A stretch of 64,000 bases of DNA from an uncultured Pseudomonadota bacterium (GTDB lineage: Bacteria; Pseudomonadota; Gammaproteobacteria; Burkholderiales; Methylophilaceae), in the NCBI GenBank assembly GCA_903838125.1, contig CAILXF010000024.1, forward strand, positions 25,086 through 89,085, in the 5' to 3' direction. The position numbers and the translations under genes are program-made. How positions within the stretch are numbered: position 1 is the stretch's first letter; each line of letters starts with the position of its first letter. Below, one piece after another: positions 1 through 64,000 of the stretch. The notes under the pieces were generated by a model. That model ran no database searches. It was not told the DNA's origin and worked only from the letters and a program-made list of their open reading frames with translations.

Positions 1-435
1 ATGTTGCTGGATGAGTTGAAGCTAGACTGGGCCGAGCGCACGCTAGAGTTGGTGCAAGTGGCATCTGGTTATCGCTTTCAAGCGCGTCAACAATTTACGC
101 CATTTCTGGCACGTTTAAATCCAGAAAAACAGAGTAAGTATTCACGCGCCTTGCTCGAAACGCTAGCAATTATTGCCTACAAACAGCCAGTGACACGTGG
201 TGATATTGAAGAAATTCGTGGAGTGGCAATTAACCCTAATCTGATCCGCCAACTACAAGAGCGGGACTGGATTGATATTGTTGGCCAGCGCGACGTTCCT
301 GGTCGGCCATCGCTTTACGCCACAACCCAGCATTTTCTAGATGACCTTAATCTACTTTCATTGACTGAGCTACCAGAGATGCAAGATTTTAGTGCGTTAG
401 ATAATTCCTCATTAGATTTTAATCTTCAGGGTTAG
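1..435 (+). CDS. scpB: Segregation and condensation protein B (5' end probably truncated by window edge)
   Basis: ORF with ScpB winged-helix signature (ALLETLAIIAYKQPVTRGDIEEIRGV); ORF begins at base 1. Confidence 0.9.
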   Translation: MLLDELKLDWAERTLELVQVASGYRFQARQQFTPFLARLNPEKQSKYSRALLETLAIIAYKQPVTRGDIEEIRGVAINPNLIRQLQERDWIDIVGQRDVPGRPSLYATTQHFLDDLNLLSLTELPEMQDFSALDNSSLDFNLQG

Positions 436-530
436 GTTTACTTTACTCAGCGTGCAAAAAAGCCACATAGTGTGCGGTGATTAGCACTAACTGCGGTAAA
501 ATGCGCTATTGCAATCAATAAGTTATCAAT

Positions 531-1640
531 ATGGCACGTCCCTTTAAAACCCAACGCGATCCACAGGCCACACCACGCCGCCCAAAAACTGATTTTACCA
601 AGTTGCCGGCTGATCCTGATGCGCCAGCAGAACCAACGCAAAGGCTACATAAGTTACTTGCGTTGGCTGGGTTAGGTTCGCGTCGGGATATGGAAGCGCT
701 CATTGAAACTGGACGTGTTACGGTAAACGGGGCGCCAGCCACAGTCGGTCAGGGCGTGACTCAGTTTGATTTAGTGCGCTTAGATAGTCGCCCACTTAAA
801 TTGCCATTCATTGCTGAGTTGCCACAAGTGCTGATTTATCACAAACCTGAAGGCGAGATCGTTAGTCAAGATGATCCTGAAGGCCGTGCTAGTGTATTTG
901 ATAAATTACCTAAAATTAAAAATGCTAAATGGATCGCCATCGGTCGTTTAGACATGAATACCAGTGGTTTGTTGATATTTACCACTTCTGGTGAGCTCGC
1001 GAATCGTTTTATGCATCCACGCTATGAAGTTGAGCGTGAGTATGCAGTGCGTATTTTTGGTGAACTGACCGATGGTCAGATGACGCAGTTAACTGAAGGT
1101 ATTGAACTAGAAGACGGCCCTGCCAATTTTGATAGCATTAAACCGCAGGGTGGTGAGGGTGCAAACCATTGGTATCAAGTGATACTGCGTGAAGGTCGTA
1201 ACCGTGAAGTACGTCGTTTATTTGAGGCGTTTCAGTTACCCGTCAGCCGTTTAATGCGTGTGCGTTTTGGCCCAGTTAATTTACCTCCGCGTGTAAAGCG
1301 TGGACAAATGCTTAAACTTGAACAAAAAGAAGTGGTAGGCTTGTTGGAATGGGCTGATTTGCCAGTACCAAGCGCACCTTTAAGGCAGCTTACCCAACGT
1401 GAAAAGCTAAAGGCAACGACCGTATTTATGCCTAAAGTACGTAAGCAACGCATTAGTGCGTTAGATAGACCACCACGTGATGCTGCTGATGGTTCAGCGC
1501 CTAGGCCTTATCGTAAAACGTCACCTGCAACTAAAAAGCCAGCACCTAAAAAGAATGAGAACCGACGTGTGCGTCAAACTAGCGATTTGGATGCGCCAGC
1601 CATGCAAAAGAAAAGTGACCGTAATCGCGGTCGCGGTTAA
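531..1640 (+). CDS. rluB: 23S rRNA pseudouridine synthase, RluB family
   Basis: S4 domain then GRLDMNTSGLLIFTTSGELANRFMHP catalytic motif; downstream of scpB as usual; basic tail. Confidence 0.9.
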   Translation: MARPFKTQRDPQATPRRPKTDFTKLPADPDAPAEPTQRLHKLLALAGLGSRRDMEALIETGRVTVNGAPATVGQGVTQFDLVRLDSRPLKLPFIAELPQVLIYHKPEGEIVSQDDPEGRASVFDKLPKIKNAKWIAIGRLDMNTSGLLIFTTSGELANRFMHPRYEVEREYAVRIFGELTDGQMTQLTEGIELEDGPANFDSIKPQGGEGANHWYQVILREGRNREVRRLFEAFQLPVSRLMRVRFGPVNLPPRVKRGQMLKLEQKEVVGLLEWADLPVPSAPLRQLTQREKLKATTVFMPKVRKQRISALDRPPRDAADGSAPRPYRKTSPATKKPAPKKNENRRVRQTSDLDAPAMQKKSDRNRGRG

Positions 1641-1664
1641 TTCAATACAGCTTTAGTGTTTAAT

Positions 1665-1703
1665 AAAAAACCCTCACTACCATTAAGGTCGTGAGGGTTT
1701 TTT
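1665..1703. terminator. Bidirectional rho-independent terminator
   Basis: AAAAAACCCTCAC...GTGAGGGTTTTTT hairpin between convergent genes. Confidence 0.85.
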
Positions 1704-1720
1704 ATTATTAAAACCTCTAA

Positions 1721-2863
1721 TTAAGCTTTAGCTAAGCGCCATAGTGAGGTAATTTCTGCTTTGCGTGCTGCATGCAGAGGGTCTGAAGCGTCTAGTGTTT
1801 TGCTGTGGCGGGCTTTGGTGTCGGCTTTATCAATGACCTTAAGGCCGGCGGCTTCTATCCATCCTAACAGCTCTTCACGCGTTCTAAGGCCTAGGTGCTC
1901 TGCAAAGTCAGATAAGATTAACCAGCCTTCGCCTTCTTTAGTTAAATGCGCACTTAGGCCATTTAAAAAGCCTTTTAACATTTGGCTTTTTTCGTCATAG
2001 ATGGCGGATTCTAATGCTGAGCTTGGATGCGCAGGTAACCACGGTGGGTTGCATACAATCAAATCCGCTTTGCCATGTTCTGCTTTAGGATAAAGGTTGG
2101 CTTCTTCTAAAGCGACTGCAGTTTTTAAGCCTAAATTGGTTATATTTTTCAAAGCGCAGTCGAGTGCACGATGAGAGTTATCGGTACCAATGACTTTGCT
2201 GATACCGCGATTAGATAAAATCGCCGCCAATACTCCAGTACCCGTGCCGATATCAAAGGCTAGGTTACAAGGAATAGGCAATGGAGCAGTATCGACCAAG
2301 TCTAGGTACTCGCCGCGAATTGGTGAGAACACGCCATAGCTAGGGAATATTTTGTTGTTGATGACGGAAATATCAACTCCACTTTTGCTCCACTCATAAG
2401 CGCCAACTAAGCCTAAAATTTCGCGTAATGACACCACGATACCTTGGGTGCTTTTGCCGTAAGCATGCTCACACGCTGCTTTGACATCGGGGGCGCGACG
2501 AAGACTAATGTTGTAGCCTACATTCAATTCAATTACCAGCATGCCTAAAATACGGGCTTTTTGCGATTGGCCTTGGCGATGCAAATGGAATGCTTGCAAC
2601 ATAGTATCGCCAGTTTTCTTAGGTTTTTTACGTGGGCGATCTATGCGGCGTGATAAAGCCTGCATTAATAATTTAGCATTTTGAAAGTCGCCGCGCCAAA
2701 GTAAGGCTGTGCCTTCACAACATAGTTTGTAGGCATCATCGGCCTTAATGGTATCGTCAGTAATCAATACTTTTTTTGGCACTGGCGCGTCATTTTCTGA
2801 GTGCCATATGCTGGTTTTGGTTTTACCAGCTTCTTGCCAGCTGATGGTGTTAGGTGTATTCAA
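1721..2863 (-). CDS. Class I SAM-dependent methyltransferase
   Basis: FDIGTGTGVLAAIL (motif I) and CNPPW (motif IV). Confidence 0.75.
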   Translation of the reverse strand: MNTPNTISWQEAGKTKTSIWHSENDAPVPKKVLITDDTIKADDAYKLCCEGTALLWRGDFQNAKLLMQALSRRIDRPRKKPKKTGDTMLQAFHLHRQGQSQKARILGMLVIELNVGYNISLRRAPDVKAACEHAYGKSTQGIVVSLREILGLVGAYEWSKSGVDISVINNKIFPSYGVFSPIRGEYLDLVDTAPLPIPCNLAFDIGTGTGVLAAILSNRGISKVIGTDNSHRALDCALKNITNLGLKTAVALEEANLYPKAEHGKADLIVCNPPWLPAHPSSALESAIYDEKSQMLKGFLNGLSAHLTKEGEGWLILSDFAEHLGLRTREELLGWIEAAGLKVIDKADTKARHSKTLDASDPLHAARKAEITSLWRLAKA

Positions 2864-2874
2864 AATATTATGGC

Positions 2875-3786
2875 CTAGAGTAACTGTGCTTTGGTGAGTA
2901 AAAATACAAATTCATTGCCTGATGAAACTTCTAACCAGTTAAATGCAATGTTTGGGTATGCGGCTTGTAAGGCATCGCGATTGTGACCAATTTCAACAAT
3001 CAAGATACCGCTTTCGTTTAAGTAATGTCCAGCTTCCCGAAGCAGGGTGTGGGTGTGGTCTAGCCCGTCATTGCCACTACCAAGCGCAATTTTTGGTTCA
3101 TTGCGATATTCGGCTGGCAATTCTGCCATGGATGTGGCATCAACGTAGGGTGGGTTGCTGATAATCACATCGTATTTTTTACCCTTAAGTGCCGTGAACA
3201 TATCAGATTGAATAGCGGTAATTTGATCTTCTAAGCCGTAGTTGGCAATATTGATATTGGCTACGTCTAGTGCATCAGTTGAAATGTCGACCACATCAAC
3301 CGCCGCATTTGGGAAGGCGCTGGCTAGCATAATGCCTAAACAGCCACTACCAGTGCAAATGTCGGCAGCGCTTTCTACTAGCTCCGGATATTCTATCCAA
3401 GGACTTAAGTCATCGTTTAGAAGCTCCGCAATAAAGGAGCGTGGAACTAGAACGCGTTCATCAACAAAGAACTTTAGACCCTGCAGCCAAGCTTCTTTTA
3501 CCAAATATGCGGTGGGGGTATGTGAACTGATACGTTGCTCAAGTAGCTGTGAAAGTTTGCTACGTTCTGCATTGGTAATACGTGCGTCAAAAAAGTTATT
3601 GAGGGTATCCATCGGTAAATGGAGTGCGCTCATCACAAGCCATACTGCTTCATCGTAGGCATTGTCGGTGCCATGACCATAGAAGATGTCAGAGGCTTCA
3701 AATTGGCTTACCGCATAGCGCAGCCAATCACGAATGGTCAACAGTTCGGTGCTTGCAGCGGTATGGATGTTGTTAGGTGTAGTCAT
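2875..3786 (-). CDS. prmB: Ribosomal protein L3 N5-glutamine methyltransferase
   Basis: VLVPRSFIAELL, CTGSGCLGI, ISNPPYVD, LPAEYRNEPKIALGSGNDGLD. Confidence 0.88.
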   Translation of the reverse strand: MTTPNNIHTAASTELLTIRDWLRYAVSQFEASDIFYGHGTDNAYDEAVWLVMSALHLPMDTLNNFFDARITNAERSKLSQLLEQRISSHTPTAYLVKEAWLQGLKFFVDERVLVPRSFIAELLNDDLSPWIEYPELVESAADICTGSGCLGIMLASAFPNAAVDVVDISTDALDVANINIANYGLEDQITAIQSDMFTALKGKKYDVIISNPPYVDATSMAELPAEYRNEPKIALGSGNDGLDHTHTLLREAGHYLNESGILIVEIGHNRDALQAAYPNIAFNWLEVSSGNEFVFLLTKAQLL

Positions 3787-3798
3787 GATTATGTAAGG

Positions 3799-5267
<1,469 letters not shown>

Positions 5268-5374
5268 GACGCTAGGTGTTTGACGTAAAACACCATTTTA
5301 ACAGTTTTAGCCTAAAGTGCTGACATTCTATTTAATCAAGAGATTAAAGTGCATTCAGCTTAAATTGGGTAAGC

Positions 5375-5406
5375 AAAAAAACAAACACCCGCAAACGGCG
5401 GGTGTT
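5375..5406 (-). terminator. Rho-independent terminator downstream of dapD
   Basis: Minus-strand AACACCCGC-CGTTT-GCGGGTGTT followed by TGTTTTTTT. Confidence 0.8.
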
Positions 5407-5429
5407 GAGTTGAATACTTTACGAGCTAA

Positions 5430-6257
5430 TTAAATACCGCGTAATAACTCGTTAATGCCCACTTTACCAAGTGTTTTTTCATCTACTTTTTTCACGATTA
5501 CAGCGCAATAAAGACTATAAGTGCCGTCTTTAGAAGGTAAGTTGCCTGCAACGACTACTGAACCTGCTGGTACACGACCATAAGTTACGCTGCCAGTTTC
5601 ACGGTCGTAAATTTTGGTTGATTGGCCAATATAAACGCCCATAGAAATCACGCAGTTGTCTTCTACAATAACGCCTTCAACCACTTCAGAACGTGCACCG
5701 ATAAAACAGTTGTCGCCAATAATGGTTGGGCCAGCTTGCACAGGCTCTAATACGCCACCAATACCTACGCCACCAGACAAATGGACATTTTTACCAATTT
5801 GCGCACATGAACCTACAGTTGCCCAGGCATCTACCATAGTGCCTTCACCTACATAAGCACCAATGTTCACGAATGAAGGTAATAGCACCGCATTTTTGCC
5901 GATAAATGAACCGCGGCGCACCATTGCTCCAGGCACTACGCGAAAGCCGCCAGTTTTAAAATCTTCAGCAGTGTAATCAGCAAATTTTGCTGGCACTTTA
6001 TCAAAATACTGCGTGCAACCACCATCTAACAGTACATTGTCATCTAAACGGAATGACAGCAATACTGCCTTCTTTAGCCATTGGTGCGTTTCCCAATCTT
6101 GAGAAGCGCCAACGCGGCTAGCTACACGCAGCTTTCCAGAATCAAGGTCAGCCATTACGCTGGCCACAGCTTCTTTTACTTCACGGCTAGCGTTAGATGG
6201 ATTGATGTTCGCGCGGTCTTCAAATGCGCCTTCAATGATGTTTTGTAATTGACTCAT
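5430..6257 (-). CDS. dapD: 2,3,4,5-tetrahydropyridine-2,6-dicarboxylate N-succinyltransferase
   Basis: Left-handed beta-helix hexapeptide repeats, [26 protein letters not shown]. Confidence 0.95.
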
Positions 6258-6394
6258 GATGGGGTAGGTAGTATTCCAAATAAAAATGTATAAATAAGGC
6301 TAATAAGCAAATGCGGTATTTTACCCTAAAGTATTAGAAATTTAGCACTCTGGGTAAGTCGGCCAGTAGCATGCTAATCTAGCGGTGCTATGGC

Positions 6395-7225
6395 TTATCT
6401 GCCCGCACCCATTTTAGTAGCATCGTATAGCGGACGTACTTTTGGCATCAGCGCACGCAATTCATTAATGCGGTTGGCATTGGCTGGGTGGGTGCTTAAG
6501 AATTCAGGGGATTTAGCCTCACCTTGAGCATTCATTTTTTGCCAGAGCGTAATAGCTGCTTCAGGGTTATAGCCAGCGCGAGCTGATAATTCTAAGCCGA
6601 TTTTATCAGCTTCTGTTTCTTGTTCACGACTGTTTGGTAAGGCAAAAAATAACTTCGAACCTAAGTTAGCGGCTTGCGTTGTTGCATTGCCAGCCAAGGC
6701 GCTAGTGCCCTTAGAGAAAAATAGCGCCATCGCTTGTAGTCCAAACTGTTGAACGTAAGCTTGTGACATACGTTCGCGACCATGCTCACGCAAGGCATGC
6801 GCGATTTCATGGCCAATGACCGCACCTAATTCATCGTCGGTGACATGTAACTTATCAATGAGTCCACTCAACACCATAATTTTTCCGCCGGGCATGCAGT
6901 AGGCATTCACTTGGTCACTTTTTTCAACATTGACCTCCCACTTCCATTGTGCGGCATCAGGTCTGAATGCCGAGACTTGTCCAATTAGATTGTTTGAAAT
7001 ACTGCGAACGCGCTCCAATTGTGATTGGTCAATATTGAGTGTGTGAGCTTTCTCAGCAGTATTTAATGTTTGCAGATAGGTTTTGCTCGACATACTGGTA
7101 ATTTGTGAGGCTGGCATTAACAGTAACTGTGAGCGCTTGACGCCAGAGATGCTGTCTTTAGTGGTTGTGGCACAGCCACTGATAAAACTCACCGTGAAAA
7201 GTGCTAACAATGCTGATTTAATCAT
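6395..7225 (-). CDS. M48 family metalloprotease lipoprotein
   Basis: Lipobox LFTVSFISGC; zinc motif HEIAHALREH. Confidence 0.88.
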   Translation of the reverse strand: MIKSALLALFTVSFISGCATTTKDSISGVKRSQLLLMPASQITSMSSKTYLQTLNTAEKAHTLNIDQSQLERVRSISNNLIGQVSAFRPDAAQWKWEVNVEKSDQVNAYCMPGGKIMVLSGLIDKLHVTDDELGAVIGHEIAHALREHGRERMSQAYVQQFGLQAMALFFSKGTSALAGNATTQAANLGSKLFFALPNSREQETEADKIGLELSARAGYNPEAAITLWQKMNAQGEAKSPEFLSTHPANANRINELRALMPKVRPLYDATKMGAGR

Positions 7226-7258
7226 AGGTACAGTTGTAGTTTTAATAACAATTTCCGG

Positions 7259-9142
7259 TCAGAATGAAACTTGTGAGCCAAGCTCCACCACGCGATTTGG
7301 TGGCAACTTAAATTGATTGGTAACAGTTTCAGCTGATCTAAATAAGCCGATAAATATTTTCTTACGCCAAAAAGCCATTTCTGTTTTTTCATTGGCAATT
7401 AAAATTTCTTTACCGACGAAGAATGACGTATCCATCGCATCTAATATCAAGCCTTGATCCGAACATAGCAGCAAGTCACGTGGTAAATCTGGTTCATCTT
7501 TGAAGCCGTAGCGCACAATCACTTTATAAAAGTCATGTGGCAGAATTTCCACTTCTACGCGTTCATGTGGTCGCGCATGCGGAAACTCTAGAAACTTCAC
7601 GGTTAAGATGACCACGCGTTCATGTAGTACTTTGTTATGTTTTAAATTGTGCAACATGGCATGCGGCACGCCATCTGGATTGGGTGTTAAAAATAATGCC
7701 GTACCTGGCACACGTGCTGGCGGATGAGCACCTAAAGCTTCAATAAATGGCTCTAGCGCCATGGCCTCATTCTTGAGGTGCAGGTATAGCATACTGCGAC
7801 CAGTTTTCCAGGTATTCATCAGGGTGAAAATGAAGATCCCAATCACTAAGGGCACCCATCCGCCATCGGGAATTTTTAACACATTCGCACTGAAGAACGC
7901 AACATCTACCGTCAGAAATAGACCCACTAAAGCGCCGGTGCGAGATTTACTCCAGCCCCACATATGATGAAACACCATGCCTGCTAATAATGAGGTGATG
8001 ACCATGTCGCCAGTGACCGCAATACCATAGGCCGCTGCCAGATTTCCGGAAGACTTGAAGCCAAGGACCAAGGCCATTACGGCCAACATTAAACCCCAGT
8101 TGATACGTGGCATATATATTTGCCCTTCATGACTTTCTGAAGTGTGCTCTACGTGCATACGTGGCAAGTAACCTAACTGTAGGGCTTGGCGCGATACTGA
8201 AAATGCGCCAGTAATGACAGCTTGCGAGGCAATGACTGCCGCTAACGTGGCCAATATAATTAGCGGAAACAACATCCACTCTGGCGCTAGTAGGTAAAAA
8301 GGGTTTTTAACACTCTCGGGGTTCAGCAATATTAAAGCACCTTGGCCAAAATAATTCAGTACCAGCGATGGCAGCACTAAACCAAACCATGCCAAGCGTA
8401 TCGGGAATCGACCGAAATGGCCCATGTCTGCGTATAAAGCTTCTGCGCCGGTGACCGATAGCACCACTGCACCAAGTGCCACAAAGGCGATCCATGGACT
8501 GACTATAAAAAATTGCAGGGCGTAAATTGGGTTAAGCGCATGCAAAATGGAGGGGTTTTGCAAAATACTGCCAATCCCAAGTACGGCTAAGGTGCCAAAC
8601 CATAACAACATAATTGGGCCAAAAAAAGCACCGACTAAAGCCGTGCCCTTACTTTGCGCCCAAAACAGTATGAAAAGCACGACTAAAGTTACGGGTAATA
8701 TCAGAGGGTGCAACATAGGTGCCGCTAACTCTAAACCTTCTACGGCTGACAAGACTGAAATCGCTGGGGTGATCATACCGTCGGCATAAAACATACAGGC
8801 GCCTAGAATACCTAGCAGCATAATCGTGCGTTGTTTCTTTAGGTTACTACCTGCATTGTGACTGGCCAATGCCAGTAAGGCCATAATGCCGCCTTCACCG
8901 CGGTTATCTGCACGCATAATAAATAACACGTACTTAACTGATACCACCATGATCAATGCCCAAAAGATCAGCGATAAGATGCCGTACATATTGGTCGCAG
9001 TCAATGGCACTGGGTGCATGCCAGCAGAAAAAACTTCTTTCATGGTGTACAAAGGACTAGTACCGATGTCACCAAAAACCACGCCGAGGGCGGCTAGGGT
9101 TAAAGCGGAAATTTTTGTTTTATTGCCAGGGGTTGATGACAT
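7259..9142 (-). CDS. kup: Low-affinity potassium uptake protein Kup
   Basis: ALGVVFGDIGTSPLYTMKE, DNRGEGGIMALLAL. Confidence 0.95.
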   Translation of the reverse strand: MSSTPGNKTKISALTLAALGVVFGDIGTSPLYTMKEVFSAGMHPVPLTATNMYGILSLIFWALIMVVSVKYVLFIMRADNRGEGGIMALLALASHNAGSNLKKQRTIMLLGILGACMFYADGMITPAISVLSAVEGLELAAPMLHPLILPVTLVVLFILFWAQSKGTALVGAFFGPIMLLWFGTLAVLGIGSILQNPSILHALNPIYALQFFIVSPWIAFVALGAVVLSVTGAEALYADMGHFGRFPIRLAWFGLVLPSLVLNYFGQGALILLNPESVKNPFYLLAPEWMLFPLIILATLAAVIASQAVITGAFSVSRQALQLGYLPRMHVEHTSESHEGQIYMPRINWGLMLAVMALVLGFKSSGNLAAAYGIAVTGDMVITSLLAGMVFHHMWGWSKSRTGALVGLFLTVDVAFFSANVLKIPDGGWVPLVIGIFIFTLMNTWKTGRSMLYLHLKNEAMALEPFIEALGAHPPARVPGTALFLTPNPDGVPHAMLHNLKHNKVLHERVVILTVKFLEFPHARPHERVEVEILPHDFYKVIVRYGFKDEPDLPRDLLLCSDQGLILDAMDTSFFVGKEILIANEKTEMAFWRKKIFIGLFRSAETVTNQFKLPPNRVVELGSQVSF

Positions 9143-9292
9143 TAAAATGGTATGTTGAGTTTGATAAGACCGCTATTATCAATCAACTTAAATACTAAAC
9201 CAATAGATTTTTACTGATTAATGAAGAATGTATTGAAACGAAATGCCAAGTGGCGCTGTGAGTCTAGCTACGCCTCGTTTTTAGAATATGAA

Positions 9293-10522
9293 TTAAGGCT
9301 TGGTCTTATTGATTGTGGCATCTGCTGACCCTACGCCAAAGCTTAGGGAGACTTCATCGCCTGCTGTAAGTTGTTCGCTAGTGTTGATAATATTGCCAAG
9401 TTTATCTTGCACAAAGGCATAACCGCGACTAAGCACTGCTTGCGGATTGAGGTGACTCAAATTTTGACTAAGGCGAAGTAGGTTTTGTTGTTTATTACGT
9501 AATTGCTGATTAATGGCGGCGTTCAGGCGGTAGGCGCTTTGTTCCAGTTGAATTTTTTGTTGGGTGATTTGTTGTAGAGGTGAGATTAATCTACGTGCTA
9601 GGTAATCTAAGGTTTGTGCACGTTGAGCTAGCAAATATTGCATATTTTTGCCTAATTGCTGATGCATCTGTTGCAGACGGTTGAGTAGACCTTCACGTGA
9701 CGGTGTTGCTAGTTCTGCTGCTGCTGTTGGCGTGGCGGCACGTATATCTGCTACAAAGTCACAAATGGTAAAGTCTGTTTCGTGGCCAACACCGCTAATG
9801 GTTGGGATGCTGCAGTCAGCGATGGCGCGCGCAACGATTTCTTCATTAAATTGCCATAGGTCTTCAATACTACCGCCACCACGACAAATGATTAGCACGT
9901 CACATTCAGCCCGACTGCTGGCTTGATGTATGGCATTGGCAATTAAATTTGCGGCACCTTTGCCTTGTACTGGGGTAGGGTAAATGATGACCGGTATGCT
10001 CGGCATGCGTCGTTTAAGCGTAGTTAATACATCACGTAAAGCTGCCGCATCAGGGGAAGTGACGATGCCAATTTTCTGGGGGTAAGTTGGTAGCGTCTGC
10101 TTAAATATGGCATCAAATAAGCCTTCTTGCTGTAACTTGGCTTTAAGTTTTTCAAAAGCTTCAAACAGAGCACCTAAGCCCGCACGCTGTAAAAATTCTA
10201 CCGTGAGTTGAAAGTCTCCGCGGGCTTCATACAAGGTAACAGTACAGCGAGCTTCTACTTTGTCGCCTTCTTTCGGCACCCAGTCTAAATAACTATTACG
10301 GCCTTTAAACATGACGCAGCGCGCTTGTGCGCCTGCGTCCTTGAGCGAGAAATACCAATGACCGCTGGCTGCGCGAGTAAGATTAGAGACTTCGCCACCC
10401 ACCCAAAAGAGAGGAAAGCTTTGCTCTAGAAGATTGCGCGCTAAGCGATTGAGCTCACTTACGCTAAGAACATGTTTTTCCGTCAGGAGCGACTTTGTTA
10501 AATTTGATGTGAGTTCTGCCAA
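9293..10522 (-). CDS. xseA: Exodeoxyribonuclease VII large subunit
   Basis: GEVSNLTRAASGHWYFSLKD, GGGSIEDLWQFNEE. Confidence 0.95.
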   Translation of the reverse strand: MAELTSNLTKSLLTEKHVLSVSELNRLARNLLEQSFPLFWVGGEVSNLTRAASGHWYFSLKDAGAQARCVMFKGRNSYLDWVPKEGDKVEARCTVTLYEARGDFQLTVEFLQRAGLGALFEAFEKLKAKLQQEGLFDAIFKQTLPTYPQKIGIVTSPDAAALRDVLTTLKRRMPSIPVIIYPTPVQGKGAANLIANAIHQASSRAECDVLIICRGGGSIEDLWQFNEEIVARAIADCSIPTISGVGHETDFTICDFVADIRAATPTAAAELATPSREGLLNRLQQMHQQLGKNMQYLLAQRAQTLDYLARRLISPLQQITQQKIQLEQSAYRLNAAINQQLRNKQQNLLRLSQNLSHLNPQAVLSRGYAFVQDKLGNIINTSEQLTAGDEVSLSFGVGSADATINKTKP

Positions 10523-10586
10523 AAGGTGCCTAATCCGTTAAAATGAATCATTCGTAATATTAAATGATTATATCGTGGAGGCAGTA

Positions 10587-11087
10587 ATGCTAAACAAACT
10601 TCTTTCGGCTCGCGCTGGCTATTTGTTGGGTTTTGTTGCAAGTTTTGCTTCTGTCGGCTTGGCGTTGTGGATACAAATGCGTTATCAACTTAATCCTTGT
10701 CCTTTATGTATTTCGCAACGCATGGTGTTAATGGGTTTAGGCTTGTTATTTTTAACTGCAGCCATTCACAATCCTGCGAAATTAGGCCGTAAAATTTATG
10801 CGGCTCTGCACGTGATGGTGGCTATAGGCGGTGCTGGTGTTGCGATACGCCATTGGTGGTTGCAAGCCCACCGCGACAGTATGGTGGCCGATTGTGGTGT
10901 AGGCTTTGATTATATGTTTGAGAATTTTCCGCTACGAAAAGCGCTGACTTTGGTGTTTCGCGGCACCGGTGACTGCGCTGCTATCGATTGGACTTATTTA
11001 GGCCTCAGTATTCCACAAATGGCCTTGATTACCTTTATCGGCTTTGCTGGCTACGCCCTATATTTGGCAAACTTAAAGCAAAAATAA
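10587..11087 (+). CDS. dsbB: Disulfide bond formation protein B
   Basis: NPCPLCISQR CxxC motif, four TM segments; ATG with GGAGG upstream (track starts at the GTG at 10575). Confidence 0.92.
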   Translation: MLNKLLSARAGYLLGFVASFASVGLALWIQMRYQLNPCPLCISQRMVLMGLGLLFLTAAIHNPAKLGRKIYAALHVMVAIGGAGVAIRHWWLQAHRDSMVADCGVGFDYMFENFPLRKALTLVFRGTGDCAAIDWTYLGLSIPQMALITFIGFAGYALYLANLKQK

Positions 11088-11099
11088 CTAGAGAAGCTT

Positions 11100-11987
11100 A
11101 TGTATAAAGTATTAGACGATTTTGTAGGCAATACTCCACTGGTGAAATTGCAACGTATGGCGGGCGAGACCAGCAATACTATTTTGCTTAAGTTAGAAGG
11201 AAATAATCCTGCAGGATCGGTCAAAGATAGGCCCGCTTACAGTATGATTACCCGCGCAGAAGCTCGCGGTGATATTAAGCCTGGTGACACCTTGATTGAA
11301 GCTACTAGTGGAAATACAGGCATTGCCTTGGCTATGGTGGCGGCGATGCGCGGTTATAAAATGGTATTAGTCATGCCCGATAACCAAAGCATAGAACGTC
11401 GACAAAGTATGAAGGCCTATGGTGCAGAGCTTGTACTAACGCCGAAAGAGGGCGCTATGGAACTAGCGCGCGATGTGGCGATGAAGCTACAAGCAGAGGG
11501 TGAAGGGATCGTCCTTGATCAGTTTGGCAATAGCGACAACCCGCTGGCGCACTACGAAACCACAGGACCTGAGATTTGGCGTGACACTGGCGGAAAAATT
11601 ACACATTTTGTAGCGAGCATGGGGACCACTGGCACAATTATGGGTGTTTCGCGCTATCTAAAAGAACAGAATCCAAATATACAGATTATTGGCGTGCAGC
11701 CGGAAGATGGTGCACAAATTCCTGGAATACGTAAATGGTCACAGGAATATTTACCTAAGATTTATGATCCCAAGTGCGTCGATAGTTTGATCTATGTAGG
11801 TCAGGCCCAAGCCGAAAAAACCATGCGCCGTTTAGCGACCGAGGAAGGTGTTTTTGCGGGCGTTTCATCTGGCGGTGGGTTGCATGCGGCCTTGCAACTT
11901 TCTAAAACGCTAGAGAACGCGGTGATTGTCTCAATTGTATGCGATCGAGGTGATCGCTATTTGTCCACTGGTGTTTATCCAGCCTAA
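11100..11987 (+). CDS. cysM: Cysteine synthase B
   Basis: GNNPAGSVKDRPAYSMI PLP lysine motif, EATSGNTGIALAM. Confidence 0.93.
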   Translation: MYKVLDDFVGNTPLVKLQRMAGETSNTILLKLEGNNPAGSVKDRPAYSMITRAEARGDIKPGDTLIEATSGNTGIALAMVAAMRGYKMVLVMPDNQSIERRQSMKAYGAELVLTPKEGAMELARDVAMKLQAEGEGIVLDQFGNSDNPLAHYETTGPEIWRDTGGKITHFVASMGTTGTIMGVSRYLKEQNPNIQIIGVQPEDGAQIPGIRKWSQEYLPKIYDPKCVDSLIYVGQAQAEKTMRRLATEEGVFAGVSSGGGLHAALQLSKTLENAVIVSIVCDRGDRYLSTGVYPA

Positions 11988-12005
11988 ATTAAGCTACGGT
12001 TGAAC

Positions 12006-13841
12006 ATGACCATTTCATACTCAATCAAACTTATCCTAACTGACATTAAGCGTTTTTTGGTGGTTAGTGCACTGTTTTTTTGTGCGCTTTTGCAGAGCTC
12101 TGCAGCAAATGCGATCAGCGAGATTTCAATAAGCGCGGAGCGTATAGAGCACGCGCAAGGTGCGACAAAAAATACAACCTTAAACTTAGATCTGCGTGAT
12201 GCGCTCCCTAAACTTAGCTTACGCTCTGGATTTAAAGCTAAATCGTCACCCGACTGGTTTCAACTTAAATTCAATTGTTCGCTGGCATCCAACCTAGGCA
12301 GCGGTCGATGTTCTGAGGGCCTCATCAAAAGTACACATCTTGAGGTGCCCTTTAGTTTTGAACTTGATCGGTTAAGTCTTAACGGGAAACCTGATATCAG
12401 CGCAACCTTAACTTTAAACAATGCCAACTATAGCGATGAAGCAGGCTTGCATGCCACAGAAAAATTCAACGGAAAATTTAAACTTGCGTTGCAGTCAATG
12501 GCGAGGGGTTGGGCTTGGCAAAGCCAAGTAGATTGGTTGTCAGGGGAAGTGTTTTGGCAGCCATTTTATGTGGCCGAAGGCGGGCACCAACTTCAGGCCA
12601 GTGGAACGCTAAATGATATTTTGCTTAATATTGATGTGGCTAGGCTACAAGTTAAGAATGTGGGCGGCTTAGATGTTAGTGGCCAACTTAGGTTGAGTGA
12701 CTACCAATTATTAAGCTTAAATGGCAGTGCCCCTAGCCTAGATTTGGCCGCGGCTTATCCTTTATTATTAAAACCAATGTTAGAAAAGTCGGCACTGTCT
12801 AATATAGAAGTAGGTGGCAAGGCAGCGCTTCAATTTTCTATAAAAAATGCTGAACTAAAGTCTTTTGAGTTGGACTTGCATCACATCGATGTTGCTGACA
12901 TCAACCAGAAGTTTGCCTTTTATAATATCAATGCCAGCCTACCTTGGAGTTATGACGAACCTAAAGAGATTATGTTTAGTTTTGATAGTGGTGAGCTACT
13001 GAATTTACCCTTAGCTAAAACCAATATAGTGGCGACGGTTAATCGGTTTTCCCTTACCTCAAATAATATCCGCTTACCCATATTGGATGGCGCCCTGAGT
13101 TTGTCAGATGTTTCAGCCGCGCGCATTGCCAATCAGTGGTATTGGCATCTACGTGCAAAGCTTGAGCCCATTTCTATGGCAGACTTCAGTTCCAGACTTA
13201 GTTTGCCTCGTATGGACGGTACAGCGTCAGCCGAGATTCCTTTAGTTACCTATGCTGGAGGCAGGCTTACTACCGATGGCAGCCTGCAGCTTAAGGTGTT
13301 TAATGGTGCTGCTACCGTAAGTCAATTAGTGATGCAAAATCCACTAGGAACTACCCCCAAACTTAATGCTGATATTGCTTTACGTAATTTGGATTTAGGG
13401 GCATTAACACGGACATTCTCATTCGGTGCTATTGAAGGCAAGTTGGATGGAGACATTAAGCAGTTGGAGTTGCAAAACTGGAAACCAGTCAAGTTTGATG
13501 CTGTCATACAAAGTAGTGCCGGACGCTACCCGAGAAAAATCTCACAACGCGCAGTGGAAAATATATCTTCACTTGGTGGTGCTGGTGCTGCCGTTGCCAT
13601 ACAGCGCAGTTTTTTACACTTTTTTGAGCAGTTTAATTATCAGGCTATTGGCTTGAGTTGCAAGTTGCGTAATGATGTTTGTACGATGGGTGGCATTGCG
13701 TCAACGCCGGGCGGCTATGTGATTGTCAAAGGTAGTGGCATTCCTGCCATAACAGTGATGGGGTACAATCAAACTGTAGCTTGGACTGATCTGTTGGCAC
13801 GCATTAAGCGTGTCACCACTGGTAATACGATTATTAAGTAA
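12006..13841 (+). CDS. ydbH: YdbH-like AsmA-superfamily protein (putative intermembrane lipid transport)
   Basis: N-terminal signal/TM, repetitive beta-rich sequence, C-terminal segment resembling the YdbH domain; followed by ynbE-like and ydbL-like genes. Confidence 0.7.
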   Translation: MTISYSIKLILTDIKRFLVVSALFFCALLQSSAANAISEISISAERIEHAQGATKNTTLNLDLRDALPKLSLRSGFKAKSSPDWFQLKFNCSLASNLGSGRCSEGLIKSTHLEVPFSFELDRLSLNGKPDISATLTLNNANYSDEAGLHATEKFNGKFKLALQSMARGWAWQSQVDWLSGEVFWQPFYVAEGGHQLQASGTLNDILLNIDVARLQVKNVGGLDVSGQLRLSDYQLLSLNGSAPSLDLAAAYPLLLKPMLEKSALSNIEVGGKAALQFSIKNAELKSFELDLHHIDVADINQKFAFYNINASLPWSYDEPKEIMFSFDSGELLNLPLAKTNIVATVNRFSLTSNNIRLPILDGALSLSDVSAARIANQWYWHLRAKLEPISMADFSSRLSLPRMDGTASAEIPLVTYAGGRLTTDGSLQLKVFNGAATVSQLVMQNPLGTTPKLNADIALRNLDLGALTRTFSFGAIEGKLDGDIKQLELQNWKPVKFDAVIQSSAGRYPRKISQRAVENISSLGGAGAAVAIQRSFLHFFEQFNYQAIGLSCKLRNDVCTMGGIASTPGGYVIVKGSGIPAITVMGYNQTVAWTDLLARIKRVTTGNTIIK

Positions 13842-13861
13842 CCGCGAAATAAGGAGGTAAC

Positions 13862-14071
13862 ATGAAGTTTAGTTTGAAGTCTAGCGTGAAAAATGGCCTC
13901 GCAGTCATGGCATTAGCATTGGTGCTTCCAGCATGTGTGACCATTAATATTTACTTTCCTGCCGCCGCTGCAGAAAAGGCCGCAGATAAGCTTATCGATG
14001 ACATTTGGCAACTAAAAAATAGTGAAAAGGCGAACCCAGCCGAGCCTGTGCCTGTCAGTCCAGCAAAATAA
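13862..14071 (+). CDS. ynbE: YnbE-like lipoprotein
   Basis: Lipobox LVLPACVTINIYFPAAAAEKAADKLIDDIW, characteristic of YnbE. Confidence 0.85.
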   Translation: MKFSLKSSVKNGLAVMALALVLPACVTINIYFPAAAAEKAADKLIDDIWQLKNSEKANPAEPVPVSPAK

Positions 14072-14081
14072 GGAGCACCAC

Positions 14082-14498
14082 ATGAAAAAGATTTTATTTG
14101 GATTATTAGTGATTGCTGGTTTATTGAGCAATCAATTAGCGCTAGCCGCTGCTGATTTAGAACTCAATACCCCCGCCATCTCTGCGCTTAAAGGCAGTAT
14201 GCAGCAACGCCATGGTCAGTTAGCAGGCTTTTACGCTAGTGGAGCTGTTGGTTTGACTCGCGATGGTTTAATTGCTGTCAAAGAAGCTAGTGCTGTAGCA
14301 TTAAAAGACAGGCAAAGTCTGAACTCACTTGTCGCGTCAGAAAACAATGATAGAAATGCTTTGTATAAAGAAATTGCTATTGCCAATGGCCACGCTGAAT
14401 GGGAAGCGGAAATTCGTAGTACCTTTGCACAGCGCTGGGTGCAAAAAGCGCAAAGTGGTTGGTGGTATCAAGATGCTAATGGTTGGGCTAAACGCTAA
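14082..14498 (+). CDS. ydbL: YdbL family protein (DUF1318)
   Basis: Signal peptide plus KGSMQQRHGQLAGFYASGAVGLTRDGLI; AGGAG before the ATG at 14082 (track starts upstream). Confidence 0.85.
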   Translation: MKKILFGLLVIAGLLSNQLALAAADLELNTPAISALKGSMQQRHGQLAGFYASGAVGLTRDGLIAVKEASAVALKDRQSLNSLVASENNDRNALYKEIAIANGHAEWEAEIRSTFAQRWVQKAQSGWWYQDANGWAKR

Positions 14499-14560
14499 AC
14501 TCACATTAACCCCCGATACAGTATTTACCTTGCCAAGTTTAGATTCTTAAAGCCCACGAT

Positions 14561-15349
14561 ATGATCCCGACTTTAGTATTTGATATAGAGACCATCCCTG
14601 ATACTGATGGTCTGCGGATTTTGTATGATTTGCCCGCAGCTATCTCAGATGATGATGTGGCTAATATTGCGCTACATAAACGCCGTCAGCAAAATGGCAG
14701 TGAGTTTTTGCCCTTGCATCAGCACAGTATTTGCGCCATCTCTTGTGCACTTCGTGAAGGTAACAGCTTTAAAGTATGGACGCTAGGCGATGCGAAATCA
14801 ACTGAAGCGGAGATTATTCAGCGCTTTTTTGATGTGATTGATAAGTATACTCCGCAGATTATCTCTTGGAATGGCAGCGGTTTTGATTTACCAGTGTTGC
14901 ATTATCGTGGACTGACACACGGCATTAATGCTGGCCGTTACTGGGACTTGGGTGAGGATGATAAAGAGTTTAAGTGGAATAATTATATAAGCCGTTACCA
15001 CACCCGCCATTTGGATCTAATGGACATTTTGGCGATGTTTAATTCCCGCGCCAATGCGCCTTTAGATGATTTAGCCAAGCTTTGCGGATTCCCTGGAAAA
15101 TTAGGCATGGACGGTAGCAAAGTGTGGGATGCGTATAAGGCAGGGAAGTTAGAAGAAATACGCAATTACTGTGAAACGGATGTCGCGAATACGCATTTGA
15201 TTTTTTTACGCTTTAAGTTAATGCGTGGACAGTTAAGTCAAAATGCCTATGATGCTGAAGTGGCGCTAGTGCGAGAAACCTTGACTGGGTATACCAAAAC
15301 TAATCCTGAACTTCCGCACTGGCCAGACTTTTTGGCAGCTTGGAAGTAA
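14561..15349 (+). CDS. PolB-like 3'-5' exonuclease (DnaQ fold)
   Basis: LVFDIETIPD exo I motif, SWNGSGFDLPVLHYR exo II, Y/D exo III region. Confidence 0.85.
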   Translation: MIPTLVFDIETIPDTDGLRILYDLPAAISDDDVANIALHKRRQQNGSEFLPLHQHSICAISCALREGNSFKVWTLGDAKSTEAEIIQRFFDVIDKYTPQIISWNGSGFDLPVLHYRGLTHGINAGRYWDLGEDDKEFKWNNYISRYHTRHLDLMDILAMFNSRANAPLDDLAKLCGFPGKLGMDGSKVWDAYKAGKLEEIRNYCETDVANTHLIFLRFKLMRGQLSQNAYDAEVALVRETLTGYTKTNPELPHWPDFLAAWK

Positions 15350-15451
15350 CCATAGGATAAGTCGATTGAGGGCTTGTTAACGTTGGTTTAGCAATACCTG
15401 GCACTCAAAATGCGTTAAAATCCCACCCTTACTGCAAACAGGTTTTAGCTC

Positions 15452-16816
15452 ATGGCACGCCGCTCTAGAAATCGTAATTTACCTCCACCAATACCCGAAA
15501 CAAAACATGCGTTTATTGAGTCGCTAGACCAAGAAGGCCGTGGCGTTGCGCATCTTGATGGTAAAACCATATTTATTGATGGCGCCTTGCCTAATGAGCA
15601 GGTGACGTTTCAATCGCACCGCATCAAGCCCAGCTACGAAGTGGCTAATGTGGTTGAAGTATTAAAACAATCCAACCTAAGAGTCACCCCAAAGTGCCCG
15701 CACTATGGGTTATGCGGCGGTTGCAAGTTACAGCATTTGGAGTTTACTGGACAAGTAGCAGCCAAGCAGCGCTTGCTAGAAAATGATTTATGGCACATTG
15801 GCAAAGTAAAGCCAGACAATATGTTGCCGCCCTTATATGGGCCAGCATGGGGTTATCGACACAAAGCGCGTTTAAGTGTGCGCTTTGTTGAAAAGAAAGA
15901 GCGCGTACTTGTCGGTTTTAATGAAAAAGCCACCCGCTATGTTGCTGTGATGGATAGTTGTGAGGTATTGACAACTGAAGTTTCAGCCTTGATCGCCCCT
16001 TTGCAAATATTGATTTTAGGTTTAAGTTTGCGTGAACAAATTCCGCAAATTGAACTTGCGGTAGGCGAGCCTGTAGACAATAAGCCGGTGATTGTGCTGA
16101 TTTTCCGCATTATGGCTGCACTGACTACTGAAGATGAAGTGCAGCTGAAAGCCTTTGCTGATGCACATGCGGTGCAAGTGTGGACGCAGACCAAAGGCCC
16201 CGATACGATTAAGCCATTTTATCCGCTCGATGCGCCACAGTTGAGTTATAGCTTGCCTGAATTTAATCTGCGCTACCCGTTTAAACCCAACGAATTTACA
16301 CAGGTTAATCCTCAAATTAACCAAGTAATGATACGCCGCGCCATGCAATTATTAGCGCCACAAGCGGGTGAAAAAATTGCTGATTTCTTTTGCGGTATTG
16401 GTAACTTCACCTTACCCATCGCGCGAAGTGGTGCAGAGGTATTGGGCTTAGAAGGATTAGCTAATTTGGTTGAGCGTGCCAACGAAAGCGCTGCGCTTAA
16501 TGGCATCACTAATACCCAGTTTGGGGTGTCCGATTTATTTAAAATGACACCGCAAGCACTCACCGAATTAGGCCGTTTTGATAAATGGCTCATTGACCCG
16601 CCACGTGACGGCGCGTTTGAATTAATTAAAGCATTGGATGAAACCAATAGCCCGCAACGGATTGTCTACGTCTCCTGTAGCCCAGCAACCTTAGCACGAG
16701 ACGCTGGTGTGTTAGTGAATGAAAAAGGCTACCGCTTAAAAGCGGCTGGTGTGATTAATATGTTTTCACATACCGCGCATGTGGAATCCATCGCCCTATT
16801 TGAGCGAGAGGCCTAA
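15452..16816 (+). CDS. rlmD: 23S rRNA (uracil(1939)-C(5))-methyltransferase
   Basis: TRAM domain, [14 protein letters not shown] Fe-S motif, [24 protein letters not shown]. Confidence 0.95.
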
Positions 16817-16879
16817 GTAGACACTTCAATTATATATATGTTGTTATTAAGCAACATAGTGTTTGTTTTAAACAATAGT

Positions 16880-16893
16880 TTGATACAGGTCAA
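16880..16893. promoter_or_regulatory. FNR-type box upstream of ompW
   Basis: TTGATACAGGTCAA. Confidence 0.7.
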
Positions 16894-16965
16894 ATCAACA
16901 TTTTTCAGTAAGCCATAAAATCACTCCATCGAATTTGTTTATTTCCTTATGTGGAGAGTTTGAAA

Positions 16966-17664
16966 ATGAAAAAGTCATTATTAGTATTAGCCGTAGTAGC
17001 AGCTTTTGCCCCAGTATTAGCGCAAGCTGAAGCTGGTGATTTTGTAGTACGTTTGCGCGCTACTCATGTTGCACCTGATGAGAGTAGTTCTTTAGGGGCT
17101 ACGACAAATGCAAATATACCTGGTAATCTAGCAAATACAATTTATGGCAGTCCAACTGCAGAACTCCGAGTTGATAGCAATACAATTCCAGAAATTGACT
17201 TCTCTTACTACTTTACTAAGAACATTGCTGCTGAATTGATTTTGGCTGTTGGAACTCGTCATGACGTTACGGTAACACCCGGTGCTGCTGCAGCTAAAAA
17301 TCTTGGTAGTGTAAATCTCTTGCCACCAACACTTACGGCTCAATGGCACTTTAATCCAGATCAAACTTTTGATCCTTATGTTGGTGCAGGTGTTTCCTAT
17401 GTACGCGCTATGGATAATGGACTTAAGGCAGAAGCAGGGGTTCCTATCCGGATTAGCAGAAATTCTTTTGGCCCAGCCATTCAAGCTGGTTTTGATTACA
17501 ACTTGCCTGGTCGCTGGTTAATTAATATGGATATTAAGAAAATCTGGTTTGATACAAAAGTTGAAGCAGAAGGAACGCTTCTTGGTGCCTCTGGATGGCA
17601 CAAAATTGACCAACTTGGAATAGACCCATGGGTTTTATCAGTGGGCTTCGGTAAAAAGTTCTAA
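16966..17664 (+). CDS. ompW: OmpW family outer-membrane protein
   Basis: Signal peptide, FVVRLRATHVAPDESS, DPYVGAGVSY, C-terminal aromatic SVGFGKKF; ATG at 16966 after GGAG. Confidence 0.9.
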   Translation: MKKSLLVLAVVAAFAPVLAQAEAGDFVVRLRATHVAPDESSSLGATTNANIPGNLANTIYGSPTAELRVDSNTIPEIDFSYYFTKNIAAELILAVGTRHDVTVTPGAAAAKNLGSVNLLPPTLTAQWHFNPDQTFDPYVGAGVSYVRAMDNGLKAEAGVPIRISRNSFGPAIQAGFDYNLPGRWLINMDIKKIWFDTKVEAEGTLLGASGWHKIDQLGIDPWVLSVGFGKKF

Positions 17665-17700
17665 GTCAGTTTTAATTAAAGAAATCTCCAGTTCCACCTT

Positions 17701-17731
17701 AGCCCTTACCTTGATGGTAGGGGCTTTTTTT
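17701..17731 (+). terminator. Rho-independent terminator after ompW
   Basis: AGCCCTTACC-TTGAT-GGTAGGGGCTTTTTTT. Confidence 0.85.
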
Positions 17732-17874
17732 ATGCGGTTTAAGGATGTATTTGTATTGCTGTGCGAGGTTTTAATTCAAAATTCAATGAAGCCAAATCAC
17801 GTGACTATCACGCTATCTAATGGCATTACATATGGATTTGTACAAAAAATTTGGAGCCCATGGCCCCAAATGAT

Positions 17875-19302
17875 CTAGATGATTTTTGAGAACCTTGCGC
17901 GATTGCGGTCGGTTTGTAGGTAACGGTCAAACAACATGGCCACGGCACGGACAAAGAACCAGCCCATCTCTGTGACCTGCAGACCAGTGTCTTCTAATAC
18001 GACCATGCCATTGTTTTGAAGCGCCTGAAGTGCCAACAATTCAGTAGCAAAGTAGCTTTTAAAATCTATCATGTAGGCGAGTTCTATTGATTCGTATTGC
18101 AACTGGCCTTGGCACATGATCGCCATAATAACTGCACGGCGTACCAAGTCGTCTCTAGACAATGCTAGGCCTCGCACAACGGGGAAGCGACCTCGATCAA
18201 TATAGTCGTAATACTCTTCTAATGTTTTTGCATTTTGGCTATAAGTCGCACCAACGCGACCAATGGCTGAGACGCCTAGACTGATTAAATCACAGTCTGG
18301 TTGGGTACTATACCCTTGAAAGTTGCGATGCAATCTACCTTGACGTTTGGCGACCGCCAGTGCGTCATCTGGCAAGGCGAAGTGATCCATACCCACGTAA
18401 ACATAACCTGCACCTATAAGGGCTGCCAGTGCATCAGATAGCATGGCAATTTTGGCAGACGCAGCAGGTAATTCATATTCACTGATACGGCGCTGCGGTT
18501 TAAAGCGTTCAGGCAAATGCGCATAGGCATAAAGTGCGATGCGATCTGGACGTAGGTCAACAATCTGTGCCAGCGTACGTGCGAAAGACTCAGGAGTTTG
18601 CTTAGGCAGGCCGTAGATTAAATCTACATTAACTGATTCAAACTGTAATCGGCGTGCAGTTTCAACCAATGAAAATACTTGTTCCGCAGGTTGGATACGA
18701 TGCACTGCTTTTTGCACTTCTTCATCAAAATCTTGGACGCCAAAGCTTAAGCGATTAAAGCCTAAGGCTCTAAGATGGGCGAGACGCTCATCATTCACAG
18801 TACGTGGATCAACCTCAATTGAATACTCACCACCTTCGGCTAATACAAAGTTGCGGCGGATCATGGACATCAGTTCAGATAATTCTGCATCACTAAAAAA
18901 GGTGGGTGAACCACCACCTAAATGCAACTGAGAGATGATTTGTCCAGCACCTAGATGTTGAATATGCATATCAATTTCACGACTAAGGTAGCGCAAGTAT
19001 TCAACGCTACGTTCGTGATGTTTGGTGACAATTTTATTGCAGGCGCAAAAGAAACATAGCGACTCGCAAAATGGAATATGCACATAGATTGACAGTGGTA
19101 AGGCTAAGCCGCCAACACGGCGATTTTCTAAGGCGACTTTATAAGCCTCTTCGGTAAATGCTTCTACAAACCTGTCCGCTGTTGGGTAGGAGGTATAACG
19201 CGGCCCTGAAACATCATACTTCTGTAACATTTCTGCGCTGACGCCAGGCATAATGAAATTTTGGCTTGCTAAAGGTGTTGGTGAAGAGTTATTTGCGTCC
19301 AT
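17875..19302 (-). CDS. hemN: Oxygen-independent coproporphyrinogen III dehydrogenase
   Basis: YVHIPFCESLCFFCACNK radical-SAM cluster, GGGSPTFF. Confidence 0.95.
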   Translation of the reverse strand: MDANNSSPTPLASQNFIMPGVSAEMLQKYDVSGPRYTSYPTADRFVEAFTEEAYKVALENRRVGGLALPLSIYVHIPFCESLCFFCACNKIVTKHHERSVEYLRYLSREIDMHIQHLGAGQIISQLHLGGGSPTFFSDAELSELMSMIRRNFVLAEGGEYSIEVDPRTVNDERLAHLRALGFNRLSFGVQDFDEEVQKAVHRIQPAEQVFSLVETARRLQFESVNVDLIYGLPKQTPESFARTLAQIVDLRPDRIALYAYAHLPERFKPQRRISEYELPAASAKIAMLSDALAALIGAGYVYVGMDHFALPDDALAVAKRQGRLHRNFQGYSTQPDCDLISLGVSAIGRVGATYSQNAKTLEEYYDYIDRGRFPVVRGLALSRDDLVRRAVIMAIMCQGQLQYESIELAYMIDFKSYFATELLALQALQNNGMVVLEDTGLQVTEMGWFFVRAVAMLFDRYLQTDRNRARFSKII

Positions 19303-19337
19303 AATGTTACCCCTGATCTAGGGTATGACTTTGCCAT

Positions 19338-19369
19338 GATTTGAATCATCAAGCTTTGATTCAAATCAA
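19338..19369. promoter_or_regulatory. FNR-type box (19356-19369) inside a larger inverted repeat upstream of hemN
   Basis: TTGATTCAAATCAA; arms GATTTGAATCA / TGATTCAAATC (11 bp perfect). Confidence 0.8.
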
Positions 19370-19500
19370 CATAAGTGAGAGTTAGACCTAGGGATACAAA
19401 AAATGGACGCCATAATAAAAACTAAAAGTGTCATCTGTTTAGGCTAGCTACTATCGCCTTAAAGCTGTATGCTTTAGCCTTAATAAACTCATAGCTCACC

Positions 19501-20232
19501 ATGAATCAACCTACCATTCAAGAAGCGATTAAAGTCGCTTGCTCAAACTGCAACTTACGCGAATTATGCATGCCAGTTGGCTTTGATAGCGAAGATATGC
19601 AGAAGCTAGATGAGGTTGTCGCAACCCGTCGCCGGGTGAAGCAAGGTGATCTTTTATTTGCCAATGGCGAGGAATTTACTTCTTTATTCGCAATTCGCAC
19701 GGGTTTCTTTAAAACCTGTATTTCTAGCGCAGATGGCCGCGAGCAAGTCACGGGCTTTCAGATGGCGGGTGAAATTATTGGGCTAGATGGTATTGTAAGT
19801 GACTTCCATAGTTGCAATGCGATTGCACTTGAAGATGCAGAAGTATGCGTGATGCCGTTTGCCAATATTGAAGACCTGTCACGCGAGTTTCCATTGCTAC
19901 AGCGTCATATGCATAAGGTGATGAGCCGTGAAATTGTGCGTGAGAATGGTGTGATGATGCTATTAGGTAATATGCGCGCTGAAGAGCGCTTAGCGGCTTT
20001 TCTTTTAAACCTAGTACAGCGCCTGCATGCCCGTGGTCTGTCACAAACAGAAATCGTGCTGAGAATGACGCGTGAGGAAATTGGTAGCTACCTGGGTCTC
20101 AAGCTTGAAACAGTGAGTCGTGCTTTTTCAAAATTCAGCGAAGAGGGTATTATCGAAGTGAAGCAACGTTATGTCCGTATTATTGACCCTGAAGCCCTAA
20201 AGAAAATCTTTAATCCACAAACTTACTGTTAA
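19501..20232 (+). CDS. fnr: FNR-type [4Fe-4S] transcriptional regulator (paralogue 1)
   Basis: N-terminal CSNCNLRELC plus EDAEVC; cNMP-binding domain; C-terminal HTH REEIGSYLGLKLETVSRAFSKF. Confidence 0.92.
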   Translation: MNQPTIQEAIKVACSNCNLRELCMPVGFDSEDMQKLDEVVATRRRVKQGDLLFANGEEFTSLFAIRTGFFKTCISSADGREQVTGFQMAGEIIGLDGIVSDFHSCNAIALEDAEVCVMPFANIEDLSREFPLLQRHMHKVMSREIVRENGVMMLLGNMRAEERLAAFLLNLVQRLHARGLSQTEIVLRMTREEIGSYLGLKLETVSRAFSKFSEEGIIEVKQRYVRIIDPEALKKIFNPQTYC

Positions 20233-20284
20233 GCCAATTCCAATGCTGATAGGTCTCAGTGTTAACGCCATTTAAACTTCTAGT

Positions 20285-21148
20285 ATGACTAAACCAATTT
20301 TTCTCAATGAGGCGGATCATAATCGTGATGTTAGCGGTTTGCGCTACATTTACCCTGTGGTATCACGCCGAGCTGAGGGCGTATCCTTAGGCATTAACCT
20401 GAATGTTAATAATGCCTGTAATTGGCGTTGTGTTTATTGTCAGGTGCCGAACCTGACGCGCGGAACGCCTCCCCCGATTGACCTTAATCTATTAGAGCAA
20501 GAGCTACGCATGTTTTTAGGCGAAGTGTTGCATGGTGATTTTATGCAGCGCTATGTGGCAGAGGGTGATCGTCACCTGCAAGATATTGCCTTTTCAGGCA
20601 ATGGTGAACCTACTAGTGCTAAAGAATTTCCGCAGGTGCTTCAGATTGTAGAAAAAATATTGCGTGAATTTGGACTGCTAGATGTGGGGCGTGATAAGCC
20701 CATTAAAGTGCGTCTAATCAGCAATGGTAGTTTAATAGATAAGCCAGCAGTCATTGAGAGCATCCGCCATTTAGCAACGTGTAATGGTGAAGTTTGGTTT
20801 AAGTTGGATGCGGGTACGAAATCAGGAATAGCGCGCATTAATGATGTGAATCTAAATCCAGAGACGCATATAGCGCGGCTCAGGATGTGTGCGCAGGCAT
20901 GCCCTACATTTATACAAACATGCATGTTTGCCATGGATGATTTACCACCAACCGAAGCTGATGTTTCAGCCTATTTAGCACTGGTTGAACAAGTGAAAGA
21001 CGTGGTGCAAGGTGTGCATCTTTATGGACTAGCGCGTCCTTCTTACCAAGCAGAAGCCCCTAGGCTCAGTCGCTTAGCCCCAGAGTGGCTGGAAACGGTG
21101 GCCCAGCGTCTACGTCAACGTGGCTTTGTTGTGCATGTGAGTCCTTAG
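20285..21148 (+). CDS. Radical SAM protein (COG0731-like)
   Basis: NACNWRCVYCQVPN CxxxCxxC, AFSGNGEPT. Confidence 0.82.
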   Translation: MTKPIFLNEADHNRDVSGLRYIYPVVSRRAEGVSLGINLNVNNACNWRCVYCQVPNLTRGTPPPIDLNLLEQELRMFLGEVLHGDFMQRYVAEGDRHLQDIAFSGNGEPTSAKEFPQVLQIVEKILREFGLLDVGRDKPIKVRLISNGSLIDKPAVIESIRHLATCNGEVWFKLDAGTKSGIARINDVNLNPETHIARLRMCAQACPTFIQTCMFAMDDLPPTEADVSAYLALVEQVKDVVQGVHLYGLARPSYQAEAPRLSRLAPEWLETVAQRLRQRGFVVHVSP

Positions 21149-21175
21149 TTCACTCAGTTCCCACTTAGGCAGAAG

Positions 21176-21385
21176 TTAGTCTTCTATTCTAAAGCCGACC
21201 TTAATGGTCACTTGATAGTGTTGTATCTGGCCATTGACGATGTGACCTCGGCTTTCTATTACTTCATACCAGTCCATGTGTTTTACAGTTTGTGCCGCTT
21301 TAGCAATAGCATTACGAATCGCTTCATCTGTGCCATTGGGTGATGATCCAACCAGTTCAATGATTTTGTAAGTATGGGCAGTCAT
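21176..21385 (-). CDS. Dodecin family flavin-binding protein
   Basis: 69 aa; YKIIELVGSSPNGTDEAIRNAIAKAAQTVKHMDWYEV...GHIVNGQIQHYQVTIKVGFR. Confidence 0.92.
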   Translation of the reverse strand: MTAHTYKIIELVGSSPNGTDEAIRNAIAKAAQTVKHMDWYEVIESRGHIVNGQIQHYQVTIKVGFRIED

Positions 21386-21472
21386 GGTTCGCTCCTATCA
21401 AAGTGTGTTTCAATCATACGCTTTTTCTAGCGAACACTAAATGCCTAGTCTGCAGTTAAGTACGCTCTGCTT

Positions 21473-22642
21473 TTAAGCCAAGAATCCAGCAACAGCTCGC
21501 TTAAATGGCGCTATTCTTCTCCCTAAGCGCAAAGTGTTTGCACGTAAAAATCTTGCTGGCAGACTGTCATTTGCATAAAATTTGGCGATTGCATGCGTCG
21601 CTAAAAATAATGGCCGCGTATGGCGTCTATGCGTTTGCTCATATGCGAGTAGTAATTTGCTTGAACCTATGTCTGAACCTGAAGCTAGTGCAGTTTTGAT
21701 AGCCTCGGATAAGGTGGCAACACTTTTTAAGCCAAAATTAAAGCCGTGTGCAGTGACTGGATGCATGCCTACAGCGGCATCACCAATCAAGGCAAACCTA
21801 GGACCAACCAAGCGTTTAGCGTAGACCGTCACTAATGGGTAAGCGTGGCGCGTGGAGACTAAATGCATGTTGCCGAGACGGTGCTTAAAGCGTGAGGAAA
21901 CTTCACGGTTAAAGTCTTCTTCAGGCATCGTCATTAAGTGATTCATTTCATCAGGTGGCAGTGTGATGACCACCGATGACTGCATGCCATTCATCGGTAA
22001 TAGCGCTAAGGTTTGGCCGTAATCAAACCATTCCCATGCGGCTTGTTGGTGCGAAATAGGATGCTCCATAACGCATACCATCATGCTTTTGCCAAAGTCA
22101 TGCAGGTCGGCCGCGATGCCGACAGCGCGACGTGTTTCTGAGTAACGACTATCCGCACCAACCAATAATCTGGTGGTGAGCACATTGCCATCAGCTAGGG
22201 TAAGTTGTATGCAATCTGGCATCGTTTTAATACCGGATACCTGCGTTTCTGTCATCAGGCTAACGGTAGAAGATGATTTTACCGCCTCGTAAGCAGCTTT
22301 ACGAATCAAATGATTAGGCACTAGATGACCCAGTTCACTTTGCTTAGCATCGCTGTGGGTGATATTTAAAGAGAGTAGGGAGCTGCCATTAAAGATACGT
22401 GCATCCATTAAAGGTGAAATATCTGAAGGGTCTATACGCTCCCACAGACCCAGTGTACGCATTAATTTTTCTGATGCATGCGTTAACGCGATTTCTCGAC
22501 CATCAAAAGCAGGATCTGATAAGGAGAGTTCATTTTGGCGTTCTAACAACGTAATACGTAGGCCAGTATCTGCCAGAGCTTTTGCCAAACAAAGCCCAGC
22601 AGGGCCAGCACCAATAATTGCAATATCGACGTTTGTTGTCAT
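21473..22642 (-). CDS. UbiH/UbiM-family FAD-dependent ubiquinone hydroxylase
   Basis: IIGAGPAGLCLAKAL, REIALTHAS, LIGDAAVGMHPVTAHGFNFGL (most UbiM-like). Confidence 0.75.
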   Translation of the reverse strand: MTTNVDIAIIGAGPAGLCLAKALADTGLRITLLERQNELSLSDPAFDGREIALTHASEKLMRTLGLWERIDPSDISPLMDARIFNGSSLLSLNITHSDAKQSELGHLVPNHLIRKAAYEAVKSSSTVSLMTETQVSGIKTMPDCIQLTLADGNVLTTRLLVGADSRYSETRRAVGIAADLHDFGKSMMVCVMEHPISHQQAAWEWFDYGQTLALLPMNGMQSSVVITLPPDEMNHLMTMPEEDFNREVSSRFKHRLGNMHLVSTRHAYPLVTVYAKRLVGPRFALIGDAAVGMHPVTAHGFNFGLKSVATLSEAIKTALASGSDIGSSKLLLAYEQTHRRHTRPLFLATHAIAKFYANDSLPARFLRANTLRLGRRIAPFKRAVAGFLA

Positions 22643-22656
22643 GGTTTAATTGAAAC

Positions 22657-22926
22657 TTAATGTTGTGCGGGTTTAATTCCGGTGGCGGCTTGGTTTCTAC
22701 CTTGTATCGCTGGAGCCAAGCTATCGCGTTGTTCATTGAGTGTTTTGTTAATCTCTATGCCATGACGATAATAATCATCATCGGTGACTGGATCTGGACG
22801 ACTAATGGCTATATATAGCGTAATAAATGAGGCAATAACGACTAGAAGTGGTCCGGCAATGATTAGCCATACATAGCCAAAACTCCACCAGGGTTTATTG
22901 TCTTTTGTTTCCATTGCGTGCTCCAA
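22657..22926 (-). CDS. ccoH: FixH/CcoH family cbb3 oxidase assembly protein
   Basis: Small N-terminal TM protein with DPVTDDDYYRHGIEIN, immediately after ccoG. Confidence 0.82.
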   Translation of the reverse strand: MEHAMETKDNKPWWSFGYVWLIIAGPLLVVIASFITLYIAISRPDPVTDDDYYRHGIEINKTLNEQRDSLAPAIQGRNQAATGIKPAQH

Positions 22927-22955
22927 TATGCTTGTTGGGCGCTATTTACTAACGC

Positions 22956-24431
22956 TTAATCCCTTGGGACTAAAAATACAGATTTTTCTTCGACTTTCTC
23001 TCCGCTTTCAAGATCTGTAATCTCAAACTCAATTTTATGCGAACCGTGTTCCACTATACCCTCTGGTATTTTTAGATCAACAATCACTGAGCGAGATTCT
23101 GTAGAGTTTACTAACAGGCTTCTGTTATGCAATGAATGCTCCGCTTTCTCATCTTGGTTAATGTCTTCTGATTCTATTTCCAGATCTTTAATACCGCTCA
23201 CATGTAGCGAGTAGTGCTGTGCATTTTCCGTTCCGTTCATGATTTGCAGGCGATAAACATTTTCTATTTTTCCATCATCTGTAAAGCGCGCCATCACACC
23301 GCGGTCGCGCATGATGTTGACTCGGAATGGTGTTCTAAACCATAAACTTGCGGCTAACGCGCTCACAAGTAAAGTGATTACAGCGGCGTAAATCAACACA
23401 CGCGGACGAAGTACATGTTGAAGAATTTGTTGACGCGTCCAATTTTTGGTAATTGCATTTTGAGTCGAGAATTTAATCAAACCTCGCTCATAACCCATCT
23501 TGTCCATTACATTATCGCAAACATCGGCACAAGCGCCGCAGTTGATACATTCATACTGTAAGCCATCACGGATATCAATACCTGTTGGACAAACTTGTAC
23601 GCACAGGCTGCAGTCTATGCATGAACCAAGCGCTAAGCTTTTGCTGTCAACCTTACTTGATCTGCCGCCACGAGGTTCTCCGCGAGCTTCGTTATAGGTG
23701 ACCATGAGTGTGTCATCATCAAACATGGCACTTTGAAAGCGTGCATACGGGCACATGTATTTACATACTTGCTCACGAAGAAATCCCGCATTACCGTAAG
23801 TGGCGAATCCGTAAAAGCCGACCCAGAATATTTCCCATGGGCTTACATCAAGATGAACAAACTCGCTGAACAGTTCGCGAATTGGAGTGAAATAACCGAC
23901 AAAGGTAAAGCCAGTCCACAAGGCAAAGGTTAGCCATAGGAAGTGTTTAGTCGATTTTTTAAATAGCTTCTTGGAAGATAATCCGGCATCGTCTAGTCGC
24001 ATGCGAGTTGCACGGTCGCCTTCAATTTTGGATTCTATCCATAGAAATATTTCGGTGTAAACGGTTTGCGGGCAAGTGAAGCCACACCATAAACGTCCTG
24101 CAATCGCTGTAAAAAGAAATAGCGATAGGGCGGAGATGATGAGTATTGCGGTGAGGTATATTAAGTCTTGCGGGTATAAGACTAATTTAAAAATATAGAA
24201 TCGTTTGGCGTTAAGATCAAACAAGAGGGCTTGGCGGTGACCCCATTCAAGCCACGGAACGCCGTAGAAAAATATCTGTGTAATCCAAACCATGACCCAG
24301 CGCCATTTGGTGAAGTAACCAAATATGCTACGTGGGTAAACTTTTTGCTGGGCTTCGTATAGCGACGCTACAACAGTATCTAAGGGAATCTTCGTGACAG
24401 ATACTTTTTTTGTTGCTGGCTTATCGCTCAT
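22956..24431 (-). CDS. ccoG: Cytochrome c oxidase accessory protein CcoG
   Basis: GRLWCGFTCPQTVYTEIF, two 4Fe-4S clusters CIDCSLCVQVCPTGIDIRDGLQYECINCGAC. Confidence 0.95.
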   Translation of the reverse strand: MSDKPATKKVSVTKIPLDTVVASLYEAQQKVYPRSIFGYFTKWRWVMVWITQIFFYGVPWLEWGHRQALLFDLNAKRFYIFKLVLYPQDLIYLTAILIISALSLFLFTAIAGRLWCGFTCPQTVYTEIFLWIESKIEGDRATRMRLDDAGLSSKKLFKKSTKHFLWLTFALWTGFTFVGYFTPIRELFSEFVHLDVSPWEIFWVGFYGFATYGNAGFLREQVCKYMCPYARFQSAMFDDDTLMVTYNEARGEPRGGRSSKVDSKSLALGSCIDCSLCVQVCPTGIDIRDGLQYECINCGACADVCDNVMDKMGYERGLIKFSTQNAITKNWTRQQILQHVLRPRVLIYAAVITLLVSALAASLWFRTPFRVNIMRDRGVMARFTDDGKIENVYRLQIMNGTENAQHYSLHVSGIKDLEIESEDINQDEKAEHSLHNRSLLVNSTESRSVIVDLKIPEGIVEHGSHKIEFEITDLESGEKVEEKSVFLVPRD

Positions 24432-24503
24432 TAACTAACCTTCAATAATTGACTACTAACTATTTAGACTGAAACTTTTGCATTTGACCTTTAAAAGAAA
24501 AGT

Positions 24504-24535
24504 CCCGTCATTTTGACTTTCGTGGAGATGACGGG
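24504..24535 (-). terminator. Putative terminator/attenuator hairpin between ccoP and ccoG
   Basis: CCCGTCAT / ATGACGGG inverted repeat, 16-nt loop; on the minus strand followed by ACTTTTCTTTT. Confidence 0.5.
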
Positions 24536-24586
24536 TGAATTTACTTTTCGAGATACATTCCTATTGGATAGTAGGAACTACTAAAT

Positions 24587-25489
24587 CTATTTATTAGACA
24601 TGCCCCACACATACGCTGCTACTACATGTATTTGTGCTGGTGTTAAGCGGCCTGCTTGCGCTGGCATTTGATTGATTTTACCTTCATTGATACGCTTGAT
24701 AATGTTAGCTTCACCAGCGCCATGTAACCAAATATTATCAGTCAAGTTAGGGGCGCCAATGGTTTGATTACCCTTGCCGTCTGGACCATGGCAAGCCGCA
24801 CAGGCTACAAACTTCTCTTTGCCTAGCCCAGCACGACCTGAGTCATACATGCTGCCAGAAAGGCTCAGCACGTAGTTGGCTACGTTCTTAACATCTTCAG
24901 CATTACCTACTGCAGCTGCCATAGGCGGCATCATGCCAATTCGACCACCAGTAATGGTTTCTTGAATTTTCTCAGGACTGCCACCATGAAGCCAATCATG
25001 ATCTGTTAGGTTAGGAAAGCCACGACTACCTTTCGCATCTGAACCATGACATTGTGAACAGTTGTTCATAAACAGGCGTTCACCAATGGCACGAGCCTCA
25101 GTATTTAACGCTAGCTCTTCAATAGGCATCGCCTCAAATTTTGAATAAAGAGGGTCTAAGGCTTTGTTTGCTGCTGCCACTTCTTTTTCATATTGGTTCA
25201 CTTCTGTCCAGCCTAACTTTCCAGCATAAGTTCCTAACCCTGGATAGGCGACTAAGTAAAATAAGGCAAAGATAATGGTAAGAATAAACATCCATACCCA
25301 CCAGCGTGGCAACGGGTTGTTCATTTCACGCAAATCTTCATCCCAAACATGGCCGCTTGTGTTGTCATCGTTGGCGCTGACTATTTTAATTTTACTGGTC
25401 AGCCACAACAGTAAGGCACAACCGAAAATGCCAAGCAGAGAGATGGTCGTGATGAAAATCGGCCAAAAATTATTTGTAAAGTCACTCAT
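24587..25489 (-). CDS. ccoP: cbb3-type cytochrome c oxidase subunit III (dihaem)
   Basis: Two CxxCH motifs (CSQCH, CAACH), FixP N-terminus. Confidence 0.95.
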   Translation of the reverse strand: MSDFTNNFWPIFITTISLLGIFGCALLLWLTSKIKIVSANDDNTSGHVWDEDLREMNNPLPRWWVWMFILTIIFALFYLVAYPGLGTYAGKLGWTEVNQYEKEVAAANKALDPLYSKFEAMPIEELALNTEARAIGERLFMNNCSQCHGSDAKGSRGFPNLTDHDWLHGGSPEKIQETITGGRIGMMPPMAAAVGNAEDVKNVANYVLSLSGSMYDSGRAGLGKEKFVACAACHGPDGKGNQTIGAPNLTDNIWLHGAGEANIIKRINEGKINQMPAQAGRLTPAQIHVVAAYVWGMSNK

Positions 25490-25542
25490 TTTATTTTCCT
25501 TTGGTTTTCTTAACTCTAGTCGTTCAGTGATCGCTAGAATTA

Positions 25543-25686
25543 TTAACTTTGATCGTCTTCAAAGGGCAGGTTAGCTGCCTCCTTGAAGTCAGATGTGTTT
25601 CGATTGCGCCAAACCCATACCAAGATGCCAATAAAAACGATAAAACTAACAACGGTTGTCAAGATCCGGAGTGTATTGATATCCAT
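25543..25686 (-). CDS. ccoQ: cbb3-type oxidase subunit CcoQ (47 aa; not in supplied ORF track)
   Basis: Read from minus strand: MDINTLRILTTVVSFIVFIGILVWVWRNRNTSDFKEAANLPFEDDQS*, between ccoO and ccoP. Confidence 0.92.
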   Translation of the reverse strand: MDINTLRILTTVVSFIVFIGILVWVWRNRNTSDFKEAANLPFEDDQS

Positions 25687-25713
25687 TTTATATGTTCCTA
25701 TTAGTTAATGAAT

Positions 25714-26340
25714 TTACTTGAGGTTGGTACCTAAAATTTGTAGGTATGCAATCACAGCATCCATCTCAGTTTTACCTTTTACGGCTTCGCTAGCGCCGGC
25801 AATATCAGCATCTGTATAAGGCACACCCACTGTACGCAGTCCGCGCATATGAGCTGGCATAACCTCAGCGTCCACAAGTGTTTTTTCTAACCATGGGTAA
25901 GCTGGCATAATTGATTCAGGCACTAAATCACGTGGATTGCTTAAGTGGATACGTTGCCATTCATCGCTGTACTTGCCACCAACACGATGTAAGTCTGGGC
26001 CGATACGTTTACTTCCCCACAGAAATGGATGGTCGTAAACAAATTCACCCGCAACAGAGTAATGACCGTAACGCAAAGTTTCTGCACGGAATGGACGAAT
26101 CATTTGTGAGTGGCAGTTAAAACATCCTTCACGTTGATAGATGTCTCGTCCAGCTAACTGCAATGAAGTGTAAGGCATTAAGCCTTTGATTGGCTCAGTC
26201 GTTGATTTTTGAAAGAATAGTGGCACAATTTCCACTAATCCACCAAAGGCCACCACAAATAAAATCAGCACAATCATGAGAAAGTTACTGGTCTCAATTT
26301 TCTCGTGGCTGAAGCCAGTTTTTTTATCATCATTTGACAT
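25714..26340 (-). CDS. ccoO: cbb3-type cytochrome c oxidase subunit II (monohaem)
   Basis: [26 protein letters not shown]. Confidence 0.96.
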
Positions 26341-26351
26341 AATGGTTTTCC

Positions 26352-27788
26352 TTAAGCGTGAGCTGCAACGGGTGGAATAGAAGCGATAGCAGGTTTACCA
26401 CTAGTAGCTGTTTTAATTACATTCCACAACATGATAACCATACCGCTCAGATAAAGCAGACCACCAAGCAGACGAATGATGTAGTAGGGATGTTTAGCTT
26501 TTACGCTTTCTACGAAAGTGTAAGTGAGTGTGCCGTCAGTATTGATAGCGCGCCACATTAAGCCTTCCATCACACCAGAAATCCAAAGTGATGCGATGTA
26601 AAGCACGATACCTACAGTAGCTAACCAGAAGTGCAATTCAATAGCCTTCATGCTATGCATTTGTTTTTGACCAAACAAGCGAGGCACCATGTAATACAGG
26701 GCACCCATAGACACCAACCCTACCCAACCTAAAGCGCCAGAGTGCACGTGCCCTACAGTCCAGTCGGTGTAATGAGAAAGTGAGTTAACAGTTTTGATTG
26801 CCATCATCGGGCCTTCAAAGGTACTCATACCATAGAAAGATAATGAAACAATCATAAAGCGAAGAATAGGGTCAGAGCGTAATTTGTGCCATGCGCCTGA
26901 CATGGTCATCATGCCGTTAATCATGCCGCCCCAGCTTGGAGCCAATAGAATCAATGAGAAAGCCATGCCTAGAGATTGAGTCCAGTCAGGTAGGGCAGTG
27001 TAATGCAGGTGATGCGGACCTGCCCACATGTAAGTAAAAATCAATGCCCAAAAATGGACAATTGATAAACTATAAGAGTAAACCGGACGATTGGCTTGCT
27101 TAGGTACGAAGTAATACATGATGCCAAGGAAGCCAGCAGTTAAGAAAAATCCTACCGCATTATGACCATACCACCACTGCACCATCGCATCTTGGACACC
27201 AGCATAGGCTGAATAAGACTTCATATAACCGACTGGGATTGCAGCACTATTTACAATGTGCAGTAAGGCTACAGTCAGGATAAAAGCACCAAAGAACCAG
27301 TTGGCAACATAGATGTGCTTCACTTTACGTTTCGCTATAGTACCGAAGAAGACTACAGCATAAGATACCCAAACGACTGCAATTAAGATATCAATTGGCC
27401 ACTCTAGTTCTGCATACTCTTTGCTTTGTGAAAACCCTAGTGGCAGAGAAATTGCAGCCGCTAAAATGACAGCCTGCCAACCCCAGAATGTAAATGAGGC
27501 CAACTTACCGCAAAACAGGCTCGTTTGGCAGGTCCGTTGCACTACATAATAAGATGTAGCAAACAATGTACATCCGCCAAAAGCAAAAATGACCGCATTG
27601 GTATGAAGTGGACGTAAACGACCAAAACTTGTCCAAGGTAAACCTAGGTTAAGTTCAGGCCAAACCAGTTGGGCGGCAATAACGCAGCCTACCAACATGC
27701 CAACCACTCCCCAAACCACCGCCATAATAGAAAATTGCCGTATCACACCATCGTTATACGTGGCCGATTGTGTATTTGTTAATTGCAT
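26352..27788 (-). CDS. ccoN: cbb3-type cytochrome c oxidase subunit I
   Basis: Haem-copper oxidase helices; [36 protein letters not shown]-like histidines. Confidence 0.96.
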
Positions 27789-27854
27789 TTCGTTACCCCA
27801 TTTTTATTGTGAGTTTCACACGTGACATTCTGACGCAGCAAAACTAAATACTGT

Positions 27855-27868
27855 TTGATCCAAATCAA
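27855..27868. promoter_or_regulatory. FNR-type box upstream of ccoNOQP
   Basis: TTGATCCAAATCAA, 67 bp upstream of the ccoN ATG. Confidence 0.85.
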
Positions 27869-28119
27869 TAGTCAAGCAAAAAGGGTTTGGTTTTAACTAC
27901 CATCCCTAAGCTATACAAGTCGTTGACTTTCAGAGAGCCCGCTTAAATTTAACGCCTAAAATATTAGGTGCTTAAAGAAAGCGGCTGAAATAAATGATCT
28001 TGCTGTGTTGTTGACCAAACATTGAACCAATTAGTTTTGCATTTTGCAGATTATAAATACAAAATGTTAATAGATTGTTAAAAAAACAACGGTAGCCATT
28101 TTTTTAGCTTTGCAGATAA

Positions 28120-28133
28120 TTGATTTACATCAA
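28120..28133. promoter_or_regulatory. FNR-type box upstream of DUF2934-like gene A
   Basis: TTGATTTACATCAA, about 60 bp upstream of the ATG at 28193. Confidence 0.75.
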
Positions 28134-28192
28134 TTTAACATCAGTAGTCACGAGTATTCTTAAATTTAAGGAAATGTTAAGGAGTATTGGTG

Positions 28193-28393
28193 ATGAAAAG
28201 GACTGAAGAAAAAGCACAGGCTGGCGGAAGTAAGCAAAATCAAGTAAAGGCGAAAGTGCCAGTTGCTTATGAGGTTGAACTTCACAGATTGGTGGAACAG
28301 CAGGCTTATTTTCGAGCTGTGTGTGATGGGTTTAGGCTACCCCCTGAAGAATACTGGTATGCGGCCGAGAAGGATGTGCATAAATACTTTTAA
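28193..28393 (+). CDS. DUF2934-like small protein (copy A)
   Basis: AAGGAG SD; core LVEQQAYFRAVCDGFRLPPEEYWYAAEKDV aligns with copies B and C. Confidence 0.7.
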   Translation: MKRTEEKAQAGGSKQNQVKAKVPVAYEVELHRLVEQQAYFRAVCDGFRLPPEEYWYAAEKDVHKYF

Positions 28394-28423
28394 TGCATGG
28401 TAAGCATTAACCGTGCAATTGTT

Positions 28424-29179
28424 CTACTTGCTTGGGTGTTGGCCGATGCGCTTGCGTAAACCTTCCACGTCTAGAATGCGTATATTTTTTTGATGTACGC
28501 TGAGTAGTTTTTGGTCTTGGAATTTTGTAAATATTCGACTTACGGTTTCAACTTTCATTCCTAGATAACTACCAATTTCTTCACGTTTCATACGAAGAAC
28601 GATGTTGAAAGGGGAGTATCCGCGCGCATAAAATCTTTGTGACAAATTAAGCATAAAGGCTGCTATACGCTCTTCACCCTGCATGCTTCCTAAAAGCATC
28701 ATAATCGTGTGGTCGCGCACAATTTCGCGGCTCATTAGTTTGAAAAAATGATTTTGAACTTGGCTAAATTCACGACTGAAATTTTTGACTCTGTCTAGTG
28801 GAATGATGCAAATTTCCGAGTCTTCAAGTGCAACAGAGGTGCTCATATGCTCCTCAGTTGCAATACCATCAAAACCAAAAATCTCGCCCGCCATATAAAA
28901 GCCTGTAATCTGAACTCTACCATCATCATGCAAGCTTTCAGTCTTAATAAATCCAGTTTTAACGGCATATAATGCTTGAAAGCGATCGCCGCTATGATAC
29001 AGACTGTTACCAGCTTTTAACCGCCTTCTTACATAGACCAATTCATCTAATTTCTTGATGAAATCAGATGCAGCTTCTGCCGGCATACATAATGCATGCA
29101 CATTACAGTTAGAGCAGGCGATTTTAGTTTCATGTATTTCAACCTCGCTTTTGAATACATTGATTTTATTAATTTTAAT
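28424..29179 (-). CDS. FNR-type [4Fe-4S] regulator (paralogue 2); apparent non-canonical ATT start
   Basis: Extending the frame upstream of the track's GTG start gives ...INKINVFKSEVEIHETKIACSNCNVHALCMP, restoring C-x2-C-x5-C; AAGGAG lies 6 nt before ATT (29177-29179); no in-frame ATG/GTG/TTG before the TAA at 29192-29194. Confidence 0.8.
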   Translation of the reverse strand: MKINKINVFKSEVEIHETKIACSNCNVHALCMPAEAASDFIKKLDELVYVRRRLKAGNSLYHSGDRFQALYAVKTGFIKTESLHDDGRVQITGFYMAGEIFGFDGIATEEHMSTSVALEDSEICIIPLDRVKNFSREFSQVQNHFFKLMSREIVRDHTIMMLLGSMQGEERIAAFMLNLSQRFYARGYSPFNIVLRMKREEIGSYLGMKVETVSRIFTKFQDQKLLSVHQKNIRILDVEGLRKRIGQHPSK

Positions 29180-29357
29180 CTCCTTAATCGCTTACTCAAC
29201 TCTCTACTCCACTTTACGAGAGGAGTCGGTTGCATGCAATTACTTATATTGGGAGGTTAAATGGTTAGTAAATGGCTAGTTAAATTAGCCATAGCGATTG
29301 AAGTTTTTTTCAAATCAGATCATTAAAATTCAGTGGATTGGGTAATTTTGACTTAAT

Positions 29358-29371
29358 TTGATACAGGTCAA
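29358..29371. promoter_or_regulatory. FNR-type box between divergent fnr paralogue 2 and ackA
   Basis: TTGATACAGGTCAA, identical to the ompW box. Confidence 0.75.
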
Positions 29372-29506
29372 AAATTAATTTCTCTCAGAGTAAATGATAT
29401 TCATAATCTTTATCAACCATTAATTTTCCGAGTAGTTTGCTTAAAAATCCTGAGTTTATCTAACGCTTAACTCACCTAAGTTGTTAATGAATTGGTTATC
29501 CTTAAA

Positions 29507-30733
29507 ATGCTAAATTTTTCTGTACTTGTGTTTAATGCAGGCAGTTCGTCATTAAAGTTCGCGCTTTATGAGACGAAGGTTGTAGGGGATATGCGCTTGG
29601 TTATCAGGGGTGTGGTAAGTCATATTGGTGCCATGGCCTCTTTGTATTGGAACGATGGTACTACTGGCGCGCATATTATTGTTGAAGCTAAAAATCATCA
29701 ACAAGCGGCTGAGTGGGTACTAGATTGGTTGCAACATTTATGGCCTTTCGGTTCCTTGCTTGAAGGTCTTGTATTGGTGGCGCACCGTGTTGTTCATGGA
29801 GGTACGTTTTTTTATAACCCTGTTGTCATTACAGAGCAAGTGATGGCGAAATTAGACAGTCTTACGCCCCTAGCGCCTTTACATAATCCGCAGGCAATTT
29901 CTGTGATTCGGGCAACTCAGGAAAAGTTGCATGAAAAATTATTGATGTTAGCCGTTTTTGATACGGCATTTTTTCAAGATTTACCTCAACATTCCGGTTA
30001 TGCTTTACCTGAAAGTTTTAGCCACGCGCATGGTATTAAACGTTTCGGTTTTCATGGATTGGCGCATCAATTTATGATGCAACGTTTCCATCAACTTCAC
30101 CCACGCCAGCATAGTCATCATGGCATTATTTCTTTTCAGCTCGGTCATGGCTGCTCAGTGACTGCAATTAGCGATGGTAAGCCTCTTGATACTAGTATGG
30201 GATTTACGCCACTAGAAGGTTTGGTGATGGCAACTCGCGCAGGCGATATCGATCCTGGGATACTGATCTATCTTTTGAAAAACGGACATCAGTTAGATGA
30301 GCTAGAACAAAAACTTAATCATCATTCTGGTTTACTTGGCTTGTCAAAATCTAGTGACGACATGCGAGAGTTACTAGCGCGAGAAGTTTACGATGTTGAT
30401 GCAAAGCTAGCTGTCGACATGTTTTGTTATCGAGCGCGCAAGTACTTAGGCGCCTACATGGCTGTTTTAGGGGGTGCTGATGCTGTTTTGTTTGGCGGAG
30501 GCATCGGAGAGAACTCACCAGAAATACGAAAGCGCATCTGTGCTGATATGCATTGGTGCGGCCTACAACTAGATGATGCGCGTAATCAACAGGCCACTTC
30601 TGTTACAAATGCAACGTTAATCTCGTCTGACTCATCAAGTATCAGCGTTTATGTCATTGCAGTGAGTGAAGAGGCAGTCATTGCGGAGGAGGCAAGGGCC
30701 GTCTTGATGAGTTATCCAGAAAATTTAATATAA
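29507..30733 (+). CDS. ackA: Acetate kinase
   Basis: LVFNAGSSSLKFALYE, HRVVHGG, RFGFHGLAHQ, DTSMGFTPLEGLVMATRAGDIDPG, GGIGENS. Confidence 0.93.
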   Translation: MLNFSVLVFNAGSSSLKFALYETKVVGDMRLVIRGVVSHIGAMASLYWNDGTTGAHIIVEAKNHQQAAEWVLDWLQHLWPFGSLLEGLVLVAHRVVHGGTFFYNPVVITEQVMAKLDSLTPLAPLHNPQAISVIRATQEKLHEKLLMLAVFDTAFFQDLPQHSGYALPESFSHAHGIKRFGFHGLAHQFMMQRFHQLHPRQHSHHGIISFQLGHGCSVTAISDGKPLDTSMGFTPLEGLVMATRAGDIDPGILIYLLKNGHQLDELEQKLNHHSGLLGLSKSSDDMRELLAREVYDVDAKLAVDMFCYRARKYLGAYMAVLGGADAVLFGGGIGENSPEIRKRICADMHWCGLQLDDARNQQATSVTNATLISSDSSSISVYVIAVSEEAVIAEEARAVLMSYPENLI

Positions 30734-30764
30734 AAGTTATATTTGCAATCAATCTGTTACTCGG

Positions 30765-32459
30765 TTAACGCGTATAAGCTTCGATTAAATAACGCCGCAT
30801 CATCCGATGGCTGTTGAAATAAGATGCATTTTTGCTAATAGCGCTTTTCATTACCTTAATCCAGCCACTTTTGTTCTCTTGGTAATATAGAGGCAGCACC
30901 ACTTGTTCAAACTTATCGTAGAGAGCAATCGAAGTGCCGCCATTCTGGGTATCCTTGTCTCCGATTGCCCAGCCCGTTACCCCTTCAATACATCCTTCTA
31001 TCCACCAACCATCTAGTACCGATAGACTAGGCACGCCATTAAGAGCAGCTTTCATCCCACTGGTACCAGAAGCTTCATAAGGACGTAATGGCGTGTTGAG
31101 CCAAATATCGCTACCTGAAATTAAGTCCAATGCAATAGTGAGGTCGTAATTGGCGAGGTAGGCGCTTGGAATTATGCCGACTAAGCTTTGTAGATGCTGA
31201 TGCAACTCACCAATAAGTGCTTTACCTTCCTTATCGCTTGGGTGGGCCTTGCCTGCCATCACGATTTGAAAAGGCTGATGGTTTGCTATGTTTTTTAATC
31301 GCTCTATATCAGCAAATAATATATCAGGGCGTTTATAGGCTGTCATGCGCCGTGCAAAGCCGATAATTGGAATGTTTGGATTGAGACTAACACCAGTTAA
31401 GGCGAATACTCTTTCTATTAGCCGCATTTTGGCCTGTTGATGTGCATTCCAAATGTCTTCGTCTGAGACACAACATTCCGCGCGAGTTAGAAGCTCAGGC
31501 TCATGACACCAACCAGGAATATGTGTGTCATAAAGCGTGCTGAAACTCTGTGCAGCCCAAGTATAGGGATGCACCCCGTTGGTAATGGCATGCATTTTGT
31601 AACCAGGGAACATTTTACTTGAGACGTCTGCATGGCTTTTAGCTACGCCATTAATATACTCACTTAGATTTAAAGCCAAGCGTGTCATATTGAGCCCATC
31701 TTCGCCGGCAAACTGTTTAATTAAAACTAAATCTATGGTGCCGTCCAAAATGGCAGTGACTAAGGTGTAATCAAAACTATCATGTCCGGCATAGACTGGT
31801 GTATGCGTAGTAAAACTACACATCTTTCTAATTCTTGGAATGTCGTAATGCGAGTCACCCTCTCGAATATTTTCGGCAGGGTAAGTGTATCTGCGTAATA
31901 GTTCGACGCCTAAAAGTGCTGAGTGTCCTTCATTCATATGGTAGTGAAATATATCAAAGCCTAATGCCTGCAATAAACGGACACCACCGATGCCAAGAAC
32001 GATTTCCTGCTTGAGTCTATAGGCTGGGTCCCCGCCATACAGGCAGTTGGTCAGTTCGCGGTCTTTAGGCTCATTTTCATTCAGATCCGTATCTAGCAAC
32101 AAAACTGGTTGCCTGCCACCACTGTGACCCTCAACCACATACAGCCATGCGCTTACCCAAACCGGCTTACCTTCAATGGTGACTGCCACCTTAGCATCAA
32201 GGGATTGCGCCCAAAGTTGGGGTTCCCAAGATTCGGCAAGTTCAACTTGCAGTCCTTGAGTATCAATTTCCTGACGAAAATATCCCGATCGACTCACTAA
32301 GCTAACCGCCACCATGGGTAACATCAAATCTGCTGCTGAACGCACCATATCGCCAGCCAATACACCAAGACCCCCTGCGTAGGTAGGAATTTCATTGCGA
32401 AGTGCAACTTCCATTGAGAAGTAAGCGACGCGTGGAACATGGATAAATTCCTCAAGCAT
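30765..32459 (-). CDS. Alpha-glucan (glycogen) phosphorylase, short form
   Basis: VAYFSMEVALRNEIPTYAGGLGVLAGD, FARRMTAYKRPDILF, LRPYEASGTSGMKAALNGVPSLSVLDGWW. Confidence 0.88.
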   Translation of the reverse strand: MLEEFIHVPRVAYFSMEVALRNEIPTYAGGLGVLAGDMVRSAADLMLPMVAVSLVSRSGYFRQEIDTQGLQVELAESWEPQLWAQSLDAKVAVTIEGKPVWVSAWLYVVEGHSGGRQPVLLLDTDLNENEPKDRELTNCLYGGDPAYRLKQEIVLGIGGVRLLQALGFDIFHYHMNEGHSALLGVELLRRYTYPAENIREGDSHYDIPRIRKMCSFTTHTPVYAGHDSFDYTLVTAILDGTIDLVLIKQFAGEDGLNMTRLALNLSEYINGVAKSHADVSSKMFPGYKMHAITNGVHPYTWAAQSFSTLYDTHIPGWCHEPELLTRAECCVSDEDIWNAHQQAKMRLIERVFALTGVSLNPNIPIIGFARRMTAYKRPDILFADIERLKNIANHQPFQIVMAGKAHPSDKEGKALIGELHQHLQSLVGIIPSAYLANYDLTIALDLISGSDIWLNTPLRPYEASGTSGMKAALNGVPSLSVLDGWWIEGCIEGVTGWAIGDKDTQNGGTSIALYDKFEQVVLPLYYQENKSGWIKVMKSAISKNASYFNSHRMMRRYLIEAYTR

Positions 32460-32552
32460 ATTGACCCTAAAATATTAACTTAACAACGGATTGGTGTTCG
32501 CAAGTGAACGAAACAGATAAAAAAGAGTGTAGTGAACGCAGATCTAAAATTT

Positions 32553-32566
32553 TTGATGTATATCAA
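32553..32566. promoter_or_regulatory. FNR-type box between divergent glucan phosphorylase and phosphoketolase-like genes
   Basis: TTGATGTATATCAA. Confidence 0.85.
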
Positions 32567-32616
32567 AATTAGTATTGGAATCTCTTTTAACATCTATTCA
32601 CTTATAGAGAAAAATC

Positions 32617-35055
32617 ATGTTGATAATAAGAGGTGAATCTCATGTGGCTTCGTTTATGTTGATACAGGATAAATTAGATCATTGGGCCAATGGATATGGC
32701 GTTATTCAACACAGCCTAAGCACTGCGCAGGCTGTAAGGGAAGTGGTTTACTCCCAGCAGTCACGCGGGGTGAATGTAGATAGCCTACTTTCGCTGTTAT
32801 GCGCGGCAGATAAGTTAGCAAATGCTGCAATGTGGCTAGTGGTGCATATGACTTACGCCAATAAAGTGAAGTTGGATGGCGAGGCTTTAATGCCTAAAGA
32901 TTTTAAAGTAAATCCGCAAGGCCATACTGGGGGTGCGCTCAATATGGTGCCGGCCTATGTAGGCTATATGCTGGCCAATGCATTAAGTGGTGTTACACGA
33001 AGCTGGTTGATGGGTCAAGGTCATGCAGTTGCTGCCATTGATGCTGTTAACTTACTGCTCAACAATATGCGTACTGAGCATGCTGAGAGGTATGCCTTAA
33101 CTGAAGTTGGCCTATCTAGATTTGTACAGGATTTTTACTCGTACAAATTGGATGATAATGGCAATCAAGATTCACCATTGGGTAGTCACGTTAATATCAA
33201 TACAGCCGGCGGGATTCTAGAAGGTGGTTACCTTGGATTTGCTGATTTGCAATATGTACATATGCCACTCCTTGGAGAGCGCTTAGTCGCTTTTCTGTCT
33301 GATGGTGCTTTCGAAGAGCAACGAGGTGCCGATTGGGTGCCACGATGGTGGCGTGCAGAGGATAGCGGTTTAGTGGTGCCAATTATGATTTTTAATGGAC
33401 GACGGATAGATCAGCGTGCCACTTTGTCTCAAGGAAAGGGTTTAGAGTGGTTTAAGAAGCATTTGGAAACTTACTCATTTGAACCTGTAGAATTTGATGG
33501 TACTGATCCTGCAGCGTTTGCGTGCATGATTCTACGTGGGGAGCAGATGCTCCGTTCCCGGGCAGAACCAACACAAAAAATGCGGAACTATCCCTTACTG
33601 ATGCCTTATGGGATTGCTGTTGCAAAGAAAGGCGCAGGTTTTTATGCGGCAGGGACTAATGACGCGCACAGTTTACCATTAGGCAATAATCCTCATGAGA
33701 ATGAAGAGGCTATGCATCACTTCAACGCCTACGCAGGTAAGCTCTTTGTGCCTTTTGCTAGCTTGCAGGAAGCTAGCATTATCATGCAAAATCACCTACA
33801 GAATGGTCGTGTCTTGGAGCGTGATAACCCGATTGCAAATCGTGATGTTTATGTACAAAGCTTCCCTAAGCTCACTTACAAGGAAGTCGTCAGAGATGGT
33901 TTTGATCTAAATCACTATGGAAAAAGCTGTGTGATGGAGGCGGTAGACCAGACTTTCCTAGCCTATGTGCAAGCCAACCCGAGCTTGCGGCCTCGTGTGG
34001 GTAATCCTGATGAAATCCGCTCTAATCATCTGAACCAAACCCTCGACCACCTTAAGCACAGGGTGACCGAAACTGAATTGGGGATTGCTGAATCTGTTCA
34101 AGGTGCGGTCATTACAGCGCTCAATGAAGAGGCTGTGATTTGTGCTTGCTTAGGTAATAAAGGGGGCATTAATCTAGCGGTAACATACGAGGCATTTGGT
34201 CCCAAAATGCTGGGTGCTTTGCGCCAAGAAATTATTTGGTCTGATCATTTGGCCTCACGTGGACGTCAGGCTGGCTGGTTGTCTGTGCCAGTTGTATTGA
34301 CTTCTAACACCTATGAAAATGGAAAAAATGAGCGTTCGCATCAGGATCCATCTCTATGTGAAGCCCTACTGAGCGAGCCTGCAGATATTTCACGCGTCGT
34401 ATTTCCTGCTGATTTTAATAGTACAGTCGCAACGCTTGATGCATGTTATCAAACGAGAGGCAATATTTATACCTGCGTCATTCCTAAGACATTTGGGATT
34501 GCTGATATTTTTAGCGAGAGTAAAGCTGAGTTGCTCGTTTCCCAGGGTGGTATCACTTTGGATCAAGCTAAACTTGATCAAGCTGAATTGATTTTAACGG
34601 CCATCGGCGCTTTTCAATTGATGGAAACTATTAAAGCTGCGCAAAGGCTGGAACAGCGAGGTGTTAAGGTCGCAGTTAATTATTTAATTGAACCTGGTCG
34701 CTTCAGGCAAGCAAGGGGGCGGCGTGAATTGGCATACTGTGCGCACATTGAATTGCGTCACGCACTCTTTCCTGAACATATTTTAACTCGAGTGTTTGTT
34801 TGCCATACCCATCCTGAAATTATGTCTGGCATATTGCGACCATTAGATACTGCTGATAACACAGTATTTCTTGGATATACCAATCATGGTGGCACTCTAG
34901 ATACAGCGGGCATGTTGTTCGTCAATCGACAATCGTGGGGGCATATTGTGCGTGTTGCTGCACATAGTTTGCATCTTAATCCTAACGAAGTGCTAGATCA
35001 GGAGGAGATCGATGCTTTGGAAGGTCGTGTTAATCCACAAACTGTATTTATTTGA
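32617..35055 (+). CDS. Divergent phosphoketolase/transketolase-superfamily ThDP enzyme
   Basis: SHVNINTAGGILEGGYLGFADLQ and LSDGAFEEQRGADW...PIMIFNGRRI correspond to phosphoketolase SHVxPxTPGSIHEGGELGYSL and GDGEAETGPLA...LHLNGYKI; 812 aa, Xfp size. Confidence 0.75.
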   Translation: MLIIRGESHVASFMLIQDKLDHWANGYGVIQHSLSTAQAVREVVYSQQSRGVNVDSLLSLLCAADKLANAAMWLVVHMTYANKVKLDGEALMPKDFKVNPQGHTGGALNMVPAYVGYMLANALSGVTRSWLMGQGHAVAAIDAVNLLLNNMRTEHAERYALTEVGLSRFVQDFYSYKLDDNGNQDSPLGSHVNINTAGGILEGGYLGFADLQYVHMPLLGERLVAFLSDGAFEEQRGADWVPRWWRAEDSGLVVPIMIFNGRRIDQRATLSQGKGLEWFKKHLETYSFEPVEFDGTDPAAFACMILRGEQMLRSRAEPTQKMRNYPLLMPYGIAVAKKGAGFYAAGTNDAHSLPLGNNPHENEEAMHHFNAYAGKLFVPFASLQEASIIMQNHLQNGRVLERDNPIANRDVYVQSFPKLTYKEVVRDGFDLNHYGKSCVMEAVDQTFLAYVQANPSLRPRVGNPDEIRSNHLNQTLDHLKHRVTETELGIAESVQGAVITALNEEAVICACLGNKGGINLAVTYEAFGPKMLGALRQEIIWSDHLASRGRQAGWLSVPVVLTSNTYENGKNERSHQDPSLCEALLSEPADISRVVFPADFNSTVATLDACYQTRGNIYTCVIPKTFGIADIFSESKAELLVSQGGITLDQAKLDQAELILTAIGAFQLMETIKAAQRLEQRGVKVAVNYLIEPGRFRQARGRRELAYCAHIELRHALFPEHILTRVFVCHTHPEIMSGILRPLDTADNTVFLGYTNHGGTLDTAGMLFVNRQSWGHIVRVAAHSLHLNPNEVLDQEEIDALEGRVNPQTVFI

Positions 35056-35473
35056 CCAACGTTACAGGTATGTCCGTTAGATGTACAACCTGATTGGCAA
35101 TAGAACCCAATACTAAATTTCCCAAAGCACCCATGCCGCGACTACCCATCACAATGCTATCGCATGCGTGCGTCTTAGCATAGTCGACAATGGTGGTAGC
35201 GATAGGGCCAATTTCAACGTGTTGGATATATTTTAAGTTAGCCTTATCCAGCAGGGCGCAAGCTGATTTGAGTAGTTTTTTGGCCTGCGCTTGTTGCGCT
35301 TTTTCAATCAGGTCAGCGTCAATCAGAGGTAGCTCTCCAAGTGGCAGTACGATCGGTTGTACATTAAGGACATGAATTTCTGCTTGCAGGCCTTCTGCGA
35401 TTGATTTAATCACATACTTTAGAGCATGGCGTGCTTGCTCAGAACCATCAATTGGCATCAGAATTGAATGCAT
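35048..35473 (-). CDS. Universal stress protein (UspA family)
   Basis: ILMPIDGSEQARHALKYV, DSIVMGSRGMGALGNLVLGSIANQVVHLTDIPVTLVK. Confidence 0.93.
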   Translation of the reverse strand: MHSILMPIDGSEQARHALKYVIKSIAEGLQAEIHVLNVQPIVLPLGELPLIDADLIEKAQQAQAKKLLKSACALLDKANLKYIQHVEIGPIATTIVDYAKTHACDSIVMGSRGMGALGNLVLGSIANQVVHLTDIPVTLVK

Positions 35474-35526
35474 TTTCTTTTCTCTTTGACTTAATTTAAG
35501 TACGCATTGATGACTTTAATCCAAGG

Positions 35527-35811
35527 CTAAATCAAATTTTTAGTCACTTCAGCCTCAGCTTCTAGCCAGTCCTCTTCAATGCCATCTGGACTAAAGTTTC
35601 TACGTTGCGCTCTGAAATAGGCGTTATCGGCAATCATCTTCTTGCGCTCCTCTTCACTCACTTTAGAAGCTGCTGTTACCTTTTTTGATGCACGCGGCTT
35701 GGCGGCAACTGGTTTTTTTTCTTTAATTACACCAATTGCTAGCACCTTCTTTTCCGTCACCAGTTTTTGCGCTGCCGGTTTCTTTTCTGCTGTTTTCTTT
35801 AAGGTCGTCAT
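35527..35811 (-). CDS. DUF2934-like small protein (copy B, Lys/Ala-rich N-terminal extension)
   Basis: Basic N-terminus then RKKMIADNAYFRAQRRNFSPDGIEEDWLEAEAEV. Confidence 0.8.
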   Translation of the reverse strand: MTTLKKTAEKKPAAQKLVTEKKVLAIGVIKEKKPVAAKPRASKKVTAASKVSEEERKKMIADNAYFRAQRRNFSPDGIEEDWLEAEAEVTKNLI

Positions 35812-35935
35812 TTTTTGGATCTTTCAGTGGTTAGTGAGATTGACTATAGCGACTTCATTAAATGCATTTAATAGGGGGTAATAATAAAACTTTATAACAC
35901 AAGTCTAATGTTAAATTTAGACCGTCATCATTTTT

Positions 35936-35949
35936 TTGATGTAGGTCAA
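35936..35949. promoter_or_regulatory. FNR-type box between DUF2934-like copy B/uspA and the mgtA-like gene
   Basis: TTGATGTAGGTCAA. Confidence 0.7.
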
Positions 35950-36092
35950 ATGCACTGCAAATTGAACAGCTAAATTGATTTTATTAATTTAAGCTTCTTT
36001 AGCATCACTATATTGTATTTATCACTCATTTTACTTAGCCATTTAATAGGAAGCGGGTTTGAGTTTTTTAGCCTAATATAAAGAAGGTACCT

Positions 36093-38645
36093 TTGAATCG
36101 CCAATGGTGGATAGACCCCATATCTATAATCATGCAAGAGTTGGAAAGCTCCTCCTCAGGACTAACCAGCGCTAAGGCAAAGTTACGCCTAATTAAACTT
36201 GGCCCCAATATTATAAGTTACATAAGAAAAACAAATCTACTCTTGCAGTTTTTGTCACGTTTTCGCAATCCCTTGGTTATCCTGCTTTTGTTTGCCAGTG
36301 TATTGTCTGCCTTTACTGCAGATATAACCAGTTTTGTTATCATTGTTACTATGGTTGTACTAAGCGTAAGCTTAGATTTTGTGCAGGAGTACCGTGCAGA
36401 AAAGGCAGTTGATGCTCTGCGACACCTGGTCGCAGTGAAGTCCACTGTTCTTAGAGATCAAAAGATTGTCGAAATTCCTGTTGAGCGACTGGTCACTGGT
36501 GACATAGTGTTGCTTAGTGCCGGCGACCTAGTCCCCGCCGATGGACGTTTGATTGAAGCTGATGATTTTTTTGTTAATCAGGCATTGCTGACTGGTGAGG
36601 CATATCCAGTAGAGAAGTTTTTAGAAAGCCTAGTGCAGAGTTCCCCAGAAAGTATACGAACAAACTCAGCAGATATTGATCTAACCAGTGCATCTAATAC
36701 AGTTTTTGCCGGCACCCATGTTGTGAGTGGCTCGGCGCGGGTTCTGATTTGTAGAACTGGTGCACAGACCATGCTGGGTAGCATTGCTGGGGCTTTAAAT
36801 GTTAGTACGCCAGCTACTGCATTTGAAACGAGTAGTTATCGTTTTGGTATGCTGATTCTGCGCATCACATTTTTTCTTGTTATGTTTGTGTTGCTAGTCA
36901 ACTTGCTACAACATCGCCCATGGTTAGAATCTTTTATGTTTGCGCTGGCATTAGCCGTTGGTCTGACCCCGGAATTGTTGCCAATGATTATTACGGTAAC
37001 ACTGTCACGTGGGGCAATACGCATGAGTCGCCAGCATGTGATTGTGAAACGGCTATCAGCGATCCATAACCTAGGTAGTATGGATGTGCTTTGCACTGAT
37101 AAGACTGGCACGCTCACTGAAGCTAAAATACGGTTGGAGCGGCATTTAGATTGTACGGGGCACGATAGCGAGCACGTGTTGCGATGGGCTTATCTGAATA
37201 GTTTTTTTGAAACTGGCCTGAAGAGTCCGTTAGACGAAGCTATATTGAACCATAAGCATCTTGATGTAAGTGCTTGGTCCAAGGTGGACGAGGTGCCGTT
37301 TGACTTTGAGCGACGGCGTGTTTCGGTATTGCTCAAGCACCAAGGCGCCGATTATTTGGTTGTAAAAGGCGCCTGCGAAGATGTACTGAAATTGTGTAGT
37401 AGCTATGAGCATCAACAAGGTCTGATGCAAGCACTTACTGAAGTTAAGCTTCACGCTCTAAATGAGCAGGCAGCCCAATTGGCTCAACAGGGTTTTCGGG
37501 TATTGGGGATAGCTTGGCGGCAAGTGGAAGAGACGCGACAGCATGCCGATATCAGCGACGAGTCTAATTTGGTTTTTGCGGGATTCGCTGCATTTCTTGA
37601 TCCGCCGAAAACCAGTGCCAGTTCAGCGCTAGCGCAGCTACAAAAAAGCGGTATCGCAATTAAGGTGCTGACTGGCGACAATGAGCTGGTCACTCAGCAT
37701 GTATGTAACGAACTCGGCCTTACTGTGACTGGTATGTTGACCGGCAGTCAAATTTCACAATTAGATGATGCTGCATTGCAAGCGCGGGTTGAAACTGTGA
37801 ATATTTATTGTCGTGTAACCCCTGCTTTAAAAAGTCGCGTCTTACTGGCATTAAAGCAGCGTGGCCATATTGTAGGTTTTTTGGGTGATGGTATTAATGA
37901 TGCACCAGCGTTGCATTTGGCCGACGTCAGCATTTCGGTAGACAGTGCTGTTGATGTCGCTAAGGACGCAGCTAGCCTGATTTTATTGCGACAGGACTTG
38001 AATGTATTGCATCAAGGGGTGATGGAGGGCAGGCGCACCTTTGGCAATATTATGAAATACGTGATGATGGGCACCAGTTCGAACTTTGGCAATATGTTCA
38101 GTATGGCAGGGGCTTCTTTATTTTTGCCGTTTTTGCCCATGTTGCCCATACAAATACTCCTTAATAATCTACTTTACGATTTATCAGAAGTGACTATTCC
38201 ATTTGATAATGTAGACCAAGAATACTTGAAGCAGCCACGACGGTGGTCTATGCCGATGATTCGTAACTTTATGCTGATTGTGGGTCCTATCAGTTCTTTA
38301 TTCGACTTCCTCACTTTTTATGTGATGCTGGTGCTGCTAAATGCGCATCAGGACTTGTTTCGAACAGGTTGGTTTGTTGAATCAATTGTGACTCAAGTAT
38401 TGGTCATTTTTGTTATCCGCACACAGCGTAACCCCTTTAAGAGCCTGCCTAATCATTGGCTCACCATTACTTCCTTAATGGTGGTTGCAATAGCTATTGT
38501 CTTGCCTTATACCTCTGCGGGTAGATACTTTGGATTTATTCCATTACCATTAATTTTCTTCAGTATTTTGCTGGCGATGGGCATGACTTATTTGGTAATG
38601 GTGGAGTTGGTAAAGCGCTGGTTTTATAAAAAAGTTGGATTGTAG
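36093..38645 (+). CDS. mgtA: MgtA-like Mg2+-translocating P-type ATPase (TTG start)
   Basis: DKTGTLTEAKI, AVGLTPELLPMIITVTLSRGA, FETGLKSPLDEAIL; AAGAAGG before TTG. Confidence 0.85.
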   Translation: MNRQWWIDPISIIMQELESSSSGLTSAKAKLRLIKLGPNIISYIRKTNLLLQFLSRFRNPLVILLLFASVLSAFTADITSFVIIVTMVVLSVSLDFVQEYRAEKAVDALRHLVAVKSTVLRDQKIVEIPVERLVTGDIVLLSAGDLVPADGRLIEADDFFVNQALLTGEAYPVEKFLESLVQSSPESIRTNSADIDLTSASNTVFAGTHVVSGSARVLICRTGAQTMLGSIAGALNVSTPATAFETSSYRFGMLILRITFFLVMFVLLVNLLQHRPWLESFMFALALAVGLTPELLPMIITVTLSRGAIRMSRQHVIVKRLSAIHNLGSMDVLCTDKTGTLTEAKIRLERHLDCTGHDSEHVLRWAYLNSFFETGLKSPLDEAILNHKHLDVSAWSKVDEVPFDFERRRVSVLLKHQGADYLVVKGACEDVLKLCSSYEHQQGLMQALTEVKLHALNEQAAQLAQQGFRVLGIAWRQVEETRQHADISDESNLVFAGFAAFLDPPKTSASSALAQLQKSGIAIKVLTGDNELVTQHVCNELGLTVTGMLTGSQISQLDDAALQARVETVNIYCRVTPALKSRVLLALKQRGHIVGFLGDGINDAPALHLADVSISVDSAVDVAKDAASLILLRQDLNVLHQGVMEGRRTFGNIMKYVMMGTSSNFGNMFSMAGASLFLPFLPMLPIQILLNNLLYDLSEVTIPFDNVDQEYLKQPRRWSMPMIRNFMLIVGPISSLFDFLTFYVMLVLLNAHQDLFRTGWFVESIVTQVLVIFVIRTQRNPFKSLPNHWLTITSLMVVAIAIVLPYTSAGRYFGFIPLPLIFFSILLAMGMTYLVMVELVKRWFYKKVGL

Positions 38646-38785
38646 ATTTTTTTATAATTAAAATCTTAAAAGGATTGGTATTTTATTTAAATCCGATTCA
38701 ATTTAATCGTTATCAGTGCTTACTAGCGCTGTAATTAAATGAAGATAGCGCTTCTGTAATCGTATTATCTAGTAAACTTGAAAGC

Positions 38786-40231
38786 ATGAAGCTTTTATAT
38801 GTTTTAGCCTTATTGTGCAGCTTGCAAGCTTGCCAGCAGAAGCCGCATCCATCAATGCCATCTATCGTCTTTGCTATTGCGCAGGCACCCCTCAATTTAG
38901 ATCCTCGTTATGCCACTGACGCAGGGTCGGAGCGCGTTAATCGCCTCTTATACCGTGCATTAATAGACTTTGATGCGCAATCTAAACCTATTGCCCAGTT
39001 AGCGAGTTGGCAAAAAGTCAGTATCACCCAATATAGATTTACGTTAATTAAATCCCCTGATCAGTTTCATAATGGCATGACGCTGACTGCGCACGATATC
39101 GCCGCGACCTATCAATCCATCATACAACTGAAAGACTCCGCGCACACTGCAGAATTTGCCAATATTGCACAAATAGTAGTGGTGGATAATCGCACCCTAG
39201 ATTTTTATCTACAAAAGCCGGATGCACAGTTTGTTGCCAAGTTAATTATCGGAATTTTACCAGCACCACTCATTGTTGCAGGCCATGATTTTTCACATGC
39301 GCCCGTGGGAAGTGGCCCACTCAAACTTGTGTCTTGGAATCATCAGTTAATATTAGAGCGCCGTTCTGATCAGCAACGCATCAGTTTGATTGAAGTGAAA
39401 GACCCAACAGTACGGGTGTTAAAGTTACTCCGCGGGGAGGTGGATTTGCTGCAAGGTGATTTGCAACCGGAGCTGGTTAGATACCTGCAAACCAAGCCGC
39501 AGTTAGTCATTAAAACTAGTGTCGGCAGTAATTTTTCATATCTTGGTTTTAACTGCGAGGATGCTCAACTCCAAAACCCTTTAGTGAGACGTGCAGTCGC
39601 TCACGCTATTGACCGCGCTGCGATTATTAAGCTTGCATTAGTGAGTGCTAGTCGAGAGGCTGCGGCTATTTTGCCACCTGAACATTACACCAATCAGGAT
39701 GCTGCCGCCTTAGTCTCTTATAACTACAATCCAGCGTTATCAAAGGAATTGCTGATAAAAGCTGGTGTTAAATTGCCATTAAAGCTGGTCTATAAAACTT
39801 CCACCGATGCGCAGAGGGTACGCCTTGCGACGATTATGCAAGCACAAATGGCTCCAGCAGGCATAGACTTGGAAATACGCAGTCTAGATTGGGGTACGTT
39901 TTTTGAAGATGTAAAACAAGGTCAGTTCCAGTTGTATGGACTGACTTGGGTAGGCATTAAAACCCCTGAGATTTATGCAAAGTCTTTTGCCACTAATAGC
40001 ATACCGCCTAATGGTTTTAATCGTGGACGTTATGCGGATAAGGCGCTAGATCAACTGTTGGCGAAAGAAGACTGGTCAGCAGTGACTGCACGTATTCATC
40101 AGCAATTACCCTATGTGCCGCTGTGGTATGAAGGTCAGTTTGCGGCTATGGCTAAAAATATTACACATTATTCTCCCAAGCCTGACGGTAACTGGGATGA
40201 TTTAGCTACAATAAGCAACTATGCACATTGA
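38786..40231 (+). CDS. Peptide ABC-transporter substrate-binding protein (SBP_bac_5)
   Basis: Lipobox LLCSLQAC; RYATDAGSERVNRLLYRALIDFD; GSGPLKLVSW. Confidence 0.9.
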   Translation: MKLLYVLALLCSLQACQQKPHPSMPSIVFAIAQAPLNLDPRYATDAGSERVNRLLYRALIDFDAQSKPIAQLASWQKVSITQYRFTLIKSPDQFHNGMTLTAHDIAATYQSIIQLKDSAHTAEFANIAQIVVVDNRTLDFYLQKPDAQFVAKLIIGILPAPLIVAGHDFSHAPVGSGPLKLVSWNHQLILERRSDQQRISLIEVKDPTVRVLKLLRGEVDLLQGDLQPELVRYLQTKPQLVIKTSVGSNFSYLGFNCEDAQLQNPLVRRAVAHAIDRAAIIKLALVSASREAAAILPPEHYTNQDAAALVSYNYNPALSKELLIKAGVKLPLKLVYKTSTDAQRVRLATIMQAQMAPAGIDLEIRSLDWGTFFEDVKQGQFQLYGLTWVGIKTPEIYAKSFATNSIPPNGFNRGRYADKALDQLLAKEDWSAVTARIHQQLPYVPLWYEGQFAAMAKNITHYSPKPDGNWDDLATISNYAH

Positions 40232-40703
40232 AATCTCTATTCCGCTGCAAATGCTAAATCTATTTGATATAGATGGGGTGCTAGTCGCTAGCTACAAAGT
40301 TTCCACTGCGGCGAAGGGTGCGGGTTGTATAAAAAATAGCGAATGTACACCGACGGGTCAACATATTATTCGCGCTAAGATAGGGGCTGCCGAAAAATTA
40401 AATGCTGTGTATGTCGGGCGTAGAGCGACTGGTGAAATATGCACACCAGAATTGATGGCTACTCACCCTAATCGTGACTGGATTTTGACTCGAATATTAT
40501 GGCTATCAGGCACGGAAATTGGCCAAAATAGATTGGGTCAAGTGGATACCATGCAACGTTATATTTATATCCACGGCACACCTGACAGTACCGTCATGGG
40601 TAAGATCGGCTCGCATGGTTGTATTCGTATGCGCAACGCTGATGTTGTTGCATTATTTGATTTAGTTCAAGTAGGCACCTCAGTGAATATCAGTAATGAT
40701 TAA
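40221..40703 (+). CDS. YkuD-domain L,D-transpeptidase-family protein, no signal peptide
   Basis: YIHGTPDSTVMGKIGSHGCIRMRNADVVALFDLV catalytic motif; overlaps both neighbours; charged/amphipathic N-terminus without a signal sequence. Confidence 0.88.
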   Translation: MHIEISIPLQMLNLFDIDGVLVASYKVSTAAKGAGCIKNSECTPTGQHIIRAKIGAAEKLNAVYVGRRATGEICTPELMATHPNRDWILTRILWLSGTEIGQNRLGQVDTMQRYIYIHGTPDSTVMGKIGSHGCIRMRNADVVALFDLVQVGTSVNISND

Positions 40704-41601
40704 GCGTTTAAGCGGTTTATTTATCGTCATTTTTGGCGTTTTACTCCTTACATTTTTATTGATTCATGTGGTGCCGGGTGATCCAGTCGAGGTCATGTTA
40801 GGCGATTCTGCAACGCAGGCAGACCGCTCGCAATTGCGAATCGAGCTAGGGCTTGAACGGCCTCTGGCACAGCAGTTTTCAATTTACCTCACTAAGATTG
40901 CCCAAGGCGATTTCGGGCAGTCTATCCATACTAAAACCCCTATTGCCAATCTAATTAAAACGCGTTATCCAGCGACCTTAAAGCTTGCCACATTAGCCTT
41001 GCTGATTGGTTTGACTATAGGGGTGCCGCTAGGTATTTATGCAGCCCTGAAAGCGGGGCAATGGCAGGACTTGGTCGTGACTTTGGTCTCGGTACGCCTG
41101 TCAGCAATGCCAGCATTCTGGCTTGGCCCCATATTAATGCTAGTGTTTGCTGTGTATTTTGGCTGGTTTCCAGTGAGTGGAATGGAGTCTAACGCCTCAA
41201 TTATTTTACCTGCGTTAACGCTGGGGTTGGGTTTAAGTGCAATTCTAACGCGCATGACCCGCACTAGTTTGCTTGAAGTGCTAAATGACGACTATATCCG
41301 AACTGCACGAGCCAAAGGCTTAAGTGAATCAACCGTTATTTTACGTCACGCATTACGTGCGGCTTTATTACCTATTATCACGATCGTTGGTTTGCAAATG
41401 GGCAGCCTGTTAGCAGGCACCGTGATTACTGAAACTATATTTAGCTGGGATGGCATTGGGCGTTTGTTGGTGGAAAGTATAGAAAAACGCGACTATCCTG
41501 TTACGCAAGCTTGTGTGCTAGTAGTGGCGCTCAGTTACGTGTTGGTGAATCAGGTGACTGATTTAGTCTATCGTTTGGCAGATCCGCGAGTTAAGGGCTA
41601 G
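40696..41601 (+). CDS. Peptide ABC transporter permease, DppB type
   Basis: FLLIHVVPGDPVEVMLGDSA, permease EAA-like loop DDYIRTARAKGLSE. Confidence 0.93.
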   Translation: MIKRLSGLFIVIFGVLLLTFLLIHVVPGDPVEVMLGDSATQADRSQLRIELGLERPLAQQFSIYLTKIAQGDFGQSIHTKTPIANLIKTRYPATLKLATLALLIGLTIGVPLGIYAALKAGQWQDLVVTLVSVRLSAMPAFWLGPILMLVFAVYFGWFPVSGMESNASIILPALTLGLGLSAILTRMTRTSLLEVLNDDYIRTARAKGLSESTVILRHALRAALLPIITIVGLQMGSLLAGTVITETIFSWDGIGRLLVESIEKRDYPVTQACVLVVALSYVLVNQVTDLVYRLADPRVKG

Positions 41602-41632
41602 CAGAAGAGCTCGCTTTGGAAGATTAAAGTTT

Positions 41633-42427
41633 ATGAAATTTTTTGTAGTTTTTATATTGCTATTTTGGCTAGTAGCCGTTGTGCTAGGGAGAGTCTTGCA
41701 CCTAAACCCAGATTTCATCGACCTGCATGCCATTCTAAGGGCTCCTAGTGCGCATTATTGGTTGGGTGCAGACGATTTAGGCCGCAACTTATTAGCGCGG
41801 TTATTGCGCGGTGTAGAGGTTTCTTTTCTGGTTGCAATTACGGTGACTACCGTTACGATGTGTATAGGCGTTTTGGTTGGTGTGATTGCTGGCTTTTATG
41901 GCGGTAAAGTGGATCGTTTCTTGATGCAAATTACTGATATTTTCTTGGCTTTTCCTGGTATCTTATTGGCGATTGCTTTTGCTGCAGTTTTGGGGCCTGG
42001 TATCATCAATTTAATGATTGCGTTGTGCTTAACTGGTTGGGTCAGCTATGCAAGGTTAACCCGAGGTCAAACGTTGAGTTTACGCAACCGTCAGCATGTG
42101 CAGGCATCCGAGTCCTTGGGAGCAAAGGCGCCGCGATTAATTGCGTACCACATACTACCCTTGCTGACTTCTGTTTTGGTGGTGGAAGCTACCTACAGTA
42201 TTGCTAGCGTAATCATTGCTGAGGCTAGCTTGTCGTTTCTCGGTTTGGGCATACAAGCACCCAATGCTTCTTGGGGTGCTATGCTTCGGGATGGAGTGCG
42301 TTATATGCTAGTAGCGCCACATTATGTGTTGGTGGTTGGATTCAGCTTGATGAGTTTGATTTTAGCTATTAATCTAGGTGGTGATTATCTTCGCGCCGCG
42401 CTCAATGTTCAGGCTGAAGCAGCATAG
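41633..42427 (+). CDS. Peptide ABC transporter permease, DppC type
   Basis: HYWLGADDLGRNLLARLLRGVEVS, EASLSFLGLGIQAPNASWGAML. Confidence 0.93.
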   Translation: MKFFVVFILLFWLVAVVLGRVLHLNPDFIDLHAILRAPSAHYWLGADDLGRNLLARLLRGVEVSFLVAITVTTVTMCIGVLVGVIAGFYGGKVDRFLMQITDIFLAFPGILLAIAFAAVLGPGIINLMIALCLTGWVSYARLTRGQTLSLRNRQHVQASESLGAKAPRLIAYHILPLLTSVLVVEATYSIASVIIAEASLSFLGLGIQAPNASWGAMLRDGVRYMLVAPHYVLVVGFSLMSLILAINLGGDYLRAALNVQAEAA

Positions 42428-42464
42428 GTCATCAGCGCACCATTAATCAATAAAAAAGGCTCAC

Positions 42465-43511
42465 ATGACATTAGGTCCGATTATGTTAGATGTCGTCGGT
42501 ACGGAATTGACCGCGGACGATATCCGTCGAATTCAGCATCCATTGGTAGGCGGTGTGATTTTATTTAAACGCAACTACACCACTAACGCTCAGTTGAAGG
42601 CGCTTACTGCCAGTATCCATCAAATCAGGCAACCTCCGTTGTTGATTGCGGTCGACCATGAAGGTGGTCGTGTGCAGCGATTTAGAGATGGATTTACTAA
42701 AATTCCTCCAATGCGTGAGTTTGGGAAAATTTGGGATCAAAACCCGAAGCATGCCAAAGCTCTGGCGTTAGATGCTGGATGGATTCTGGCTGCAGAGTTG
42801 CGCGCCCATGGCGTAGACTTTAGCTTTACCCCAGTATTAGATATGGACTATGGCGATAGTCTAGTGATAGGTGACCGTGCTTTTCATTTAGATCCACGTG
42901 CTATTAGTGATTTGGCTTTTGCTTTAATGCAGGGTCTAAAAAAAGCGGGTATGGCGGCCGTGGGTAAGCATTTTCCAGGACATGGTTTTGTCGTGGCAGA
43001 TTCACACGTGAGTATGCCGGTGGATGAGCGTGAGTTTGATCAAATTGCACAACATGATATGCAGCCATTTAGAATGTTAATTGATGATGGCATTCCTGCA
43101 ATCATGCCCGCACATGTGATTTATCCGAAAGTGGATGATAAGCCTGCTGGATTTTCAGCCCGATGGTTGCAGAAGATCCTGAGAGAGCGTCTGGGCTTTA
43201 ACGGTGCGATATTCAGTGATGATTTAAGCATGGAAGCGGCTAGTGTAGGCGGTGATGTCACCACTCGTGCCTTAGCTGCGCTTAATGCAGGTTGTGATAT
43301 GGTGTTGCTCTGCAACCAACCCGCAATGGCAGACGAATTGCTAGCAAACCTTCAATGGACCATTTCGGCGCAAAGTTTAAGTCGTTTGGCGCGTATGCAT
43401 GGGCACAAACATCCGCCAAGTTTAGATGCCTTGCATGAAGATGCCGATTTTGTGCATGCAGTTCATCAATTAGCAAAAGTTGGCTTAAGCGAAGGTGAAT
43501 TGTTTGGTTAA
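42465..43511 (+). CDS. nagZ: Beta-N-acetylhexosaminidase (muropeptide recycling)
   Basis: [49 protein letters not shown]. Confidence 0.95.
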
Positions 43512-43622
43512 GCGACAAAATATTTAATTCGTAACAATTTACCACTTGAAACTTACGCCCTTAGTCGCTATCTTATGTAATGCAAGTGTTTTAGTTTTTT
43601 TAATACTTTAAGGAATTAAACG

Positions 43623-44312
43623 ATGTTTGATAACACCCCAGTACTAGGTCGTTCGGAATCCGCGCAGGAAGTCACCAATAAGGTCTTGCGCAACACTTAT
43701 GCGCTGTTAGGTCTTTCACTAATCCCTACCGTGCTCGGTGCGTTTATTGCCATTAACATGAGTTTTTCTTTTGCACAGCAGCATCCATTTATTTTTGCGA
43801 TTGGTGCTATGGCAGTGTTGTTCGGAATGTTTTCAGCTATTGAAGCAAATCGTAACAGTAGCGTAGGTGTGTTTTTATTGCTGGCCCTGACGTTCTTGTT
43901 AGGCTTAATGCTTGGTCCAATTCTGCAACATGCTTTGCATTTACGTAATGGCGGGCAAATTGTTGGTTTGGCAGCAGGTGGAACTGGCATTATTCTTTTA
44001 ACCCTAGCCAGTATTGCCACTACTACTAAAAGAGATTTTAGCTTTATGGGTAAATTCTTGATGGTGGGTATTATTCTGATGATTGTGGCTTCAATGGCAA
44101 ATATATTCTTACAAATTCCAGCCATGACCTTAGCGATGTCTGCTATTGGCGTGCTCTTATTTTCTGGATTTATTTTGTATGATGTCAGCCGAATTGTGAA
44201 TGGTGGTGAGACTAATTATGTAATGGCTACATTAAGCCTATACATGAGCATTTACAATCTGTTCACTAGCTTATTGCAGTTGTTGATGGGTACTATGGGT
44301 AGTAACGATTAA
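43623..44312 (+). CDS. Bax inhibitor-1/YccA family membrane protein
   Basis: Seven hydrophobic segments; FSGFILYDVSRIVNGGETNYVMATLSLYMSIYNLFTSLLQLL. Confidence 0.93.
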   Translation: MFDNTPVLGRSESAQEVTNKVLRNTYALLGLSLIPTVLGAFIAINMSFSFAQQHPFIFAIGAMAVLFGMFSAIEANRNSSVGVFLLLALTFLLGLMLGPILQHALHLRNGGQIVGLAAGGTGIILLTLASIATTTKRDFSFMGKFLMVGIILMIVASMANIFLQIPAMTLAMSAIGVLLFSGFILYDVSRIVNGGETNYVMATLSLYMSIYNLFTSLLQLLMGTMGSND

Positions 44313-44382
44313 GCCTTGAAAATTTAGCCCCATTGTTAGATGGGTATGGCATAAATTTTATCCAAGATAAAAAAATGTCACG

Positions 44383-44412
44383 AAGGGCTGGGGTAAACCC
44401 CAGCCCTTTTTC
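44383..44412 (+). terminator. Rho-independent terminator after the YccA-family gene
   Basis: AAGGGCTGGGG-TAAA-CCCCAGCCCTTTTT. Confidence 0.9.
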
Positions 44413-44462
44413 TTGTGGATGTCTGCTTAGAAGCTAACAGACTATTGGTAATGCTGACCTAT

Positions 44463-44708
44463 TTAATAAACACACTCGTCTATCATAAGCTCTGCAGCAA
44501 GCCAGTCTTCGTCTTCATGACCAACGGCAAAACTTCTTTTCTCTGCTAACAAGTATGCACTAATGGCAATTAATTTTCTTCGCTCATTTTCAGGTATTCT
44601 GCAAATAGAGTGACTCGCTTTTCTGCATAAATTTAACTCAACCACAATGCCAGCAGTATCAACACTTTCCTCAGCACGATCTAGACTTTGTAGGTTATTC
44701 ATCATCAA
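44463..44708 (-). CDS. DUF2934-like small protein (copy C)
   Basis: RRKLIAISAYLLAEKRSFAVGHEDEDWLAAELMI core. Confidence 0.75.
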   Translation of the reverse strand: MMMNNLQSLDRAEESVDTAGIVVELNLCRKASHSICRIPENERRKLIAISAYLLAEKRSFAVGHEDEDWLAAELMIDECVY

Positions 44709-44753
44709 CTCCTCTAAAGAAATTGCAGTTTGCGCTTATGAATTCCTAGCATG

Positions 44754-44767
44754 TTGATATGTATCAA
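44754..44767. promoter_or_regulatory. FNR-type box upstream of DUF2934-like gene C
   Basis: TTGATATGTATCAA, 46 bp upstream of the start. Confidence 0.8.
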
Positions 44768-45037
44768 TTTTGGCTCAAATGATTTCATTTGGTTAATTAG
44801 TCGTTAGCACTTAGTAAGCGATGCAAATTAAATCCCCTTATTGTGGTAAAGAGAATTACTTTCAGATTCAGAAAATAGATGCCACACACACATGTTCGGT
44901 GTTTGTAAGTGAAATTTGTTATCTGCACCAATAGTACTGAATCAATTTAATGTCGAGGATGTGCTGGTGCAGATGCTTGCTGGTAGTTGCATTTAAGTCG
45001 CTGGCATAAATATTATTTTTGAATTGACGTGCAATAG

Positions 45038-45625
45038 TTATTTTGATGCAATGGCTTGAACAACCGCACCAAGACCCGTGTGATAAATCCCTTCTACTAT
45101 ATCCCGCTCAAGCTCAATCAGATGTTTAAATTTCAAGCCAATTAGTTCGTGACTTAACGATTCTTTAGTGGTCATTAAATCCACCGATTTCCCGCCGCCT
45201 GTATCATGCTTTAACTGGTCTGGGGTATAGGCCTCAATAAGGTATACACCATTTGTTTTTAGTCCAGCAACTACCTTTTTATGCAATTCTTTTCTTAGTG
45301 CAGAAGGCAATGGGCAGAAAATAGAAACAATGCCATCCCATTGGTGATCGCCTAGATCAAAGTCAGCTAAGTCAGCCTTAATTAATTTAATAGAAACCTC
45401 ATTCTCTTCAGCCAATTTTCGCGCCTTCTCTAATCCGATCTGAGAGGAATCTACGGCAGTGACAACATAGCCTTGTTTCGCTAAAAAGACAGCATTCCTA
45501 CCTTCACCTTCGGCCAAACTAAGCACTTTACCTTTTGGAATAAGTTTGTAATTTTCCTCCAAAAATTGGTTTGGATTCTTGCCATATGCATACGCTTCTG
45601 CACGATATCTTTCATCCCACATCAC
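45038..45625 (-). CDS. SAM-dependent methyltransferase (TehB-like)
   Basis: WDERYRAEAYAYGKNPNQFL, VLSLAEGEGRNAVFLA. Confidence 0.85.
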   Translation of the reverse strand: MMWDERYRAEAYAYGKNPNQFLEENYKLIPKGKVLSLAEGEGRNAVFLAKQGYVVTAVDSSQIGLEKARKLAEENEVSIKLIKADLADFDLGDHQWDGIVSIFCPLPSALRKELHKKVVAGLKTNGVYLIEAYTPDQLKHDTGGGKSVDLMTTKESLSHELIGLKFKHLIELERDIVEGIYHTGLGAVVQAIASK

Positions 45626-45667
45626 TTTCCCCTTTTATATCTTTCGACACTGCTAGTTTTTTTGGGG

Positions 45668-46162
<495 letters not shown>

Positions 46163-46465
46163 TTAGTACCTATATTACCCCTAATACAAAGGCGCCACCG
46201 CAATAAAAGTGTCTACCAGTAGTTTGCTTCCATTTAAATAGCGAATGTCTGACGAAATGATTTATGATAAGGATCATAGCAACATTAAAGTACCCAGTGC
46301 ATATCAAAAAAATGCACCAGATTATATGGGTATAGGCGGCTTCTTGTAGGTACGTAAAATACCTCGTTTTAAACGATGAAGCCTCTAAATTTGGATAATA
46401 TTCTGAATTATAATAATAAAAGTTGAAATAACTAATTCAATTGAATTCAATGAAAGGTTTTTAGT

Positions 46466-47188
46466 TTGAATGCTTCTAATTTACACATCCGACGGTCTGC
46501 TGAACGCGGTCATGCTAACCATGGTTGGTTAGATAGCTATCACTCATTTTCTTTCGCGAATTATTATGATCCAGCTCACATGGCGTATTCGGTATTACGT
46601 GTGATTAATGAGGATGTCATCGCCCCTAGCCAAGGTTTTGGTATGCACCCGCATAAAGATATGGAAATTATTACTTACATGCTGCAAGGCGATTTGCAAC
46701 ATAAGGATAGCTTAGGTAATGGCTCGGTGATTAGGGCGGGTGATGTGCAACGGATGACTGCAGGCACTGGCATAGTTCATAGTGAATTTAATGCTTCGAA
46801 TTCGCAAAGCGCACATTTGCTGCAAATTTGGATTTTGCCTGAGCGTGTTAGCTTAGCGCCATCTTATGAGGAGCAACACTTTACATTGGCGCAAAAACAA
46901 GATAACTGGTGCTTAATTGCTTCAGCAGATGGTCGTGATCAATCATTGTTAGTGCATCAGGATATAGCACTATATGCCTCGATTTTGAGTGCTGGTAACA
47001 ATCTTACTTACCTCTTGCAAGCCAATCGTAGCGCCTATATCCAAGTGGCTAGTGGTGCACTCGAAATTAACGGACAGCAATTATTAACAGGTGATGCTTT
47101 GATGGTTGATGCAGGCTCCCTTGACAATTCAGTCATACTAAAAGCTGGCACACAAACTGAATTACTATTATTTGATTTACCCGCGTAG
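46466..47188 (+). CDS. Pirin family protein (TTG start)
   Basis: GFGMHPHKDMEIITYMLQGDLQHKDSLGNGSVIRAGDVQRMTAGTGIVHSE. Confidence 0.93.
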   Translation: MNASNLHIRRSAERGHANHGWLDSYHSFSFANYYDPAHMAYSVLRVINEDVIAPSQGFGMHPHKDMEIITYMLQGDLQHKDSLGNGSVIRAGDVQRMTAGTGIVHSEFNASNSQSAHLLQIWILPERVSLAPSYEEQHFTLAQKQDNWCLIASADGRDQSLLVHQDIALYASILSAGNNLTYLLQANRSAYIQVASGALEINGQQLLTGDALMVDAGSLDNSVILKAGTQTELLLFDLPA

Positions 47189-47307
47189 GCTTGCCAGAAA
47201 TTGTGATTGGTAGTTTTGATTGAACGTGCAAAATTACCTTAAGAGTGACCTATTAAGTAAGTCTGTAATTAAACTGAATTTTAAAATTAGATAAACTGGA
47301 GCATGGA

Positions 47308-48387
47308 ATGAGTACAACATTAGATTTATTTAGTCCGGTTAATTTGGGCGCTATCGCGCTTAAAAACCGCATGGTGATGGCACCGCTTACTAGAAATAGG
47401 GCCGGTGAGGGTGGTGTTCCTCAACCCCTCAATGTTACCTACTATGAGCAACGTGCAACGGCAGGTTTGATCATTACCGAAGCTACACCAATCTCTGCTA
47501 TGGCGCATGGCTACCCAGCATTGCCCGGTATTTATACGGATGCTCAGATTGCAGGCTGGAAAAAAATTACGGATGCAGTGCATGCTAAGGGCGGAAAAAT
47601 AGTCATCCAGTTATGGCATGTCGGCAGGATTTCGCATCCTAGCTTATTACCTAATGGTGCGTTGCCAGTGGCACCCTCAGCGATTAAACCCGCAGGTCAA
47701 GCGTTTACTTACCAAGGCATGTTGGACTACGTTGAGCCGCGCGCACTAGAGTTGAGTGAGTTGCCGTCTCTCGTAGCCGATTACGTGCATGCAAGCCAAT
47801 GTGCTCTCAAAGCAGGCTTTGACGGAGTTGAAATTCACGCCGCCAATGGATATTTAATAGACCAATTTTTGCGTAATGGTAGCAATAAACGCACGGACAG
47901 TTATGGCGGTAGCATAGAGAATCGCACACGATTTTTACTAGAAGTAACTAAAGCCGTTGTGGATGCTATAGGTGCAGATAAAGTTGGCATGCGTTTGTCA
48001 CCAGTCAATCCATTCAATGATATGCAAGACAGCAACCCGCAGGCGTTGTTTAACCATGTGGCTTCTGCAGTGAGCGCTTTTAAATTGGCTTACTTGCACG
48101 TGATAGAGGGCGGAATGGGCGGGACCGCTGTAGATTTTAATTTTGATGAATTACGTAAACACTTTAAAGGCGCATATATCGCCAATCTTGCCTTTGATAA
48201 GGTGCGTGGCAATGCGGTGATTGCTAGCGGTCATGCAGATGCTATTGCATTTGGTGTACCATTTATCGCTAATCCTGATTTGGTTGAGCGTTTTAGAATT
48301 GATGCGCCGCTTAATACGCCAGATTCAAAATCATTTTACGGCGGCAATGAAAAAGGTTACACCGACTATCCATTTTTAGGTGCTTAA
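47308..48387 (+). CDS. Old Yellow Enzyme family alkene reductase
   Basis: LKNRMVMAPLTRNRA, QLWHVGRISH, GVEIHAANGYLIDQFLR, TDSYGGSIENRTRF. Confidence 0.93.
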   Translation: MSTTLDLFSPVNLGAIALKNRMVMAPLTRNRAGEGGVPQPLNVTYYEQRATAGLIITEATPISAMAHGYPALPGIYTDAQIAGWKKITDAVHAKGGKIVIQLWHVGRISHPSLLPNGALPVAPSAIKPAGQAFTYQGMLDYVEPRALELSELPSLVADYVHASQCALKAGFDGVEIHAANGYLIDQFLRNGSNKRTDSYGGSIENRTRFLLEVTKAVVDAIGADKVGMRLSPVNPFNDMQDSNPQALFNHVASAVSAFKLAYLHVIEGGMGGTAVDFNFDELRKHFKGAYIANLAFDKVRGNAVIASGHADAIAFGVPFIANPDLVERFRIDAPLNTPDSKSFYGGNEKGYTDYPFLGA

Positions 48388-48388
48388 A

Positions 48389-48991
48389 ATGATGCATAAG
48401 CCTGCGATTACGCAAGTGGCTATTAACGACACCATCGCAAAGCGATGGAGTGGTCGTGCTTATAATCCAGAGAAAATGGTGAGCCATGATCAGTTAATTG
48501 CCTTGGTGGAAGCGGCACGTTGGGCGCCTTCTTGTTTTGGGGATCAACCTTGGCGCTTTATTGTTTGCAATAAAAATACCGATGCGCAATCTTGGCAGCA
48601 GGGATTTTCATGTCTAGCGGAGAGTAACCAACTCTGGGCCAAGGATGCGCCATTATTATTAGTAGTTTGTACCGACAATCTGTTTAGCCATAATCTGCAA
48701 GCTAACCGTTGGGCGCAATATGATACGGGGGCGGCAAGCGAGAACTTATGTTTGCAAGCCAGCAGTATGGGATTAATGGCGCATCAGATGGGTGGTTTTA
48801 ATGCTACTGACGCGCGCATCGCTTTTGCTATTCCGGATCAATTCACGTTGATGGCAATCATTTCTATAGGTTATCCCGCAGATAGTGCAAGTTTAACGCC
48901 AGATATATTGAGTCGTGAGACTGCTGCGCGTAAACGAAAGCCTTTAAATGAGCTGATTTTTGCCTCTAGCTGGGGTCGGGCTTTAGAATAG
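48389..48991 (+). CDS. Nitroreductase family protein
   Basis: RWSGRAYNPEKMVS, ALVEAARWAPSCFGDQPWRF; ATG 2 nt after the upstream stop. Confidence 0.9.
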   Translation: MMHKPAITQVAINDTIAKRWSGRAYNPEKMVSHDQLIALVEAARWAPSCFGDQPWRFIVCNKNTDAQSWQQGFSCLAESNQLWAKDAPLLLVVCTDNLFSHNLQANRWAQYDTGAASENLCLQASSMGLMAHQMGGFNATDARIAFAIPDQFTLMAIISIGYPADSASLTPDILSRETAARKRKPLNELIFASSWGRALE

Positions 48992-49120
48992 TTCTATTGG
49001 ATTTAGGCCGAGTTTTTATCGACAATTGTTGCAACTGCCAACGCAGCGCTTAACTTAAAGCCTTAGCTCTGCTAAACTCACGACCATTATTAAATTAATC
49101 AACCCAGTTAGGATATTGCT

Positions 49121-49492
49121 ATGGCCGTAGTTGTACTCAATAAAGATAATTTCAAAGAAGTAATCGAAAAGAATGACTTCGTAATTGTGGATTTTTGGGC
49201 GCCTTGGTGCGAGCCTTGCTTAGACTTTACGCCAACTTTTGAAGCTGCAGCACTAGCTAACCCTGATATCGTTTTTGGTATGGTTAATACTGAAACGGAC
49301 CCTAGCATTGGTGAATACTTTGAAGTGAACCAAATTCCAGGTGTATTGGTAATTCGTGAGCAGGCTGGTATTCATGCGCAAGTGGGTGAAATTGGTGGTC
49401 CGGCGTTAGCTGAAATTATTAAATGGGCGCGTGACTTTGATTTGACTCAAGTGCGTGAGTATTACAAGCAAGAAGCTAAGAAAGCTAACTAA
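49121..49492 (+). CDS. Thioredoxin-family protein with CEPC active site
   Basis: VIVDFWAPWCEPCLDFTPTFE. Confidence 0.9.
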   Translation: MAVVVLNKDNFKEVIEKNDFVIVDFWAPWCEPCLDFTPTFEAAALANPDIVFGMVNTETDPSIGEYFEVNQIPGVLVIREQAGIHAQVGEIGGPALAEIIKWARDFDLTQVREYYKQEAKKAN

Positions 49493-49597
49493 TGTAATAA
49501 GTAGGCTGTGTATTTAATAGCCGGTGCTGATTGTTTGACTCAATAACTAGCGCCGGCTAACATCTTACGGAGCTTTAATAGTTTTAACTAGATTCTG

Positions 49598-50617
49598 CTA
49601 ATTTGCTGCTAAGTATTTGCTCGGATCTACTGATTTACCTAACTTGCGAATTTCAAAGTGTAACTTCACTTTATCACTATCGCTACTACCCATTTCTGCA
49701 ATTTTCTGACCGCTCACTACCTGCTGACCTTCTTTGACCAGCAAGTTACTGTTGTGCGCATAAACCGATAAATAATTGGCATTATGTTTAATAATCACCA
49801 ATTTTCCATAGCCTCGTAAATCTGACCCACTGTAGATGACTTTGCCACCGGCTGCAGCGTTTATTGCTTGACCTGCGCTACCTGCAATATCAATACCTTT
49901 GTTACTGGATTCATTAAATGGTGCTGACACTTTGCCTTTGGTTGGCCATGCCCAATCAATATCATCTGTTGACTCGGTCTTGTTATCTGATTTTTGATCG
50001 GCAGGTGCTTTGGCTACGTTATCAGCTAGGGTGGCTGGCACATTTTTTGTCGCGGCTACATTGGTGGCTGCTTTATCTGTGGAGGGTTGGCCTAGTGGAG
50101 GGGCTTTATTAAACGCGGCATCACTATAGGGCTCACGTATGGCCTTAGGGCTGTTAAGCACAGTCGCCACAGGACTTACACTATTGGTTGCGCTAGCGCT
50201 AGGGTCGCTATTTAATGCATAAGTACTCACGCCATCACTATTTTCTTGCACTAACTTGTTTTCAGCTGCCGGCAACTTGTCTTTAGTCTGCTTGAGTTTA
50301 AGTGTTTGTCCTACTTTAATATTGTAAGGTGCATTAAGGTCATTGGACTGTGCGATTTCCTTATAGTCATAACCATATTCCAGTCCGATGCTAATTAACG
50401 TGTCACCTTTTTTAACCGTATAGTAATCAGGGCGCCAATCGGTAGATTTGGCATCAGTTTTTTGTTTAGTTTGCTTGCTCAATGCAGATGGTTTATTGGT
50501 TGTTGCCTTACTTGCGCTTGAACTCATGCGATCAATTACTGGCGCAGGTGGGTTTTCACTACAAGCCGCCATAGCTAGCACAAAGCATAAAATGACCCAT
50601 GAATGAATGTTACGCAT
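49598..50617 (-). CDS. nlpD: NlpD-like LysM/M23 lipoprotein
   Basis: LysM YTVKKGDTLISIGLEYGYDYKEIAQSND, degenerate M23 domain; downstream of surE-pcm. Confidence 0.9.
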   Translation of the reverse strand: MRNIHSWVILCFVLAMAACSENPPAPVIDRMSSSASKATTNKPSALSKQTKQKTDAKSTDWRPDYYTVKKGDTLISIGLEYGYDYKEIAQSNDLNAPYNIKVGQTLKLKQTKDKLPAAENKLVQENSDGVSTYALNSDPSASATNSVSPVATVLNSPKAIREPYSDAAFNKAPPLGQPSTDKAATNVAATKNVPATLADNVAKAPADQKSDNKTESTDDIDWAWPTKGKVSAPFNESSNKGIDIAGSAGQAINAAAGGKVIYSGSDLRGYGKLVIIKHNANYLSVYAHNSNLLVKEGQQVVSGQKIAEMGSSDSDKVKLHFEIRKLGKSVDPSKYLAAN

Positions 50618-50619
50618 GT

Positions 50620-51288
50620 TTAACTGGTCCCACCTAATAATGGAACAAATTTGACTGCTTCTAATTTAGTTTGGCGGTATTCAAGTTGTGAAACACGCTC
50701 CACTAAATGTAATATTTGCTCTTCGGTCCCCACTGGAATGATCAGTCGGCCATTAATGGCAAGCTGTTCCAGTAAGTCTTGTGGAATATGGCTGGCAGCA
50801 GCAGTTACAATAATGCCGTCAAAGGGAGCAACTTCCGAGAGCCCCATATTGCCGTCTGCATGATCAAGCTTAACATTGGCGCATTTAAGTTCGCGTAGAT
50901 GCCCGCGTGCTTTCATTACCAATGGGCGTATACGTTCTACCGAGTAAACCTCTTGCGCTAACTTTGACAATACAGCAGTTTGATAGCCACATCCTGTGCC
51001 AATTTCAAGCACCTTTTGTAATACATTGCCATTACGTAAGAGTTCTGACATGCGTGCCACAATATAAGGCTGAGAGATTGTTTGCCCGAAACCAATAGGT
51101 AGCGAAACATCTTCATAAGCACGTATTGATAATGCCTCATCAACAAAGATATGACGTGGTGTGGCAGAAATGGCAGACAGCACCACTTCATCTTTAATGC
51201 CTTGCTCACGCAAACGCCCTAACATACGTTCGCGCGTCCGCAACGATGTCATCCCAATGCCAGACTGGGAATTTCTGATAATGGCCAA
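50620..51288 (-). CDS. pcm: Protein-L-isoaspartate O-methyltransferase
   Basis: [32 protein letters not shown]. Confidence 0.95.
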
Positions 51289-51306
51289 CCTAAAACTCCA
51301 TTCTTG

Positions 51307-52050
51307 TTAGCATTTTAGCCATTCTTGAATTTCTGCGAGCTGCGCGTGGTGCGTTAAATCTACCTGTATCGGTGATATTGACACTTGACGGTTGGCAACA
51401 GCGAAAAAGTCAGTGCCTAAGCCGCCGTCATTGGGTTGACCAGCAGCGCCTACCCAATACACGGTTTCATTACGTGGTGTTTTCAACTGAATGACTGGCT
51501 CGGCCTTATGGCGTTTGCCTAAACGTGTTACTCGGCGCCCTTGTAATTGGTCATAAGGAATATCCGGTACATTTACATTAAGTAAGGTGGCGGTTTTAAA
51601 GCTAATTTTTTGATAATGTTGTACCAACTCAACCGCAACACGTGCAGCAGTTTCAAAGTAAGTTGAGTTGTGTTGCGACATCGAAATTGCGATTGACGGA
51701 ATTCCAAGTAAATAACCTTCCATGGCTGCAGCAACCGTGCCTGAGTAAATTGTGTCATCGCCCATGTTGGCGCCATCATTAATGCCACTAATGACCATGT
51801 CTGGTAGGGTATCCATCAGGCCCGTTAAAGCAATATGCACACAATCAGTAGGGGTGCCATTTACGTAAAAAAAGCCATTGCTAGCTTTCTTGACGCTTAG
51901 AGGTCGGTCTAGTGTCAGGGAATTGCTAGCGCCACTTCGATTACGTTCTGGCGCCACTACTGTGATGTCAGCTATTTTAGAGATATGTTCTGCGAGTACA
52001 TTGAGGCCAGGGGCAAAGTAACCATCATCGTTGGAGAGTAATATTTTCAT
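51307..52050 (-). CDS. surE: 5'/3'-nucleotidase SurE
   Basis: [41 protein letters not shown]. Confidence 0.96.
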
Positions 52051-52165
52051 GGCTTAAATTATAGTAGAAGACGGAGTGTTTAGTATGTGGCTTAGCTAAA
52101 AAAGGTGCTAATAACTGAGCTTTGACGTAATTTTGCGCAAGTATTCTGCATTAAAGTAGACACAA

Positions 52166-52507
52166 CTAAATTTTACTCCGCGTAAGACGAGCGTAAAAAA
52201 TTGCGCACACAAAAAATAGCAGGGTTAATAAGATCTCAAGTAAAGCCAGTTGTGTGGAAAGCCCAACATCAGACCAAGCGCGCACCACACCTTCTGTGAA
52301 ATAGAGCAAGATAAACATGCTGGACCACTGATAGGTGTATCGCTTGCCGCGCAGGATACCAAATAAAGGGAGTAGTAAGGGAGTGGCTTTTAGCACCAAT
52401 AAGCTACCACCGGGCCTAAGAGGCGCTAATACAGCTTCCCAAGCCAAGCACAGCAAGATTAGCGCGATTAAACTGACTGTTGCGCCTAAGCGTAAATTTT
52501 TGATCAT
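52166..52507 (-). CDS. DUF2069 family membrane protein
   Basis: LLPLFGILRGKRYTYQWSSMFILLYFTEGVVRAWSD. Confidence 0.88.
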   Translation of the reverse strand: MIKNLRLGATVSLIALILLCLAWEAVLAPLRPGGSLLVLKATPLLLPLFGILRGKRYTYQWSSMFILLYFTEGVVRAWSDVGLSTQLALLEILLTLLFFVCAIFYARLTRSKI

Positions 52508-53241
52508 GCGTTTACTGCCTTGGACATCTCGACTAGCGCCATTCTGGCTGATTGCGCATCATGTATGGGTTGTTCGAAGTTAAAGCGCACATTTTGGTGC
52601 GTACCAATTGGTGATATTTGCACGCGCACATCAAAACCTTCGCTGTCTATACCCACCATCTCTGGATTGCTTACGTCTAAGCCATGGTAGTGTCTGCAAT
52701 ATGCGATAAGGCTGTGGACGTGGTCTAAATTCATATGGTCAATGATGGCCGTTTCATGGCTTGCCAACTTTGATTCAGTGGTTAAGTGAGTGCTGGCAAT
52801 TTCAGTACTCGCCAGCCAGCCCATTTTTCCAAAACCAGCAATGTAGCGTGCTTGCTTAATGTTGATGCGGTAAAAATTAAAATCGTGCATTGAAAAATAA
52901 CTTTCTGCTTGCGGTAAGTAGCGTAAATAACGTGCGCGTAGGTTGGCATCAACATTATCAATCACAGTTGCCACCCCAACTAAGGTTAAGCGCGCGCTTG
53001 CCTGTAAGTCATCATCTCCAGAGAATACCATGAGCGAGACTTTCGGGTTGCTCATAATGTTCTTGGTATGTTCGGCAATCGTGCTAATTAAAATGACTGG
53101 TTGACCGCTATGATCTAAAACAAATGGGGCGACTGAGCCAAATGGATAACCTGGATATTTGACTGATATGGTTGAAAGCATTCCACTACGCGTGGTGCGT
53201 AAAAACTGACGAGCCTCGGTGGCTAGATTAAGGTCGGCCAC
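52504..53241 (-). CDS. HugZ-like pyridoxamine 5'-phosphate oxidase-fold protein (DUF2470)
   Basis: GMLSTISVKYPGYPFGSVAPFVLD, GFGKMGWL, DHMNLDHVHSLIAYC. Confidence 0.85.
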   Translation of the reverse strand: MADLNLATEARQFLRTTRSGMLSTISVKYPGYPFGSVAPFVLDHSGQPVILISTIAEHTKNIMSNPKVSLMVFSGDDDLQASARLTLVGVATVIDNVDANLRARYLRYLPQAESYFSMHDFNFYRINIKQARYIAGFGKMGWLASTEIASTHLTTESKLASHETAIIDHMNLDHVHSLIAYCRHYHGLDVSNPEMVGIDSEGFDVRVQISPIGTHQNVRFNFEQPIHDAQSARMALVEMSKAVNA

Positions 53242-53242
53242 T

Positions 53243-55238
<1,996 letters not shown>

Positions 55239-55330
55239 TCAATCAGGAATTCAAGAATGCGACATTTTACCACTTTTGCGCGAAAAGCTTCGTCATTTAT
55301 GGCGGAGATTCGGGTGCTAAAAGCGTTATC

Positions 55331-55344
55331 TTGATCTAGGTCAG
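55331..55344. promoter_or_regulatory. Degenerate FNR-type box upstream of cytochrome b561
   Basis: TTGATCTAGGTCAG (last base deviates). Confidence 0.4.
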
Positions 55345-55461
55345 AAGGCGATTAACTTATTAGGTGTATGTTGATACTAACAGCCCTTAATTGACTTGTA
55401 TGAATTCTCTAAAATATTTGGGTGTTGAGGCTAAGTCAATAAGATTTATGAGGAGAAGGTC

Positions 55462-56010
55462 ATGAGTTTAAGTAATAGTAATCAGCGCTATAGTTCGTTA
55501 TCGATTTGGATGCACTGGATAGTTTTTTTACTGATAGTCGCAATCTACGCCACAATTGAGCTGCGCGAGTTTTTCCCTAAAGGGAGCGACCTTCGTAATG
55601 CTTTAAAGACTTGGCATTTTATGCTGGGGCTTTCGGTATTTGCATTGGTTTGGATTCGTTTAGCGGCAGTTGCTCTAAGTAAAATCCCTCAAATTATTCC
55701 TGAGCCACCTCATTGGCAAACCTTAGCGGCTAAAGCAACCCATGGCCTGCTGTATTTGCTAATGTTAGCAATGCCGCTTCTTGGTTTGTTGTTGTTAAGC
55801 GCTTCTGGTAAGTCGATTCCCTTTTTTGGACTGGAGTTACCTGCGCTAGTTGGTGAGAGCAAAACTTGGGCTAAAACAATCAAAGAAATTCACGAAACTG
55901 GCGGGAATGTTGGATACTTTTTGATTGGGTTGCATGCAACTGCTGGTTTATTCCATCATTATGTGATGCGCGATAATACGTTGTTGCGTATGTTGCCAAA
56001 ACGGGACTAA
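55462..56010 (+). CDS. Cytochrome b561 family protein
   Basis: Four TM segments, SIWMHWIVFLLI, WHFMLGLSVFALVWIRL, IGLHATAGLFHHYV. Confidence 0.9.
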   Translation: MSLSNSNQRYSSLSIWMHWIVFLLIVAIYATIELREFFPKGSDLRNALKTWHFMLGLSVFALVWIRLAAVALSKIPQIIPEPPHWQTLAAKATHGLLYLLMLAMPLLGLLLLSASGKSIPFFGLELPALVGESKTWAKTIKEIHETGGNVGYFLIGLHATAGLFHHYVMRDNTLLRMLPKRD

Positions 56011-56097
56011 GTTTATTCAGTAGTGAAGCTAGGCTAATACTCATACTAAAGCTTGCATCTCCTAAAAGAGGGGTTTAAATGGCTGATGGATAGCTGG

Positions 56098-56268
56098 TTA
56101 TTTAGTAGCCATGAATTCTTGATAAATATTTCGGTGGCGCATACATTCGCTACCATTTTTGTCTATACAGAATTCTTTTAACTTGCAAAAGCAGGTGTTA
56201 TTTACCATTTGTTCCAACGTTGTTACTTCGCTAGTAGATAGATTGCTAGTGATTTCTTCTTGACTCAT
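56098..56268 (-). CDS. Cys-rich 56-aa hypothetical protein (not in supplied ORF track)
   Basis: Read from minus strand: MSQEEITSNLSTSEVTTLEQMVNNTCFCKLKEFCIDKNGSECMRHRNIYQEFMATK*; GGAG 7 nt before the ATG. Confidence 0.6.
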   Translation of the reverse strand: MSQEEITSNLSTSEVTTLEQMVNNTCFCKLKEFCIDKNGSECMRHRNIYQEFMATK

Positions 56269-56463
56269 GATATGACTCCATAATAATTACTCTCTTGCTA
56301 ATTTAGACTAGTAGTTCAGCTGTTTGTTCTTTAGTATCTCGCTAAAAACCATATCAACCTAATCTCGACATGCCTTTATTGTAAAGTTGAGGCATTTTTA
56401 GTTTAGATTGAACTAACATTGGGTAAAGCTTTCAGATATTTTATATATTATTTAGTGACTAAA

Positions 56464-56877
56464 ATGATGTTAAAAAAAATATTTATAGTTTTCCCCTTTC
56501 TGCTGTTGGTGTTTTGGCTTTATGAAAACTCAAGATCAGAGAGTAGTTTGATTGAGCATCAGCCTTCTAAGCTAGAAACAGTTGGCGCCAAGTGCATAGA
56601 TTTATCTGAGCGTTCAGTGGCCACAGTAACACCGATTATTGAATATCAAAGACTTGAACTTATTAGTCGTCAGTCCTATGTGCTTTCTCGCTGTATGATT
56701 GATAGAGGCTACATAGAAAACCCCGCTTGGCGCACAGGTGCAGAGCGACGTGCAGTTGGCATAGCCCAGCAACAAAAAATATCTATTAGCGAAGCTTTAG
56801 AAACCATGCGCAGGAAAGATATGGCGATATTTAGTGAACAAAATAAACAAATCAGCTATTGGATAGGCAAAAAATGA
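56464..56877 (+). CDS. Hypothetical membrane-anchored/secreted protein
   Basis: N-terminal hydrophobic helix IFIVFPFLLLVFWLY; stop overlaps the ATG of the next gene. Confidence 0.65.
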   Translation: MMLKKIFIVFPFLLLVFWLYENSRSESSLIEHQPSKLETVGAKCIDLSERSVATVTPIIEYQRLELISRQSYVLSRCMIDRGYIENPAWRTGAERRAVGIAQQQKISISEALETMRRKDMAIFSEQNKQISYWIGKK

Positions 56878-57887
56878 AAAAATTATGCTTAATGTTAGCT
56901 ATTTATAGCTATCACTCCATTGCCTTGGCGCAACCAGATATTAGGCAGCTATTATTATTAAGTGATTCTTTGGTCCAGATTGCCGTCGCACTGCCTAATG
57001 GAAATACTGGCAATGGTTCTGGGGTTGTGGTGAGTAAAGAATACGTGGCAACGAACTGCCATGTATTAGCGAATGCCAAGGGTGCTAATATTATCAAGTA
57101 CCGAGATGCATATAAGCCTATCGCCATGAAAGCGGATTGGAAGCATGATTTATGCTTACTTAAATTCGATAATATTGCGTTTAAGATAGCGCCCATGCGT
57201 GATAGCTCAAGCTTAAAATATGAAGAAGACGTGTTTAGTCTCGGGTATCCTATAGGCAATAATGTGCCGCAACCCTCTTTTGGTAGTATCAAAGCTACTT
57301 ATGCTTTGGATGGTACCAATATTATTCGAACGGATGCAGCCTTTGGCTTAGGCTCTAGTGGAGGCGCTTTATTTGATCAGGATTTTAATCTCATTGGTAT
57401 CACCACATTCAAAAGCCCTGGACCACAGGGGTTTTTCTATAGTGTGCCGGTAGAATGGATTAAAGCTTTGTTTGATAGCCCGGATCTCATCAGCTTAGAA
57501 ACCCATGAGATTCCATTTTGGGCGTTGCCTTTAGAGCAAAGGCCCTATTTTATGCAAGTTGTCATCCCATACCAGAATCATGAATGGAATCAGCTAAAAA
57601 CTATTGCTACAGCATGGACTCAGTATGAACCTAAGTCTGCTGACTCGTGGTATTTTTTAGGCTTGGCTGAAGCGGGTGTCCAGGATATGGTGTTGGCAAA
57701 ACAGCATTTTAATCATGCCCAAGTGTTAAATGCGAGGCATTTAGATGCGATGGTGGCGTTGTCCAAAATTGCCTATTTAGAAAGTGACCTTAAAACTTTA
57801 GAAAAACTTGAGGTTGGGATCAATCAATTAAATGAAGAACAAGGACAGATCATAAGTGATGAAATTGTCAGCTTAAAAAAACATTAA
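56874..57887 (+). CDS. Secreted trypsin-like (S1) serine protease with C-terminal TPR-like region
   Basis: Signal peptide; ATNCHV (His), HDLCLLKFD (Asp), GLGSSGGALFD (Ser). Confidence 0.85.
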   Translation: MKKLCLMLAIYSYHSIALAQPDIRQLLLLSDSLVQIAVALPNGNTGNGSGVVVSKEYVATNCHVLANAKGANIIKYRDAYKPIAMKADWKHDLCLLKFDNIAFKIAPMRDSSSLKYEEDVFSLGYPIGNNVPQPSFGSIKATYALDGTNIIRTDAAFGLGSSGGALFDQDFNLIGITTFKSPGPQGFFYSVPVEWIKALFDSPDLISLETHEIPFWALPLEQRPYFMQVVIPYQNHEWNQLKTIATAWTQYEPKSADSWYFLGLAEAGVQDMVLAKQHFNHAQVLNARHLDAMVALSKIAYLESDLKTLEKLEVGINQLNEEQGQIISDEIVSLKKH

Positions 57888-57914
57888 TTAATTTAGGCTG
57901 AATTTTGGTTAGCA

Positions 57915-57953
57915 AAAAAGGCGTCAGATTAATTTAATCTGACGCCTTTTTTA
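57915..57953. terminator. Bidirectional rho-independent terminator
   Basis: AAAAAAGGCGTCAGATTAA / TTTAATCTGACGCCTTTTTT. Confidence 0.9.
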
Positions 57954-57961
57954 ATTGAAAC

Positions 57962-58483
57962 TTATTCTGAGATTTTTTTCAGATTATCTAAACCACCACG
58001 GTAAACGCTGGTCATGGTTTTGATAGCAGTTTCGTCATCTTGACCAGTAGCTGGCATAGCCGCTAAATCTTTACGTTTAAAAGTACCTTGCCATACCACT
58101 AAAGTCTTGTCTTTGCCTTGCGCTTTAACAGTTACAGTCGACGCATAACTCGTCACTGGTAACACACCTTCAATAATTGAATATTTAAAGGTTTGTTTTT
58201 TTGCGCTGTAAGCCAGTAATTTTTCTTTAATAGTGCCGCCATCTTGCAATGTTAATAAGCGTTCGGCGCCTACTTTGTTATTAGTGCCAGTAACAATTTC
58301 CGTCTTTTTAATTGCAGGGTGCCAAGCACCTAAGTCATTAAAGTTGCTTACTGAAGACCACACCTTGGCGGCAGGGGCATTAATTGTCACTTCTTCGTGT
58401 GCTGATAATATTTTTGCCTCATCTGCAACCGCGTTAAATGTAGCACCAACTAATAGCGAAGCAACTAACAAGCTATATTTCAT
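57962..58483 (-). CDS. Secreted SRPBCC family protein
   Basis: Signal peptide; EEVTINAPAAKVWSSVSNFNDLGAWHPAIKKTEI. Confidence 0.88.
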   Translation of the reverse strand: MKYSLLVASLLVGATFNAVADEAKILSAHEEVTINAPAAKVWSSVSNFNDLGAWHPAIKKTEIVTGTNNKVGAERLLTLQDGGTIKEKLLAYSAKKQTFKYSIIEGVLPVTSYASTVTVKAQGKDKTLVVWQGTFKRKDLAAMPATGQDDETAIKTMTSVYRGGLDNLKKISE

Positions 58484-58609
58484 TTGAAATCCTTTTAATT
58501 ATTAGATTGTGCAATTTTGACAACCTTACAAGTAAGAGTTTAACCTATGGTTATAGTTCATATGATATCTAAATTAAATATTGTTATTTAATTTAATGCA
58601 TTTAAATTT

Positions 58610-59452
58610 TTATGTTATTTGGCTGTCTAACGTAAACTCGGCACTTTCATCCAAAGCCAATACTCGCATCAATTCTGGCATGGTAGCGTTCAGTATTCCA
58701 GGCAAGGTCCATGGTGGATTGATTATAAACAGGCCGCTACCAAACATGCCATAACCCTCTAGGGATGGCTCCTCTATAGTCATAGCTACATGTAGCCAGT
58801 TAGGGGCATTTAGGGCAATTAACGCATCAATCATTTCATTCGGCTCAGGGCGTTGCAGTAAAGGATACCAAACAATATAAGTACCTGTGGCAAAGCGTTC
58901 TAGGCTGTCGCTAATGACTTGCACCACGCGTTGGTAGTCTTGCTTATCTTCGTAGGGAGGATCAATCAGAACCACAGCGCGTCGTGTTGTTGGAGGTAAT
59001 AAGGATTTAAGTCCTGCAAAACCATCTTGCATTTCAATTTTAGCTTGGCGCCCTGCGCCAGAAAAATTTTCTAATAGTATTTTGTAATCATTAGGGTGAA
59101 GCTCAAATAGACGCATTTTATCGTCAGGACGCAAATACTGTTGCGCAATCATGGGTGAGCCAGGATAGAGTGAAGTTGTATCGGAATTAAAGCTTTTAAT
59201 CTGGGTCACAAAGTTGACGAGTGGTTCTGGTAGATTGTCAGCAAGCAACAGTTGATCTATCCCTTGTTCAAACTCTTTATTCTGGGTGGCGTAACCGTCA
59301 TCTAAGCTATACATGCCAGCGCCAGCGTGCGTGTCTATGTACCAAAATGGTTTATTTTTTTGAGCAGCGTGCGCTAACACTAACCCTAACACATAGTGTT
59401 TTAAAACATCGGCATGGTTGCCTGCATGAAAGGCGTGGCGGTAACTAAGCAT
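58610..59452 (-). CDS. rlmJ: 23S rRNA (adenine(2030)-N6)-methyltransferase
   Basis: Canonical N-terminus MLSYRHAFHAGNHADVLKH (start reset from 59524); LIDPPYEDKQDYQRVV. Confidence 0.93.
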   Translation of the reverse strand: MLSYRHAFHAGNHADVLKHYVLGLVLAHAAQKNKPFWYIDTHAGAGMYSLDDGYATQNKEFEQGIDQLLLADNLPEPLVNFVTQIKSFNSDTTSLYPGSPMIAQQYLRPDDKMRLFELHPNDYKILLENFSGAGRQAKIEMQDGFAGLKSLLPPTTRRAVVLIDPPYEDKQDYQRVVQVISDSLERFATGTYIVWYPLLQRPEPNEMIDALIALNAPNWLHVAMTIEEPSLEGYGMFGSGLFIINPPWTLPGILNATMPELMRVLALDESAEFTLDSQIT

Positions 59453-59567
59453 GATAGATAATGAGGTGGCGTGAAATAGATGCCACATTATAGCTTTCAT
59501 CCGTAGCTTATAAAAAAATGCCAAACAATTACTTCGATTCTAGTGCTTTTCGGTTAGCATTTATACT

Positions 59568-60251
59568 ATGACGAATATCAATCAAAACACGTTGCACACG
59601 CACGACGACCATCATCAGCATCCGCATTATTTTCTCCCATTTTTATTGATCTTGATATTTGCGATTGTGGAAGTAGTAGGGGGGTTGTGGACAGAGTCTT
59701 TAGCCTTATTAAGCGATGCTGCGCACATGTTTTCGGATGTTGGTGCGCTAGCATTAGCATGGTTGGCGTCGGCGATTGCCCATAAGTCATCCGCAGTGCG
59801 TCATCGCTCAGGCGTTAGTTTCGCAGAGCTGGCGGTTTCTATTGTGAATGTAATCACCATGTTGATGGTCATTGTTTGGGTAACTTTAGAAGCGATTGCG
59901 CGCTTTAAGCACCCGCATCAGGTGCAGGGTTTTGGTTTAATGCTTATATCAACTTTGGGTTTAGTGGTGAATGTGGTTGTGGCTAAGTTAATGCATCAAC
60001 ATGCACTTCACGAAGGTGCGAGCTTAAATGCCCGTGCAGCCTTTTTACATGTGGTGGGTGATTTGTTGGGTTCCTTGGCGGCGGTGCTCGCTGGTGTGGT
60101 GATTTATTTCACAGGCTGGATGCTAATTGACCCCATACTTTCCTTGTTTATTTCTATATTACTGTTGTTATTTACGCTAAACCTGTTGCGCGACATATGG
60201 CAAACCTTGCGTGGTGGTGCTAGTGTGGTGCAACATACACATTCACATTAG
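59568..60251 (+). CDS. Cation diffusion facilitator lacking a C-terminal cytoplasmic domain
   Basis: SLALLSDAAHMFSDVGAL, HVVGDLLGSLAAV; His-rich termini; ends after TM6 with HTHSH. Confidence 0.88.
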   Translation: MTNINQNTLHTHDDHHQHPHYFLPFLLILIFAIVEVVGGLWTESLALLSDAAHMFSDVGALALAWLASAIAHKSSAVRHRSGVSFAELAVSIVNVITMLMVIVWVTLEAIARFKHPHQVQGFGLMLISTLGLVVNVVVAKLMHQHALHEGASLNARAAFLHVVGDLLGSLAAVLAGVVIYFTGWMLIDPILSLFISILLLLFTLNLLRDIWQTLRGGASVVQHTHSH

Positions 60252-60270
60252 TGATGCTAAGGAGACTTAT

Positions 60271-60453
60271 ATGCCCTATGTAAATATCAAACTTGCCGGA
60301 TCAGTGACACGCGAGCAAAAAATACAAATTGCTAAAGAATTTACCGAGACTTTAGAGCGCGTGGCACATAAGCCAAAGTCTTACACCTATATCACATTTG
60401 AGGAAGTCGCTTATGAAGACTGGGCCATAGGAGGTAGGTTGCTGGATGAGTAA
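60271..60453 (+). CDS. 4-oxalocrotonate tautomerase family protein
   Basis: MPYVNIKLAGSVTREQKIQIAKEFTETL (Pro-2); start reset from the track. Confidence 0.9.
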   Translation: MPYVNIKLAGSVTREQKIQIAKEFTETLERVAHKPKSYTYITFEEVAYEDWAIGGRLLDE

Positions 60454-60534
60454 TTAAATTTTAACTGGCATAGTCCATCTGCGCCAGCTTGTAACTTCAA
60501 GTAACCTCTCATTGTTAACTGATAAAATAACCAC

Positions 60535-62352
60535 ATGTTTGACGCTAAACCCATTTTAAAAAATCTCCCCAATCTGCCTGGCGTTTATCGGATGATCAAT
60601 GCCATTGATGAGGTGATTTATGTAGGGAAGGCCAAAGATTTAAAGAAACGTGTTTCTTCCTATTTTAATAAGAACCTACCTAGTCCCCGCACCACCATGA
60701 TGGTGAGCAATATCGTTAGAATTGAAACCACCGTAACCCGCAATGAAGCTGAAGCGTTGCTGTTAGAAAATAATCTAATTAAAAGCTTGATGCCACGTTA
60801 TAACGTGTTATTCCGCGATGATAAATCTTACCCCTACATTACGCTTACTAATGACGCGTTCCCTCGTTTAGCGTTTCATCGAGGTACACCTCGTGCAAGT
60901 AATAAGTCTAAAAGTAATGATCAGTATTTCGGTCCGTTTCCAAACTCAGTTGCGGTGCGCGAGAGTATTCAACTTTTACAGAAAGTATTTAAGCTACGCA
61001 CTTGTGAAAATACAGTATTTTCCAATCGAAGTCGGCCATGTTTACAGCATCAAATTGAGCGTTGCACAGCGCCTTGCGTGGGTTTAATCTCCGATTCCGA
61101 CTATCGCAATGATGTGCACCAAGCCGCCATGTTTTTGCAAGGTAAAACCAATGAGGTGATTGATGCATTGGGCGCACAAATGAACTCTGCTGCTGCTAGC
61201 CAAGATTATGAACTGGCGGTCGTGTTTAGAAATCGCATGCAAGCGCTTCGCCAAGTGCAAGCCAAGCAGTTTGTTAGCGACTTTAATGTATCTGATGCCG
61301 ATGTGGTGGCCTGCGCCGAGCTGCAAGGTCAGCATTGTATTAACCTTGTAATGATTCGCGGCGGCCGGCATATAGGCGATAGAAGTTACATGCCTAAGAA
61401 TACTGAGGGCGAAACCTTAGAAAACAGTATGCAGGCTTTTTTAGCGCAGCATTACGTAGCACAAAACTCACCGCCACTTATCGTGGTAGGCATCAAAATA
61501 GAAACTGAGTTGTTAGAAGAAGTATTGAGCGAGCAAGTAGGGCGAAAAGTTAAAATTAATACCAGTGCTATCGGGGACAAGCGCGTTTGGCTAAAGATGG
61601 CGCAAACAAATGCCGAATTGGCCCTCAGTCAACGTGCTGCAACATCCGCCAATCAGTCAGCTAAGTTGGTGGCTCTCCGTGAGGCACTGCGCTTACCAGA
61701 TCATACCCAGCGCATAGAATGTTTTGACATTAGCCATACCATGGGTGAAGCAACTGTTGGCAGTTGTGTGGTGTTTGATCGAGGTGATATGCAAAATAGT
61801 GAATACCGGCGCTATAACATTACCGGCATTACGCCAGGGGATGACTACGCTGCTATGCGCGACGTGCTGACGCGTCGCTACAAAAAAGTAGCGGCTGGGG
61901 AAGGTGCCAAACCCGACCTAATATTTATAGATGGCGGCAAAGGTCAGCTTGGCGTGGCGGTTGAGGTGATGGCCGAAGTAGGTTTACAAGATATTTTGCT
62001 CGTTGGTATTGCTAAGGGTGAGGAGCGCAGACCAGGTTTAGAAACTATGATTTTTTCTGATACCGGTGAAATGCTCAATCTGGAAAAAGACAATAAGGGT
62101 TTGCATCTATTGCAGCAAATCCGAGATGAGGCACATCGCTTTGCCATCACAGGGCATCGCGCTAGACGCGCCAAAGCGCGTATGCATTCTAGCTTGGAAG
62201 ATATTGAGGGTATAGGAGCGAAGCGGCGTAAAGCATTGCTAACGCGCTTTGGTGGCTTAGATGGTGTAAAGAGTGCTAGTATTGACGAAATCGCTAATGT
62301 TGAAGGCATTAGCCCAAGTTTGGCCGAGAAAATATACGGAGAATTACATTGA
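60535..62352 (+). CDS. uvrC: Excinuclease ABC subunit C
   Basis: LPGVYRMINAIDEVIYVGKAKDLKKRVSSYF, IECFDISHTMGEATVGSCVVF, C-terminal HhH. Confidence 0.97.
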   Translation: MFDAKPILKNLPNLPGVYRMINAIDEVIYVGKAKDLKKRVSSYFNKNLPSPRTTMMVSNIVRIETTVTRNEAEALLLENNLIKSLMPRYNVLFRDDKSYPYITLTNDAFPRLAFHRGTPRASNKSKSNDQYFGPFPNSVAVRESIQLLQKVFKLRTCENTVFSNRSRPCLQHQIERCTAPCVGLISDSDYRNDVHQAAMFLQGKTNEVIDALGAQMNSAAASQDYELAVVFRNRMQALRQVQAKQFVSDFNVSDADVVACAELQGQHCINLVMIRGGRHIGDRSYMPKNTEGETLENSMQAFLAQHYVAQNSPPLIVVGIKIETELLEEVLSEQVGRKVKINTSAIGDKRVWLKMAQTNAELALSQRAATSANQSAKLVALREALRLPDHTQRIECFDISHTMGEATVGSCVVFDRGDMQNSEYRRYNITGITPGDDYAAMRDVLTRRYKKVAAGEGAKPDLIFIDGGKGQLGVAVEVMAEVGLQDILLVGIAKGEERRPGLETMIFSDTGEMLNLEKDNKGLHLLQQIRDEAHRFAITGHRARRAKARMHSSLEDIEGIGAKRRKALLTRFGGLDGVKSASIDEIANVEGISPSLAEKIYGELH

Positions 62353-62368
62353 AAGTGAGTACCCCTAA

Positions 62369-62965
62369 ATGACATGCAATGTACCTACCATGTTTACTTG
62401 GCTACGAATTTTATTGATCCCTGTGTTTGTCGGGGTATTTTATTTGCCTACTGAGTCACATAGCTTAGGTGTGATTTCCGCGCATTGGGTAAATCTGACA
62501 GCAACAGCAATTTTTGCTATTGCTGCGATCACTGATTGGCTTGATGGTTATTTAGCACGCAGACTTAATCAAACATCTTCATTTGGTGCATTTTTAGATC
62601 CTGTGGCTGACAAGTTGATGGTGGCGGCAGCATTGATTGTGCTGGTTGAATTTGAGCGCGTAGGCGCAATTGTGGCCTTAATCATTATCGGCCGCGAAAT
62701 TGCTATTAGTGCACTTCGTGAATGGATGGCAGGTGAAGGTCATAGCAGTAGCGTAGGCGTAGCGATGATAGGTAAAGTGAAAACGGCTGTCCAAATGGTG
62801 GCGATATTATTCTTGTTGTATTGGGATAAGCTTGATTGGGCGGTACTTGGCATAATTGAAACAAAAATTATTGGCCATGTGTTAATTGATATAGCTGCAT
62901 TTTTGACATTGCTATCAATGGCTTATTACATGAAGGCCGCACTACCCAAACTAAAAGCTAAATAA
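62369..62965 (+). CDS. pgsA: CDP-diacylglycerol-glycerol-3-phosphate 3-phosphatidyltransferase
   Basis: TDWLDGYLARRLNQTSSFGAFLDPVADKLM. Confidence 0.96.
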   Translation: MTCNVPTMFTWLRILLIPVFVGVFYLPTESHSLGVISAHWVNLTATAIFAIAAITDWLDGYLARRLNQTSSFGAFLDPVADKLMVAAALIVLVEFERVGAIVALIIIGREIAISALREWMAGEGHSSSVGVAMIGKVKTAVQMVAILFLLYWDKLDWAVLGIIETKIIGHVLIDIAAFLTLLSMAYYMKAALPKLKAK

Positions 62966-63034
62966 AAGCGTAATAAGGTTGTCATTTAGCCTTGACGGTA
63001 TCTTGAAATTCGCTATAATGGCGCCTGTCTTAAC

Positions 63035-63110
<76 letters not shown>

Positions 63111-63162
63111 AATTATTTAATAGGCTTGATGTAGTTGAAAATCAGGTTTAGTAAAATGGCAT

Positions 63163-63196
63163 AAAACGGCGAAAGCATACATGCTTTCGCCGTTTT
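63163..63196. terminator. Near-perfect palindrome/terminator between tRNA genes
   Basis: AAAACGGCGAAAGCAT-AC-ATGCTTTCGCCGTTTT. Confidence 0.75.
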
Positions 63197-63241
63197 AGTT
63201 TCAGCTAGTAATGTTTAGGCTTCGTTAGGCTAAACATAGAT

Positions 63242-63315
63242 GGCGCGATAGCAAAGCGGTTATGCCGCGGCCTGCAAAGCCGTTTAGACCAGTTCGACTC
63301 TGGTTCGCGCCTCCA
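63242..63315 (+). tRNA. tRNA-Cys (GCA), CCA encoded
   Basis: GGCGCGAUAGC...CCUGCAAAGCC...GUUCGACUC...CGCGCCUCCA. Confidence 0.95.
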
Positions 63316-63534
63316 ACATCTTGGTTCATCTTAACTTAAATATTATTTAGATCTTATTGCCTTGTAACCTCATTCCTACCTTGTTTTAGGTCATAAATTA
63401 ATGCTGATGTTGATTAACGCAATGAAAATTTGGTCGTTGTGTAAGAAATAAGAAAAAAATTCAAGAAAGTTTGTTCTAAAAGCCATAGTCGGTGCTAAAA
63501 TACGCTCCGCAATTTGTTGTACCGTAGTCCACCC

Positions 63535-63621
63535 GCCCGGATGGTGAAACTGGTAGACACAAGAGACTTAAAATCTCTCGCTCGTAAGGGTGTGCCGGTT
63601 CGATTCCGGCTCTGGGCACCA
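63535..63621 (+). tRNA. tRNA-Leu (TAA), CCA encoded
   Basis: GCCCGGAUGGUGAAACUGGUAGACAC...GACUUAAAAUC...GUUCGAUUCC...GGGCACCA with long variable arm. Confidence 0.95.
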
Positions 63622-63709
63622 ATTAAATCAATAGCTTACATATTTGTAGGCTATTTTTTTGCCTAAAATTCCTGTTGTCCACTAAGTGTTAGGTGCGGTT
63701 GGCAAGGAT

Positions 63710-64000
63710 TTAGAATAAGTGTCTATTGAGTAAGAGGTGGGTAGCGATGCTCGCCATATAACCAAGCGCGACTACCGGAGTCCATTTAAGGTGTCCAAAG
63801 AAAGTGTAGCTACCATGGGCCTGGCCCATTAACGCAACCCCAGCAGCGGATCCTACAGATAATAATGAGCCGCCAACACCAGCAGTAAGCGTTACTAGCA
63901 TCCATTGTCCGATCGACATATCTGGCAGCATGGTTAGCACAGCAAACATTACGGGAATATTGTCGACTACAGCTGAAATTATGCCAATGGCGATATTAGC
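63710..64000 (-). CDS. NhaD-type Na+/H+ antiporter, C-terminal part (runs off window)
   Basis: Frame stays open to the window end, ANIAIGIISAVVDNIPVMFAVLTMLPDMSIGQWMLVTLTAGVGGSLLSVGSAAGVALMG. Confidence 0.85.
   Translation of the reverse strand, partial: ANIAIGIISAVVDNIPVMFAVLTMLPDMSIGQWMLVTLTAGVGGSLLSVGSAAGVALMGQAHGSYTFFGHLKWTPVVALGYMASIATHLLLNRHLF

Follow-up and report, generated by a model that had tools for sequence, protein, structure and literature searches.

A probable AUU start codon in fnr2, a gene for an FNR-type regulator in an uncultured Methylophilaceae bacterium

Analysis of a 64,000-nt stretch of DNA (the window), which comes from the 1.6-Mb genome, assembled in 61 contigs, of a Methylotenera-like bacterium, indicated that translation of the FNR-type regulator gene fnr2 very probably starts at AUU, not AUG. 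Taken together, the comparative evidence makes it highly likely that fnr2 is intact, that its predicted product is an FNR-type oxygen-sensing regulator, and that it starts at the AUU at 29173-29171, with synthesis predicted to be low and IF3-sensitive. An FNR paralogue starting at ATT had been proposed in a preliminary description of this DNA, and the proposal was supported by the start codons of orthologues, the spacing from the Shine-Dalgarno (SD) sequence, and the distance to the cysteine motif. The features of the locus are listed in Table 1.

Table 1. Features of the fnr2 locus and their positions in the window
Feature	Position	Strand	Evidence or remark
fnr2, FNR-type regulator	28424..29173	-	249 aa with AUU as codon 1
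GTG within Fe-S motif, first table-11 start	29099..29101	-	without SD (+0.8 kcal/mol); GTA in G031, G045, and G030
Proposed AUU start codon of fnr2	29171..29173	-	ATT 6 nt behind AAGGAG; aligned ATT/ATC/ATG in orthologues
SD AAGGAG	29180..29185	-	anti-SD duplex -9.2 kcal/mol; columns -11, -9, -7, and -6 invariant in 8/8 orthologues
In-frame TAA, closing the fnr2 frame upstream	29192..29194	-	sequence reading
Putative sigma-70 promoter TTGCAT-N17-TAAAGT	29211..29239	-	read by eye; absent from consensus scan listing
Inverted repeat ATGGCTA-N7-TAGCCAT, possible operator upstream of -35	29272..29292	-	closely similar in G021 and G020; degenerate versions in G031 and G045
FNR-box-like site TTGATACAGGTCAA between fnr2 and ackA	29358..29371	+	1 mismatch

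The fnr2 gene, its product, and its surroundings

The fnr2 reading frame is open from 29191 to 28427 on the minus strand, with its stop codon at 28426-28424, and the product contains cNMP_binding and HTH_Crp_2 domains and matched a crystallised FNR-type regulator with a phmmer E of 3.5e-51. With numbering from the AUU, seven of the eight orthologues described below have their cysteines at positions 20, 23, 29, and 122, and the eighth (G030) has them at 29, 32, 38, and 131; all four are conserved throughout, in the ligand arrangement of an FNR-type [4Fe-4S] oxygen sensor (C-x2-C-x5-C plus one cysteine in the sensor domain). The cysteines of E. coli FNR carry the same residue numbers (20, 23, 29, and 122). 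The recognition helix, VETVSR, matches the FNR recognition residues E..SR. Against NF008365, the NCBIfam model of the Fnr subfamily, the product scored 218.4 bits, below the curated cut-off of 228 bits, and FNR2 is therefore treated here as a paralogous FNR-type protein and not filed as Fnr proper.

Downstream of fnr2 lies a cytochrome c oxidase subunit I gene (ccoN-like) in the same orientation, while the acetate kinase gene (ackA) is divergent from fnr2 and is followed by genes for glucan phosphorylase and phosphoketolase. A small plus-strand ORF at 28190-28390, convergent with fnr2, scored 20.8 against DUF2934, just below the 22-bit cut-off. The same genome also carries a third FNR-type gene (L003, G000:C34:772-1452), 47% identical to fnr2, which has an ATG start, the cysteine motif, and a long branch.

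Five orthologues share the promoter-like arrangement TTGC(A/G)(T/C)-N17-TA(A/G)AGT (read by eye), from which the transcript would start approximately 30 nt before the AUU or AUC in those five. The window contained 15 sites matching TTGAT-N4-ATCAA with at most one mismatch versus 4.1 expected, and none of 100 shuffles reached 15; several of these FNR-box-like sites precede hemN/fnr1, ccoN, and glgP/xfp. The TTGATACAGGTCAA site is centred at about -191 from the AUU, and it therefore more likely serves ackA. Three other orthologues have an FNR box approximately 70-79 nt before the start codon, perfect in G027 and G016 and with one mismatch in G030, so fnr2 transcription there is probably FNR-activated. 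The fnr2 5' region was predicted to fold no better than shuffled sequences (z -0.46), with the SD and the AUU unpaired, and we make no claim of an RNA switch in the leader.

The start region and its conservation

Reading the fnr2 frame upstream bore out the preliminary description on two points: no ATG, GTG, or TTG (nor CTG) occurs between the in-frame TAA and the GTG inside the C-x2-C-x5-C motif, and a start at that GTG would cost two of the three N-terminal cysteines. The ATT that it had placed exactly 6 nt after AAGGAG was correct in spacing, which is that of the proposed start codon, but not in position: 29177-29179 belongs, by a 6-nt slip, to a second ATT that adjoins the SD directly, with zero spacing. 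The SD duplex in the window was matched by 0.4% of random 16-mers from the window. For the first canonical starts of the window's long ORFs, some of which are not true starts, the best duplex was -9.4 and the median near -0.9 kcal/mol.

Searching 52 genomes from the genus and 187 from the family yielded eight fnr2 orthologues, including the window's own (G000), all of which fall within the genus; outside the genus, none was found among the 187 family genomes. The sole further match above threshold, in G135, was a relative of the main FNR with an ATG start and was rejected as an fnr2. The nearest orthologue with a named record was that of Methylotenera sp. UBA6020 (L004), whose fnr2 5' region is the same as that of G021 (C63), and the two were counted once. 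In a tree that included the genus's main FNR as well as FNRs from other families, the fnr2 orthologues formed one group (support 100/100), within which the AUU/AUC genes formed one group (95/92) and the ATG gene, in G016, branched first.

The aligned start codon was ATT in four orthologues (AAGGAG-ATTAAA-ATT in the window, AAGGGG-ACTGAA-ATT in G021, TAGGGG-ATTGAA-ATT in G020, and GAGGAG-AATAGC-ATT in G027), ATC in three (TAGGAG-ACCGAA-ATC in G031, TAGGAG-ACTGCA-ATC in G045, and GAGGAG-ATTAAA-ATC in G030), and ATG in one (AAAGAG-ATTAAG-ATG in G016). The comparison of orthologous start codons, which had been set out beforehand as a potential refutation of the ATT start, thus gave ATT or ATC at the aligned site in six of the seven others and ATG only in the earliest-branching one. 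The gap between SD and start was 6 nt in all eight, and the first cysteine lay 19 codons from the start in seven and 28 in G030, where nine codons are inserted. Around the start, SD columns -11, -9, and -7 and base -6 were invariant, as were the first two bases of the start codon (A and T).

Five genomes (G000, G021, G031, G045, and G027) have no ATG, GTG, TTG, or CTG from the in-frame stop to the cysteine motif. In G020 and G030, an in-frame GTG or ATG follows after a few codons, so initiation in those two would not have to use the weak start. An in-frame TAG abuts or overlaps the SD in three of the eight orthologues; where the two overlap, in G031 and G045, no ATN codon other than the ATC occurs before codon +6. 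If the conserved Ile codon were an internal residue, translation would have to come from upstream, a reading that the in-frame stops exclude, and read-through of the upstream stop is unlikely because lineages differ in which stop codon it is and where it lies. The proposed codon is the one candidate start for which a strong SD at normal spacing occurs in each of the seven AUU/AUC genomes. Because AUU or AUC occupies the same spot behind a strong SD in seven of eight species, the weak start appears to have been retained and not to stem from a sequencing error. The proposed start of fnr2 combines a weak codon at normal SD distance, no usable canonical start, conservation, and a strong SD.

For the seven AUU/AUC genes, SD/anti-SD duplex energies lay between -6.4 and -9.4 kcal/mol (among the strongest 0.3-3.4% of random 16-mers), whereas that of the sole ATG gene was -2.9 kcal/mol (28% of random 16-mers). 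A strong SD with a weak start versus a weak SD with ATG is the pattern that compensation would predict, and with one ATG gene only it is suggestive.

Alternative starts and selection on the reading frame

Initiation at the GTG at 29101, which would leave the FNR with only one of its three N-terminal cysteines, is the choice of an annotation that takes the first table-11 start in frame, and ORF finding likewise shortened fnr2 of G027 to the motif GTG and that of G045 to a TTG inside the motif (L043 and L044). However, this GTG has no SD, the codon is GTA in three orthologues (Table 1), and a truncated protein would leave the conservation of four cysteines in all eight orthologues unexplained. 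We regard initiation there as very improbable and the GTG as very probably a mis-called start. Given the truncated calls in G027, G045, and the window, the public annotation of fnr2 is probably wrong in several genomes. Gene finders limited to ATG, GTG, and TTG remove two cluster cysteines, and FNR2 would then resemble a non-sensing paralogue.

A start at a different non-canonical codon is also very unlikely. The candidates are the zero-spaced ATT at 29179-29177 and an ATA at 29137-29135 (+36, behind GAGGT), the latter with a good SD duplex in the window (-9.0). Nevertheless, codon -6 is not ATN in G021, G031, G045, and G027, G045 has AGT and G020 has GTG at +36, the SD of the +36 codon is weaker in all the others, and coding selection covers the stretch upstream of it.

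The preliminary description had named a frameshift as the alternative, pointing to an ATG about 19 nt from the SD in a neighbouring frame that an extra A would join to the fnr2 frame. Both elements are present in the window (ATG at 29160-29158, 19 nt from the SD; AAAA run at 29152-29149), one added A in the run would join the two frames, and the neighbouring frame is open from an ATG at 29235. By this account translation would start at ATG 29160, and an indel, whether a sequencing error, a mutation, or a programmed slip at AAAA, would lead into the FNR frame. The comparison with orthologues refuted it. In the nearest orthologue, 76% identical, ATA stands in place of the out-of-frame ATG and there is no AAAA run; the out-of-frame ORFs that pass the start differ in all genomes, with an early stop in most, and none is conserved. 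Because neither this ATG nor the out-of-frame ORFs are conserved, neither an indel error nor programmed frameshifting fits, and an error of one kind would have had to recur in several separate assemblies. The 19-nt distance of the ATG from the SD also speaks against it.

Substitutions in codons 2-19 pointed in the same direction. In the AUU frame, pooled pN was 0.45 versus a pS of 0.80 (21 pairs), whereas the other two frames gave pN 0.52 and pS 0.54, and pN 0.54 and pS 0.53; the pairs are not independent, so these values give a direction and not a test. The pattern suggests purifying selection on codons 2-19 in the AUU frame only, which speaks against the neighbouring frame as coding. We hold the frameshift to be almost certainly wrong.

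Initiation at AUU and its relation to known non-canonical starts

For fnr2 starting at AUU, the likeliest mechanism is attenuated initiation discriminated against by IF3. The initiator tRNA would read the AUU, and residue 1 would be Met although the codon is that of Ile. AUU or AUC would mispair with the initiator anticodon and IF3 should reject it most of the time, while the strong SD would compensate for the weak start, giving low, IF3-sensitive synthesis of FNR2. IF3 disfavours start codons whose third base pairs weakly (PMC10158994). By analogy with the precedents described below, fnr2 would be expected to show low output and IF3 dependence; initiation at the AUU is itself inferred from sequence.

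FNR2 would presumably serve the fermentation genes next to fnr2, which encode acetate kinase, glucan phosphorylase, and phosphoketolase. Because VETVSR has the FNR residues, FNR2 and the main FNR may share TTGAT-N4-ATCAA as their binding site, and keeping the dose of a second FNR that competes for common sites low is a plausible reason for the weak start. That the FNR2 dose depends on IF3 and the translation state, such that the oxygen signal and ribosome status would both be needed to switch on this fermentation module, is a speculative extension that we consider rather doubtful.

The AUU may also be the start codon and yet a product of tolerated drift, little protein being needed and AUU/AUC being neither selected nor regulated. 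This account concerns purpose and overlaps with the reading preferred above; it is a possibility to be taken seriously, albeit the lesser one. There is a single clade with only seven AUU/AUC sequences, and one species gets by with ATG. Because the orthologues form one clade, the ATG-to-ATH change may be a single event, and with synonymous sites saturated the missing ATG alone is not significant proof of selection against ATG. Conversely, none of the AUU/AUC genes lacks a strong SD, ATT and ATC are the only codons at the site in this group with its synonymous divergence saturated, and the precedents are regulatory (PMC5472188, PMC13009471).

In the literature collection searched, no paper described AUU as the start codon of an fnr gene. 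If an FNR-type oxygen sensor does have a conserved AUU/AUC start, the list of non-canonical starts would come to include anaerobic control, and the fnr2 orthologues would supply natural AUC starts. To our knowledge, few bacterial genes retain a start that is not ATG, GTG, or TTG, and the known ones include dose-limited regulators (sigR and ccpN).

In E. coli, infC is autoregulated by IF3, and pcnB is the other AUU gene. The comparison with infC drawn in the preliminary description proved apt: in seven of these genomes (L048-L054) infC has an ATA start behind GGAG-N8, with no ATG, GTG, or TTG ahead of the conserved N-terminus, so AUH initiation is used for at least one gene in this lineage. The G016 assembly yielded no infC, and pcnB in these genomes has canonical ATG candidates. 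Like infC, fnr2 would have an AUH start codon; unlike infC, which regulates itself, fnr2 would only be an IF3 target.

FNR2 shares the four cysteines, the CRP fold, and the E..SR helix with FNR-type sensors (E. coli FNR; structures 5cvr and 5e44), and differs from them in the AUU start and in its NCBIfam Fnr score below the cut-off.

In Streptomyces, translation of sigR begins at GTC, or in a few species at GTT, downstream of AGGAGGTG; the gene is repressed by IF3, and giving it a canonical start makes expression of its regulon constitutive (PMC5472188). Like fnr2, sigR encodes a redox-response regulator and has a genus-wide non-canonical start, a strong SD, and starts mis-annotated in public genomes (PMC5472188). 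It differs in its GTC versus AUU/AUC and in encoding a sigma factor balanced against an anti-sigma factor, and its repression by IF3 comes from experiment, whereas the IF3 dependence of fnr2 is predicted. The S. aureus genes ccpN (AUA) and cvfC1 (AUU) gave approximately 10% of the output of their AUG versions in poor medium, and ccpN up to 30% in rich medium (PMC13009471). These genes resemble fnr2 in their conserved AUH start and strong SD, and ccpN is, in addition, a transcription regulator of metabolism; they differ in being Gram-positive genes with an extended SD, whose starts were shown by ribosome profiling and reporters (PMC13009471).
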